Below, in pieces: positions 1 to 51,705 of a stretch of 51,705 nt of DNA. The DNA comes from Bacteroidota bacterium (GTDB taxonomy: Bacteria; Bacteroidota; Rhodothermia; Rhodothermales; UBA10348): the NCBI GenBank assembly GCA_029262835.1, contig JAJCYQ010000002.1:1-51705 (forward strand), in the 5' to 3' direction. The translations under genes and the position numbers were made by a program. Each line of letters starts with the position of its first letter. Positions within the stretch are counted from its first letter, which is position 1. Below the pieces are notes generated by a model, which saw only the letters and a program-made list of their open reading frames with translations, made no database searches and had not been told where the DNA came from.

Positions 1-1377
1 GCGGAAGGTGCGGATGCGGTCCTGCACGAGGTAGTACGGGGAGAACCCCGAACGAAGGGCGGCGCCGTAGACAAACGGTTTGAAGGTTGAACCCGGTTGG
101 CGGTGGGCCGAGGCGACCTTGTCGAATTGATCGCGCGCGTAGCCGAGGCCCCCCATCCAGGCCTTCACCTGTCCTGTGGCCGGATCTATGGCCACAAACC
201 CCGCCTGCAGCTTTGCCTCCGGGTTTCCCGGATACTCACCGTCAACAATGCGCTGGAGGCGCGCCATCTGCCGCTCGGTGGCCTTGAGGGCCATCCGCTG
301 CAGGTCCGTGTCAAGCGTCGTGTGGATCTGGAGCCCGTCCGCGTTGAGGTCAAACCCGGCGCGCCGCGCCCAGTCCTCGGTGAAGGCCTCCACGTAGTCG
401 CGGAAGTGCGGAGCGAGGGAGCGGGTGGGGTCGTAGGTCGATGGGCTCAGGCCGAGCGGGGCGCTGTCTGCCTTGATAGCGTCCGGCGCCGTCAGTAGGC
501 CCGCCGTCACCATGCGCTGCAGCACAATGCGCCGCCTTTCGAGCGCCGCACGCGGCTCGAGAATGGGATTGTAGATCGTCGTGCCGCGCAGCATGCCAAC
601 GAGCAGCGCCGCCTGCGGAAGGGAAAGCTCGGCTGCGCTGGTTGAGAAATACCGCTCGGCGGCCGCCTCAACGCCGAACGTGCTGAAGCCGAAGGGGACC
701 ACATTCAGGTACCATTCGAGGATTTCCTCGCGGGGCACATCCCGCACGAGGCGCCGCGCCATGAGCATTTCCATCACCTTCCGCTCGGCCAGCGGGCGCT
801 CTGAAATGGCCGGAAAGGCAGCCCTTGCCAGCTGCATGGGTATGGTAGATGCGCCCTGCGGCTCGCCCCAGGCCGTCTGCCAGGCGGCACTGGCGAAGCG
901 GCGCCAGTCAATGCCCGAGTGGGAGTAGAAGCGGTGATCTTCCGTGGCAATGAGCGCGCGGATGGCGTCCGGGCTCATGTCGCCGAGCGCCACCCAGCGC
1001 TGCCGCGTTTCGAAGAGGCGGCCCAGCTCCGTCCCGTCGGCGGCCAGGATGACGCTGCCCGTGCGGGCGAGCGCGGCAGGCTCTGCCGGAAGGGCCGGAA
1101 GCGCCCTCTCGAGCCGCTTCAGCTCACCGACGCCCTGCCAGAGTGCCGCGGCGCCCACCACCACCACAAGCAATACCACGCCCCGCAGCAGGGCCCTCCA
1201 CGCCGAGCCTCGCCTCTCTGTAGCCGATTGCTCCGCCACGCCCGGCTCTACCCACTGCGCCAGTGGAACGAAGGTGGCGGGAGAGGCTGCGCCCGCGACC
1301 GGGATAGAATGGGACACGGGCGACGGTCCGGCGTGCCCGTCTCCCTGCATAACGCTTTGTTTTCGTCCCGTCGTCAT
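1..1377 (-). CDS. Class A penicillin-binding protein (PBP1A-like), 3' end outside window
   Basis: Bifunctional peptidoglycan synthase, anchored in the inner membrane: glycosyltransferase 51 domain plus transpeptidase. 459 codons are visible, reading leftwards out of the window. A hydrophobic segment lies at about residues 63-80. The GT51 signatures follow: ATEDHRFYSHSGIDW with catalytic Glu146, GASTIPMQL near 175-183 (canonical form GGSTITQQL), then EEILEWYLN near 217-225. The transpeptidase SxxK motif (GSTFKPFVYG, Ser430 and Lys433) lies near the window edge; SxN and KTG must be beyond it. The first ATG is taken as the start, giving a Pro/Ala-rich cytoplasmic tail of about 60 residues; a start at Met10 is possible. 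The family is certain, the exact paralogue (1A, 1B or 1C) is not. Confidence 0.93.
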   Translation of the reverse strand, partial: MTTGRKQSVMQGDGHAGPSPVSHSIPVAGAASPATFVPLAQWVEPGVAEQSATERRGSAWRALLRGVVLLVVVVGAAALWQGVGELKRLERALPALPAEPAALARTGSVILAADGTELGRLFETRQRWVALGDMSPDAIRALIATEDHRFYSHSGIDWRRFASAAWQTAWGEPQGASTIPMQLARAAFPAISERPLAERKVMEMLMARRLVRDVPREEILEWYLNVVPFGFSTFGVEAAAERYFSTSAAELSLPQAALLVGMLRGTTIYNPILEPRAALERRRIVLQRMVTAGLLTAPDAIKADSAPLGLSPSTYDPTRSLAPHFRDYVEAFTEDWARRAGFDLNADGLQIHTTLDTDLQRMALKATERQMARLQRIVDGEYPGNPEAKLQAGFVAIDPATGQVKAWMGGLGYARDQFDKVASAHRQPGSTFKPFVYGAALRSGFSPYYLVQDRIRTFR

Positions 1378-1460
1378 ACACTGCTCCGCAAGAGTAACCC
1401 ACTCGAAGTCTGCAGTATGTGATACGCGGCGATTCAAGAAATTCGCTTCGGGCTTTATTC

Positions 1461-2609
1461 TCAAGGGCTGTGAAAGAGCTCAATATACCTTTGGTAGATG
1501 AATCTCCGATTCCGCTTTCTGTCGGACAACTGGTCGAGGACCCCGTTTTTCACGAGGGCAGATACCAGGTTGTTGGCCGCTGGATAACTCGATTGAATCA
1601 ACGCCTGCACCTCGTTGACGGACGTGATCGGGGACTGGTACAGGTGCTCGAGCAGTCGGTGGCCATTGGCTGCAGTTCGTCCGAGTCGCTCCGTTATCAG
1701 TTGCCGATGGTCTTCGCGCAGGCGGAGAATGTGTCGGGCTGTATCGGTGGCCTGCCGACTGACAGTGATTATTCCATCAAGAAAAAAAGACAACCATCCT
1801 TCCCAGTCTCCGCGATCGCGCACGCCCTGCAGATGTTCGTAATACGCCTGCCGATGTTGCTTGAAATAATGGGACAGGTAGAGAACGGGTTTGAGCAGAA
1901 TGTCATTTTCGCACAGGAGGAGCGTTATCAACAGCCGGCCAATTCGACCATTCCCGTCGAGGAACGGATGAATGGTCTCGAACTGGGCGTGCACCAGCCC
2001 GATCTTTACGAGAAGAGGCATGGGAGCGTCGGAGTGGATGAATCGCTCCAGGTCGCTGAGTGCACGTGGCAACTCGTTGGGGGGAGGCGGGACAAATGTC
2101 GCCTCCCCGAGCGTACTACCTGGAGGACCGATCCAGTTTTGACTTGTTCGAACGTGGCCAGGCGTAAGATGACTTCCCCTGACACCGGAAAGGAGTCGCG
2201 CGTGGATTTCCCGGATGAGCCGGATAGAGATGGGTAATTCACCCAGCCGGCCCAGGCCATGGTTCATGGCGTCCACATAGTTGAATACCTCATCTACATC
2301 TTTCGGGCCATCAGGCGCAAGTACCTTGGCTTCAGCGGCCAATACGTCTTGCAGCGAACTTTGCGTGCCCTCAATCTGACTGGAGAGCACGGCCTCCTTT
2401 CGGACGTACATGGCCACAAACAAATCCGGATGGGGCAAGGTCTGGATTGAGCCGTCCAGGCGCCCAAGCGAACGATCGGCCTGTGACAACTGGGCATACA
2501 GGCGATCGTTCAGCCGGACGGGGGGCTGTGGCGGCAGTGCCGCCGGAATGTAGGCACGGTATCCGTTTACCTGTCGGACGTAGTGTCCAGCCCGCTTGGA
2601 TGGTGTCAT
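1461..2609 (-). CDS. Fic family protein (AMP-transferase), 382 aa
   Basis: Probable protein adenylyltransferase that moves AMP from ATP to a hydroxyl side chain of a target protein. The catalytic Fic loop HPFLDGNGRIGR is at residues 214-225 and intact. An inhibitory-helix motif of the (S/T)xxxE(G/N) type, SSQIEG, is at 76-81, ahead of the Fic core, which is the class II arrangement in which Glu80 would occlude the ATP site. The N-terminus resembles the Fic/DOC N-terminal domain and the C-terminal 50 residues look like a winged helix. Target unknown. It is transcribed toward the PBP gene and divergently from the rhomboid pair. A second, only distantly similar Fic gene lies 2 kb away. Cytoplasmic, with no signal peptide. 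Confidence 0.92.
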   Translation of the reverse strand: MTPSKRAGHYVRQVNGYRAYIPAALPPQPPVRLNDRLYAQLSQADRSLGRLDGSIQTLPHPDLFVAMYVRKEAVLSSQIEGTQSSLQDVLAAEAKVLAPDGPKDVDEVFNYVDAMNHGLGRLGELPISIRLIREIHARLLSGVRGSHLTPGHVRTSQNWIGPPGSTLGEATFVPPPPNELPRALSDLERFIHSDAPMPLLVKIGLVHAQFETIHPFLDGNGRIGRLLITLLLCENDILLKPVLYLSHYFKQHRQAYYEHLQGVRDRGDWEGWLSFFLDGIITVSRQATDTARHILRLREDHRQLITERLGRTAANGHRLLEHLYQSPITSVNEVQALIQSSYPAANNLVSALVKNGVLDQLSDRKRNRRFIYQRYIELFHSP

Positions 2610-2865
2610 TGATCTCAGGCGTTAATATGGAACGGCTTTCCTTGTGTATTATTACGTCCCTTTAATATAGCACGGGCGTCTCTATGTATTCTACACGGTA
2701 TCCTACACGCGCCGCCGCTGGCAAGCGCATCCCCCCGCAAGGCGGGCCGTAGGAGAACCAAATGCCATGCATCCGGTATCCGACCGGACGGCCGCCATCC
2801 GCTTGGTCGCAACGGGCCGGGACGCGATTCGCCCGGCCGCCTCGGGCTTTACAAACACATATATA
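2610..2865. promoter_or_regulatory. Divergent intergenic region between fic and rhomboid genes
   Basis: 256 bases between two divergent genes, so it must hold promoters for both. An AT-rich stretch near 2640-2680 (TATTATTACG, then TTTAATATAG) is the most promoter-like part, but no consensus could be assigned. The rhomboid frame is open upstream to 2767, but that extension has no family similarity. Confidence 0.4.
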
Positions 2866-3525
2866 ATGTATCAGGGCACGTATCAGCCACCGACGCAGTT
2901 TTCGGTATTTCCTCCGGTCATCAAGAACCTGCTCATTCTCAATGGGCTCGTGTTCATGGCGCAGATCGTGCCATCGACCAATGCCATGCTCATTACGTGG
3001 TTTGGCCTCTGGCCGCTCGGCGAGCCGCCCATTATTGGGCAGGGGCAGTTCTGGCCGTGGCAGCTCGTGACCTATGGCTTCCTGCACGGCGGGTTCAGCC
3101 ATATCCTGTTCAATATGTTCGCCCTGTGGATGTTTGGCGTCCAGATTGAGAACACGTGGGGGAGCCAGCGCTTTGCCGTCTTCTACTTTGCGACCGTGAT
3201 TGGCGCGGCCCTGTTGCAGCTCATTGTGGCGACGACGAGCCCCGGCTGGTATCCGACCGTCGGCGCGAGCGGCGGCGTGTTCGGGCTGCTTCTGGCCTTT
3301 GGTATGATGTTTCCGAATCAGCCCATCTACATCTATTTCCTGTTTCCCATCAAGGCCAAGTGGTTTGTCGTCGGTTACGGGCTGCTGGAACTGGTGGGCG
3401 GCGTGAGCGGGAGCAGCACGGTGGCGCACTTTGCCCACCTCGGCGGCATGTTCTTCGGCTTTCTGCTCATCCAGTATTGGCGCGGCAAGTTGCCGATCAA
3501 GCCCGCGCAACGAATGTACTGGTAA
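2866..3525 (+). CDS. Rhomboid family intramembrane serine protease
   Basis: Polytopic inner-membrane serine protease, 219 residues from the chosen start. The frame is open 33 codons further upstream, but the family N-terminus (short polar stretch, QFSVFPPVIKNLL, first membrane helix) begins at this ATG. The HxxxN-type motif HGGFSHILFN is at residues 74-83, the catalytic GASG (Ser135) at 133-136 and the catalytic His191 in AHFAHLGG, so the Ser-His dyad is intact. About six membrane segments, the minimal rhomboid core. No Shine-Dalgarno is visible, as is common in Bacteroidota. It ends 39 bases before a second rhomboid gene, which suggests co-transcription. Substrates unknown. Confidence 0.9.
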   Translation: MYQGTYQPPTQFSVFPPVIKNLLILNGLVFMAQIVPSTNAMLITWFGLWPLGEPPIIGQGQFWPWQLVTYGFLHGGFSHILFNMFALWMFGVQIENTWGSQRFAVFYFATVIGAALLQLIVATTSPGWYPTVGASGGVFGLLLAFGMMFPNQPIYIYFLFPIKAKWFVVGYGLLELVGGVSGSSTVAHFAHLGGMFFGFLLIQYWRGKLPIKPAQRMYW

Positions 3526-3564
3526 CGGCACGGACGAGGAGACGCGCAAAGCGCACGATCACTC

Positions 3565-4575
3565 ATGGAAGGAAGTCCACTTGCACGGCTCAGACTCTGG
3601 TACGCGGCGCAGCCCGAGGCCATACGCATACTTCTGGCCATCAATGTGGCGCTCTACCTGGCGTGGCAGATCGTGTTCATCCACATATCGGGGACGCGCA
3701 CGTTCGTGCTCGAACACGTGGCGCTGAATCCGGCGCTGCCGGGTATTCTGTTTGAGCCGTGGCAGCTGGTGACGTACAGCTTCCTGCACCTGCAGCCGGG
3801 CCTTGGGGGCCTGCTCCACGTCGGGTTCAACATGCTCTGGATGCTCTGGATTGGCCGTGAGTATGAGCACATGCACGGACCGGCGCGCCTTTTGGGAACG
3901 TACGTGATCGGCGGGCTCGGCGGCGCGCTCTTGACCGTTCTGCTCGCGGGCCTGTTTCCGGCTTCGGGTCTTTTCAGCGGCATCGTTCACGGCGCCTCAG
4001 CCGCCGTCCTCGCCATCATGACCCTCGTTGCGGTGGAGTATCCACAGAAAGCCATTGCCCTGATGTTCATTGGCGTGGTCCGCCTGAAGTACGTCGTCAT
4101 CGGCTTTCTGGCGCTTGACATCCTGTTCCTGGCCGGCAGCAACACCTCGGTATCGGCCCACGCGGGCGGCGTTCTGGCCGGATGGGCGGTGGCCCGCCTG
4201 GGTCCTGTGGCGACCGACTGGGCGGCGCCTTTCTTTGGGCGCTCGCGGGCAAAAAGCCGCCGGAGCCGTGCATCGACCAAAACAGGAATTCTGGATGCCC
4301 TGGAGCGGCGGCTGTCCGGCCGCAATGAGTCATCTGGCGGCCAGGCCCGCGTTTTTCACATGCCGAGCGCCAGGGATGCCGACCGCCGAGCGACGGGCGA
4401 AGGCCAGGAAGCCGGCTCTGGCCTCGACGCCCTGCGCCCCACGGACGGGGGCACAAGTCTTGAGCGCCAGGTAGACGCCATTCTCGACAAAATCTCAGAG
4501 TCGGGCTACGATTCGCTGACCACCGAGGAAAAACGGATCCTCCTGAAGGCGAGCGAGGACCCGTCGGAAATGTAA
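3565..4575 (+). CDS. Rhomboid family protease with DUF6576-like C-terminal tail
   Basis: Second rhomboid, 336 residues. The membrane core covers about residues 20-210, with HVGFN at 85-89, a GxS motif (HGASAAV, Ser145) and His199 in SAHAGG, so the dyad is present, although the residue after Ser is Ala rather than the usual Gly. After residue 210 comes a basic, Ser/Arg-rich cytoplasmic linker and then a C-terminal segment (about 280-336) ending KRILLKASEDPSEM, which resembles the DUF6576 tail of Bacteroidota rhomboids. Such tandem pairs are a recurrent Bacteroidota arrangement. It converges on a Fic gene; a short inverted repeat covers both stop codons. Confidence 0.9.
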   Translation: MEGSPLARLRLWYAAQPEAIRILLAINVALYLAWQIVFIHISGTRTFVLEHVALNPALPGILFEPWQLVTYSFLHLQPGLGGLLHVGFNMLWMLWIGREYEHMHGPARLLGTYVIGGLGGALLTVLLAGLFPASGLFSGIVHGASAAVLAIMTLVAVEYPQKAIALMFIGVVRLKYVVIGFLALDILFLAGSNTSVSAHAGGVLAGWAVARLGPVATDWAAPFFGRSRAKSRRSRASTKTGILDALERRLSGRNESSGGQARVFHMPSARDADRRATGEGQEAGSGLDALRPTDGGTSLERQVDAILDKISESGYDSLTTEEKRILLKASEDPSEM

Positions 4576-4592
4576 CAATGAAAGTTACATTT
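4568..4592. terminator. Short inverted repeat between convergent genes
   Basis: AAATGTAAC and GTTACATTT form a perfect 9-bp stem with a 7-base AATGAAA loop. It includes the stop codon of the upstream rhomboid gene and abuts that of the opposing Fic gene. It may act as a weak bidirectional terminator, but it is AT-rich and lacks a clear U tract. Confidence 0.4.
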
Positions 4593-5916
4593 ATGTGCGC
4601 GTTCGAAGGCGCTCGGCGAGGCTGTCAACGGGCGTAAACATGAAGGCGCGGCCCTGCCGGTACTTCAAAAGCAGCTCCTCGCGTTCGAGAGCCAGTAGAT
4701 CCGTACGCGCCGTCTGATACGTAACGCCGTGGCTCCTTCGGTGACTTTCAATGGTGTATACGGTTCGAGGATGGCGCAGGGCATGGGAGAGCAGCGCCCG
4801 TTGTCGGTGATTGAAGCCGGAATCTGGCGAAAGCTGTTCGGAAACCCGTCGGATTTCGTCGGACTTGGCTGCGATGTAGGCAAACAGGTCTTCGACCGAG
4901 CGCACCAGGACGTTCATCTGTGACAGGATGACATACGTCAGGTCGTTTTCGTCCGTTTCGGTATAGAGGAAGGACTTCCCGTAGCGCGCAGGCGCCTTCC
5001 GCAGAATGCGGGAAATGGAGACGTATTCAGCGATCCAGAAACCCTGTTTGAGCAGAAACCAGTAGAAGAGCGCGCGCGCCGTGCGACCGTTTCCGTCCTG
5101 GAACGGGTGGATGTATGCCAGCCAGAAATGGAGGATGATGGCCTTTACGACCGGATGCATGAAGTGGCTGTGTTCCGGCGCGTTCACGAAATCGCACAGC
5201 GCCTGCAGGCGCTCGGGCAATTCCTCAGCCGGTGGCGGCAGGTGCAGCAGCGTATTCGTGATATTGTCGTATACGCCGATGCCGTCGCCCGGCTCGCGGA
5301 ACGAGACGGGCTCGGCGGTGACGCCATCGGTGAGCGCCCGGTGCACATCCTCGATCAGGGAAAGGGACAGTGGCTCTCCGGTCCGCCCGCGGATATGGAT
5401 CATGGTCCGGTAATTGTTCGCGATCATTCGCTCGCCCGCGGTCTGCGGCCTGCGGCCGGATCGGATCATTTCCTTGGCTACTCGGCGCGTGGTGGCGGCG
5501 CCTTCCAGCTGGCTCGACGTAATGGCCTCCTCCATGATGGATGTCTGGATGAAGCGTTGACCAGCGTCCCTTGTCAGCGGCTGGTGCGTCTTCAGCGTGC
5601 CGCCTATTCGGCGATCCAGTTTGTGCTGGTACTCAAGCAGCGGATCGGGCAGCGTGTACCAGAACGCCGTGCCATCGCGGGCAACGAACGTCGGGATGTC
5701 TCGCTTCATGGACAATCTGGCCATTTTCTGCACCAGCCAGAACACTTCCGGACGGACGCCGTGCGGCGCCTTCATGCGCCGTACGGTCTCCCAATGCCGG
5801 TATTTTCCCTCTGGCGCAGGCCCAATGCCCCGGCGCAGCAGCTCGGGCAGGCCATCCCAACTCGACAGCTGCGAAAACAGACGGGTAGTATCCGGTGGTC
5901 GCTCTGGAATTGTCAT
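4591..5916 (-). CDS. Fic family protein (AMP-transferase), 441 aa, with C-terminal winged helix
   Basis: Second Fic protein. The catalytic loop HPFQDGNGRTAR is at residues 270-281 with all key residues (His270, Asp, Asn, Arg). The inhibitory motif SSQLEG is at 134-139, again N-terminal to the Fic core (class II). The C-terminal 70 residues (HPRTVYTIESHRRSHGVTYQ and following) look like a winged-helix DNA-binding domain of the kind seen in self-regulating Fic proteins. A strong palindrome sits just upstream of the start codon, consistent with autoregulation. Expected activity is AMPylation, with Glu138 as the brake; target unknown. It converges on the rhomboid operon and is divergent from the large YD-repeat gene. 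Confidence 0.92.
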   Translation of the reverse strand: MTIPERPPDTTRLFSQLSSWDGLPELLRRGIGPAPEGKYRHWETVRRMKAPHGVRPEVFWLVQKMARLSMKRDIPTFVARDGTAFWYTLPDPLLEYQHKLDRRIGGTLKTHQPLTRDAGQRFIQTSIMEEAITSSQLEGAATTRRVAKEMIRSGRRPQTAGERMIANNYRTMIHIRGRTGEPLSLSLIEDVHRALTDGVTAEPVSFREPGDGIGVYDNITNTLLHLPPPAEELPERLQALCDFVNAPEHSHFMHPVVKAIILHFWLAYIHPFQDGNGRTARALFYWFLLKQGFWIAEYVSISRILRKAPARYGKSFLYTETDENDLTYVILSQMNVLVRSVEDLFAYIAAKSDEIRRVSEQLSPDSGFNHRQRALLSHALRHPRTVYTIESHRRSHGVTYQTARTDLLALEREELLLKYRQGRAFMFTPVDSLAERLRTRT

Positions 5917-5957
5917 GATGTCAATATACTACTAATTGATGTCAAATTAGTAGTTTG
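5917..5957. promoter_or_regulatory. Palindromic operator candidate upstream of fic
   Basis: ACTACTAATT (5928-5937) and AATTAGTAGT (5945-5954) form a perfect 10-bp inverted repeat around GATGTCA. An overlapping direct repeat TGATGTCAA occurs twice (about 5917 and 5938). The position, 12 to 38 bases before the Fic start, suits an operator for that gene's own winged-helix domain. It could also affect the divergent gene starting at 6025. Confidence 0.5.
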
Positions 5958-6024
5958 TTAATGTGCACTTATGATGAACACCCTGTATACTCCGGGTGCT
6001 GGTTTCATCTAACGTGCCTACGAC

Positions 6025-11385
<5,361 letters not shown>

Positions 11386-11450
11386 CCTGATACCGCCAAC
11401 GAGCACTTCAACTGGCGCCCGCTGCGCCCAATGAAACCCGAAATCCGATC

Positions 11451-12035
11451 ATGACACGTTTCAATTTCTCCAGCACGTTCAATCTCCGGCCGCCGTCCAT
11501 TTCAATGCAGAGAGCCACGCGTGCGCCCTCTCGCGCCGCGGCGCTTCTTGCTGCGCTCCTCCTGGCAACGGGCGCTCCACTCGCGGCCCAGGACTTCGGC
11601 ACGCACACCATCCGCTATGCCCACGATGACGCTGCGCGCCTCACGCAGTTCACCGTAGCAGACGCCGCCATGACCATCCGCTACGACTGGGCGGCGGGCG
11701 GCCTGCTCACGAACCGCGTGACGGGCGAAACTACGGCCGTCGACACGGAGGACGATGCGGCGGCTGCGCTCCCCCGGCGCTTCGCCCTGCACGCCGCCTA
11801 CCCGAACCCCTTCAGCAGGGAGGTGGCACTGCGCTACGACCTCCCGGAGGCCGCCTCGGTGCGCCTCGAGGTCTTCGACGTACTGGGACGCCGCGTCGCC
11901 ACCATCGTTGACACGCGGCGCCCGGCCGGCTTCCACACCGCCCAGCTGCGCGCCCAGCACCTAACGAGCGGCACCTACTTCGCCCGCCTCACGGCCGGGC
12001 GCCACACCTTCACCACGACGCTCGTCAAGAACTGA
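11451..12035 (+). CDS. Small secreted protein with YD-like unit and T9SS sorting domain
   Basis: 194 residues. The N-terminal hydrophobic stretch (about residues 24-42, AALLAALLLATGAPLAAQ) is a signal peptide; an internal Met at residue 16 is an alternative start. The middle (about 48-80) reads IRYAHDDAARLTQ and IRYDWAAGGLLTN, resembling one or two YD-repeat units. Residues 100-194 are a type A T9SS C-terminal domain (AAYPNPFSREVALRYDLP, FDVLGRRVATI, SGTYFARL, final KN). It follows the giant YD-repeat gene by 65 bases in the same orientation. It might be a surface anchor or cap for the RHS-like protein, or a degraded relic of an RHS gene that kept its sorting tail. Confidence 0.75.
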   Translation: MTRFNFSSTFNLRPPSISMQRATRAPSRAAALLAALLLATGAPLAAQDFGTHTIRYAHDDAARLTQFTVADAAMTIRYDWAAGGLLTNRVTGETTAVDTEDDAAAALPRRFALHAAYPNPFSREVALRYDLPEAASVRLEVFDVLGRRVATIVDTRRPAGFHTAQLRAQHLTSGTYFARLTAGRHTFTTTLVKN

Positions 12036-12362
12036 CGCCTTCGGCGTGCTGCACGGCCCACTCCTCGTAAGCGTCCACATCCAGTTCGTGAACGCGCCGG
12101 ACCGTGGCCCAGAAAATGAGGTGACTGCGTGATGGACACCCCACAAGCTGCACCATCCTGGTAATCTGATTGCGGATCGTGTGCTGTGACTTGTAGAGCC
12201 GGCGAGCGACCTCAACGTCCGAAAGTCCGCGACACTTCAGGATCAGTACCCGCAGCCGGATGGGCGTAATGGAATGGTCGGCAAGCAGTTTGAAGAGATG
12301 AGTTGGAGGATCCCGCCGTGGTTCATTGCCTGGGGGGGGGGGGGGGAGTACGCATGGTCCAT
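12025..12362 (-). pseudogene. LuxR-type HTH frame, out of phase at a G15 tract
   Basis: Reading leftwards, an open frame from about 12333 to a stop at 12025-12027 encodes a clear LuxR/GerE helix-turn-helix: ITPIRLRVLILKCRGLSDVE followed by VARRLYKSQHTIRNQ. No usable start codon exists in that frame. An ATG at 12362 (MDHAYS...) lies just beyond a run of 15 C on this strand (15 G on +, 12332-12346). It would be in frame with the HTH if the run were 13 or 16 bases, but not at 15. The product would be about 110 residues, HTH only. Options are a phase-variable regulator in the OFF state, a homopolymer sequencing error, or the tail of a decayed response regulator. It overlaps the convergent upstream gene by 11 bases. 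Confidence 0.6.
12332..12346. repeat. Homopolymer run of 15 G
   Basis: Fifteen consecutive G on the + strand, at the 5' end of a LuxR-HTH coding frame read on the - strand. Its length decides whether that frame is joined to the upstream ATG. Confidence 0.95.
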
Positions 12363-12398
12363 GGTGCCTGGAGTGTTACTGGAACTACGATTCATGTG

Positions 12399-12433
12399 TA
12401 CATACGTAAAACACGTCCGAACACGGACATTGA
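12399..12433 (+). repeat. Dispersed intergenic element, copy A
   Basis: Contains ACATACGTAAAAC, then AACACGGACATTGA, the same pattern as copies at 18426-18461 and 34717-34750. It lies about 100 bases upstream of the small secreted-peptide gene. It may be a shared promoter or regulator site; the function is not established. Confidence 0.55.
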
Positions 12434-12534
12434 TCGGCGCGGTAACTCAAAAAAAGGTCAAGTTGACTATTGTGCTCGCCACTGAAGAAGGTTAGAATGG
12501 TTGCGGCAACTCAACAAACACTGCGAGGTATACA

Positions 12535-12765
12535 ATGACAACAAGAATCATCTTTGGAATGGGCACATTCATGCTGCTGCTGGTTGCACAATTCTCCGCG
12601 CCGACGCCTGTCAGTGCAGTCCCTGACTGTTCGTGGGAACGAAATGGATGTTCAGTGGACGTCACCCAGGGAGATGGCAACTGGACCATGGATATAGAGT
12701 GTGACGATGGCTACGTTGGAAGTTGGGGTGGTTCTGGCACGTGGGGTGGTGAATGTCCAGAATAA
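12535..12765 (+). CDS. Tiny secreted Cys-containing peptide (76 aa)
   Basis: The signal peptide spans residues 1-28 (hydrophobic FGMGTFMLLLVAQFSA, cleavage near PVSAVP). The mature part has only about 48 residues, is acidic and Gly/Trp-rich, and carries four cysteines (DCSW, NGCSV, IECDD, GECPE) that could form two disulphides after export. It overlaps the start of the next gene by 13 bases, so the two are almost certainly translationally coupled. Bacteroidota often pair small exported peptides (for example the NVEALA family) with six-bladed propeller lipoproteins. This peptide lacks the NVEALA leader, so the analogy is by context only. Confidence 0.7.
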   Translation: MTTRIIFGMGTFMLLLVAQFSAPTPVSAVPDCSWERNGCSVDVTQGDGNWTMDIECDDGYVGSWGGSGTWGGECPE

Positions 12766-13802
12766 AATCAATATTGATCGTAGGAATATCTGCGATTTTT
12801 CTTCTGATAGGCTGTTCGGAGCAACAAATGGGTCCCACGAGAGTGGGGCCGTTTGTTGTTTCTGCAGAGACCACGCGCGTACATATTATTGATCTGGAGA
12901 GTATAGATGCCACGCCACTCGAGCCAGAGTTCGTCTATGGGCTTGAGGGCTCGCGTCTGGCAGCCGCGTCTGCCATGGTTCTGACGGACGGACAATTAAT
13001 GATTGCCGATGCTAAACAGGACAGTCTCTTCTTTTTCGATTCCGAATCTGCCGTCCCAGTCAAGTCGATTGGTGGATCTGGTCAGGGGCCCGGTGAATTC
13101 CGGCGTCCACTGGGGCTCTGGGGAAATGAGGAATACATTTTGGTCCATGAAGCTAGTGGACGAAGACTTCAGTTTTTAAATAAGAAAGGTGAGTATGAAG
13201 CCCAATATAGTGTCCAGGTTGCCACTTGGTTTCAGTTTGGTATGACCGATAGTAATATTTATCTATCCCTGGGTCGGAGAAGTGACCAACTGTACCGGCG
13301 ATGTTCATTGCTTGGTGCCAAGATAGATGATGAATGCGAAGCGTTTGGTCAACCGGTGACCGACATTGCAGACGTCGATATGACATACAACATAGGAAAC
13401 ATCGCCGTCAATTCAATTGAGAATGTAGCTTTGGCGTATTCGACCTTATCCTATCTTGTTCTGTTTGATGCAAATCTAAAGGTATCGGATATCTTATCTT
13501 TTCAGGGTGACGTGGTAGATGCCCTTGAGCATCCGTGGGTCACCAGTTCACCGAGAACGACAGGTCCATATCCATCATTTTTCAACGCGCAGACTCTTGA
13601 GGACAGTGGGACAATCTGGATAGCCCATAGGATGCAGATGTATGTCCTTGAGCCTGATATTGATGGGTCGTATCGGCTCACGGGGCGATATGAGTTGCCT
13701 GTGCCGGCCCACGAGATCATCCCAGACGGCGACCGGTTATACATTTCATCGCGTGTCCGGCCAGCCGCCTATCGGTTCAGGAACCCCATGTACAAGCCAT
13801 AA
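12753..13802 (+). CDS. Six-bladed beta-propeller lipoprotein, copy 1
   Basis: 349 residues. The lipoprotein signal ends FLLIGC (Cys21). The body shows propeller repeats typical of Bacteroidota six-bladed beta-propeller proteins (BF3164/DUF5128-like): MIADAKQDSLFFFD, then KSIGGSGQGPGEFR, then LQFLNKKGEYEAQY. No catalytic motif is visible; the role is probably binding at the outer membrane. The start overlaps the upstream peptide gene. Its 5' third and 3' end are almost identical in DNA to the gene at 14983, while the middle has diverged. The block has visibly lower GC than its neighbours. Confidence 0.85.
   Translation: MSRIKSILIVGISAIFLLIGCSEQQMGPTRVGPFVVSAETTRVHIIDLESIDATPLEPEFVYGLEGSRLAAASAMVLTDGQLMIADAKQDSLFFFDSESAVPVKSIGGSGQGPGEFRRPLGLWGNEEYILVHEASGRRLQFLNKKGEYEAQYSVQVATWFQFGMTDSNIYLSLGRRSDQLYRRCSLLGAKIDDECEAFGQPVTDIADVDMTYNIGNIAVNSIENVALAYSTLSYLVLFDANLKVSDILSFQGDVVDALEHPWVTSSPRTTGPYPSFFNAQTLEDSGTIWIAHRMQMYVLEPDIDGSYRLTGRYELPVPAHEIIPDGDRLYISSRVRPAAYRFRNPMYKP
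12843..13120 (+). repeat. Near-identical repeat with 15064-15341 (5' part of propeller genes)
   Basis: About 280 bases of the 5' coding part of copy 1 recur with few differences in copy 3 starting at 15064. A second shared block covers 13716-13828 and 15931-16043, including both stop codons and the bases after them. The central parts do not match at this level. Confidence 0.85.
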
Positions 13803-13849
13803 TAGCGGAACGAGTCAATGGCCTGCGAATAAACGATGTTTGAGAATCT

Positions 13850-14986
13850 ATGAAGATCGTTAAAATCATGGCCGTGGCGGCTCGACCCAACAAGAGTCGC
13901 CACGGCCGATTCGTACTTGCACGGTTCATCCTTGTCGTGGGAATATGGCTTGCAGGATGCGAACAGCCCCAGAATTCTGTCCCAGATCAATTTTCCAGCC
14001 TTGCTCGCATCACTCTGGATATTGACGAGATCCCGATAGAGGAATTGAAACCAGTCTTCCAGTATGGTGAGCAACCAGATCACAACGTGCAGGCAGGAGA
14101 TAAAGTACAAGAGGGGAATCGGCCAAAATATCTTGCACGTCCAGGCGGATTGGTCGCCGTAGGATCATCCATTTTTGTGACGGACTCCAATCAAGGTGCC
14201 GTATTTGAGTTGGATTTGACGGATAGCACCTTCCGCTGGATTTTTGGTACGTCCGGGAACGCAACAGAGGAACTGGACTATCCATCGGGAATATTTTATA
14301 ACGCCAAACACTTCTTTATACACGAACCCAATCATCGCGTAAAGGTATTCGATTCCTCGTGGTCATGGGTAGCCAACATCGATGCCAGATCAATCATATC
14401 GAACCAATTTTCCATTGCTCAGGGTAGTATACTGATGCCGAACGTGAGTACCGAGCCGTTGCTGGCCATGAAGTGTACTCAACCCATGTCCCCGTCGGAA
14501 TGCGATGCGTTTCATCCAAGGCTATTCGAGGCTGGGTCTCCGCTGCAGACGCATAATTTACATTTTGTAACACAGCTGGATGACGGGAGTGTCGCGGCTG
14601 GCTACCTGACGCTGCCATATGTTGTTCTTTATTCACCGACCCTCGAGTCGCAGCGACTTATAGTGCTCGGGGGCGACCACGAGCGCAGTCTCGATCACCC
14701 GTGGTCTGGATCAACCGAGAGTAGGCAGACGGGGCCGTTTCCATCCTTCTTTGGTTTTGCATTGGCGCAGGATGGCAACACGCTATGGTTAAGAATAAAG
14801 TCCGATATCGTGATTATTGAAATCGACAGCGGTGAAGTGAAATCTGTACGCCGAATTCGATTGCTGACCGGTCCAGACACCGCGAACAAGACCTTGCCTC
14901 CAGTATCGGTAACGTATAACAGGGATGGTCACTTGTTCGCTACGTCTGTTGTGTATCCGTATATATATGAATACGTTCTACCATGA
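13850..14986 (+). CDS. Six-bladed beta-propeller-like lipoprotein, copy 2 (divergent)
   Basis: 378 residues (an alternative start at Met7, 13868, is equally good). The signal segment FILVVGIWLAGC gives lipid Cys37. Propeller-like phrases include GGLVAVGSSIFVTDSN, WIFGTSGNATEELDYPSG and HEPNHRVKVFDSS. It is related in architecture to the genes before and after it but clearly more divergent. The stop overlaps the next start by 4 bases (ATGA), so it is coupled to the downstream paralogue. Function unknown; probably envelope-anchored ligand binding. Confidence 0.75.
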   Translation: MKIVKIMAVAARPNKSRHGRFVLARFILVVGIWLAGCEQPQNSVPDQFSSLARITLDIDEIPIEELKPVFQYGEQPDHNVQAGDKVQEGNRPKYLARPGGLVAVGSSIFVTDSNQGAVFELDLTDSTFRWIFGTSGNATEELDYPSGIFYNAKHFFIHEPNHRVKVFDSSWSWVANIDARSIISNQFSIAQGSILMPNVSTEPLLAMKCTQPMSPSECDAFHPRLFEAGSPLQTHNLHFVTQLDDGSVAAGYLTLPYVVLYSPTLESQRLIVLGGDHERSLDHPWSGSTESRQTGPFPSFFGFALAQDGNTLWLRIKSDIVIIEIDSGEVKSVRRIRLLTGPDTANKTLPPVSVTYNRDGHLFATSVVYPYIYEYVLP

Positions 14987-16017
14987 GGGCTCATGTCCTA
15001 ACTGCGATTCTGACAATGACGTGTCTACTCGGTTGCGAACCGCAAGGTGTAAAGGTCGCGCAGGTGGGGCCGTTTGTTGTTTCGGCAGAGACCACGCGCG
15101 TACATATTATTGATCTGGAGAGTATAGATGCCACGCCACTCGAGCCTGAGTTCGTCTATGGGCTTGAGGGGGAGCGCCTCGCGGCTTCGTCCGCCATGGT
15201 CCTGTCGGACGGACAATTAATCATTGCCGATGCAAAACAGGACAGCCTCTTCTTTTTTGATCCCGAATCAGCCGTCCCAGTCAAGTCGATTGGTGGATCT
15301 GGTCAGGGACCTGGAGAATTCCGACGTCTATTGGGGGTTTGGAGTAATGACGATTTCATTGTAGTGCTCGAAGCGAGTGGTGATCGGCTTCAGTTTTTAA
15401 ATAAGAAAGGTGAATATCATAGCCAGATCAGTGCAAATACTATATATGACTATCAATATGCACTTACAGACAGTTTGATATACCTCACGCATGGATCGAG
15501 GAGCTCGAAAATGTTTGAGCGTTGCAATTTATCGTCAATTAAATCAGGTTGTATCGAATTCGGAGATCAAGTGACGAGTATGTCCGACGTGGACATGACG
15601 TATAACATTGCAGGCATTGCCGCAAACTCGCTCAATGACATTGTGCTCGCCTATATGACGTTGTCATATCTGGTTGTATACGACAGCGAATTGAATATGA
15701 CGGATATTCTGTCGTTCAAGGGAGATGTTGTAGATGCGCTTGAGCATCCGTGGGTAACTCGCTCCCCGAGAGAGACTGGACCGTACCCTGCTTTTTTCAG
15801 GGCATTGTCTCTCATGGATAACGGCACGATCTGGATTGCGCATAAAATGCAGATATACGCGATTCAACCGAACAGCGATGGTAAGTACGAGCTGTCAGGT
15901 CGATATGAGCTGCCAATCCCCGCACATGGTATCATCCCAGACGGCGACCGGTTATACATTTCGTCGCGTGTCCGGCCAGCCGCCTATCGGTTCAGGAATC
16001 CCATATACAAGCCATAG
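14983..16017 (+). CDS. Six-bladed beta-propeller lipoprotein, copy 3 (paralogue of copy 1)
   Basis: 344 residues; lipobox CLLGC (Cys18). After a short unrelated leader it becomes nearly identical to copy 1 from VGPFVVSAETTRVHIIDLES onward, diverges between about residues 130 and 290, and is again nearly identical at the C-terminus (IIPDGDRLYISSRVRPAAYR). The identity continues about 25 bases past the stop codon. This mosaic pattern points to gene conversion between tandem copies, or to selection for a variable middle. It is likely in one operon with the two propeller genes upstream. Confidence 0.85.
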   Translation: MRAHVLTAILTMTCLLGCEPQGVKVAQVGPFVVSAETTRVHIIDLESIDATPLEPEFVYGLEGERLAASSAMVLSDGQLIIADAKQDSLFFFDPESAVPVKSIGGSGQGPGEFRRLLGVWSNDDFIVVLEASGDRLQFLNKKGEYHSQISANTIYDYQYALTDSLIYLTHGSRSSKMFERCNLSSIKSGCIEFGDQVTSMSDVDMTYNIAGIAANSLNDIVLAYMTLSYLVVYDSELNMTDILSFKGDVVDALEHPWVTRSPRETGPYPAFFRALSLMDNGTIWIAHKMQIYAIQPNSDGKYELSGRYELPIPAHGIIPDGDRLYISSRVRPAAYRFRNPIYKP

Positions 16018-16074
16018 TAGCGGAACGAGTGAATGGCCTGCCAGTAGTTGATGTCTGGGAAACATGCCCGGGGA

Positions 16075-17040
16075 ATGCATATGATCAGATCCACAACGCC
16101 ACTCGCGACCATCATCGCCCTGTTCTTCATCGTGATCGGTGTGGGCCTCGCGGGCTGCGACTCATCGGGTGTCTCGGCCGTACAGCCGACCGAGGACCGC
16201 TTGGACGACAGCATCGATGATCCAGCGGACGACGATACATCCAACGACCCCAGTCCCGTTCAGTTGACATGTGGCGCCGAGCCCGCCATTGAGCTTGACG
16301 GGTTCAATTCGCCATCTGGCGAAAAGTATTTACGGCTCGTCATGCGGCTCCCGGATGTTGAGCGCGCGCAGAGCGGCCCGAGCGATGTATCGGGCTTTCC
16401 GTATTTCCATTCCACTGCCGCGGCGGACGTTATAGATCAATGGCCGCACCTCGCTATTCGAAAGGTGGGTTGGAATAACGGCATTGACCATGGATTCACG
16501 CGGAAGGAGTTCACCGATGCCGCGAGAAGTGGTACACCCGAGCGTGTTCTGCTCCTTCCAAGCAATGGAACTGTCATAGGCGAGAATCATGCGCTCTACA
16601 GGGCATTCCAGATGGGAATCTATGACTTCGGGACGAACGTCTTTGGCACGTCGAACCCCGGGAATCCGAATTCTGGAATGTACAATGACCTTCGAACGAA
16701 TGGTTCCAACTCCTTCATTGTCCTGAAATCGACTCAGCCCATTGATGCGGATGGATGCTGGACGGTCGAGGCGAGGCTACCCCGATCGGCGTCGTTTCCA
16801 GATGACTGGACGTATATTTCGGCCGCGGTAGGCAGCGAAGAATCCGGCTCCATTTTTCCCGACATGGAACTCATGAGACACGAATCCAGCCATAACTCGG
16901 ACGCGCCAGGGTCTGCCCGAATGGCCGGACTCAGTCCTGGCACGTACGAATTCATTTTCTACATAAGCTACCACGACGAAGGAGGGCCGAATGTCCCTTC
17001 CGCTTACCAGTCGGCACTGTGGTTCCGAACGGAACTGTAG
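16075..17040 (+). CDS. Lipoprotein of unknown function
   Basis: About 320 residues. The frame opens at 16048, but the ATGs at 16075 and 16081 sit directly before the signal sequence (LATIIALFFIVIGVGLAGC), so one of these is preferred. After the lipid Cys come an Asp-rich linker (DDSIDDPADDD) and a globular domain. Visible features are NGTVIGENHALYRAFQMGIY, TISAAVGSEESG-like beta-strand segments and a C-terminal FIFYISYHDEGG stretch. I recognise no family. It lies 58 bases after the propeller operon in the same orientation and may be co-transcribed. Confidence 0.7.
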   Translation: MHMIRSTTPLATIIALFFIVIGVGLAGCDSSGVSAVQPTEDRLDDSIDDPADDDTSNDPSPVQLTCGAEPAIELDGFNSPSGEKYLRLVMRLPDVERAQSGPSDVSGFPYFHSTAAADVIDQWPHLAIRKVGWNNGIDHGFTRKEFTDAARSGTPERVLLLPSNGTVIGENHALYRAFQMGIYDFGTNVFGTSNPGNPNSGMYNDLRTNGSNSFIVLKSTQPIDADGCWTVEARLPRSASFPDDWTYISAAVGSEESGSIFPDMELMRHESSHNSDAPGSARMAGLSPGTYEFIFYISYHDEGGPNVPSAYQSALWFRTEL

Positions 17041-17071
17041 GCAACACTGCTCCGCGCCGCTGCGCCGCACT

Positions 17072-17112
17072 TTATTCGTTTTCTCGCTCCGAACTGTCCG
17101 TGTTTCGGCTGA
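17072..17112 (-). repeat. Dispersed intergenic element, copy D (inverted)
   Basis: TCGCTCCGAACTGTCCGTGT, followed by TTCGGCTGAAAT, directly precedes the start codon of the next gene. It matches the right half of the copy at 18470-18517 and, inverted, shares AAACACGGACA with copies A and C. Confidence 0.5.
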
Positions 17113-17118
17113 AATCAA

Positions 17119-18018
17119 ATGCAACGTCCCTTACCTCTTACGATCGTAGCCTGGTGGCTCATGATAAGCGGCGTGCTCGCGCTTGCGAGCATTTCGCTGA
17201 TCCAGAATCCTGGCGCCGTCGCCGCGTGGGCGGCGATGGGTCTTTCGCCAATGGCCGGCGTACTGCTTACCCTCGTTCCAGGTCTTCTGAACGCGCTGGC
17301 CGGATATGGCATACTCAAGGCGCGGGCCTGGAGCCGCCCGCTCTACCTCGGTGTTGGCGCCATCAGCCTCCTCGTCAATGCGCTCCTGTCTACACCGGTG
17401 TCCGCGTTGCTCTTCAGCGCGGCCATCTACCTTCCGATTGCCATCATCCTGACGCGGCGGTCTGCATCGGACTACTTCAGCGGAAAAACCGGGCCAACAG
17501 CCGACGACATGGAGCGGCGGCGCAAGCTGAGAGCCCTTCGCGTATCACAGCGAAGAAAAAGCGACCTGAGCCAGATATTTGGTGTCGGCTTTGCCGTTGG
17601 CGGGGGCTTTCTGCTGTCCATGGCCCTGCTCTTCCTTGGATTTGGGCCGATCGGCGAGGTCGCCATCATTTCAGCGTTCGTCGGCACGCCAGGCGCGATA
17701 GCTATTGGCGTAGGCATTTTGCTGTGGGGGCGCCGCCGGTGGGCGGCCGTGGGTGGATGGACGCTTGCCGCGGTGGGCGCGTGGACGGTCATAACGGGCG
17801 CCGGCATACTCGCCATGCTCGATTCGGAAATATGGGTTGCGGCGCAGGCATCGACCGGCCAGACATTCGATTCGGGCGCACTGGCCCTGATGACAGCAAC
17901 CGGCGTTGTCTGTGGCCTGTTGGGCGCGGGCCTTCTCTACATCCAGCACGCCTCCGACAACGAAGCCGTTGCGGCGCTCGTGCCGCGGGACACCGTGCTA
18001 GTGTCACGACACGCCTGA
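17119..18018 (+). CDS. Polytopic membrane protein of unknown function
   Basis: 299 residues with about seven or eight hydrophobic segments: four in the N-terminal half (roughly 7-27, 35-58, 65-85, 90-110), a basic cytoplasmic loop (130-152, ERRRKLRALRVSQRRKS), and further segments at about 157-180, 185-205, 212-235 and 250-278. No family recognised. The last codons (VLVSRHA) and the stop lie inside the left arm of a palindromic repeat element, so the native C-terminus may have been replaced by repeat insertion. Confidence 0.75.
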   Translation: MQRPLPLTIVAWWLMISGVLALASISLIQNPGAVAAWAAMGLSPMAGVLLTLVPGLLNALAGYGILKARAWSRPLYLGVGAISLLVNALLSTPVSALLFSAAIYLPIAIILTRRSASDYFSGKTGPTADDMERRRKLRALRVSQRRKSDLSQIFGVGFAVGGGFLLSMALLFLGFGPIGEVAIISAFVGTPGAIAIGVGILLWGRRRWAAVGGWTLAAVGAWTVITGAGILAMLDSEIWVAAQASTGQTFDSGALALMTATGVVCGLLGAGLLYIQHASDNEAVAALVPRDTVLVSRHA

Positions 18019-18164
18019 TCTGTCGGGATCTGCGTGGCCCGCCTGCCCGCTGACTGCGTTCCCCTCACTCGCCGTAGCTATGGCTACGCCTCGCTCGGGC
18101 GCCTTGTCAACAAGCAAGCGTTCTCACGCATCTGACCGACATTCCAGACGTGTCGTGACACTAG
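17998..18164. repeat. 167-bp palindromic (MITE-like) element
   Basis: Perfect 16-bp terminal inverted repeats, CTAGTGTCACGACACG at 17998-18013 and its complement at 18149-18164, followed by imperfect pairing (TGTCGG, TGCGTG). At the exact centre is a 6-bp hairpin CGTAGC-TATG-GCTACG (18073-18088). The left arm supplies the stop of the + strand gene and the right arm the TAG stop of the - strand gene. No coding capacity. It behaves like a non-autonomous or REP-like element and could also form a bidirectional terminator in RNA. Confidence 0.8.
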
Positions 18165-18391
18165 GCGCCTGATGCCAGGTACGCCCGCAGCCGGATGGCG
18201 AATACAATCAGTAGAACGACGCCGACAGGAATCCACATGCTCGGCGGAAATCCCTCGCGCAGGAAAAGCACGCCCACAACAACGATGGCGATGACGGTGA
18301 AAAGGAGCTGCTGCCTGGGGTTGACGCGGCGCCTGGCCGATGCGGCCACGGCTATGACGAAGACGACCAGTGAGAGAAGTAGGATTTCCAT
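18161..18391 (-). CDS. Small membrane protein (76 aa)
   Basis: The start at 18391 (MEILLLSLVVFVIAVAASAR) is preferred; the frame is open to 18469 but that part runs through an intergenic repeat. Three short hydrophobic segments: residues 2-17, 27-43 and 50-68. Basic loop ARRRVNPRQQ. No family recognised. The stop codon TAG is the outer edge of the palindromic element downstream. Confidence 0.6.
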   Translation of the reverse strand: MEILLLSLVVFVIAVAASARRRVNPRQQLLFTVIAIVVVGVLFLREGFPPSMWIPVGVVLLIVFAIRLRAYLASGA

Positions 18392-18425
18392 GGCGAATGG
18401 GGTTTTTGGGGGATGATGTACACCC

Positions 18426-18517
18426 CTATAAACGTAAAACAGAGCCAAAACCGGACATCGACACGTCATTTTTCACTATTTCGCTCCGAAATGTCCGTGT
18501 TTGGCGAGGAAATACGT
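18426..18517. repeat. Dispersed intergenic element, copy B (two inverted halves)
   Basis: The left half (18426-18461: ATAAACGTAAAAC, then AAAACCGGACAT) matches copies A and C. The right half (18470-18517: TCGCTCCGAAATGTCCGTGT) matches copy D. The two halves are partly complementary (AAACCGGACAT against ATGTCCGTGTTT), so a hairpin is possible. It lies 45-135 bases upstream of the small secreted-protein gene. Confidence 0.5.
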
Positions 18518-18561
18518 ATGGACAGGTAGACAACCCTCTTACTATTCCGCTACGCGACACC

Positions 18562-18846
18562 ATGCTACAACGCGCAATCCGCCGAACCGCCATGCTCATT
18601 GGCGCCCTCGCCCTCTTTTTCACGCTCACCCCGGCCAGCACGCCTGCCCACGCCGCGCCCACGCTCGGCCCGTGGGGGAGTGGCAAGACGCTCGTGCGCC
18701 CCGCGCACCCCGCCTGCATCCCCAAGAAACCCTGCACGCGCTCCTACTACCCAAATTCTCCGCGCCGCGGAGAACAAGCCGCCCCCCGCGCGGGTTCGGA
18801 TGGCAAACGCACCCAGCCATCCCATGCAACGACCAAGAAGGTATAG
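18562..18846 (+). CDS. Small secreted protein overlapping ispG start
   Basis: 94 residues from the ATG at 18562. Signal peptide residues 1-34 (AMLIGALALFFTLTPASTPA, cleavage near AHAAP). The mature part is short, basic, Pro/Ser-rich and has two cysteines (PACIPKKPCTRS). The 3' end overlaps the ispG coding start by 23 or 47 bases, depending on the ispG start. The strong signal peptide and the dispersed promoter-like repeat upstream support it as real, but GC-rich frames here are long by chance, so moderate confidence. No family recognised. Confidence 0.5.
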   Translation: MLQRAIRRTAMLIGALALFFTLTPASTPAHAAPTLGPWGSGKTLVRPAHPACIPKKPCTRSYYPNSPRRGEQAAPRAGSDGKRTQPSHATTKKV

Positions 18847-19885
18847 CCGCCCCGTCAACGTAGGCGGCATCCAGATCGGAGGCGGCGCTCCGATCTCTGT
18901 CCAGTCCATGACGACGTCGAAAACTCACGACGTCCCGAAATCCCTCGCCGAAATCCAATCTCTGGTAGATGCGGGCGCCGATATTGTCCGCGTGGCCGTG
19001 CCCCGCCCGGAAGATGCCGCCGCGCTGAAGGATATCGTGGATGGCAGCGCCGTCCCCATTGTGGCCGACATCCACTTCAATCACGACTACGCGCTGCAGG
19101 CGCTCGAGGCGGGCGTGGCGAAGGTGCGAATAAACCCCGGTAACATCGGAAAGGAGGAGTGGGAGAACGAAGTCCTGCTCGCCGCCAAGGAAAAGGGCGT
19201 GCCCATCCGCATTGGGGTCAACTCGGGAAGCCTTGAGCGCGACATCCTGGACAAGTACGGCTACCCACAGCCGGAAGCCCTCTTTGAGAGCGCAATGCGG
19301 CACGTCGAGATATGCAGCAAGGTCGGCTTCGAGGACATCGTGATATCTGTCAAGCACTCGGACGTGTTCTTCATGATCCAGGCCTACCGCCTGCTTGCCG
19401 AGCGCACGGAGTTTCCGCTCCACCTCGGGGTCACGGAGTCCGGCAGCCTCAAGACGGGCACCATCAAGAGCTCGATTGGTCTTGGCGCGCTGCTCGCCGA
19501 TGGTATTGGCGACACCATCCGCGTCAGCCTGGCTACCGACAGCATCCACGAAGTGGAGGTGGGCCACCAGATCCTGAAGTCACTGCGCCTTGGCCGCCCG
19601 GGCGTAAACATCATTGCCTGCCCCACGTGCGGCCGCCTGGCGGGCGACATGTTTCCGATCGTGGAAGCCGTTGAAGAAGCCGTTGCCAAAGCCAAGTTCG
19701 AAAAGGACCTCAACGTCGCCATCATGGGTTGCGCCGTGAACGGCCCTGGCGAAGCCGCCGGCGCCGACCTCGGCGTCTCGCTCGGCCGCGGCCGAGCCCA
19801 CCTCTTCAAGAAAGGCAAAATCCTGCGCACCGTCGACGAAGACCAGATAGTAAGTGCGCTGATGGAGGAGATTGAGGGGTGGTGA
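18824..19885 (+). CDS. ispG: 4-hydroxy-3-methylbut-2-enyl diphosphate synthase IspG
   Basis: Penultimate step of the MEP isoprenoid pathway: reductive conversion of MEcPP to HMBPP using a 4Fe-4S cluster. 353 residues from the chosen ATG (18824; another in-frame ATG at 18800; the open frame to 18599 is unlikely to be translated). The TIM-barrel part shows GGAPISVQSMTTSKTHDV, VRVAVPRPEDAAAL, ADIHFNHDYAL and KVRINPGNIG. The C-terminal cluster-binding part has CPTCGR and MGCAVNGPGEA with the expected Cys residues and the NGPGE glutamate. This is the short two-domain form, without the large insert of the plant/Chlamydia-type enzyme. Cytoplasmic housekeeping enzyme. Confidence 0.96.
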   Translation: MQRPRRYSRPVNVGGIQIGGGAPISVQSMTTSKTHDVPKSLAEIQSLVDAGADIVRVAVPRPEDAAALKDIVDGSAVPIVADIHFNHDYALQALEAGVAKVRINPGNIGKEEWENEVLLAAKEKGVPIRIGVNSGSLERDILDKYGYPQPEALFESAMRHVEICSKVGFEDIVISVKHSDVFFMIQAYRLLAERTEFPLHLGVTESGSLKTGTIKSSIGLGALLADGIGDTIRVSLATDSIHEVEVGHQILKSLRLGRPGVNIIACPTCGRLAGDMFPIVEAVEEAVAKAKFEKDLNVAIMGCAVNGPGEAAGADLGVSLGRGRAHLFKKGKILRTVDEDQIVSALMEEIEGW

Positions 19886-20194
19886 GTAGTTTATGTGTGG
19901 TATCGATAGAAGCGTGTTGAAGAACCAGCGTGCGCCAGAATGCGAGCGCTGGAATGCCAGATACAAGGCGCCCCGACGCCAAATAGCAGCGCTATTCGAA
20001 GGAGGGACAACGCAGTAATTGGCGTTTCGTCGCCGCAGAAGGGTGTGTGATGGTTTTTCAACGGGCTTTAAGTCAAGCGTAGAAACCGACCGTCTTAGAC
20101 GGAGGTGATGGGGCCGTTGGCTATGCCGTAATTTGGCAGTATGTCAGGCAGGTCTCCACTACACGTGTACAGCGTCTGTGCCAGCTTCACGGCT
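19886..20194. other. Gene-free stretch with imperfect inverted repeat
   Basis: No credible gene. GGCGCCCCGACGCCAAAT (near 19969) and ATTGGCGTTTCGTCGCC (near 20020) pair as an imperfect inverted repeat around AGCAGCGCT. GTTTTTCAACGGGC follows near 20052. This resembles a mobile-element end or palindromic repeat next to the transposase remnant downstream. Confidence 0.5.
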
Positions 20195-20428
20195 TCAACG
20201 TGGTACGCGAGCAGAGAAAGAAGGGAGGACTTCATGTAGACGCTGATCAGCCGCGTCATTTGCGGGCTGAAGGGCGAAGGCGAGAACCAGGAACTGGTCC
20301 AAGCACGAGAAGGACTTGACCTTGAACTGGTCACGATAGCGACCGACCGCCCGCTGAAACGTCGGACGCGGCAGGTAGGCCATCAGTTGAGCGAAAACCA
20401 GTTTGCCCGAATGCATGAGGAACCTCAC
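20195..20428 (-). pseudogene. IS4-family-like transposase N-terminal remnant
   Basis: Reads HSGKLVFAQLMAYLPRPTF, RYRDQFKVKSFSCLDQFL, LAFAL, matching the N-terminal DUF4372-type region of IS4-family transposases. After LAFA the family sequence stops and about 30 unrelated residues lead to a stop codon, so the DDE catalytic domain is gone. Relic of an insertion sequence, not a functional gene. Confidence 0.7.
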
Positions 20429-20686
20429 AAGTGAACATCAGATGGGGCAATATGCCACACCCTATGCGCAATCTGAAGTTCATATCGACATTGCCCCTTA
20501 TTCTCCTTATGTCACTGTCTACCATCATATTACGGGCTCTCAGGCTTCAAGCTTTGGGGCAGCAGTGGTTCTACGTATATTCTACACGATCACTGGATCA
20601 TGGGTTCGTGACTTCCGTCAGGGACTCGAATTTCGAGCCGTTATCTTTGTTCGGAATTTCCCCGGAAGTCAACCCGAAACACCTGA
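20429..20686. other. Gene-free stretch upstream of the peptidase gene
   Basis: About 260 bases between the transposase remnant and the trypsin-like gene. Open frames exist but show no signal, start context or family similarity. It presumably holds the promoter of the following defence-type genes. Confidence 0.4.
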
Positions 20687-21589
20687 ATGACAAGCCACAG
20701 CAAGCAAAAGGGCACGGACCTGAGCTCCCGAGTCACTCTCTCTCACAAAGACTCGATTCGTCGATTGCAGTTGGACCATCCCGACTGGTGGTGTTACCGA
20801 AGCACCAGTGAGGTGCTCATTCGCCAGTTCGTAGAACATGTGTTGGCATTGTCAGTGAACTATCGCCGTGGAGACGATATCATTGCAGAGGTCTACTCTG
20901 GATTCGTCGTTGAGATCACCGAAAGGTTTTTCTGGGTAACTGCGGCGCACGTTGTAAATGAGCTCCAAGCATTACCGAAGCATCCGAATATTGAGATCAT
21001 CAGCGCCCGATGGTGGGATAATTGCACAGAGGCCGGTGCTGAGACAGTACCCATGGATATCGGCTCCATTGACGCATTTGCATTTGACGAGAGCGAGAGC
21101 GACATCGCGTTTGTCCGACTCGGCGTACTGGAAGCGACCAATATCCTGAGTGCTGGAGGAATAACACCGTTGACTGAGAAGGCGTGGCGGAGTGAGGAGG
21201 CAGCAGAACCGGTTGGTCATTATCTCGTGGGGTTCGCACATCAGGATGTCAAACTGGATTCGCGTGCGCACACAGTCGAGTCATCGCTTGGTTGTATCCC
21301 CATTCAAGAGATGAATAGTTCAGACCTTCGTGACATTGGCATATCTGGAGATGACAGAACGGCGTTTTATGGAGAGATCATCCCATTCAGTGGTGAACCC
21401 AGACTGCCGGAATTGGACGTCAAGGGCATGAGCGGAGGCCCGGTCTTATCGATCGAGCCGAGTGAACACAAAGGCCTTGTATATCGACTGGTCGGTGTAC
21501 AGAGTAAATGGTTCCTTCCCCCCCATCGTATTGTTGTAGCCGGACGGTTCCACCGAGTCGTGGAAGCAGCGCGGCAGCCTTCCGCCTAA
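20687..21589 (+). CDS. Trypsin-like serine peptidase (S1-type)
   Basis: 300 residues, no signal peptide, so probably cytoplasmic. The chymotrypsin-fold triad is visible: His88 in FWVTAAHVVNEL, Asp139 in ESDIAFVRL and Ser249 in VKGMSGGPVLSIE (GxSGGP). Spacing and order (His-Asp-Ser) are as in S1/HtrA-like peptidases; there is no PDZ domain. The family is often annotated as trypsin-like peptidase domain protein and occurs in defence loci. It precedes the type ISP restriction enzyme by about 100 bases in the same direction, suggesting one transcription unit. Substrate unknown. Confidence 0.82.
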   Translation: MTSHSKQKGTDLSSRVTLSHKDSIRRLQLDHPDWWCYRSTSEVLIRQFVEHVLALSVNYRRGDDIIAEVYSGFVVEITERFFWVTAAHVVNELQALPKHPNIEIISARWWDNCTEAGAETVPMDIGSIDAFAFDESESDIAFVRLGVLEATNILSAGGITPLTEKAWRSEEAAEPVGHYLVGFAHQDVKLDSRAHTVESSLGCIPIQEMNSSDLRDIGISGDDRTAFYGEIIPFSGEPRLPELDVKGMSGGPVLSIEPSEHKGLVYRLVGVQSKWFLPPHRIVVAGRFHRVVEAARQPSA

Positions 21590-21689
21590 CTTCCATCAAG
21601 AATGTCAGATCGAATGGCTCGTGATGCGTATCGTACGACCGGCCCTACTTGTGAATGAGTATCAACATCAGCCGTTCAAGATTGACCAC

Positions 21690-24600
21690 ATGAGTACGAG
21701 TATCCACGATATCCTGGCCGAATTCCGAGATGCAGCGCTCAACAATCGCGAATTGGGCGACAAGTTTGAGCGACTCATATGCCGATATCTGCTACTCGAC
21801 CCGCAATACGCCGAGCGCTTTTCACGGGTATGGCTATGGAATGAGTGGCCGCTCAAGGGCAACGTGGGTGACACTGGAATCGATATCGTGGCAGAGGAGG
21901 AAGCTACAGGAGACCTGGTGGGCATTCAGTGCAAATTTTACCTCCCTGGCCACCAGCTGGTGAAATCAGACATTGACTCCTTCATAGCGACACTTGGCAA
22001 AAAGCAGTTCGCTTCTGGAATCATTGTCTCTACTACGGATAAATGGGGTTCGAATGTTGAGCACACCATTAAGGACCAGAGCAAGCCGATTCAGAAGCTT
22101 CGAGTCCAGGACCTGGACGCATCGCCCATAGACTGGTCTAGCTTTTCACTTGATGCGATCGACAAGCTCAAGCTGAAGAAGAAGCGAGAACCGAGATCTC
22201 ACCAACTGAGGGCTATAGCGGACGTAAAGGATGGGTTCGAAGCGTATGATCGTGGCAAGCTCATCATGGCATGTGGCACCGGAAAGACTTATACGTCGCT
22301 CGCAATAGCTGAAGAGGTCGCACTCGGTGGCAATGTCCTGTTCCTCGTTCCGTCCCTCGCTCTCCTCGCACAGAGCTTGCGCGAGTGGACAGCTTATTCA
22401 AAAAAGCCCATACACGCCCTCGCGGTCTGTTCAGATGCTAACATTGGCCGCTACAAGCGGAAGGAATCGGACGATGCAGAGATCGATGTCTCCGACCTCG
22501 CCTTTCCCGCTACCACAAATACAAAATCCCTCATCCGACAGTGGGAAGCCCTTCAAGGCAAGATCAAAAAGCGTAAACAGTCGAAGGAGAATCGAGGTAC
22601 GGCGGTGGTCTTTTCTACCTACCATTCAATTGCTTCTGTTCACGAAGCTCAGGTGGCTGGTCTTCCCGACTTTGACCTCGTTATCTGCGATGAGGCCCAT
22701 CGTACTACCGGAGTCACCCTTACAGACCAAGATGAATCCCATTTCGTAAAAATCCACGATTCTGACTACATCCGCGCATCAAAGCGTCTGTATATGACCG
22801 CGACGCCACGTGTTTACGGTGACGCAACGAAGTCGAAGGCAGATGATGCGAACGCGGCCCTTTGCTCCATGGATGACGAAACTCTTTATGGTCCTGAGTT
22901 TCATCGTCTTGGTTTTGGTGAGGCCGTTGAGAATTACCTGTTAACTGACTACAAGGTTCTCGTTCTCGCCGTAGACGAAGCATATGCGGCTAAGACGTTT
23001 CAGGCTCAAATCACGGATGCTGACAACTCTCTGAAGCTTGACGACGCGGTTCGAATCACGGGCTGCTGGAATGGTCTGGCAAAGAAACTCGACCACACTA
23101 CAGACGACCAAACGGAATTATACGGCGACACGGCTCCAATGCGTACAGCCGTTGCGTTCTCCAGATCGATCAAGGATTCCAAGGCCTTCTGCGCATACTT
23201 CGAGGATCTCGTGGAGTCTTACAAGGCTGACCATCCAGACGAGGAAAACTTACTCGACGTTCAAACGGACCATGTCGATGGAAGCATGAACGCCATCACC
23301 CGTGCGAGCAAGCTAGACTGGTTAAAGGAACATGGACCTGCGTCTCGTTGCCGCATCCTATCCAACGCCAGGTGTCTCTCTGAGGGGGTGGATGTTCCAA
23401 GCCTCGACGCCGTGATATTTCTGAATCCGCGGAACTCTGTGGTCGATGTCGTTCAGTCCGTTGGTCGAGTCATGCGGAAAGCACCACCAAAGCAATTCGG
23501 ATACATCATTCTCCCAATTGGTATTCCAGCAGGAATGAGTCCTGAGGAGGCCCTCAAAGACAATAAGAAGTACGCCATCGTGTGGCAGGTCCTCCAAGCG
23601 CTACGCTCACATGATGATCGCTTCAATGCCACTATCAACCAGATTGAACTGAACAAGAAAGCACCACCACAGATCGGGATCATTGGGATTGGAGAGGGAA
23701 GCCCTGGAGGGGACGACACCGGTTCAAAATCTGAAGGTGACGGAACGGACAGGCCGCCCACGATTGCGGAGCATACCACTTTTGACTTCTTCCATCAGCT
23801 TGAGGAATGGAAAGATGCTCTCTATGCTCGGATCGTTAAAAAATGCGGCGAACGGCGCTATTGGCACAAATGGGCTGAAGATGTCGCCAAGATTGCCCAG
23901 CGCCACACGGATCGCATTCAACTCCTGCTTGACGACGGAAACCCCGAGCACGTAGAAGCCTTCGACCGGTTCTTCAAGGGTCTTCACCTCAACATTAACC
24001 CGGCCATTTCCCGTGACGAGGCCATTGAGATGCTTTCCCAGCATCTCATAACCAGGCCCGTTTTTGATGCTCTCTTTGCAGACTATGCCTTTTCGGACCA
24101 CAATCCAGTGTCACAAGCTATGCAGTCCATGTTGGACGCACTTAAGGATCAGGCTCTCGAAAAGGAGACGGCCAGTCTTGAGGGTTTCTATGCGTCCGTC
24201 CGAACACGTGTCACTGGAATCGATAATGCAGAAGGAAAACAGGCCGTAATACTGGAGCTCTATGACAAGTTCTTCCAAAGTGCCTTTCCAAAGATGGCCT
24301 CCCGACTGGGAATCGTGTATACGCCAATTGAGGTTGTCGACTTTATCATCCGTTCCGTCGAAGACCTGCTCCGACACGAATTCGACGCATCCCTAAGTGA
24401 CCAAGATGTCCACGTCATAGACCCCTTTACCGGTACCGGAACGTTCATCACTCGTCTCCTGCAGAGCGGCCTGATTCATCCAGAAGACCTCCGCAGAAAG
24501 TACACCAGCGAGCTTCATGCCAACGAGATTGTCCTTCTTGCTTACTATATCGCCGCAGTAAACATCGAGGAGACTTATCACAAACTCCAGCAGGCGTCTC

Positions 24601-26678
24601 AGGACCAAGTACGCTACGACCAGGACAAGAAAGACGAACTGCCCGACTACGTTCCATTCGACGGCATCGTACTTACCGACACGTTTCAGCTAGCTGAGAC
24701 GTCGGAACAGGTCGACATGCACGACATCATGTTCCCAGTGAACAATGAACGAGTCACCCGGCAGAAGCAGGCCCCTATTCGTGTTGTAATTGCCAATCCG
24801 CCCTATTCTGCCCAGCAACAGAGCGAAAATGACTCGAACAAAGGACTTGCGTACGAGACCCTCGACCAGAGAATTCGAGAGACGTACGCAGCAAAGTCCA
24901 ATGCCACGCTGCTCAAGAATCTATACGATTCGTATATCCGAGCCATTCGCTGGGCCAGCGATCGAATCGGTACGCAAGGCGTCATCGGCTTCGTGACCAA
25001 CGGTTCGTTCATCGACAGCAACAATATGGACGGTCTACGTGCATGTCTGATGGACGAATTCACATCGCTCTACGTTTTCAACCTTCGTGGAAATCAGCGG
25101 ACCTCAGGCGAATTGTCCCGGCAAGAGGGAGGTAAAATTTTCGGCTCCGGGTCCCGCACTCCAGTTGCAATCTCCATTCTCGTCCGCAACCCTGCCAAAA
25201 CCACGCCTGCTGAGCTTTTTTACTATGACATCGGTGACTATCTGTCCCGCGAGGAGAAGCTCGGCATCATCGCCGATTTCAAAAGTATCAACGGGCTCCA
25301 TCAAGAGAAAAAATGGCGTAGGATCAAGCCGAATACCGATGCTGACTGGATCAACCAGCGAGACCCTGCTTTCGAGGCGTTCATTCCACTGGGAGACAAG
25401 TCAAGTCCGACCTCACTTACGTTTTTTGAGAATTACTCCCAGGGTGTGCTTACGAGTCGAGATGCATGGTGCTACAATTTCTCGGAAGAGGCTGTCGCTC
25501 AGAATATTCAACGCATGATCGAGTTCTATACAGAGCAAGTCGCTGCCTTCAGACAGAAATTCGGCTCCGAACCCGAACCCCGAAGGAAACGTAAGAAGTT
25601 GGTTGAACGGTTTATCGACACGGATCCCAGGTGCATTTCATGGTCCAGAGCATTAAAGGCAGATCTCAGCCGTTTCAAGCCTCACACTTTCGACACCGAT
25701 GGGCTTCGTACTAGCATATACCGACCCTATACAAAGCAGGTGGTTTACTTCAATCGGGCATTCAACGAGATGGTATACCTGAATCACCAGCTATTTCCAG
25801 AGCCTGAGTCTGACAATCTTGTGGTGATTCTGGACAGTCGCGGATCAACAAAGCCGTTTTCAGCTTGGATTTCCAGATTTCTTCCCGATTACGAGCTGAT
25901 TTCAAAGGGTCAATGCTTCCCGCTTTATCTTTACGAAAAGGTCGAGGTCAACGACGGCGAACTTGAACTCATTTCCGTTGACCGTGACGGTGGCGGTGAG
26001 CTCATCAATGGGTATCGTCGCAAGTCTGGAATTTCCGACGGTATCCTCACCGAGTTTCGCGATGTCTACGGAGACGACGTAGTCAAGGAAGACATCTTCT
26101 ACTACGTTTACGGCATTCTACATACCCCTGAATACCGCGAGCGATTCGCCTCCGATCTCAAAAAAATGCTGCCTCGCATCCCGCTTACCAAGGAACGCAC
26201 CTACTATGAGGCGTTTGTCCAAGCTGGCCGGGACCTTTCGCACTGGCACCTGAACTACGAGACGATCGAGCCACACCCAGATGTAAACGAGCATTCCGAT
26301 CAGTTGGGACTGGACGAATGGGAACTCTACAAGGTGACGAAAATGACCTTCGCCCGCCCGACTGCCTCGCAGAAGGCCGAGGGACAAAAGTGGGACAAGA
26401 CGCGCATCATATATAACGGTAATGTCACCCTCAGCGGCATTCCGCTGAAAGCATACGATTACGTTGTGAACGGAAAGCCAGCACTCGAATGGATCATGGA
26501 GCGCTACCAAGTGACTCGTGACAAGAAGAGCGGCATAATAAATGATCCCAATGATTGGTGCCGAGAGCATGATGATCCCAGGTACATCGTCGACTTGGTC
26601 AAGCGAGTTACGCGTGTATCGATTGAGACCGTGCAGATTGCAAACTCACTCCCGCCTATCAACGAGAGGCAGAGCTGA
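21690..26678 (+). CDS. Type ISP single-polypeptide restriction-modification enzyme
   Basis: About 1662 residues from the chosen ATG (an in-frame ATG 69 bases upstream gives a non-family extension). Domain order is that of LlaGI/LlaBIII-type enzymes. Mrr-like nuclease: GIDIVAEE with Asp65, then IQCKFY with Gln80/Lys82. SF2 helicase-translocase: Walker A MACGTGKT near 193-200, DEAH near 334-337, YMTATPR, SVGRVMRK. Then a coupler, an N6-adenine methyltransferase (motif I DPFTGTGTF near 911, motif IV NPPY near 1035) and a C-terminal target recognition region. All catalytic motifs look intact. Role: one-strand adenine methylation of host sites and translocation-dependent cleavage of unmodified phage DNA. 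Confidence 0.92.
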   Translation: MSTSIHDILAEFRDAALNNRELGDKFERLICRYLLLDPQYAERFSRVWLWNEWPLKGNVGDTGIDIVAEEEATGDLVGIQCKFYLPGHQLVKSDIDSFIATLGKKQFASGIIVSTTDKWGSNVEHTIKDQSKPIQKLRVQDLDASPIDWSSFSLDAIDKLKLKKKREPRSHQLRAIADVKDGFEAYDRGKLIMACGTGKTYTSLAIAEEVALGGNVLFLVPSLALLAQSLREWTAYSKKPIHALAVCSDANIGRYKRKESDDAEIDVSDLAFPATTNTKSLIRQWEALQGKIKKRKQSKENRGTAVVFSTYHSIASVHEAQVAGLPDFDLVICDEAHRTTGVTLTDQDESHFVKIHDSDYIRASKRLYMTATPRVYGDATKSKADDANAALCSMDDETLYGPEFHRLGFGEAVENYLLTDYKVLVLAVDEAYAAKTFQAQITDADNSLKLDDAVRITGCWNGLAKKLDHTTDDQTELYGDTAPMRTAVAFSRSIKDSKAFCAYFEDLVESYKADHPDEENLLDVQTDHVDGSMNAITRASKLDWLKEHGPASRCRILSNARCLSEGVDVPSLDAVIFLNPRNSVVDVVQSVGRVMRKAPPKQFGYIILPIGIPAGMSPEEALKDNKKYAIVWQVLQALRSHDDRFNATINQIELNKKAPPQIGIIGIGEGSPGGDDTGSKSEGDGTDRPPTIAEHTTFDFFHQLEEWKDALYARIVKKCGERRYWHKWAEDVAKIAQRHTDRIQLLLDDGNPEHVEAFDRFFKGLHLNINPAISRDEAIEMLSQHLITRPVFDALFADYAFSDHNPVSQAMQSMLDALKDQALEKETASLEGFYASVRTRVTGIDNAEGKQAVILELYDKFFQSAFPKMASRLGIVYTPIEVVDFIIRSVEDLLRHEFDASLSDQDVHVIDPFTGTGTFITRLLQSGLIHPEDLRRKYTSELHANEIVLLAYYIAAVNIEETYHKLQQASQDQVRYDQDKKDELPDYVPFDGIVLTDTFQLAETSEQVDMHDIMFPVNNERVTRQKQAPIRVVIANPPYSAQQQSENDSNKGLAYETLDQRIRETYAAKSNATLLKNLYDSYIRAIRWASDRIGTQGVIGFVTNGSFIDSNNMDGLRACLMDEFTSLYVFNLRGNQRTSGELSRQEGGKIFGSGSRTPVAISILVRNPAKTTPAELFYYDIGDYLSREEKLGIIADFKSINGLHQEKKWRRIKPNTDADWINQRDPAFEAFIPLGDKSSPTSLTFFENYSQGVLTSRDAWCYNFSEEAVAQNIQRMIEFYTEQVAAFRQKFGSEPEPRRKRKKLVERFIDTDPRCISWSRALKADLSRFKPHTFDTDGLRTSIYRPYTKQVVYFNRAFNEMVYLNHQLFPEPESDNLVVILDSRGSTKPFSAWISRFLPDYELISKGQCFPLYLYEKVEVNDGELELISVDRDGGGELINGYRRKSGISDGILTEFRDVYGDDVVKEDIFYYVYGILHTPEYRERFASDLKKMLPRIPLTKERTYYEAFVQAGRDLSHWHLNYETIEPHPDVNEHSDQLGLDEWELYKVTKMTFARPTASQKAEGQKWDKTRIIYNGNVTLSGIPLKAYDYVVNGKPALEWIMERYQVTRDKKSGIINDPNDWCREHDDPRYIVDLVKRVTRVSIETVQIANSLPPINERQS

Positions 26679-26685
26679 AGGTGTG

Positions 26686-26720
26686 TGCAGGGGCGGACCG
26701 GACATGTGTTCGCCCCTGCA
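26686..26720 (+). terminator. Hairpin terminator after the type ISP gene
   Basis: TGCAGGGGCG (26686-26695) pairs perfectly with CGCCCCTGCA (26711-26720) across a 15-base loop, seven bases after the stop codon. It is GC-rich but lacks a U tract, so intrinsic termination may be partial. Confidence 0.6.
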
Positions 26721-26981
26721 TTCGCCAACAAGGTGGAACCGCGGATTATGGACACGAGACTGGTAGAGAAAGCGCCTTCGTCATGTATCCAAGCGGATGC
26801 ACATGCTGAGGACCTATTTCGGATTGTGATGGGTAAGCCAAGGGCACCCTGGGCGCGATCGCCCAATTCATTTGCCCATTGACGAACGGAACCCGGATCC
26901 CGGGGGACCACAAAGACGCAGTTCTTCCTGCAGCAAAGTCCCACGCGGTAGCTTTCAGGATTGTTGTCGCCTTATTCATGA
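26721..26981. other. Gene-free stretch between RM gene and IS remnant
   Basis: No credible gene on either strand; short frames here have no start context or similarity. Probably decayed flanking sequence of the insertion sequence to its right. Confidence 0.4.
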
Positions 26982-27248
26982 TTATGCAGCCGCCCTTACA
27001 GCGGCTTCCGTGTCGCGTTCGGGGTTCAACCAGACGGCCCCAATGCGCGACCAGTCTCGAGAGCTCCACGTCGCTGACGCAGATCCTGCCGCAGGGAGCA
27101 GCTCGCCCTTTTGCCTCGCCTCACGGCGCCACGCGTACAGCGTCACATCTGCGATTCCTTCTTCGGCTGCCACTTCCTTTACAGAACGGTTCTGCGGTGG
27201 GGTCAGCTTGGCCAGCACGGCCCGTTTGCGCTCATTTGAATATCCCAT
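26982..27248 (-). pseudogene. Truncated IS3-type transposase OrfA
   Basis: Begins MGYSNERKRAVLAKLTPPQN, then SVKEVAAEEGIADVTLYAWR and GELLPAAG, the N-terminal helix-turn-helix region of an IS3-like OrfA transposase. The similarity ends after WSSRD, where the sequence changes to unrelated residues and stops, so the rest of OrfA and all of OrfB are missing. The gene lies about 45 bases from the 3' end of a group II intron read on the same strand. Confidence 0.7.
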
Positions 27249-27292
27249 TGTCGGTTCCTCACCGCCCAGTTAGCTTGAAGATAAGCGAGGCG

Positions 27293-29179
27293 GTCGAGTC
27301 GGCCGAGGGAACTGCCCCCTCGGCCGCTCACAGAACCCGGCGTGAACCTCTCGACTCACCGGGCTCTTGTCGCTCCAACCACAAAGCTCCCACGCCCGCT
27401 CCAATGAGCGAACAGCGATGGCGACTGCCTTTTCTGACGGTCGAGCCACGCATATGCACGGGTTTTGTGCCCACGAAGGCGTTTATGTTTCCTCATTGCC
27501 CAACGAACGATCAAGCTGTCGACGTACTTTGCAAGGGGCTGGAACTCCGAACCCCGGTACTTGCAATAGTACGCCATCCAGCCACGCAGTCGTGGACCTG
27601 TCCAGTCAGCCAACGCTTGAAGATCAAGGTGGCTGTATTGAAACATCCCACTCTCGCGTAGTGTCCGACGCATCGCCGTCAGGGCACTTCGGCTAACTGC
27701 CGGAGTGAAACCCATTCGGATTGTCCCGTCACGGGACTTGAATTGCCGAGGCCTGAACGTATACCCAAGGAAGTCAAACTGGATAGCAGGGTAATCCCGC
27801 CGCCGGTCGCTGTCCTTGCAGTAGACCACCCGAGTCTTTTCCGGATGGAGTTCAAGCCCACACTCCTGAAGCCGAGTTGCAAGATGCTCGCGCATCTGAT
27901 GTGCTTCGGCTTCGCTGAGACAATGGAGAATGCCATCATCAGCGTAGCGGCAGAACCAGACCCCCTGATGGTGGCTGGCCAGCCAGTGATCCAACGCATA
28001 GTGCAGAAACAGATTGGCGAGAAGCGGTGAAAGCGGCCCACCCTGGGGCGTACCCACCGTCCTTTTCACAACTATTCCGTCACTGCGCTGCATCGGAGCT
28101 TTCAACCAGCGTTCCACATGGAGTAGGATCCAACGCTCCTGACAATGATGGCGAACCGCGCGCAGCAGCAGTTCATGGTTGATGTTGTCGAATAGGCCAC
28201 GGATGTCGTACTCAAGCACCCAGTCGCGTTGCCAGCAACGCCGACGAGTGATCCCAAGTGCGTCGTGTGCGGAGCGCCCCGGCCGGTAGCCATAGGAATC
28301 AGGATGAAACACCTTCTCCAGTTCAGGCCCCAGCGCGAGCACCACCGCCGTCTGGGCGATCCGATCGCTTACGGTCGGCACGCCCAGCATCCGTTCTCCA
28401 CCAGACTTCTTCGGTATCGGGACAGCTTTTACCGCAGGTGGAAAATAACTGCCCGATGAAAGCCGATTCCAGATCCGGTAAAGATTCCCATTCCGGTTTT
28501 CATCGAAGTCTTCGATGGAAACTGCATCAACCCCTGATGCACCACGATTCTTTCTCACACGGTGATAGGCTTCCCATATCAACCGCTTAGGAATCACAAA
28601 CGGTTTTGTCGACGTCAAGAGCTCATCCTCCTTCTAGAGTTGGCAATTGGATCGACCAGAGCGACCCGGTCCCTTTGCTCAGCAACCATTACAGCCACTT
28701 CATCGCTACTACGGACCAGTCCGTCCTCGAAACATGCATCGGTACTCTGTGCCTCGTTTTGTTTCACTTGGCAGGCTCCCTTGGCATCACGTTCCGAGTT
28801 CCCGCAGTTCCACCAAAGCGCCTGGATCAAGATCACGCCACCTCTATGCCGGACACCACCCACCCAGTCAACAGGCTCCCGATGGGCTCGTCCCAGAGGT
28901 AGATGTCGCCCCCGGTTTTGATGTCGTCTAATCAGTTTCGACACGTCGATAGTGATTCGTTTGCACTCGTCTTCTTGATCCTTACCTGACACACCACATG
29001 GATGAGCCTTCTCCTCCGACGCTCACGACAACGGTCTTTAGCCAATGCCGCTCGGAGGCGGTTTGAAGCCAGCCCCTGCAGGCAGACTCCGGCGGGTCGG
29101 TCCCGCCATCGCTTCGGCAGCTTCTCATGCTGCCCGATCAGCTCTATGCCGACCGAAGCCACATTGCTGCGGCACACAC
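27293..29179 (-). mobile_element. Group II intron with intron-encoded protein
   Basis: About 1.9 kb on the - strand. The 3' part holds a recognisable domain V hairpin (GAGCCCGGTGAGTCGAGAGG, closing with GCCGGGTTC). A domain VI stem follows (GGCCGAGGG with CCCTCGGCC) and the intron probably ends CTCGAC near 27293. The 5' end is placed at a GTGTG motif near 29177-29179, uncertain by a few bases. Domain I-III RNA should occupy 28640-29179, which has no credible gene; the maturase frame sits in domain IV. It adjoins a truncated IS and a sigma-like gene. Confidence 0.78.
27356..28618 (-). CDS. Group II intron reverse transcriptase/maturase
   Basis: 420 residues. The reverse transcriptase domain spans about 10-290, with GASGVDAVSI, DSYGYRPGRSAHDA, VLEYDIRGLFDNI, TPQGGPLSPLL (190-200) and the catalytic YADD (225-228), all intact. 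The maturase (X) domain is at about 300-400. There is no C-terminal HNH endonuclease, so mobility would depend on priming at the replication fork or other endonuclease-independent routes. The start is TTG at 28616-28618, eight bases after a strong AAGGAGG ribosome binding site (28629-28637 region), which is unusual against SD-poor neighbours and fits an imported element. It splices its host intron and promotes retrohoming. Confidence 0.93.
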   Translation of the reverse strand: MTSTKPFVIPKRLIWEAYHRVRKNRGASGVDAVSIEDFDENRNGNLYRIWNRLSSGSYFPPAVKAVPIPKKSGGERMLGVPTVSDRIAQTAVVLALGPELEKVFHPDSYGYRPGRSAHDALGITRRRCWQRDWVLEYDIRGLFDNINHELLLRAVRHHCQERWILLHVERWLKAPMQRSDGIVVKRTVGTPQGGPLSPLLANLFLHYALDHWLASHHQGVWFCRYADDGILHCLSEAEAHQMREHLATRLQECGLELHPEKTRVVYCKDSDRRRDYPAIQFDFLGYTFRPRQFKSRDGTIRMGFTPAVSRSALTAMRRTLRESGMFQYSHLDLQALADWTGPRLRGWMAYYCKYRGSEFQPLAKYVDSLIVRWAMRKHKRLRGHKTRAYAWLDRQKRQSPSLFAHWSGRGSFVVGATRAR

Positions 29180-29391
29180 ATCTATCCTGACAGTGGGGGC
29201 ACGTGACGCCTTGTTTGCAGCATCGCATCTAGCGGCAACAGCCAATCTGGGTCCTTCGCACGCACGGCAAAATTATTGAAGCAGGAAGCTTCCCTTGAAG
29301 GGTTTTCCACTTTTTCCAGAATTGCTTCGGCGTCATGTCCGCGCGCACCAGTTTCGACGGCAAGGATATATATGACGATGTATACTGAAGA

Positions 29392-29916
29392 ATGAAATCC
29401 GAGGCACCCCAATACACATCTGCCGAAGCCCGCACGGCTCTCGAAGACCTAGCCGATGCTGACTACAACAAACTCATGCTTATCGCAATATCGTGGGTGC
29501 GGAAGAGGATCAGCCAGAACGCATGGACACCGGAAGACCTTCTCCAAGAAGCCTTTAGGAAAACGCTGGATGGGACTCGCGGCTGGAGCAAAGCTGTCAG
29601 CATTATCAAGCATTTGGATGAGGTAATGAGAAGCGAATCGTCACACCTTGCTAAGCAGGCCTCGTACTTCGCACCGCTCGATCATGCTTCTGCTGAGACG
29701 AGTGATGACTCCGACGCTCGCTTAGAGGTGTGCGATGAACTCGATCGCCGATTGGCTCTCTTCAAAGAAGACCATCGAGCGCTTGATCTTCTCCGCCTGA
29801 AAGGCGAGGGCTTTTCTCCATCCGAAGTTCAGCGCAGGCTTGGTATCACTAAAACGGAGTATCAATCTACCACAAAGCGAATAAGACGGCGCCTCACAAG
29901 ACACCTACTCCAATAG
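29392..29916 (+). CDS. Sigma-70-like (ECF-type) transcription factor
   Basis: 174 residues. The N-terminal part (about 25-65) resembles sigma region 2 (WVRKRISQNAWTPEDLLQEA). The C-terminal part (about 118-172) is a region-4-like helix-turn-helix (KGEGFSPSEVQRRLGITKTE, then KRIRRRLTRHLLQ). Between them is an acidic linker. No anti-sigma gene adjoins. It starts a compact run of genes: the XRE gene follows after 12 bases, then ImmA/IrrE and the ubiquitin-like genes. It probably directs or modulates expression of this cassette. Annotation as sigma factor is by motif layout only. Confidence 0.7.
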   Translation: MKSEAPQYTSAEARTALEDLADADYNKLMLIAISWVRKRISQNAWTPEDLLQEAFRKTLDGTRGWSKAVSIIKHLDEVMRSESSHLAKQASYFAPLDHASAETSDDSDARLEVCDELDRRLALFKEDHRALDLLRLKGEGFSPSEVQRRLGITKTEYQSTTKRIRRRLTRHLLQ

Positions 29917-29928
29917 ACCGGGAATCCC

Positions 29929-30465
29929 ATGAGGTCAATTGAACGAGACCAAATCGAAATGAACCAGGCACTCCGCGACATCATCATTGAGTCTTCGGAA
30001 GAAGAAATCCGCGACGCCGTTGCAAGTGCGGGGGGTGACTTTCACGCGTTGGCCTCCCGAGGCCGGGCAGTGGCCGAACGGGCGCTTGCTGAAATCGAGA
30101 GTGAAAGTGCCCAAGATCTGCGCAAGGGGCTTGGTGCGCTCATCTACATGCTTCGCCGCCGCGACGGTATATCAATAGAAGACCTTGGAGCTCAGGCGCG
30201 CGTTGACCCTGGCGAGCTTACGCGGCTTGAGGATGACTACGGGTTTGACCCCAACCCCCGAACGGTTTATCAGCTAGAAAAGCATTTTAAGCTTCCAGAG
30301 CGGAGCCTTGTTCTGCTTTCCGGAGCGGTGAAGGTGGAGAGCGCCGTTCGCTCAGAGGCGGTGCGTTTCGCAGCAAGTTCAGAGAGCATCGTCAAGCTTT
30401 CGCGCGAGGAAAAGCACCTTCTTAATCGATTCGTAAGGTTCCTGCGCGAGCAGACTGACGAATGA
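29929..30465 (+). CDS. XRE-family HTH regulator
   Basis: 178 residues (start at Met1, or Met11 at 29959). The XRE helix-turn-helix lies at about residues 66-125: LGALIYMLRRRDGISIEDLG, then ARVDPGELTRLE. Flanking helices are charged. It overlaps the ImmA/IrrE gene by ATGA (30462-30465). XRE + ImmA/IrrE pairs usually form a repressor and a metallopeptidase that cleaves it on a stress signal; here the pair stands ahead of a ubiquitin-like conjugation operon. Confidence 0.85.
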   Translation: MRSIERDQIEMNQALRDIIIESSEEEIRDAVASAGGDFHALASRGRAVAERALAEIESESAQDLRKGLGALIYMLRRRDGISIEDLGAQARVDPGELTRLEDDYGFDPNPRTVYQLEKHFKLPERSLVLLSGAVKVESAVRSEAVRFAASSESIVKLSREEKHLLNRFVRFLREQTDE

Positions 30466-31385
30466 GAAACGCACCGATCGACCCATTTGCTGCCCAGGAC
30501 ATCCGGGATCAAGTGGACAAGGTTCTTAGCGGGTTGGGAAATCCGGCCCCTCCAGTCGACCTGAGGGAGGTCCGCGAGCTCTTGAAGCTCGACCGCCAGT
30601 TCTACAGTAGTACTAACACGGGTCCGCTTCGCGAGTCAATCAGTGCAGTCAAGATTGGCGCAAAACAGATCGCGAAGCGCCCAACGCTCATCCTTGATGT
30701 GGTGCGCAAGGCCGGTCTTAAGGCGCTTTGGCTTCCTGATCGGCGGAGAATTCTGATTGACGAAGGGATCCCTGACCTCAAGAAGCGCCACACCGAAGCC
30801 CACGAAATCACCCATAGCATAACACCGCACCACCAGCATTTTCTGTTCGGAGATGATGAGGAGACGCTAAGGAGTTCGTGCCACGAGAAGCTTGAGGCCG
30901 AGGCCAACTATGGCTCGGGCCGCCTCTTGTTCTTGGGTGATCGGTTTGAGCAGGAGGCAAGTGAGCTTCCGCGCACCCTGGCCACGGTTAAGCGCTTAGC
31001 GAAAGGCTACGGCAACACGATTACAATGACCCTGTGGCGGCTCGTTGAAGAGGCACACCAAGGAACGCCCATGTTTGGAGTGATCTCTGTTCACCCGATT
31101 CGCCTTGGTCCCGAGTTCGACCCGCGGCTTCCCTGCCGGTACTTTATTGAGTCTCCGGCCTTCAGAGAGCGCTTCGGAAATGTGACAGAGGCCTCCGCTT
31201 TTCAAGCAATTCAGAGATATGCGTCGGGGAGAGCGGGGGGGCCGCTTGGGGTGGGCGAACAGGTCTTTATTGGACAGCGGGGAGAGCGCCATCTGTTTAG
31301 AATGGAGACGTTCTTCAACGGGTACCGGGCGCTGACCCTTGGGACGTATGTAAGGCCGGTCGCCACGGTGGTGGCAGCGTCCTAG
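30462..31385 (+). CDS. ImmA/IrrE family zinc metallopeptidase
   Basis: 307 residues. Zinc-binding HEITH motif in RHTEAHEITHSITPHH (near residues 112-124), and the downstream glutamate-containing helix LEAEANYGSGRLLF that supplies the third ligand in the family. The C-terminal half (about 190-300) is a second, less conserved domain of unknown role. Expected activity: regulated cleavage of the partner XRE protein, relieving repression. Translationally coupled to that gene by a 4-base overlap. A 97-base gap to the ubiquitin-like gene may hold a second promoter. Confidence 0.88.
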   Translation: MRNAPIDPFAAQDIRDQVDKVLSGLGNPAPPVDLREVRELLKLDRQFYSSTNTGPLRESISAVKIGAKQIAKRPTLILDVVRKAGLKALWLPDRRRILIDEGIPDLKKRHTEAHEITHSITPHHQHFLFGDDEETLRSSCHEKLEAEANYGSGRLLFLGDRFEQEASELPRTLATVKRLAKGYGNTITMTLWRLVEEAHQGTPMFGVISVHPIRLGPEFDPRLPCRYFIESPAFRERFGNVTEASAFQAIQRYASGRAGGPLGVGEQVFIGQRGERHLFRMETFFNGYRALTLGTYVRPVATVVAAS

Positions 31386-31482
31386 AAAAATATCACTGGG
31401 CATGTCCGCGGGACTCGAATTCGTTGGCATAGGTAGGTGAGTGGGCACTTCAGTCTGCTCTTTATACATAGATGCTACAGCC
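31386..31482 (+). promoter_or_regulatory. Gap before the ubiquitin-like operon, possible promoter
   Basis: 97 bases separate the regulatory module from the Ubl gene, the only sizeable gap in the cassette. It contains an AT-rich TTTATACATA about 25 bases before the Ubl start that could be a promoter -10/-7 region. Inference only. A GTG at 31441 is in frame but the ATG at 31483 is preferred. Confidence 0.35.
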
Positions 31483-31824
31483 ATGAAAGACACTGCCCCA
31501 ATAGATGCGCCCGAAGAGCTTGATGAACTCGACATCGAGGTTTTCACGAAAGAGAACCCCCCGGAATGTCGGAAGCCGCATGCGCGATTCTACATCATCA
31601 GGGTCGACCGGGAAAAGAAGCGTGTGCCCCAGGACTCGCTGACCGGAAGTGAGATTCTCGCTCTTGTCAACAAGATTCCCTCCAGCCACAAGCTCTTTCA
31701 GAAAATTCGAGGCGGAGAAGTCCTTGTTGTTGAGCCGAATGAGGCTATCAGTTTTCGGAAGCCGGGCGTCGAACGGTTTCAGACCATTCCGAAAGACACG
31801 ACTGAGGGCAGTTCAGTTGACTGA
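31483..31824 (+). CDS. Multiubiquitin-family ubiquitin-like protein (single domain)
   Basis: 113 residues from the ATG at 31483. The beta-grasp Ubl domain spans about 34-102: ARFYIIRVDREKKRVPQDSL, GSEILALVNKIPSSHKLFQK, GGEVLVVEPNEAISF, PGVERFQT. This matches the bacterial multiubiquitin domain family (PF14452), though only one repeat is present. The acidic N-terminal tail is probably disordered. The C-terminus ends TEGSSVD with no di-glycine, so maturation or a non-GG conjugation chemistry would be needed. The stop overlaps the E2-like start. Predicted role: the modifier of a bacterial ubiquitin-like (Bub/Bil-type) antiphage system. Confidence 0.85.
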   Translation: MKDTAPIDAPEELDELDIEVFTKENPPECRKPHARFYIIRVDREKKRVPQDSLTGSEILALVNKIPSSHKLFQKIRGGEVLVVEPNEAISFRKPGVERFQTIPKDTTEGSSVD

Positions 31825-32230
31825 CCCCCGGCGCCAATTTGAATTACCGGCGACTGACCGCGAGTATCTCGACGGTCGAGGTTTATACTGGGAGACCGTG
31901 TCGGAAAACAACACCCGCTGGCTTCTAGTGCACGACTATCCAATAGTCGCCGGATACACCTCTTCTAGCGCCAGCTTGGCTCTGGAGTTGCCCAAGAGTT
32001 ATCCAGACACGCAGATAGACATGGTCTATTTCAGACCCCAACTGACTCTCATTGAGCAAGGAGCGATACGCCAGTTGACCGACCGGTCCTTCGACGGCGA
32101 GAGATGGCAACGGTGGTCGAGACACCGCACAAACGCCAACCCGTGGCGGCGAGGCTACGATAGCGTAGAAACGCACCTGCTTCTCGTAGAGGAATGGCTC
32201 GAAAGAGAAGTTCGGGGGCAGGCGGCATGA
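31817..32230 (+). CDS. E2/UBC-like protein (prokaryotic E2 family E), no cysteine
   Basis: 137 residues from a TTG at 31817 that overlaps the Ubl gene by 8 bases. The open frame reaches 31649, but upstream of 31817 it only mirrors the Ubl gene. Family-like landmarks: FELPATDREYLDGRGLYWE, RWLLVHDYPIVAGYTS, LALELPKSYPDTQIDMVYF, FDGERWQRWSRHR, WRRGYDSVETHLLLVEEWLE. There is no cysteine anywhere in the protein, so it cannot form the classical E2 thioester; it may be a scaffold or use different chemistry. It overlaps the next start by ATGA (32227-32230). Confidence 0.82.
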   Translation: MTDPRRQFELPATDREYLDGRGLYWETVSENNTRWLLVHDYPIVAGYTSSSASLALELPKSYPDTQIDMVYFRPQLTLIEQGAIRQLTDRSFDGERWQRWSRHRTNANPWRRGYDSVETHLLLVEEWLEREVRGQAA

Positions 32231-33624
32231 ATCGCGTCAAGTTACGGTTAACCGAACGGCAGCATTCAAGCCTGAAAGACCACCTTTTCCCGGGCGACGG
32301 GATGGAGGCTGTCGCCATTGCCGTGTGCGGCCGCGCGTCGGCATTAGGCACCGATGTTCTGGTTCTTCATGAATTAGTTCTGGTCCCGCATGATGCCTGT
32401 CGTCGGTCTCCGGTGCGGGTCTCTTGGCAACCTACTGTCGCCGAAGGCGCTTTTCGGGATGTGGAAGAGAAGGGCTTCGGCATCCTTAAGATCCATAGCC
32501 ACCCCAACGGACTCGCTGGATTCTCGGAAACAGACGATCTGTCAGACGCCAGGTTTTTTGAATCCGTCTACGGATGGGATGAGAGAGATGGGCCTCATCT
32601 GAGCGGCATCATGTTGCCAAATGGTAGGATCCTCGCCCGGGCCGTGTCTGCTGCGGGCGACTTCCTTCCGGTGGATATGATTGAAGTCGTCGGCAGTGAC
32701 GTAGTGCTATGGACAGATTCCTCTCCCGATGACGTATCCTCATTTGCCCAGCGACACGCGCAATTATTCGGGGAACACACGACGAGCCTCCTGAGCAGCC
32801 TGCGTGTGGCGGTTGTCGGCTGTTCGGGAACGGGCAGTCCCGTCATTGAACAAATGGCTCGCTTGGGTGTTGGCGAGCTGGTCCTAGTGGATCCCGACCA
32901 TTTGGAGGTGAAGAATCTAAACCGCATCCTTGGCGCGACCCTTACCGATGCGAAGCAGAATAGAATGAAGGTCGACGTACTTGCCGAGCACGTTCGCAAC
33001 ATGGGCCTTGGTACTCGGGTGCATTCATTTTCGGCAACCCTTGAGAACCCGGACGCCCTATCCGCCGTGGCGGTGTCTGACTTTGTGGTGGGTTGCATGG
33101 ACTCTTTGTCTGGAAGGCATGTTCTCGGGCGCATGGCCCGGTACTATGTGCTCCCGTATATCGACGTCGGAGTGAAGCTCGAGGCGCTGGAGGACAGTAC
33201 CATTAACCAGGTAGCGGGCAGCGTGCACTACTGCCAGCCCGACGGCCTGGACCTCATGGACCGCGGCGTATTCTCGGCTGGAATGCTCGAGGCTGAAGAA
33301 CTGTTGCGCACGAACCCCGAGGAGTATAAGGCTCGCCTACAGCACGGATACATTCGTGGTGTTCAGGTTGAGCGCCCCGCGGTTGTCAGTGTCAACATGT
33401 GTTTTGCGAGTCTTGCCGTCATGGAACTCTTGGCCCGGATCCACCCTTTCCGGATGGATGACAACGAAGACATTGCGACGTTTCAGCTCAGCCTTAGTCA
33501 TTGTCAGATCGAAACGGAACCTGACGACTTGGCACCTGACAGACAGCGGGCAACGGTAGGGCTAGGAAATGTTGATCCGCCGCTCGACATGCCAAGCTTG
33601 GCCGCCGTAGCGCCTGCGAGATGA
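32227..33624 (+). CDS. JAB (JAMM) deubiquitinase-like / E1 (ThiF) fusion
   Basis: 465 residues from the ATG at 32227. The N-terminal JAB domain (about 15-150) has an intact JAMM zinc site: Glu27, HSHP (His90, His92), Ser100, Asp103 within HSHPNGLAGFSETDD. The C-terminal E1/ThiF adenylation domain (about 190-430) has the nucleotide loop VVGCSGTGSPV (198-203 core), VLVDPDHLEVKNLNRI and a GCMDSLSGR segment; a candidate catalytic cysteine is in SVHYCQPDG. Predicted roles: activation of the Ubl C-terminus with ATP, and removal or processing of Ubl by the JAB part. Coupled by ATGA overlaps on both sides. The fusion keeps activation and deconjugation in one chain. Confidence 0.9.
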   Translation: MNRVKLRLTERQHSSLKDHLFPGDGMEAVAIAVCGRASALGTDVLVLHELVLVPHDACRRSPVRVSWQPTVAEGAFRDVEEKGFGILKIHSHPNGLAGFSETDDLSDARFFESVYGWDERDGPHLSGIMLPNGRILARAVSAAGDFLPVDMIEVVGSDVVLWTDSSPDDVSSFAQRHAQLFGEHTTSLLSSLRVAVVGCSGTGSPVIEQMARLGVGELVLVDPDHLEVKNLNRILGATLTDAKQNRMKVDVLAEHVRNMGLGTRVHSFSATLENPDALSAVAVSDFVVGCMDSLSGRHVLGRMARYYVLPYIDVGVKLEALEDSTINQVAGSVHYCQPDGLDLMDRGVFSAGMLEAEELLRTNPEEYKARLQHGYIRGVQVERPAVVSVNMCFASLAVMELLARIHPFRMDDNEDIATFQLSLSHCQIETEPDDLAPDRQRATVGLGNVDPPLDMPSLAAVAPAR

Positions 33625-33953
33625 GGCTGTTCTCGGCATTGTGGGTCTGGGTTCGCCGGCTGTTCCGCTCTGGTCAGCCACATCGGACCGCTGTTGTCAG
33701 TGAGTTGCCAGAAAAGCTGAGGAAGGAGACCGTCTATCTGGTTGGCGAGGACGACATCTTCTGGTGTGCGGCGCTCCTGTGCCCCTGCGGCTGTCATTCG
33801 GTCATACAGCTGAACCTGACCAAGTCGACCCACCCATCCTGGCAAGTCAGTCAACACCCAGAATCAAGTCTGACCACACTCAGCCCCTCCATTCACAGAA
33901 CCAGTGGGTGTCGTAGCCAGTTTTTTTGCTGCAAGGCCGCATTTGCTGGGTGA
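33621..33953 (+). CDS. DUF6527 family protein, apparently frameshifted near the C-terminus
   Basis: 110 residues as encoded. Family landmarks: VGEDDIFWCAALLCPCGCHS, IQLNL, SWQVSQHPESSLTTLSPSIH, GCRSQFF. After the T7 run at 33921-33927 this frame gives CCKAAFAG and stops. The -1 frame across the same run gives FFLLQGRICWVNTEAGF and ends at 33992-33994, which looks like the expected family end (CRSHFF..GRI.W). So there is a one-base deletion, a sequencing error, or -1 ribosomal slippage. DUF6527 genes accompany multiubiquitin operons; I recall the family as BubE but cannot verify the name here. Coupled to the E1 gene by ATGA. Confidence 0.8.
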   Translation: MRLFSALWVWVRRLFRSGQPHRTAVVSELPEKLRKETVYLVGEDDIFWCAALLCPCGCHSVIQLNLTKSTHPSWQVSQHPESSLTTLSPSIHRTSGCRSQFFCCKAAFAG

Positions 33954-34333
33954 ACACGGAGGCCGGTTTTACAACAGCGCCAATGCCGAGCTGATATTAG
34001 GAATTGGCCTCACTCGGTGCGAATTCGCCCGCGCCAGACCAACCCCTGAGATCCACGCAGATAATTGCGATGTCGGACCTTACCACCACGGCGAAGCCTG
34101 CTGTCTATCTTTTCAATAAGGTCGTCTATTCACTTCTGACGAGGTCTCCCTATGACTTCGGAACAGGCTCTTCCCTCTGACTGACACAAACAACAACTCA
34201 AAACTGAGCGATCCGCCAACGGTCGTTGTCCCGATGGGCTTCCCTATCTGGTCCCAATATCTACGAGGGCGGTGTCATATTTATGTCATACCCTGGCTGA
34301 AGACCGGCAATATTCAAAAAATTTTTTGATCGT
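33954..34333. other. Intergenic stretch after the ubiquitin-like operon
   Basis: Apart from the possible frameshifted C-terminus (to 33994), no gene is visible. A perfect 16-base palindrome TCAAAAAATTTTTTGA lies at 34314-34329, right before the strong terminator. Confidence 0.5.
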
Positions 34334-34334
34334 A

Positions 34335-34371
34335 AAAAAGAGGCCTGTGCGCACTGCACAGGCCTCTTTTT
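34335..34371. terminator. Strong bidirectional rho-independent terminator
   Basis: A perfect 16-bp stem, AAAAAGAGGCCTGTGC (34335-34350) with its complement at 34356-34371, and a 5-base loop. It gives a U-tract on both strands, serving the DUF6527 operon on + and the ADGHN lipoprotein on -. Confidence 0.95.
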
Positions 34372-34395
34372 GTAAGTTGGACTACGTCTGGCTGG

Positions 34396-34668
34396 TCAGT
34401 TGTGACCATCGGCCCCGATGTTATGTCCATCAGCACCACCCGCGTTGTGGCCGTCAGCACCACTCGCGTTGTGGCCGTCAGCACCACCCGCGTTGTGGCC
34501 ATCAGCACCACCAGCGTTGTGCCCATCAGCACCACCAGCGTTGTGGCCGTCCGCGCCTACGAAGACAGTTTCACCGTCCGACGGTCCAACAAGTGAGTCA
34601 GTGGAGCAGGCGCTCAGTGTCAGCGTAAGGGCTGCGACTGTGGCGAGGGTCATAAAGGTCTTTTTCAT
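34396..34668 (-). CDS. Tiny lipoprotein made of ADGHN repeats
   Basis: 90 residues. Lipoprotein signal peptide MKKTFMTLATVAALTLTLSA with lipid Cys21. After a short STDSLVGPSDGET linker the protein is seven copies of ADGHN, mostly as the 8-residue unit GADGHNAG. The array carries one His and one Asp per repeat and ends the protein. A metal- or ligand-binding periodic surface peptide is conceivable; I recognise no family. It has its own promoter space upstream and a perfect terminator 25 bases after its stop. Confidence 0.85.
   Translation of the reverse strand: MKKTFMTLATVAALTLTLSACSTDSLVGPSDGETVFVGADGHNAGGADGHNAGGADGHNAGGADGHNASGADGHNAGGADGHNIGADGHN
34397..34553 (-). repeat. 24-bp coding tandem repeat (GADGHNAG)
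   Basis: Tandem 24-base units with small differences (CCACCCGCGTTGTGGCCGTC-type on +), in frame within the lipoprotein gene; the final units are shorter or altered (GADGHNI, then ADGHN). Units of 24 allow copy-number change without frame loss. Confidence 0.9.
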
Positions 34669-34716
34669 TGTTCTATAAGCGGTTTGTTAGCATGCATGCA
34701 GTTGCTCTGCACATAC

Positions 34717-34750
34717 ACATACGTAAAACCGGAGAAAACACGGACATTTA
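34717..34750 (+). repeat. Dispersed intergenic element, copy C
   Basis: ACATACGTAAAACC, then AAAACACGGACATTTA, closely matching copy A (12399-12433) and the left half of copy B (18426-18461). It is placed 48-81 bases upstream of the histidine kinase start, as expected for a promoter or operator. Confidence 0.55.
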
Positions 34751-34797
34751 CGAGGGCATTTTCTTAAAAACGGCTCCATGTGGCCGATACAGCCGGT

Positions 34798-37700
34798 ATG
34801 GGATCCTCCTCGACATACCAGAATCGAGCACACGGCATTATCTATCGTGCCATTTCATTCTTGATCATGGCTGTGTTCTGTACCGGTGCGACTGTTGCCC
34901 AATCGCAGGATAATGCGGGGCATGTGGCCGCTGGTGAGAGTGTGGCCCTCTTCCACTATCCACCAGAGCAGGGTGCTCTCCGTCCTCAGATATGGCAGTT
35001 GGTTTCGTGGAACGGAAGCGTAGCGGCCGCCCAGGAGGGAGGAATCAGCGTTTTACTTGGAGGCTCGTGGCGTTTCGTCGAAACGCCGTCAAAGACTACC
35101 GTTCGCTCCATGGGGGCGGATGGAAAGGGCAATCTTTACTATGGTGACCAGGGTAGCATGGGAAAGCTTCGGTGGGCTGGCAATAAGATTGAAGTAGAGA
35201 CGCTGTCCCTCCCAGATTCGTTACATGGGGCAATCGGTGACGTGTGGGCAACCCACGTCTTGGATTCTTCTGTTGTTTTTCAGGCCCGAAACCATCTTTT
35301 GGTCCATAGAAATGGCGTCCAGCACGTCTACTACTCCGGCAGTGGTTTTCACAACTCGTTCTCCTACGGCGGCCACGTCTATGTTCGCGAGTTCGATGTT
35401 GGTCTTCACAGACTTGATACCACCGGCTTGACGCTACTGCGTGGCGCGCCGGCACTGAGCGACGAACTTGTATTTGGCATCACGGATCATCATGGCGCCG
35501 GACAGGTGTGGACGCAGACCGGCAACCTATACGGTATTGATGAAGACTCACTGGTATCGATGGGTCGGGTGTCAAGCGAACTCGCAGAGATTGCCGACTC
35601 AACGCGGCTCTACACGATAGCGAGAATGAGTGAAGATCAGTTTGTCGTCGGATCCCTTGGACAGGGTGCCATCGTTGTCGATGGCTGGGGAAACGTACTC
35701 GCACGGCTCGGCGCAGACGCCGGTATGGCGGACGATTTTATCAACCACGTACTCGTTGGCAAGAACAGCCAAATCTGGTTCGCCCTCAATAATGAGGGTG
35801 TTGTCCGAATGGATGTGTCACCGGTAAAAACCAGGTACGCTCGTCAACATGGCCTGTGGGGACACATCTATAAAATTGGCGAGATAGGAGATGAACTCGC
35901 CATTGCCACCGGATCTCGCCTCTCCGTTATGGATAAACCGACGCGGAATACAGCGGCGTACTCGAGCAATCCACTACGATCCTATTTCCAGCAGATTCCC
36001 AACACGAATTTGGCGTGGGACTTCGCAGCATCGGATTCTGTAATTATCGTGGGGACTGAAAACGGGATATTACGACTGTCTCGAAAACACGAGGTTCCGG
36101 TAGTTTGCACGCCGCCAAAGGGCCCAAAGTTGGCTTCAGTTGGACCCCTGAGCCTTCAAGCATACTCCTTCACCACCACCGGCCCCCACCTCCTCGCAGG
36201 CACCTCCCGCGGGGTGTACCGCGTGGAAACGGGGCTGGACGGGGAGACGGGCGAGCCGTCGTGCACCATGTATCCGGTCGAAACGGGGGTGCAGCTCGGA
36301 AGTGTTGTCAAGCACATCGTGGCGCACGAAGAGGTGGTGTGGGTGGTGACAGACAACGGGCGGCTCTACAGCGGGACGTACGAAGAGGGGCAGCTGCTGC
36401 TTACGGAATATCCGTTCCTGGCGAAGACCGGGAGCGCTGTGGTGCCGCTTAAAATCACGGTCGGGGAAGCCACCTTCGTGTCGCAGGGGCACCGGCTGTA
36501 CCGCATCCACAGTCCGGGTCTTCCGCCTGTCGATTTGACGCCCATCTGGAATGCGGAGCACGAGGACATTGAGGACATCCATGCCGACCGGGAGAACGGC
36601 GTCTGGATGAGTACGCCCGGGCGCATTGTGCATTTCATGCCGGACGGAATACGGCACACCTACCCGGCGCTGGAGGTGCCAAAGGGCGAAAGCGCGCAGA
36701 TGTACGTGGACAAAAAGGGCAAGCTCTGGTACACCGATGGCGATGCGCTGGTGCGGTTCGATCCCGAAGCGGCGCGCCGCCAGGAAGAGCAGGGTGAGCG
36801 CCGGGCGCAGGTCTATATCCAGGGGGTGAGCAGCCTGGGTGACAACGGGGACCTCACCGAGAGCCACATGCCGCCGGCCGACGAGCAGTTCTATTTCGGG
36901 CAGGACACGTACGACATTGGCATATTCGAGTACGCCTACAACAGTATTAAGCTGACGCTCGGGGCGACGGGACAGGAGTACCTGGGCGAAGTCTACTACG
37001 CCTACAACGCAAACGACGGCGAGGGCTGGCACGACTGGACGACCGACAACCAGGTCGAGCTGCCGGGGCTCAGCGCGGGCATACACACCATTTCGGTGCG
37101 CTCGCGCGACGACTGGGGCACGGTCTCCGAGCCGGTCAACCTGCGGCTGCACATTCTGCCGCCGTGGTACGCCACCTGGTGGGCCATGCTGCTCTATCTC
37201 TGGGGGGGCATTGCCGTGGCGTACGGCGGAAGTCGTTACGTCCACATGCGGCGCGAGCACAGAAAGGCGCAGGAGCACAAGCAGGAGTTGGAGCGCAACC
37301 GTGTGGTCATGAAGAAACTGGAAGAGGCCAACGAAAGCCTCATCCAGGCGAACCGCATGAAAGATGAGTTCCTCGCCACCACGAGCCACGAACTGCGCAC
37401 GCCCATGACGGCCATTCTCGGCTTTACAAGCATTCTCAAGGAAGAAATCCCGCCAGATGCCGAGTACCGCGAGTTTCTCGACATCATTGAGGAGAGCGGC
37501 GGCCGCCTTATGGATACGCTCACCGCGCTTCTCGACCTGGCGCGCCTGCGCGCCGGCAACATGGACCTTTCGCCCGAACCCGTCGACCTCGGCGAGGCCG
37601 CCCGCGCTGCCATGAGCCGCTTCGAGGACAAGGCGCGCGCCAAAGGCATTGCGGTCGCAGTCGACGCCGCCCCCGAGGCCCTCGTTCTTCCGCTCGATAC

Positions 37701-38214
37701 CTACGGCACGGACCGCATGCTCGACATCCTGCTGAGTAACGCCATCAAATTCACCGACGAGGGCGAAGTCCGGATTGGCATATCGCGCGGCGTGGACGCC
37801 AGCACAGGCGCTCCCCAGGCCCACATCGAGGTCAGCGACACAGGCATCGGGATGGATGCCGCCTACATGGAGACGCTCTTCGAAGCCTACACGCAGGAAA
37901 GCGTCGGCCTCTCACGCAGCCACGAAGGCCAGGGCCTCGGCCTCGCCATCTGCGCCGGCCTCATAGATCTCATGGGCGGCACTATTTCGGTGCGCAGCAC
38001 GAAGGGCGAAGGCACCACATTCTGCGTCGCTTTCCCTGTAGATGCGCCGACCTCCGCCCGTTTGGCCCCTTCAGCCGGCGCACCAGCCGCCCAGGCACCG
38101 GCCGCCGACCGCCCCGCGAGCGAGCCACGTGACGCCCGCCGCTCGGGCGCCGACCGCTCTGACGCCACCCGCCGCTCGGACGCTGGCCTCAAAGCCCCCC
38201 GGCACGCCGATTGA
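34798..38214 (+). CDS. Sensor histidine kinase with periplasmic two-component-regulator propeller
   Basis: 1138 residues from the ATG at 34798; a GTG six codons upstream is also in frame. Signal segment IIYRAISFLIMAVFCTGATV. A periplasmic regulator-propeller (Reg_prop type) spans about 40-690, then a Y_Y_Y domain (about 715-785), one membrane helix (about 793-812) and a coiled coil. HisKA follows with phospho-acceptor His864 in TSHELRTPM, then HATPase_c with DTGIGMD and GQGLGLAICAGLIDLMGG. The last 50 residues are Ala/Pro/Arg-rich. There is no receiver or AraC domain, unlike classic hybrid Bacteroidota systems. It probably senses a ligand and may control the downstream T9SS genes, the first of which starts 38 bases later. 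Base composition rises sharply near 36140. Confidence 0.9.
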   Translation: MGSSSTYQNRAHGIIYRAISFLIMAVFCTGATVAQSQDNAGHVAAGESVALFHYPPEQGALRPQIWQLVSWNGSVAAAQEGGISVLLGGSWRFVETPSKTTVRSMGADGKGNLYYGDQGSMGKLRWAGNKIEVETLSLPDSLHGAIGDVWATHVLDSSVVFQARNHLLVHRNGVQHVYYSGSGFHNSFSYGGHVYVREFDVGLHRLDTTGLTLLRGAPALSDELVFGITDHHGAGQVWTQTGNLYGIDEDSLVSMGRVSSELAEIADSTRLYTIARMSEDQFVVGSLGQGAIVVDGWGNVLARLGADAGMADDFINHVLVGKNSQIWFALNNEGVVRMDVSPVKTRYARQHGLWGHIYKIGEIGDELAIATGSRLSVMDKPTRNTAAYSSNPLRSYFQQIPNTNLAWDFAASDSVIIVGTENGILRLSRKHEVPVVCTPPKGPKLASVGPLSLQAYSFTTTGPHLLAGTSRGVYRVETGLDGETGEPSCTMYPVETGVQLGSVVKHIVAHEEVVWVVTDNGRLYSGTYEEGQLLLTEYPFLAKTGSAVVPLKITVGEATFVSQGHRLYRIHSPGLPPVDLTPIWNAEHEDIEDIHADRENGVWMSTPGRIVHFMPDGIRHTYPALEVPKGESAQMYVDKKGKLWYTDGDALVRFDPEAARRQEEQGERRAQVYIQGVSSLGDNGDLTESHMPPADEQFYFGQDTYDIGIFEYAYNSIKLTLGATGQEYLGEVYYAYNANDGEGWHDWTTDNQVELPGLSAGIHTISVRSRDDWGTVSEPVNLRLHILPPWYATWWAMLLYLWGGIAVAYGGSRYVHMRREHRKAQEHKQELERNRVVMKKLEEANESLIQANRMKDEFLATTSHELRTPMTAILGFTSILKEEIPPDAEYREFLDIIEESGGRLMDTLTALLDLARLRAGNMDLSPEPVDLGEAARAAMSRFEDKARAKGIAVAVDAAPEALVLPLDTYGTDRMLDILLSNAIKFTDEGEVRIGISRGVDASTGAPQAHIEVSDTGIGMDAAYMETLFEAYTQESVGLSRSHEGQGLGLAICAGLIDLMGGTISVRSTKGEGTTFCVAFPVDAPTSARLAPSAGAPAAQAPAADRPASEPRDARRSGADRSDATRRSDAGLKAPRHAD

Positions 38215-38252
38215 CCTTGCGCGGGTCCTGCTTTCCGCCGTAGGGTAGAGAT

Positions 38253-41200
38253 ATGGGACTACGCACATGCATACAGGCCGGGGCGAAAACCACCGCATGG
38301 GCGGCAAGTGTCGCCCTGTTCGCGTCCATTTGGTTGTCGAGCGCACGCGCCCAGACGCCGGCCGATGTCCCGGTTATGAACTGCGCCCCCGCCACCGCCG
38401 AGTCCTTTCTGGGCGCCAACAACGTGCGCGCCCGGATTCTGAATAGCGGCGGACTCTTCTTCCGACAGCGGCAGGAGGCGGTCTACGAAGTGCCACAAGG
38501 CGGCGGAACGCACGCCATGTTCGCCGCCAGCATATGGCTGGGCGGGCTTGTGGACGGCGAACTCCGGACCGCGGCATCGACCTACGGCCCGCACGAGTTC
38601 TGGCCGGGGCCGTACCATGCCGTCGCAGCGGGGGAAGACTGCGCGGCGTATGACCGAATTTATAAGGTAACCCGCCGGGATCTGCTCGCGCTTGCGTCCG
38701 GCAGCGAGCCGTCGCTGGACGTGCAGGAGTGGCCGTGGCAGATCGGCGCGCCGGTCGTTGATGGCGACGGAAACCCGGACAACTACGACCTCTCGGCCGG
38801 CGACCGCCCGCTGCTGCTCGGCGACGAAATGCACTGGTGGATCATGAACGACATCGGGAACGAGCACACGGAGACCGACACGCCCCCCATGGGCGTCGAG
38901 GTGCAGGGCATGGCGTTTTCGAGCGCATCTACAGAAAATCCGCACTTGGGCAATACCACGCACTACCTCTACCGGATTACGAACCGGTCCGGGCGCGCCA
39001 TTGACAGCGTGTATTTTGGCGTATTCCAGGACGTGGATCTGGGGAATCTCTTTGACGACTACGTTGGCTCGGATACGCTGCTTGCGCTCGGCTACGCGTA
39101 CAATGCGGACAATGATGACGAAGGAGAGCGCGGGTATGGCCTGAATCCGCCCGCGATTGGTCTTCAGTTCACGCGCGGGCCGGAGGTGGGTGGCGAGCCG
39201 CTCGGGCTGACGTCGTTTGCGTGGCGGGAGAGCAGGGGGTTCGTGCCACCGCGGGGACAGGACTTTTATTTCAACATGAGCGGTCGATGGCGCGGTGGTT
39301 CGCCGTATACGGTGGGCGGCAACGGGCGCAATTTTTCAGATATCCCAACGCGCTTCATGTTTCCGGGCGATCCCGTGACGGCGTCGTTCTGGTCGGAAAT
39401 GAACGCGGACGGCAACGGGACCCGCTTCACGCCGTCGGACCGGCAATCAATAAGTGGTACCGGTCCGTTTACGCTCGCGCCGGGCGAGGAAGCTGAGGTA
39501 TTCCTCTCGCTCATTACGGCCTTCGGAGAGGACTACCTGAACAGCGTGACGGTTCTCAGGGAAGCGGCGGCCGGTTTTCTGGGGATGCGGCCGGACGAGG
39601 TGCCTTTCTCGCCAACGAGCGGTGTCGTGCCGGAGCGCGCGCCGAGTGTATTGAACGTGGCATCGGGCGCCACGGGCCAGCCGCTCGATCTGGTGCTGCG
39701 GTGGGATCGTGTGCCGGTGCCCGGCGAGTGGTACGAGGCTGTGCTGGAGCCGGGAGGCGGCAGTTCGCGGCGCTGGGAGGTCTTCGAGACAGAACTGGCG
39801 CCTGGATTGGAGCCGGATACGGACTACACGTTCCGCGTGCGGGTGGCGTCCGACCACGCGTTCGGGCCCTGGTCGGAGCCGTTGGCGTTTTCGACAGGGT
39901 CTGCCAGCTTCAGCGACGATATGCCCTTCACGGATTTCGTGGTGGTGGCAAACAGCGCCGGGCCGCTTTCGCCGCCCGTCGGGGCGGCGGCCGACTGGCA
40001 GGGCTTTCCGGGAACAGGCGCTCCGACCGACAGGCAACAGGTGGGGCCGGCGCGGTGGGTTGTGCATACGTTCGAATCCGGATTCGGTAGCTATGAGCAG
40101 TTCTTGAACCGCTCGGTGTTCGGCCGCGCGAATGGTACGCGGTTTTTGATTCCGTACGATTTTGAACTCCGGTTTACGTCTGAAGGCGGCAAGGCCTGGA
40201 ATGCGTTCACGGATGGATCGGTGGTGGACGTGCCCTTTGAGCTCTGGCGAATTGGCGTCGCGACGCCTGACGATCCGTCGGACGACGTGCGCCTTGTTCC
40301 GTGGACCATTGACTGGGACGGCGACGGATGGGGCATAACGTGCACCGACCACTCCGTGTCGGACGCAGCGAATGACCCCGAAACGGATGCCATTTACTGG
40401 CAGTTGCCATCCGACATGTCGCCGGGCGATGCCGGCTACCGTGCGTGGGTCCAAGAGGTTGAAGCGACAGGGGTGGGCGCAGGTCCCGCGGATGGCGCGG
40501 GCTCCGCCTGGCAGGCGGAGGTTATGGGCCGCACAGCGCTTGTGAACCTTGACGGCGGGGACGTAGTTGATTGTGCGGCGCCCCAGGCGTGGGACGCGGC
40601 CGTGCCAAGCCAGACGGGCTTCAATCAGGATATGCCCGAAGAAGGAACGGTATTCCGGATACTTACCGAACGCCCGCCTGCGCCGATTCCGAGCGCTCCC
40701 ACTGGAGATTCGGTGGTCGAGGCGGGGCCTGTTTTGTTTTACTGGTCGGCTTTTCGCGCGGAGGGCGCGACGCTCGAAGTAGCGCGGGACGCGGACTTCC
40801 GGCAGCTCCTCTTGGTGCTGGATTCGGCCGAGCCCGGCCGCGCCCAGATGTCGGCCGTAGAGCCCGGCACCTACTGGTGGCGCGTGACGGATGCGGCAGG
40901 CACTGCGTCGGACCCCGTGCGGTTCTTCGTCGGGACGGCTGTTGGGACAGAGGGCGCGGGCGGCTCGGCGGTGGGCGGTGGCGCGAATGGTGACCTGCCG
41001 CAGGAGTTCGCGCTCCTGGCGCCGTGGCCAAACCCGTCCGCAGGCAGCGTGACGGTGCCGTTTGAGCTTCCGGAGCCCGCGCGCGCGACGCTGCGCGTAT
41101 TCGACGTGCTGGGCCGCGAAGTGGCAACGCTCATTGACCGCGACCTGCTCGCCGGGCGGCACGAAGCGGTGTGGGACGCTGGCTCAGGCGGCGCCTATAT

Positions 41201-41255
41201 CATCCGCCTTGAGGCCGGTTCGTTCACGAAGAGCCGGGGCGTGACGGTTTTCTGA
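38253..41255 (+). CDS. Large secreted protein with FN3 and T9SS sorting domain, paralogue 1
   Basis: 1000 residues. The signal peptide ends near residue 34 (SARAQTPADVPVMNCAP). The N-terminal 400 residues form a domain shared by three tandem paralogues (YEVPQGG, GLVDGELRTA, LLLGDEMHWWIMNDIGNEH). A fibronectin type III-like domain lies near 470-560 (YTFRVRVASDHAFGPWSEPL). A middle domain has LELWRIGVATPDDPSDD-type phrases (FELWRIGVATPDDPSDDVRL). A second Ig-like segment is YWWRVTDAAGTASDPVRFF. The type A T9SS domain is terminal (APWPNPSAGSVTVPFELPEP, FDVLGREVATL, GAYIIRLEAG). No enzyme motif recognised; likely a cell-surface protein. Confidence 0.88.
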   Translation: MGLRTCIQAGAKTTAWAASVALFASIWLSSARAQTPADVPVMNCAPATAESFLGANNVRARILNSGGLFFRQRQEAVYEVPQGGGTHAMFAASIWLGGLVDGELRTAASTYGPHEFWPGPYHAVAAGEDCAAYDRIYKVTRRDLLALASGSEPSLDVQEWPWQIGAPVVDGDGNPDNYDLSAGDRPLLLGDEMHWWIMNDIGNEHTETDTPPMGVEVQGMAFSSASTENPHLGNTTHYLYRITNRSGRAIDSVYFGVFQDVDLGNLFDDYVGSDTLLALGYAYNADNDDEGERGYGLNPPAIGLQFTRGPEVGGEPLGLTSFAWRESRGFVPPRGQDFYFNMSGRWRGGSPYTVGGNGRNFSDIPTRFMFPGDPVTASFWSEMNADGNGTRFTPSDRQSISGTGPFTLAPGEEAEVFLSLITAFGEDYLNSVTVLREAAAGFLGMRPDEVPFSPTSGVVPERAPSVLNVASGATGQPLDLVLRWDRVPVPGEWYEAVLEPGGGSSRRWEVFETELAPGLEPDTDYTFRVRVASDHAFGPWSEPLAFSTGSASFSDDMPFTDFVVVANSAGPLSPPVGAAADWQGFPGTGAPTDRQQVGPARWVVHTFESGFGSYEQFLNRSVFGRANGTRFLIPYDFELRFTSEGGKAWNAFTDGSVVDVPFELWRIGVATPDDPSDDVRLVPWTIDWDGDGWGITCTDHSVSDAANDPETDAIYWQLPSDMSPGDAGYRAWVQEVEATGVGAGPADGAGSAWQAEVMGRTALVNLDGGDVVDCAAPQAWDAAVPSQTGFNQDMPEEGTVFRILTERPPAPIPSAPTGDSVVEAGPVLFYWSAFRAEGATLEVARDADFRQLLLVLDSAEPGRAQMSAVEPGTYWWRVTDAAGTASDPVRFFVGTAVGTEGAGGSAVGGGANGDLPQEFALLAPWPNPSAGSVTVPFELPEPARATLRVFDVLGREVATLIDRDLLAGRHEAVWDAGSGGAYIIRLEAGSFTKSRGVTVF

Positions 41256-42125
41256 CTACGGGGGAGGAAAAAGCTCCATAAGGTCACGTTGAAATGAGTT
41301 TATGTCACCGTCTGAAAGGGGGAATTGTAGTGATCGGGACTCTTCAAGAATCGCGATCATGCCACGCGCATCTTCATGTCCGAACAGGTCACGAACAATG
41401 CGAGAGGCTTCTGACATGGGGCCGGAACGGATGAAACGCTCACGGAGAAGTTCTGCTTCACTCCATTCCGACTCTGTGGTCATGGCAAGAATTCTGTAGA
41501 GGTCGAAAGCATGATGGCGACCGTATCCGGAATCCTCATCCTTGCATCGATCCCGATAAGCATGCAGCTTGAGCACGAGGTACGTAAACGGGTGGAGAAC
41601 ATAGACCACTACGTCGCCATCTGGGCCATGGAGGGATACGTCCAATGTAGATTCTGAGAGCGTAATGGCTTCTGGGCTGTTGTGCGCGTGGATATTCCGG
41701 ACGCTGTGTGGACGAATGCGGCGCTCGTCATATTTCAACGTGGCCAGAATATCCTCGCTTTCAGGTAAGTGCGCAAGAAGGTCAATTTTGATTTTCCGGG
41801 GCTGGCCGCCGAGATCAATCTGCCGCTCGAATTGATAGTAGAGCGCTCCAGGGACCCCCGAATACCCGCGACCGAGAAGAACATCCCGAAGCATTGTGAA
41901 CCTATCAGGATCAGCGATCACCTCGGCCGTCAGGTACACGTCAATGTCTTCTGTCGATCGCGCCGGGGGAATGGACCTGAGTGTCCTCTCATTTCGCGTA
42001 CTGAGCGTCCGGTGGCGAAGAACGAGCCCGTACCCTCCACCTACAATGACAGGAAAACTGCTCTTCAGTTCGAAGGCGAATGCATACAACTCATCATACA
42101 ACAGATCAAAATCATTCGACATCAT
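41256..42125 (-). CDS. AbiEii-like nucleotidyltransferase toxin (type IV TA)
   Basis: 289 residues from ATG 42125, which overlaps the antitoxin stop (ATGA). The longer frame to 42224 only mirrors the antitoxin gene. N-terminal nucleotidyltransferase fold: FPVIVGGGYGLVLRHR, then RSTEDIDVYLTAE, with the Asp pair (DxD) of the MNT/AbiEii family, followed by an IKIDLLAHLP strand. The family transfers nucleotides, commonly to tRNA or proteins, and stops growth; type IV antitoxins act without stable toxin binding. It ends immediately at the convergent T9SS paralogue 1 gene. Confidence 0.8.
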   Translation of the reverse strand: MMSNDFDLLYDELYAFAFELKSSFPVIVGGGYGLVLRHRTLSTRNERTLRSIPPARSTEDIDVYLTAEVIADPDRFTMLRDVLLGRGYSGVPGALYYQFERQIDLGGQPRKIKIDLLAHLPESEDILATLKYDERRIRPHSVRNIHAHNSPEAITLSESTLDVSLHGPDGDVVVYVLHPFTYLVLKLHAYRDRCKDEDSGYGRHHAFDLYRILAMTTESEWSEAELLRERFIRSGPMSEASRIVRDLFGHEDARGMIAILEESRSLQFPLSDGDINSFQRDLMELFPPP

Positions 42126-43162
42126 GCCCCACCCAGTATTTGTCTGCGAATCTGTGAGGCGGCTTCGCGCTCGCGTTTGCCTCCGCACATGAGCTCGAGA
42201 TACGTCTGCAGCGCTGAGCACCACGGCAGGTTGACGTCCACCGTTGCATCGAAAAAAACCTCGCTACTCAGCGTCTCCAGGAAAATGACATTTGCAAAGC
42301 GGGGGGTCTCCTCAAATGGCACAGACTGAATCCAATCGCCCAGTCGCGATACGTACAGCGTAGTTATCGCGTGGCTCGTCGGTGCTACAACGTGGCGCAC
42401 TTCGGACTGGCCGACAACCTTGACGCCAGCCTGGTCAGCGGCGCGCGTTAGTTGCGCAAAGAAGCTGGGCTCCGGAGCGGCTTTTCCCTCCAGTCGCTTC
42501 GTGACGGTAGGGAGCGTGTAGTGGGCCGACAGCTGATCGAGCAGCCGATCTGGTTGAATGAGGCGTATGCCGCCATTTTTCCTGACTATCAAATCTTCTT
42601 CCAGGGCTGAAAGCACCTTTGATACCGTTCCCATGGCGATACTCGCTCCACGGCGCTCAATTTCCTCCCTCACGTTTCGGACCATGTCGAATGAAGGACG
42701 TCGCAACAGAACGCGCCCTACAAGCGCGCTCTTTCCCTCATACACATTTTTGATGGGTTGGCTCGACGGAAACCTGTTCGAGTTCCCGGTCCGCACGACC
42801 AACCAGTCGCCTGCTGAAATGACGACATTGCCGGAAAAATCAAGGCCGCTGATTCCAACGGACAAGAGTCGGTCGGACGTTTCGTCAGAGATGTGGGGCA
42901 GGAGGACGAGGGGAAACCGGTTATTGCTTTGCGATACGTACGCCTTGGCTTCGCGAATGGCCGCATCCACCTTCTTCGGGGTGGCTACAGGTGCGAAAAC
43001 GGCCGCGAATTGGCGCGCGGTCTCATTCCATTCAAGGTCAATGTGAAAATCGACGTTCGGAGTACCCCGTCGTCGTTCGCCGTCTGTCCACTGTAGCTTG
43101 AATGGCCGAGGGTCAACCTCGCCAGACTCGAGCATTCGGCGTGCATTTTCCTTGGAAAGCAT
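42122..43162 (-). CDS. AbiEi-family antitoxin / winged-helix regulator
   Basis: 346 residues. The N-terminal part (1-130) carries a restriction-endonuclease-like fold pattern ending GISGLDFSGNVVISAGDWLV, as in AbiEi_2-type proteins. The middle (about 150-215) looks like a winged helix (RPSFDMVRNVREEIERRG, IAMGTVSKVLSALEEDLIVR). The C-terminal domain contains ATVDVNLPWCSALQTYLELM. It is the upstream gene of a two-gene unit with a 4-base overlap, the usual antitoxin-first order. It likely represses its own promoter and neutralises the nucleotidyltransferase. The pair interrupts an array of three T9SS paralogues. Confidence 0.78.
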   Translation of the reverse strand: MLSKENARRMLESGEVDPRPFKLQWTDGERRRGTPNVDFHIDLEWNETARQFAAVFAPVATPKKVDAAIREAKAYVSQSNNRFPLVLLPHISDETSDRLLSVGISGLDFSGNVVISAGDWLVVRTGNSNRFPSSQPIKNVYEGKSALVGRVLLRRPSFDMVRNVREEIERRGASIAMGTVSKVLSALEEDLIVRKNGGIRLIQPDRLLDQLSAHYTLPTVTKRLEGKAAPEPSFFAQLTRAADQAGVKVVGQSEVRHVVAPTSHAITTLYVSRLGDWIQSVPFEETPRFANVIFLETLSSEVFFDATVDVNLPWCSALQTYLELMCGGKREREAASQIRRQILGGA

Positions 43163-43227
43163 GTGTTTTCCTATATATGTACTATTTCTTAGGCAAGAAA
43201 ATAGGCATTATCAAGAAACAATGCACG

Positions 43228-43305
43228 CAAAAACATGACTTTCGGCACTGTTCGGCTGCGTGTCCGTGCCGTATTGTGCTGAAAACGCATGCGGAGGGTC
43301 AGAAA
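43228..43305 (+). repeat. Intergenic repeat of the T9SS paralogue array, full copy
   Basis: CAAAAACATGACTTTCGGCA..GTGCCGTATTGTGCTGAAAA leads directly to the paralogue 2 start codon. The first 52 bases recur at 49360-49411. A shortened version lacking about 38 internal bases occurs at 46327-46368. CGGCAC and GTGCCG can pair as a 6-bp hairpin. Confidence 0.8.
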
Positions 43306-46300
43306 ATGAAAGGAAAAGACTCAATTCGGAAGGAGTGGCACTCGTGGTTTGGCGCGGCGCCTGCGGTTGCAATTATGGCAACTGCGGCTGCGCTGGTAGC
43401 GATCGCGGCGCTCGTCCCAGCGCGGCCCGCCCATGCCCAATCGGCCGATGTCCCGGTCATGAACTGCGCCCCCGCGACCGCCGAGTCCTTTCTCGACGCG
43501 AACAACGTGCGCGCCAAGATTCTGAATAATGGCGGGCTCATCTGGAATGGGGGCAATCCAGTGTATGAGGTGCCGAAAGGCGCCGGGATCATATCCCTTT
43601 TTACGGCCAATATCTGGATGGGCGGACTGGTTGATGGAGATCTGCGGACCGTTGCTGCCACCTATAGATCCCGGGAAATGTGGCCGGGCCCGTACGATGC
43701 GATTGCTGAAGGTGAGGACTGCAGGGAATTCGACCGCATTTATCGAGTTGAACGGAGGGATTTCATAGCGCTCGCCTCCGGCCGCGAGCCATCCATCGAC
43801 GTGCAGGAATGGCCGTGGCAGCTTGGCGCGCCGGTAGTGGATGGCGATGGGATTCCGGACAACTATGACCTTTCGGCAGGCGACCGCCCGCTGCTCCTCG
43901 GCGACGAAATGCACTGGTGGATCATGAACGATATTGGGAACGAGCATGCTGAGACCCATACGCTCCCCATGGGCGTCGAGGTGCAGGGAATGGCGTTTTC
44001 GAGCGCATCGACCCAGAGTCCGCATTATGATAATACGACGTTTTACGTCTTCAGGATCAAAAACAAGTCGGAGAAAGCCATTGAGGATGCCTATTTCGGA
44101 CTTTTTGTCGATACGGACCTGGGGAATTTCACAGATGACTACGTGGGATCGGACAGTGTGCTCAGCCTCGGCTATGGCTACAATGCAGATAACAACGACG
44201 TAGATGGTTATGGCCTGAACCCGCCAGCCATTGGCGTTCAGATCACGCGTGGGCCCGTCGTTGATGATGCCCCTCTTGGGCTGAGATCATTCGTGTTCTA
44301 CAACGGCGGCGGAGGGGTGACCGGGGACCCTGTGCAAGGATCTGACTTCTACAACTTTATGCAAGGGAAGTGGAAGGATGGCCAGCCGATCACGCTTGGC
44401 GGCGGTGGCCGAAGTTTTTCGACCATACCGACTCCGTACATGTTTTCTGGGGATCCGGTAACGCGGTCGTTCTGGTCGGAAATGAATGTCGACGGCAACG
44501 GAACGCGCGTTGCGCCCGCAGACCGGCGCGCGGTGAGTTCAACAGGGCCATTCACGCTCGCGCCGGGCGAGGAGGCTGAAGTATTTTTGTCGCTCATTAC
44601 GGCGTTTGGATCGGACCACCTGAATAGCGTGACGGTTTTGAAGGAAGCAGCGGCTGATTTTCTGGGGATGCGGCCGGATGAGGTGCCGTTCTCGCCGACG
44701 AGCGGTGTTGTGCCGGAGCGCGCACCGCGCGTATTGAACGTGGCGTCGGGCGCCACGGGCCAGCCGCTCGATCTGTTGCTGCGGTGGGATCGTGTGCCGG
44801 TACTGGATGAGGAATACGAGGTGGTGTTGGAGTCGGAAGGCGGAAGTGTTCGTAGCTGGATGCAATTTGGCACGGAGCTCAAGCCCGGCCTGGAGCCGGA
44901 TACAGACTATGTGTTCCGGTTGCGCGTGGCATCGGACCATGCGTATGGACCGTGGTCGGAGCCGGTGGCGTTTTCGACGGGGAGCGAGCGCTTCGAGGCG
45001 ACGAGTGTTTTCACTGGATTCCTGGCCGTAGCGAACGGGGCCGGACCGCTTTCGCCGCCGGTCGGTGCGGCGGCAGACTTCCAGGGCTTTCCGGTTCCGT
45101 CGAGGCCAGGCGAGCGCCAGCAGGTGGGAATGGGGCAGTGGATGATTCACACGTATGAGAACGGGACGGCTCGCCCGTCATACGAGGATTTTCTGAACCG
45201 CTCGGTGTTCGGCCGCCCGAATGGTACGCGGTTTTTGATTCCCAACGATTTTGAACTCAGGTTTACGACTGAAGGTGGCAAGGCCTGGAATGCGTTCACG
45301 GATGGATCGGTCGTGGATGTGCCGTTTGAGCTGTGGCGGACTGGCGTGGGCACGCCAGATGATCCATCCGACGACGTACGTCTTATTCCGTGGATCCTTG
45401 ACTGGGACGGTGATGGGTGGGGCATCACGTGCACCGACCACACGGTGTCGGGCGCGCCCAATGATCCGGAGACGGACGCCATCTACTGGCAGTTGCCATC
45501 AGACGTGTCGCCGGGCGACGCCGGTTACCGTGCGTGGGTTCGCGAGGTCGAAGCTACCGGAGATGGCGCGGGTCCCGCCTGGAAGGCAGAAGTTATGGGC
45601 CGCATAGTGCTTGTGAACCGGAACGGCGGGGACGTAACCGAGTGTGCGGAGCCGCAGGCGTGGGACGCGGCCGTGCCAAGCCAGACGGGCTTCAATCAGG
45701 ACGCGCCCGAAGAAGGAACGGTATTCCGGATGCTGACCGAGCGTCCGCCCGCGCCCATTCCGAGCGCTCCAGCCGGCGACGCCGTGGTCGAGGCGGGGCC
45801 GGTAGCGTTTTACTGGTCGGCATTTCGCGCGGAGGGCGCGACGCTGGCAGTAGCGCGGGACGCGGATTTTCGGCAGCTGCTATTAGTGCTGGATGCGGCC
45901 GAGCCCGGCCGCGCCCAGATGTCGGCCGTGGAGCCCGGCACCTACTGGTGGCGCGTGACAGATGGTTTCGGCTCCGTGTCGGAGCCCGTGCGGTTTTTTG
46001 TTGGGACGGCTGTTGGGACGGAGGGCGCGGGCGGCTCGGCGGTGGGCGGTGGCGCGAATGGCGACCTGCCGCAGGAGTTCGCGCTCCAGGCGCCGTGGCC
46101 AAACCCGTCCGCGGGCGGCGTGACCGTGCCGTTTGAGCTTCCGGAGCCCGCGCGCGTCACGCTGCGCGTATTCGACGTGCTGGGCCGCGAAGTGGCAACG
46201 CTCATTGACCGCGACCTGCCCGCCGGGCGGCACGAAGCGGCGTGGGACGCTGGCTCAGGCGGCGCCTATATCATCCGCCTTGAGGCCGGTTCGTTCACAA

Positions 46301-46326
46301 GGAGCCGGGTCGTGACGGTGATGTAG
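43306..46326 (+). CDS. Large secreted protein with FN3 and T9SS sorting domain, paralogue 2
   Basis: 1006 residues from ATG 43306; the frame is open to 43102, but the extension runs through the intergenic repeat and opposes the antitoxin gene. Signal peptide hydrophobic core AIMATAAALVAIAALVPARP, then QSADVPVMNCAP. Same domain order as paralogue 1: shared N-terminal domain, FN3-like region (YVFRLRVASDHAYGPWSEPV), central domain with FELWRTGVGTPDDPSDDVRL, Ig-like YWWRVTDGFGSVSEPVRFF, and T9SS type A end (PWPNPSAGGVTVPFELPEP, GAYIIRLEAGSFTRSRVVT). The last 500 bases are almost identical to paralogue 1, suggesting recent duplication or gene conversion. Confidence 0.88.
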   Translation: MKGKDSIRKEWHSWFGAAPAVAIMATAAALVAIAALVPARPAHAQSADVPVMNCAPATAESFLDANNVRAKILNNGGLIWNGGNPVYEVPKGAGIISLFTANIWMGGLVDGDLRTVAATYRSREMWPGPYDAIAEGEDCREFDRIYRVERRDFIALASGREPSIDVQEWPWQLGAPVVDGDGIPDNYDLSAGDRPLLLGDEMHWWIMNDIGNEHAETHTLPMGVEVQGMAFSSASTQSPHYDNTTFYVFRIKNKSEKAIEDAYFGLFVDTDLGNFTDDYVGSDSVLSLGYGYNADNNDVDGYGLNPPAIGVQITRGPVVDDAPLGLRSFVFYNGGGGVTGDPVQGSDFYNFMQGKWKDGQPITLGGGGRSFSTIPTPYMFSGDPVTRSFWSEMNVDGNGTRVAPADRRAVSSTGPFTLAPGEEAEVFLSLITAFGSDHLNSVTVLKEAAADFLGMRPDEVPFSPTSGVVPERAPRVLNVASGATGQPLDLLLRWDRVPVLDEEYEVVLESEGGSVRSWMQFGTELKPGLEPDTDYVFRLRVASDHAYGPWSEPVAFSTGSERFEATSVFTGFLAVANGAGPLSPPVGAAADFQGFPVPSRPGERQQVGMGQWMIHTYENGTARPSYEDFLNRSVFGRPNGTRFLIPNDFELRFTTEGGKAWNAFTDGSVVDVPFELWRTGVGTPDDPSDDVRLIPWILDWDGDGWGITCTDHTVSGAPNDPETDAIYWQLPSDVSPGDAGYRAWVREVEATGDGAGPAWKAEVMGRIVLVNRNGGDVTECAEPQAWDAAVPSQTGFNQDAPEEGTVFRMLTERPPAPIPSAPAGDAVVEAGPVAFYWSAFRAEGATLAVARDADFRQLLLVLDAAEPGRAQMSAVEPGTYWWRVTDGFGSVSEPVRFFVGTAVGTEGAGGSAVGGGANGDLPQEFALQAPWPNPSAGGVTVPFELPEPARVTLRVFDVLGREVATLIDRDLPAGRHEAAWDAGSGGAYIIRLEAGSFTRSRVVTVM

Positions 46327-46368
46327 CTACAAAAAATTGTGCTGAAAACGCATGCGAAGGGTCAGGAT
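46327..46368 (+). repeat. Intergenic repeat of the T9SS array, internally deleted copy
   Basis: CTACAAAAAATTGTGCTGAA, then AACGCATGCGAAGGGTCAG, equals the copy at 43228-43305 without the CATGACTTTCGGCAC..GTGCC hairpin segment. It lies between paralogues 2 and 3. Confidence 0.8.
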
Positions 46369-49356
46369 ATGATGGGGAAAAGGTCAAACATGAAGGTGCG
46401 GTGGTCGCGGTTCCGCGGGGCAACGGTAGTTGCGTCTGTGGCAACGGCGGCCGCGATCGCAGCGGTTGTCCCTGTGCGCGAGGCGCGCGCCCAATCGGCC
46501 GATGTCCCGATCATGAACTGCGCTCGCGCCACCGCCCAGTCGTTTCTTGACGCGAACAATGTCCGCGCAAGCCTGATGAACGGCAGAGGACTTATTGGCT
46601 CGAACTCGGTTTCACCAGCATACGAAGTTCCCAAGGGTAGCGAGATCAACGCAGTACGGAGTGCTGGCTTTTGGCTTGGTGGTGTTGTAGACGGAGCCGT
46701 CCGAACGGCAGTCGGTTCCGGTTCCAAGTGGGAATTCTGGCCGGGCCCATACGATGCTGTCGCCTCTGGACAGGACTGTGCCGACCTTGGCAGGATCTAC
46801 CGGGTTGAGCAGATCGACCTGAATACGTTGGAAGCTGGCGGAGAACCTTCTCGTGACGTATTGAACTGGCCGTGGCACCTCGGCGCGCCCGTTGTGGATG
46901 GTGACGGTAACCTGGACAACTACGACCCTGCGGCAGGCGACCGTCCGCTGCTCCTCGGCGACGAAATGCACTGGTGGGTCATGAACGACATTGGGAATGA
47001 GCATCGTGATGCGCCTCCCCTGGGTGTGGAAGTGGAGGCAATGGCGTTTTCGACCGCATCGAACGAGAACATCCATTTTGACAATACGACATTCTATCTC
47101 TTCCGAATCAAAAACAAGTCCAACCGCACAATTGAAGATATGCATTTCGGTTTCTTCACGGATGTTGATATTGGTGAGCCCTGGGATGATTATGTGGGCT
47201 CGGACAGTGTGCTCAGTCTTGGTTATACCTACAACGCGGATGGTTACGATAGGGACGGCTACGGCATCTCTCCTCCGGCTGTTGGTGTACAGTTTATTCA
47301 AGGTCCAACAGTGAATGGGACATCGCTGGGGTTGCGTTCGTTCACGTGGTTCTTCAAAGGCAACGGTCTCATGGGTAAACCAAAGGCTGGGCAGGATTTC
47401 TATAATCTGATGACCGGTCGTTGGAAGGATGGCATTCCGATTACTGAAGGCGGCAATGGACGCGATTTTTCTGGCCGTGTGACGCCTTTCGCGTACTCCG
47501 GAGACCCAGTCACAAAGTCGTTCTGGACGCAGTTCAATATCGATGGCAGCGGTACGGCCAACAACCCGGGCGATCGTGGTACGGTCAGCAGTACGGGTCC
47601 GTTCACCTTGCGACCAGAAGAGGAAACGGACATCTTCGTGTCCATGATCACAGCGCTTGGGTGGGACCATCTGAACAGCGTAACGGTGCTCAAGGAAGCG
47701 GCTGCATATTTTTCGGGGATGCGGCCGGGTGATGTGCCGGCTTCGCTGACGAGCGGCGTGGTGCCGGAGCGCGCTCCGCACGTGTTGAACGTGGATTCGG
47801 GCGCCACGGGCCAGCCGCTTGACCTTGTAATTCAATGGGATGCTTCAGGAATTGAAGATGAGGGGTATGAAGTCGAATTGGAGTCGAATAAGGAGCAGGT
47901 GAGGCGATGGTTCGTGCGGGAACAACGATTTCGTCCGCAACTGGATGCAGGTGCGACGTACCAAATACGCGTGCGTGCGGTATCGGATCATGCATACGGG
48001 CCATGGTCGGAACCCGTGACTTTTTCAACCGGGGTGGCATCGTTTGACGTAGTAAATCCCTTCACGGAAATGTCGGTTGTGGCAAATGCATCCGGGCCGT
48101 TGACTCCCCCAGCAGGGGCGGCGAGTGATTGGTTGGACTTTCCATCACCATTTCTGCTTGATTTCAGGCAGCAGGCAGGCTTCTTCACACGGTGGTTCAT
48201 ACATGCGTTCCTGCCGAGCAATTCAGATGGGTTCTATGTTGACTTTCTCGAGCAGGTCGTGCCCTCGAAGTTTAACACGGTCACTCATTTGATTCCGTAC
48301 GACTATGAACTTCGATTCACGGCACAGGGAAGTAGAGCATGGGACATCGGCAGTGGTTCATTGATAAGCGTGCCTTTTGAACTCTGGCGCACGGGTATCG
48401 GAACACCGGATGACCCCTCGGATGATCTCCGCCTGATTCCCTTCGTTTTTGACAGGGATGGAGATGAATGGGGAATTCGATGCAGGGATCACCCCGCCTT
48501 TGTGAACAGGAATGATCCAGAGACAGATTCGATTTTCTGGCAGTTGCCATCGGACGAATCGGCTGGCGATGCGGGGTACAGGGCCTGGCTGAATCAGGTG
48601 GGGGCGTCCCATAATCGATATGGCTCGGCATGGCAGGCAGAGCTCATGTCCGATATGGTGCTGGTGATGTGGGACGGTGGACACGTCGACAACTGTGTTT
48701 TCGAGCAAAACGTGCCTGAAGAAGGCACCATATTCCGGATCAGGACATTGCATCCCCCGGCACCGGTTCCGGGTGCACCGGCTGGAAATACTGTCGTGGA
48801 GCCAGGACCAGTCTCGTTTTATTGGTCGTGGATTCGCACCGACTCGCTGCGTGTAGAGATCGCCCGGGACCCGAAGTTCAGCCAACTCGTGCAGGTGATT
48901 GAGCATACCGAGTCGGGTGATACGCAGACTGAGTTGACGGAGACGGGTGCATACTGGTGGCGGGTGTTGGACAGTTTTGGTTCGGTGTCGGAGCCCGCCC
49001 GGTTTTTTGTTGGGACGGACGGCGAGGGTGATGGCGAGGGAGATGAACCAGATGACGTTCAGCCGAACTCGTTTGCGCTCGGCGCGCCGTGGCCCAACCC
49101 GTCCGCGGGCGGCGTGACGGTGCCGTTTGAGCTTCCGGAGCCCGCGCGCGTCACGCTCCGCGTGTATGACGTGTTGGGCCGCGAAGTAGCGACGCTTCTT
49201 GACCGCGACCTGCCCGCCGGGCGGCACGAAGCGGTGTGGGACGCCGGGAGTGCCGCTGGCGCGGCCGGCAGCTCGGGCCACGTGCCGGGCGGCGCGTATA
49301 TCGTCCGGCTCGAAGCCGGTTCGTTCACGAAAAGCCGGGTCGTGACGGTGCTGTAG
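46369..49356 (+). CDS. Large secreted protein with FN3 and T9SS sorting domain, paralogue 3
   Basis: 995 residues from ATG 46369 (ATGATG); ten codons upstream are also open but belong to the intergenic repeat. Signal peptide core TVVASVATAAAIAAVVPV, then AQSADVPIMNCARA. It has the same architecture as paralogues 1 and 2 but is the most divergent in the middle (FN3-like YQIRVRAVSDHAYGPWSEPV; FELWRTGIGTPDDPSDDLRL; YWWRVLDSFGSVSEPARFF). A spacer DGEGDGEGDEPDD precedes the T9SS domain, which has a small Gly/Ser insertion (GSAAGAAGSSGHVPGGAYIV). Likely surface-displayed; function unknown. Confidence 0.88.
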   Translation: MMGKRSNMKVRWSRFRGATVVASVATAAAIAAVVPVREARAQSADVPIMNCARATAQSFLDANNVRASLMNGRGLIGSNSVSPAYEVPKGSEINAVRSAGFWLGGVVDGAVRTAVGSGSKWEFWPGPYDAVASGQDCADLGRIYRVEQIDLNTLEAGGEPSRDVLNWPWHLGAPVVDGDGNLDNYDPAAGDRPLLLGDEMHWWVMNDIGNEHRDAPPLGVEVEAMAFSTASNENIHFDNTTFYLFRIKNKSNRTIEDMHFGFFTDVDIGEPWDDYVGSDSVLSLGYTYNADGYDRDGYGISPPAVGVQFIQGPTVNGTSLGLRSFTWFFKGNGLMGKPKAGQDFYNLMTGRWKDGIPITEGGNGRDFSGRVTPFAYSGDPVTKSFWTQFNIDGSGTANNPGDRGTVSSTGPFTLRPEEETDIFVSMITALGWDHLNSVTVLKEAAAYFSGMRPGDVPASLTSGVVPERAPHVLNVDSGATGQPLDLVIQWDASGIEDEGYEVELESNKEQVRRWFVREQRFRPQLDAGATYQIRVRAVSDHAYGPWSEPVTFSTGVASFDVVNPFTEMSVVANASGPLTPPAGAASDWLDFPSPFLLDFRQQAGFFTRWFIHAFLPSNSDGFYVDFLEQVVPSKFNTVTHLIPYDYELRFTAQGSRAWDIGSGSLISVPFELWRTGIGTPDDPSDDLRLIPFVFDRDGDEWGIRCRDHPAFVNRNDPETDSIFWQLPSDESAGDAGYRAWLNQVGASHNRYGSAWQAELMSDMVLVMWDGGHVDNCVFEQNVPEEGTIFRIRTLHPPAPVPGAPAGNTVVEPGPVSFYWSWIRTDSLRVEIARDPKFSQLVQVIEHTESGDTQTELTETGAYWWRVLDSFGSVSEPARFFVGTDGEGDGEGDEPDDVQPNSFALGAPWPNPSAGGVTVPFELPEPARVTLRVYDVLGREVATLLDRDLPAGRHEAVWDAGSAAGAAGSSGHVPGGAYIVRLEAGSFTKSRVVTVL

Positions 49357-49595
49357 CTACAAAAACATGACTTTCGGCACTGTTCGCGTGCGTGTTCGTG
49401 CCGTATTGTGCGAAGAAAGCAGAACGAGCGCACCAGCAATACGCGGCAGGGCTTGTTGGTCGAATAGGTCTCAACGGTTGACCGCCGATAATCTGCAGTT
49501 CGCAGGACTGGCAAAACGAATTTGTTTCATTCAGGTCACACTCGCCTAAATCGCCATTAACGTCGATCAATGATATCCTGCCCCGCAGAATACCA
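49357..49595 (+). repeat. Intergenic repeat after the T9SS array and leader of the next gene
   Basis: 49360-49411 matches 43228-43279 with about three changes, then the similarity ends. The remainder up to 49595 contains no credible gene and presumably carries the promoter of the Asp-box protein. Confidence 0.75.
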
Positions 49596-51705
49596 ATGGC
49601 CATTTCATTCTCCAGAACACCTCTCACAGGAACATCGCAGTACGAAAACCGGCTTCGCGGTGCTGTTTTTCTAGGGGCTCTGCTTCTCTTGACCGGTACC
49701 GCCCAGCACATAGAGGCCCGACAGGTCACACAGCCCGTAGTATGGCAACAAAGCGAGGGCCCTTACGGAGGTGATGTCCGGGATTTGATGGTGGATCCCT
49801 TCTCGGACCGGGTATGGATGAATGCGTCGTTCAGACTCTATTTCTCCGACGATCATGCGCTTTCCTGGACGCCGGTGGACCTTCCGGAAGCCTTCTCGAG
49901 ATCATTGGTTTTCCAGGGGGACGGAATGATCTATGAGAATTCCCATCGGAGTCGTGACAATGGGCTGACGTGGGAGCGTCATGGTATCCCGGACTCGCTT
50001 TCTGTTCGCAACATGGCCATCGACCCGGACACTGGCACACTCGTAGTGGCCACCGGTCATGGCATTTTCCGAAGCACCGACTCAGCCGAGACCTGGACGC
50101 AACAAACCGTTTCAGAGACGTGGCAAACGCGCTATGGCGGGACCGATGTTTTTTTCTCTTGGTATCGCCTGCAACAACCAGTTGTGGTTCGATCTGAAGA
50201 TGGTGGCCGCACCTGGCTGGCCGTTGGTGTCCCCGAAGGAGAAGAGGTCCAGGACTTCATGGTCCTGGATGATGGGCGCATCATGATGATGACCCGAGGG
50301 TGGCCGAATACCACGCTCTATCTGTCAGAAGACAATGGTGCTTCCTGGGCAGAATGGGCGCGTGGAGAATGTGAGGCACGAGCCATTGCAGGCTTTTTTT
50401 CCGAAAACAGGCTCATCTTGCGGAATTCGTCCGGCGTCGTGGTTTTTGATATCGCCGAGCAGCAATGCAATGACGTTTTTTCCGACGGGTATCGCCATTT
50501 CACATGGGGAGGCAGGTCCTGGAGTGCGCATGGCCCGGTGGTAATGGACGGTGAGGGCAGGATTATTACAGAGGTAGGTCGCGGGCAGTTGTATCGCTCC
50601 CTCGATGGCGCCGAATCCTTCCTTCAGACAAACATGACCGGAATCACCGGAACGACGGTGGCCTCCCTTCTCGTCGATGAACGGGATGGGACGATCTGGG
50701 CCGGTACGGAAAGGCAGGGGCTGTTCGTCTCACACGATGGCGGGCAGACGTTCGAGCCGACAGACATCAATACGGATCACATCCACTACCTGCATACCGG
50801 ATTCAATCCGGGCGAATACTGGCTGGGGTCCTCGTGGGACGGCTTGTTTTTTTCCGATGACTACGGACAATCCTGGAGCCGTGTATACGAGGAGCACCCA
50901 TATGACTGGGCAGACTTACAGGTAGACCATAAGACCCAGACCCTGTATTTCACTGCCCCGTGGTCTGACATCTACACGTCTTCGGACAATGGTCTGACCT
51001 GGAACGAGATGAACCTGCGATCTCTCTCGATTGACGAGCCACCCATTCTTGGCATGAGTATCCGACCGGACGGAAGTATTGTCTCCATGAAATGGGCACC
51101 GGATCGTGGAACAGAATCAGGGGCATACGCACTCTACAGGACCGACGATCAGGGATCTACATGGCACCGCATGGGCAACGGATTGGATATCAATCCGTGG
51201 ACGGAGCGCTTTTTCTATATGGATTCCACGGACGGTGTTTGGGTGGCTGATCATGTGGATCTCTACCATTCATCTGATCTCGGCGAGACCTGGGAGCTGG
51301 CGATGGCGCTTCCCGGCCGGGTCAAAGACATGCTCGAGACACCGGATAACACCCTTTGGATGGCCTATGAAGGTGGCCTGAAGCGATCGGATGATGCCGG
51401 AATGTCCTGGGAAGAGGTAATCGATGGAATGGGCGAACAACCTGGAGTTCAGACATTGGCCTGGAATAATGAGGCCCAGCAACTCCTTGCCGGTGTGTAC
51501 AGAAAAGGAGTGTTTATGGCTTCCCTTGGTGTGACTGGTACCGATGTCGAGATAGAGATGCCGCATTCGACAGACCTGATCGACATGGCGGTATACCCGA
51601 ATCCGGCCATGTCACAGCCAATCATCCAGTTCACATTGCAGTCTGCTTCCCGTCTGCAGATTGTTGTTTTCGATGCGCTGGGTCGGCGGATTTCCACCTA
51701 TCCAG
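49596..51705 (+). CDS. Secreted Asp-box (BNR) propeller protein with T9SS domain, cut by window end
   Basis: 703 codons visible from ATG 49596; the 3' end lies beyond the window. Signal segment RGAVFLGALLLLTGTAQH (about residues 25-45). At least ten Asp-box motifs (SxDxGxTW) follow: SRDNGLTW, STDSAETW, SEDGGRTW, SEDNGASW, SHDGGQTF, SDDYGQSW, SSDNGLTW, TDDQGSTW, SSDLGETW, SDDAGMSW. These are typical of sialidase/VPS10-like beta-propellers. No catalytic sialidase arginines can be assigned. Near residue 664 a T9SS type A domain begins (MAVYPNPAMSQPIIQFTL, VVFDALGRRIST). Probably an exported or surface propeller; glycan binding is possible but unproven. Confidence 0.9.
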   Translation, partial: MAISFSRTPLTGTSQYENRLRGAVFLGALLLLTGTAQHIEARQVTQPVVWQQSEGPYGGDVRDLMVDPFSDRVWMNASFRLYFSDDHALSWTPVDLPEAFSRSLVFQGDGMIYENSHRSRDNGLTWERHGIPDSLSVRNMAIDPDTGTLVVATGHGIFRSTDSAETWTQQTVSETWQTRYGGTDVFFSWYRLQQPVVVRSEDGGRTWLAVGVPEGEEVQDFMVLDDGRIMMMTRGWPNTTLYLSEDNGASWAEWARGECEARAIAGFFSENRLILRNSSGVVVFDIAEQQCNDVFSDGYRHFTWGGRSWSAHGPVVMDGEGRIITEVGRGQLYRSLDGAESFLQTNMTGITGTTVASLLVDERDGTIWAGTERQGLFVSHDGGQTFEPTDINTDHIHYLHTGFNPGEYWLGSSWDGLFFSDDYGQSWSRVYEEHPYDWADLQVDHKTQTLYFTAPWSDIYTSSDNGLTWNEMNLRSLSIDEPPILGMSIRPDGSIVSMKWAPDRGTESGAYALYRTDDQGSTWHRMGNGLDINPWTERFFYMDSTDGVWVADHVDLYHSSDLGETWELAMALPGRVKDMLETPDNTLWMAYEGGLKRSDDAGMSWEEVIDGMGEQPGVQTLAWNNEAQQLLAGVYRKGVFMASLGVTGTDVEIEMPHSTDLIDMAVYPNPAMSQPIIQFTLQSASRLQIVVFDALGRRISTYP

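Follow-up and report, generated by a model that had tools for sequence, protein, structure and literature searches.

The silencing and induction of ubiquitin-like and CBASS operons is an open question. The controllers CapW, CapH+CapP and CapK+CapS either repress by binding DNA or act on a protein that does so (PMC13373217). CapP cleaves CapH, and pairs of CapH+CapP adjoining Bub (bacterial ubiquitination-like) operons are already known (PMC13373217). For Bub itself, protection against phage has yet to be shown (PMC13373217). In the Calp system of type III CRISPR a sigma factor is freed through cleavage of its anti-sigma factor (PMC12751052). Both halves of the locus described here thus have precedents, one in CapH+CapP beside Bub (PMC13373217) and one in the sigma release of Calp (PMC12751052), and their combination is provisionally regarded as new. 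A sigma/XRE/ImmA set together with Bub was undescribed in the literature searched, which missed the primary CapH/CapP, Bub and Bil papers, so that the novelty remains provisional.

A seven-gene locus with a Bub operon

The window, i.e., the whole stretch of 51,705 nucleotides that was analysed, carries seven genes at 29392-33953, all of which were confirmed, every one on the + strand (Table 1). Their junctions measure, in order, 12 bases, an overlap and 97 bases (31386-31482), followed by three further overlaps. A preliminary description had counted five junctions of 12 bases or overlap, which is correct. Its end of the locus at 33994 was wrong and belongs to another frame, and its statement that two modules are fused fails, as there is no gene fusion between them and a fusion exists for JAB-E1 only. 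Two further records, a plasmid of Planctomycetes (L017) and a Rhodothermales-labelled contig (L078), have the identical seven-gene order, and because of this recurrence the arrangement is regarded as more than chance.

Table 1. Coordinates of genes and sites of the locus within the window.
Feature	Position	Strand	Evidence
Weaker promoter-like site TGTCCG-N18-GCAAGG, before sigma gene	29336-29365	+	22/20000 shuffles reach score
Sigma factor, diverged ECF type, 174 aa	29392-29916	+	Family profile, relatives, AlphaFold fold
Middle protein, CapH-like XRE with N-terminal segment; probable anti-sigma/repressor	29929-30465	+	HTH_19, 7e-5
N-terminal sigma-linked segment of the XRE protein (about aa 12-57)	29962-30099	+	Seen only beside sigma
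ImmA/IrrE (CapP-like) metallopeptidase	30462-31385	+	PF06114 above cut-off; PADLOC capP, 2.2e-10; HEITH motif
Promoter-like site TGTCCG-N18-GCATAG, towards Bub genes	31403-31432	+	Matrix score, exact match
Ubl, single multiubiquitin domain	31483-31824	+	PF14452, 1.4e-8
E2-like protein (BubB), TTG start, no cysteine	31817-32230	+	PF14462, 1.5e-36; PDB BubB
JAB-E1 (JAB-ThiF) fusion, BubCD	32227-33624	+	PF00899, 4e-28; PF14464, 1e-4; PDB BubCD
DUF6527 gene, frameshifted	33621-33953	+	PF20137, 2.7e-11; frame compared with relatives

The last four genes constitute a Bub operon, which is shown by sequence and profile matches; protein conjugation itself is inferred. The profile of the JAB-E1 family, with the window protein as first sequence, matches Citrobacter BubCD in the PDB (4.7e-123, 455 residues), and the E2-like protein matches Citrobacter BubB (about 5.3e-21). 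In the cysteine-free E2 a W-S-R-H stretch is invariant in all 91 of 91 relatives. The Ubl additionally matched multi-ubiquitin chains at 2e-4. Its C-terminus reads ...DTTEG-SSVD, i.e., TEG followed by four residues, and since most single-gene relatives stop at or near TEG, a trimming of the tail is plausible, an inference from the comparison of C-termini only. In the DUF6527 gene, comparison with relatives places a frameshift close to the 3' end, in seven consecutive T near 33920, and CRSQF stands in place of the conserved CRSHF motif (H to Q). The gene is damaged here, and real decay and assembly error cannot be distinguished from the sequence.

The same four genes had been assigned to “Bub/Bil-type antiphage” systems, of which the Bub part held and the Bil part failed, while an antiphage role is unshown for Bub (PMC13373217). 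Bil operons have E1 and JAB as separate genes. A Bil identity was rejected, as there is one JAB-E1 gene here, with BubCD as its nearest match. Two Bub-type operons within one genome were observed elsewhere, about 3.6 kb apart and on opposite strands (L100, 1287-3694 and 7262-9709).

Upstream of the locus, a Type ISP restriction-modification enzyme is encoded at 21621-26678, preceded by an ORF (20687-21589) that reads like a trypsin-type protease. A group II intron lies on the - strand at 27293-29107, with Rfam matches at 28984-29107 and 27293-27368 flanking a maturase/reverse transcriptase (27356-28618). Just past the operon, a small lipoprotein-like ORF of GGADGHNA repeats was found on the - strand (34396-34668). 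The region of the Type ISP enzyme together with the Bub locus has a lower G+C content than its flanks and may represent a defence island.

Sigma factor, partner protein and peptidase

The first gene encodes a diverged ECF-type sigma factor with regions 2 and 4, as is shown by profile and fold; binding of RNA polymerase and promoter recognition are inferred. A single-sequence scan of the window protein alone gave no Pfam sigma match. The family profile recognises ECF sigmas of the PDB across regions 2 and 4, and Sigma70_r2 was matched in 4 of 13 relatives. The top structural matches of the AlphaFold model (pLDDT 87) are sigma factors, with region 4 as the best-aligned part, and no Foldseek match fell below E 0.001. 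When the profile was run on 394 genomes of the phylum, one group of top matches stood apart, followed by many weaker ones, which we take to be ordinary ECF sigmas.

Two variant arrangements were noticed among the loci. A second, clearly ECF-like sigma family is encoded divergently to Ubl operons in L106, L108, L115, L116, L122 and L127; its partner protein differs (GFLFPETVEEV...LAMAARE), and ImmA is present too. In L024, L091, L092, L093, L098 and L112, sigma and partner are followed by a protein of 400-480 aa in place of ImmA. This protein starts with MTTEVVVMN..GVALAADSA and appears Ntn-hydrolase-like by eye; the one representative tested had no Pfam match.

The middle protein of the window carries a CapH-like HTH and an extra N-terminal segment of about 45 residues, and the capH model of PADLOC matches it weakly (0.03). 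In relatives, the gene between sigma and ImmA usually encodes a protein of ~120-150 aa. The aligned ones are without HTH, and Pfam detected no HTH in the three sigma partners tested (L107, L109 and L136). A first segment profile, built from HTH-less partners only, was used to screen 17,991 ORFs of 118 loci (E<1), and every match was the gene directly 3' of sigma, including those of L017 (0.0084) and L078 (0.023). With this profile alone, the XRE protein of the window was not found below E=1. A second profile, to which L017, L078 and three more sequences were added and from which the window was excluded, detected the window protein at 3.6e-6. CapH-like proteins of sigma-free loci do not possess the segment. 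Among the matches of the first profile, likewise directly 3' of sigma, are fusions of the segment to an SNF2 helicase (L066, 5894-8104) and to an N6-methylase restriction-modification enzyme (L082, 3168-6077).

Because all detected occurrences of the segment lie in genes immediately 3' of sigma, HTH-less partners included, we infer that it binds sigma and suggest that it represents an anti-sigma domain, for which no binding data exist. The second gene product thereby looks like a chimera of anti-sigma factor and CapH and not merely like a repressor; this assignment is inferred as well and does not distinguish inhibition from co-activation. The preliminary description, in which the peptidase cleaves a repressor, has to be changed in this point, and cleavage is still inferred. 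The predicted structure gives no support for an anti-sigma fold, as beyond the HTH the model of the XRE protein is of low quality (pLDDT 64).

The peptidase retains the HExxH motif in the form HEITH. An AA[RNSF] motif common to ImmA partners occurs in 7 of 17 HTH-less partners at a background of 0.17, which is suggestive but weak. Viral contigs scanned with ImmA yielded no relatives.

A promoter-like motif between the modules and the distribution of the trio

Whether the 97-base gap separates two units or lies within one had been left undecided by the preliminary description. This question is largely answered, as the gap bears a sigma-type promoter motif common to other sigma-bearing loci. The motif was spotted by eye ahead of testing. 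A matrix was established from 28 outward-pointing sites of divergent sigma loci, with the window, L078 and L017 left out. The gap site tops the matrix ranking within the window (20.8 vs 13.9 for the next site), and no other spacing between 12 and 24 exceeds 16.7. None of 20,000 shuffled versions of the gap reached its score, and it is the only exact match to the motif in the window. An equivalent site lies between ImmA and Ubl in both L078 and L017 (2 of 20,000 shuffles each). The last base of the weaker site before the window sigma gene is 27 bases away from the ATG. On the + strand of the gap, scans for a consensus sigma-70 promoter and for terminators were negative.

Upstream of Ubl, the motif was detected in 11 of the 22 loci with sigma and in none of the 74 without. 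Among held-out sigma loci 2 of 11 carried it (p=0.015), a low count that we attribute to distant sigmas with other recognition sites, although this is inferred. Divergent sigma loci contain two outward copies of TGTCYG-N18-GCAT, one towards sigma and one towards the cargo; when such outward pairs were tested for symmetry locus by locus in Bacteroidota, they did not differ significantly from shuffles. Genome-wide, exact copies of the motif are about as frequent as expected by chance, which gives no indication of a wide regulon. An XRE operator does not explain the motif, because it is also found at loci where no HTH can be detected in the sigma partner. The gap thus likely holds a sigma-type promoter for the Bub genes, a prediction from the co-occurring motif without transcription data.

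Sigma-anchored loci were drawn from a sample of the phylum, an alphaproteobacterial sample (385 genomes) and plasmids. They include 18 complete trios, of which 14 adjoin ubiquitin-like/E1 genes, two CBASS (L070 with SMODS and patatin, L075 with SMODS) and two unknown genes. This tally is our own count and small. Unrelated cargo in most relatives, which according to the preliminary description would have refuted a functional link, was not observed. In an E1-anchored scan, a sigma factor of the window type was present in 12 of 79 loci and the second ECF-like sigma, with its different partner and ImmA, in six more. XRE-ImmA pairs without sigma adjoin many Ubl and CBASS operons. On proteobacterial plasmids (L018-L023), a set of RHH, GNAT-annotated or hypothetical protein, XRE and ImmA without sigma was observed divergent to CBASS or Ubl operons.

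The loci L078 and L079 share a Ubl cassette of 94% identity and an upstream gene of 88% identity, and L079 contains a different XRE-ImmA pair where L078 has the trio. The breakpoint in L078 is located at 5382, i.e., 3' of the promoter site (5323-5352), from which we conclude that trio and promoter were exchanged together. The contig of L078 is short and possibly misbinned. As trio and promoter were swapped as a block, the modules are separable in evolution, yet they are likely coupled by the promoter, which is likewise inferred from sequence.

Proposed mechanism, alternatives and relation to known systems

We propose that the anti-sigma/CapH-like XRE chimera would, in the resting state, keep sigma inactive through its N-terminal segment. 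On a stress signal, the ImmA peptidase may then cleave the chimera and set sigma free; if CapP is a guide, this signal would be single-stranded DNA that arises from DNA damage. Free sigma would take RNA polymerase to the promoter in the gap and turn on the ubiquitin-like conjugation genes, and would probably also use the weaker site ahead of the sigma gene. What the computation shows are the genes, the fold of sigma, the segment specific to it, the promoter motif with its confinement to loci that bear sigma, and a repeated association with ubiquitin-like and CBASS operons. The inhibition of sigma by the segment, the cleavage by ImmA, the signal and the function of Bub are inferred only. On balance, and without any experiment, we slightly favour the view that the Bub operon is under cis control of a dedicated, protease-released sigma switch. 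The preliminary description centred on a switch for a ubiquitin-like operon that is controlled by a protease and has a dedicated sigma-like factor; this idea is thereby supported and sharpened.

The most serious alternative is plain control by CapH+CapP, in which XRE represses, ImmA cleaves XRE and the sigma-like protein, as an accessory or a relic, plays no part at the Bub promoter. The window protein indeed retains its HTH, many Ubl and CBASS operons adjoin a sigma-free XRE+ImmA, and CapH+CapP or CapW are reported at 219 of 544 Bub operons. However, the promoter motif tracks sigma and not XRE and is present where the partner is without HTH, and the N-terminal segment occurs with sigma only; we therefore consider this explanation unlikely.

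Even less probable appear two further readings. The middle protein could be a co-activator that aids sigma at the promoter, so that cleavage by ImmA would turn the system off. The computed evidence does not separate inhibition from activation, and a DNA-binding domain is kept in the window protein, but most partners lack an HTH, and both precedents, CapP and Calp, release expression through cleavage. The trio could also be a mobile regulatory cassette that came by chance to lie beside Bub genes under their own control. In favour of mere neighbourhood are the movement of the trio as a block in L078/L079, other cargo at some sigma loci and a region containing a restriction system and a group II intron; against it stand the promoter motif in the gap, one gene order in three distant records and the biased cargo.

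Beyond the protease-released sigma switch at this locus, a bolder reading, to which we incline by a narrow margin, is that of an undescribed controller family consisting of sigma, cleavable anti-sigma, ImmA peptidase and an own promoter class, which would work by sigma release instead of the lifting of a repressor and would be distributed across phyla in Bub, other ubiquitin-like, E2-E1 and CBASS operons. If true, the sigma/anti-sigma/protease controller would add a positive switch to the known controllers. With its readable promoter, a short reporter would suffice to test induction, and other genes turned on by a given defence switch could be predicted.

The cargo is the one of Bub operons (Citrobacter BubB and BubCD; PDB 9EA4, 9EAE), with Ubl, cysteine-free E2, JAB-E1 fusion and DUF6527 in common; the window differs from them in its controller and in the damaged DUF6527 gene. 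CapK+CapS (PMC13373217) is likewise a two-gene controller beside Bub and CBASS operons, but is composed of a kinase and a STAS-type repressor and has no sigma factor. The Calp system (CalpL-CalpT-CalpS, type III CRISPR; PMC12751052) follows a like logic in an immune setting, in which a protease cuts an anti-sigma factor and sets sigma free. Membership in the Calp system was rejected, as the Lon-SAVED protease is absent and ImmA/IrrE (PF06114) is found instead; in addition, there is no CRISPR or cyclic-nucleotide signal, and the action would be in cis on the Bub operon. The likeness is one of logic only, and no sequence relation to CalpS or CalpT is claimed. CapH+CapP of CBASS and Bub (Lau et al. 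2022, cited in PMC13373217) resembles the window in the HTH protein and the ImmA-type peptidase beside an immune operon, to which the window adds a preceding sigma, a sigma-linked segment on the HTH protein and a sigma-type promoter before the cargo.
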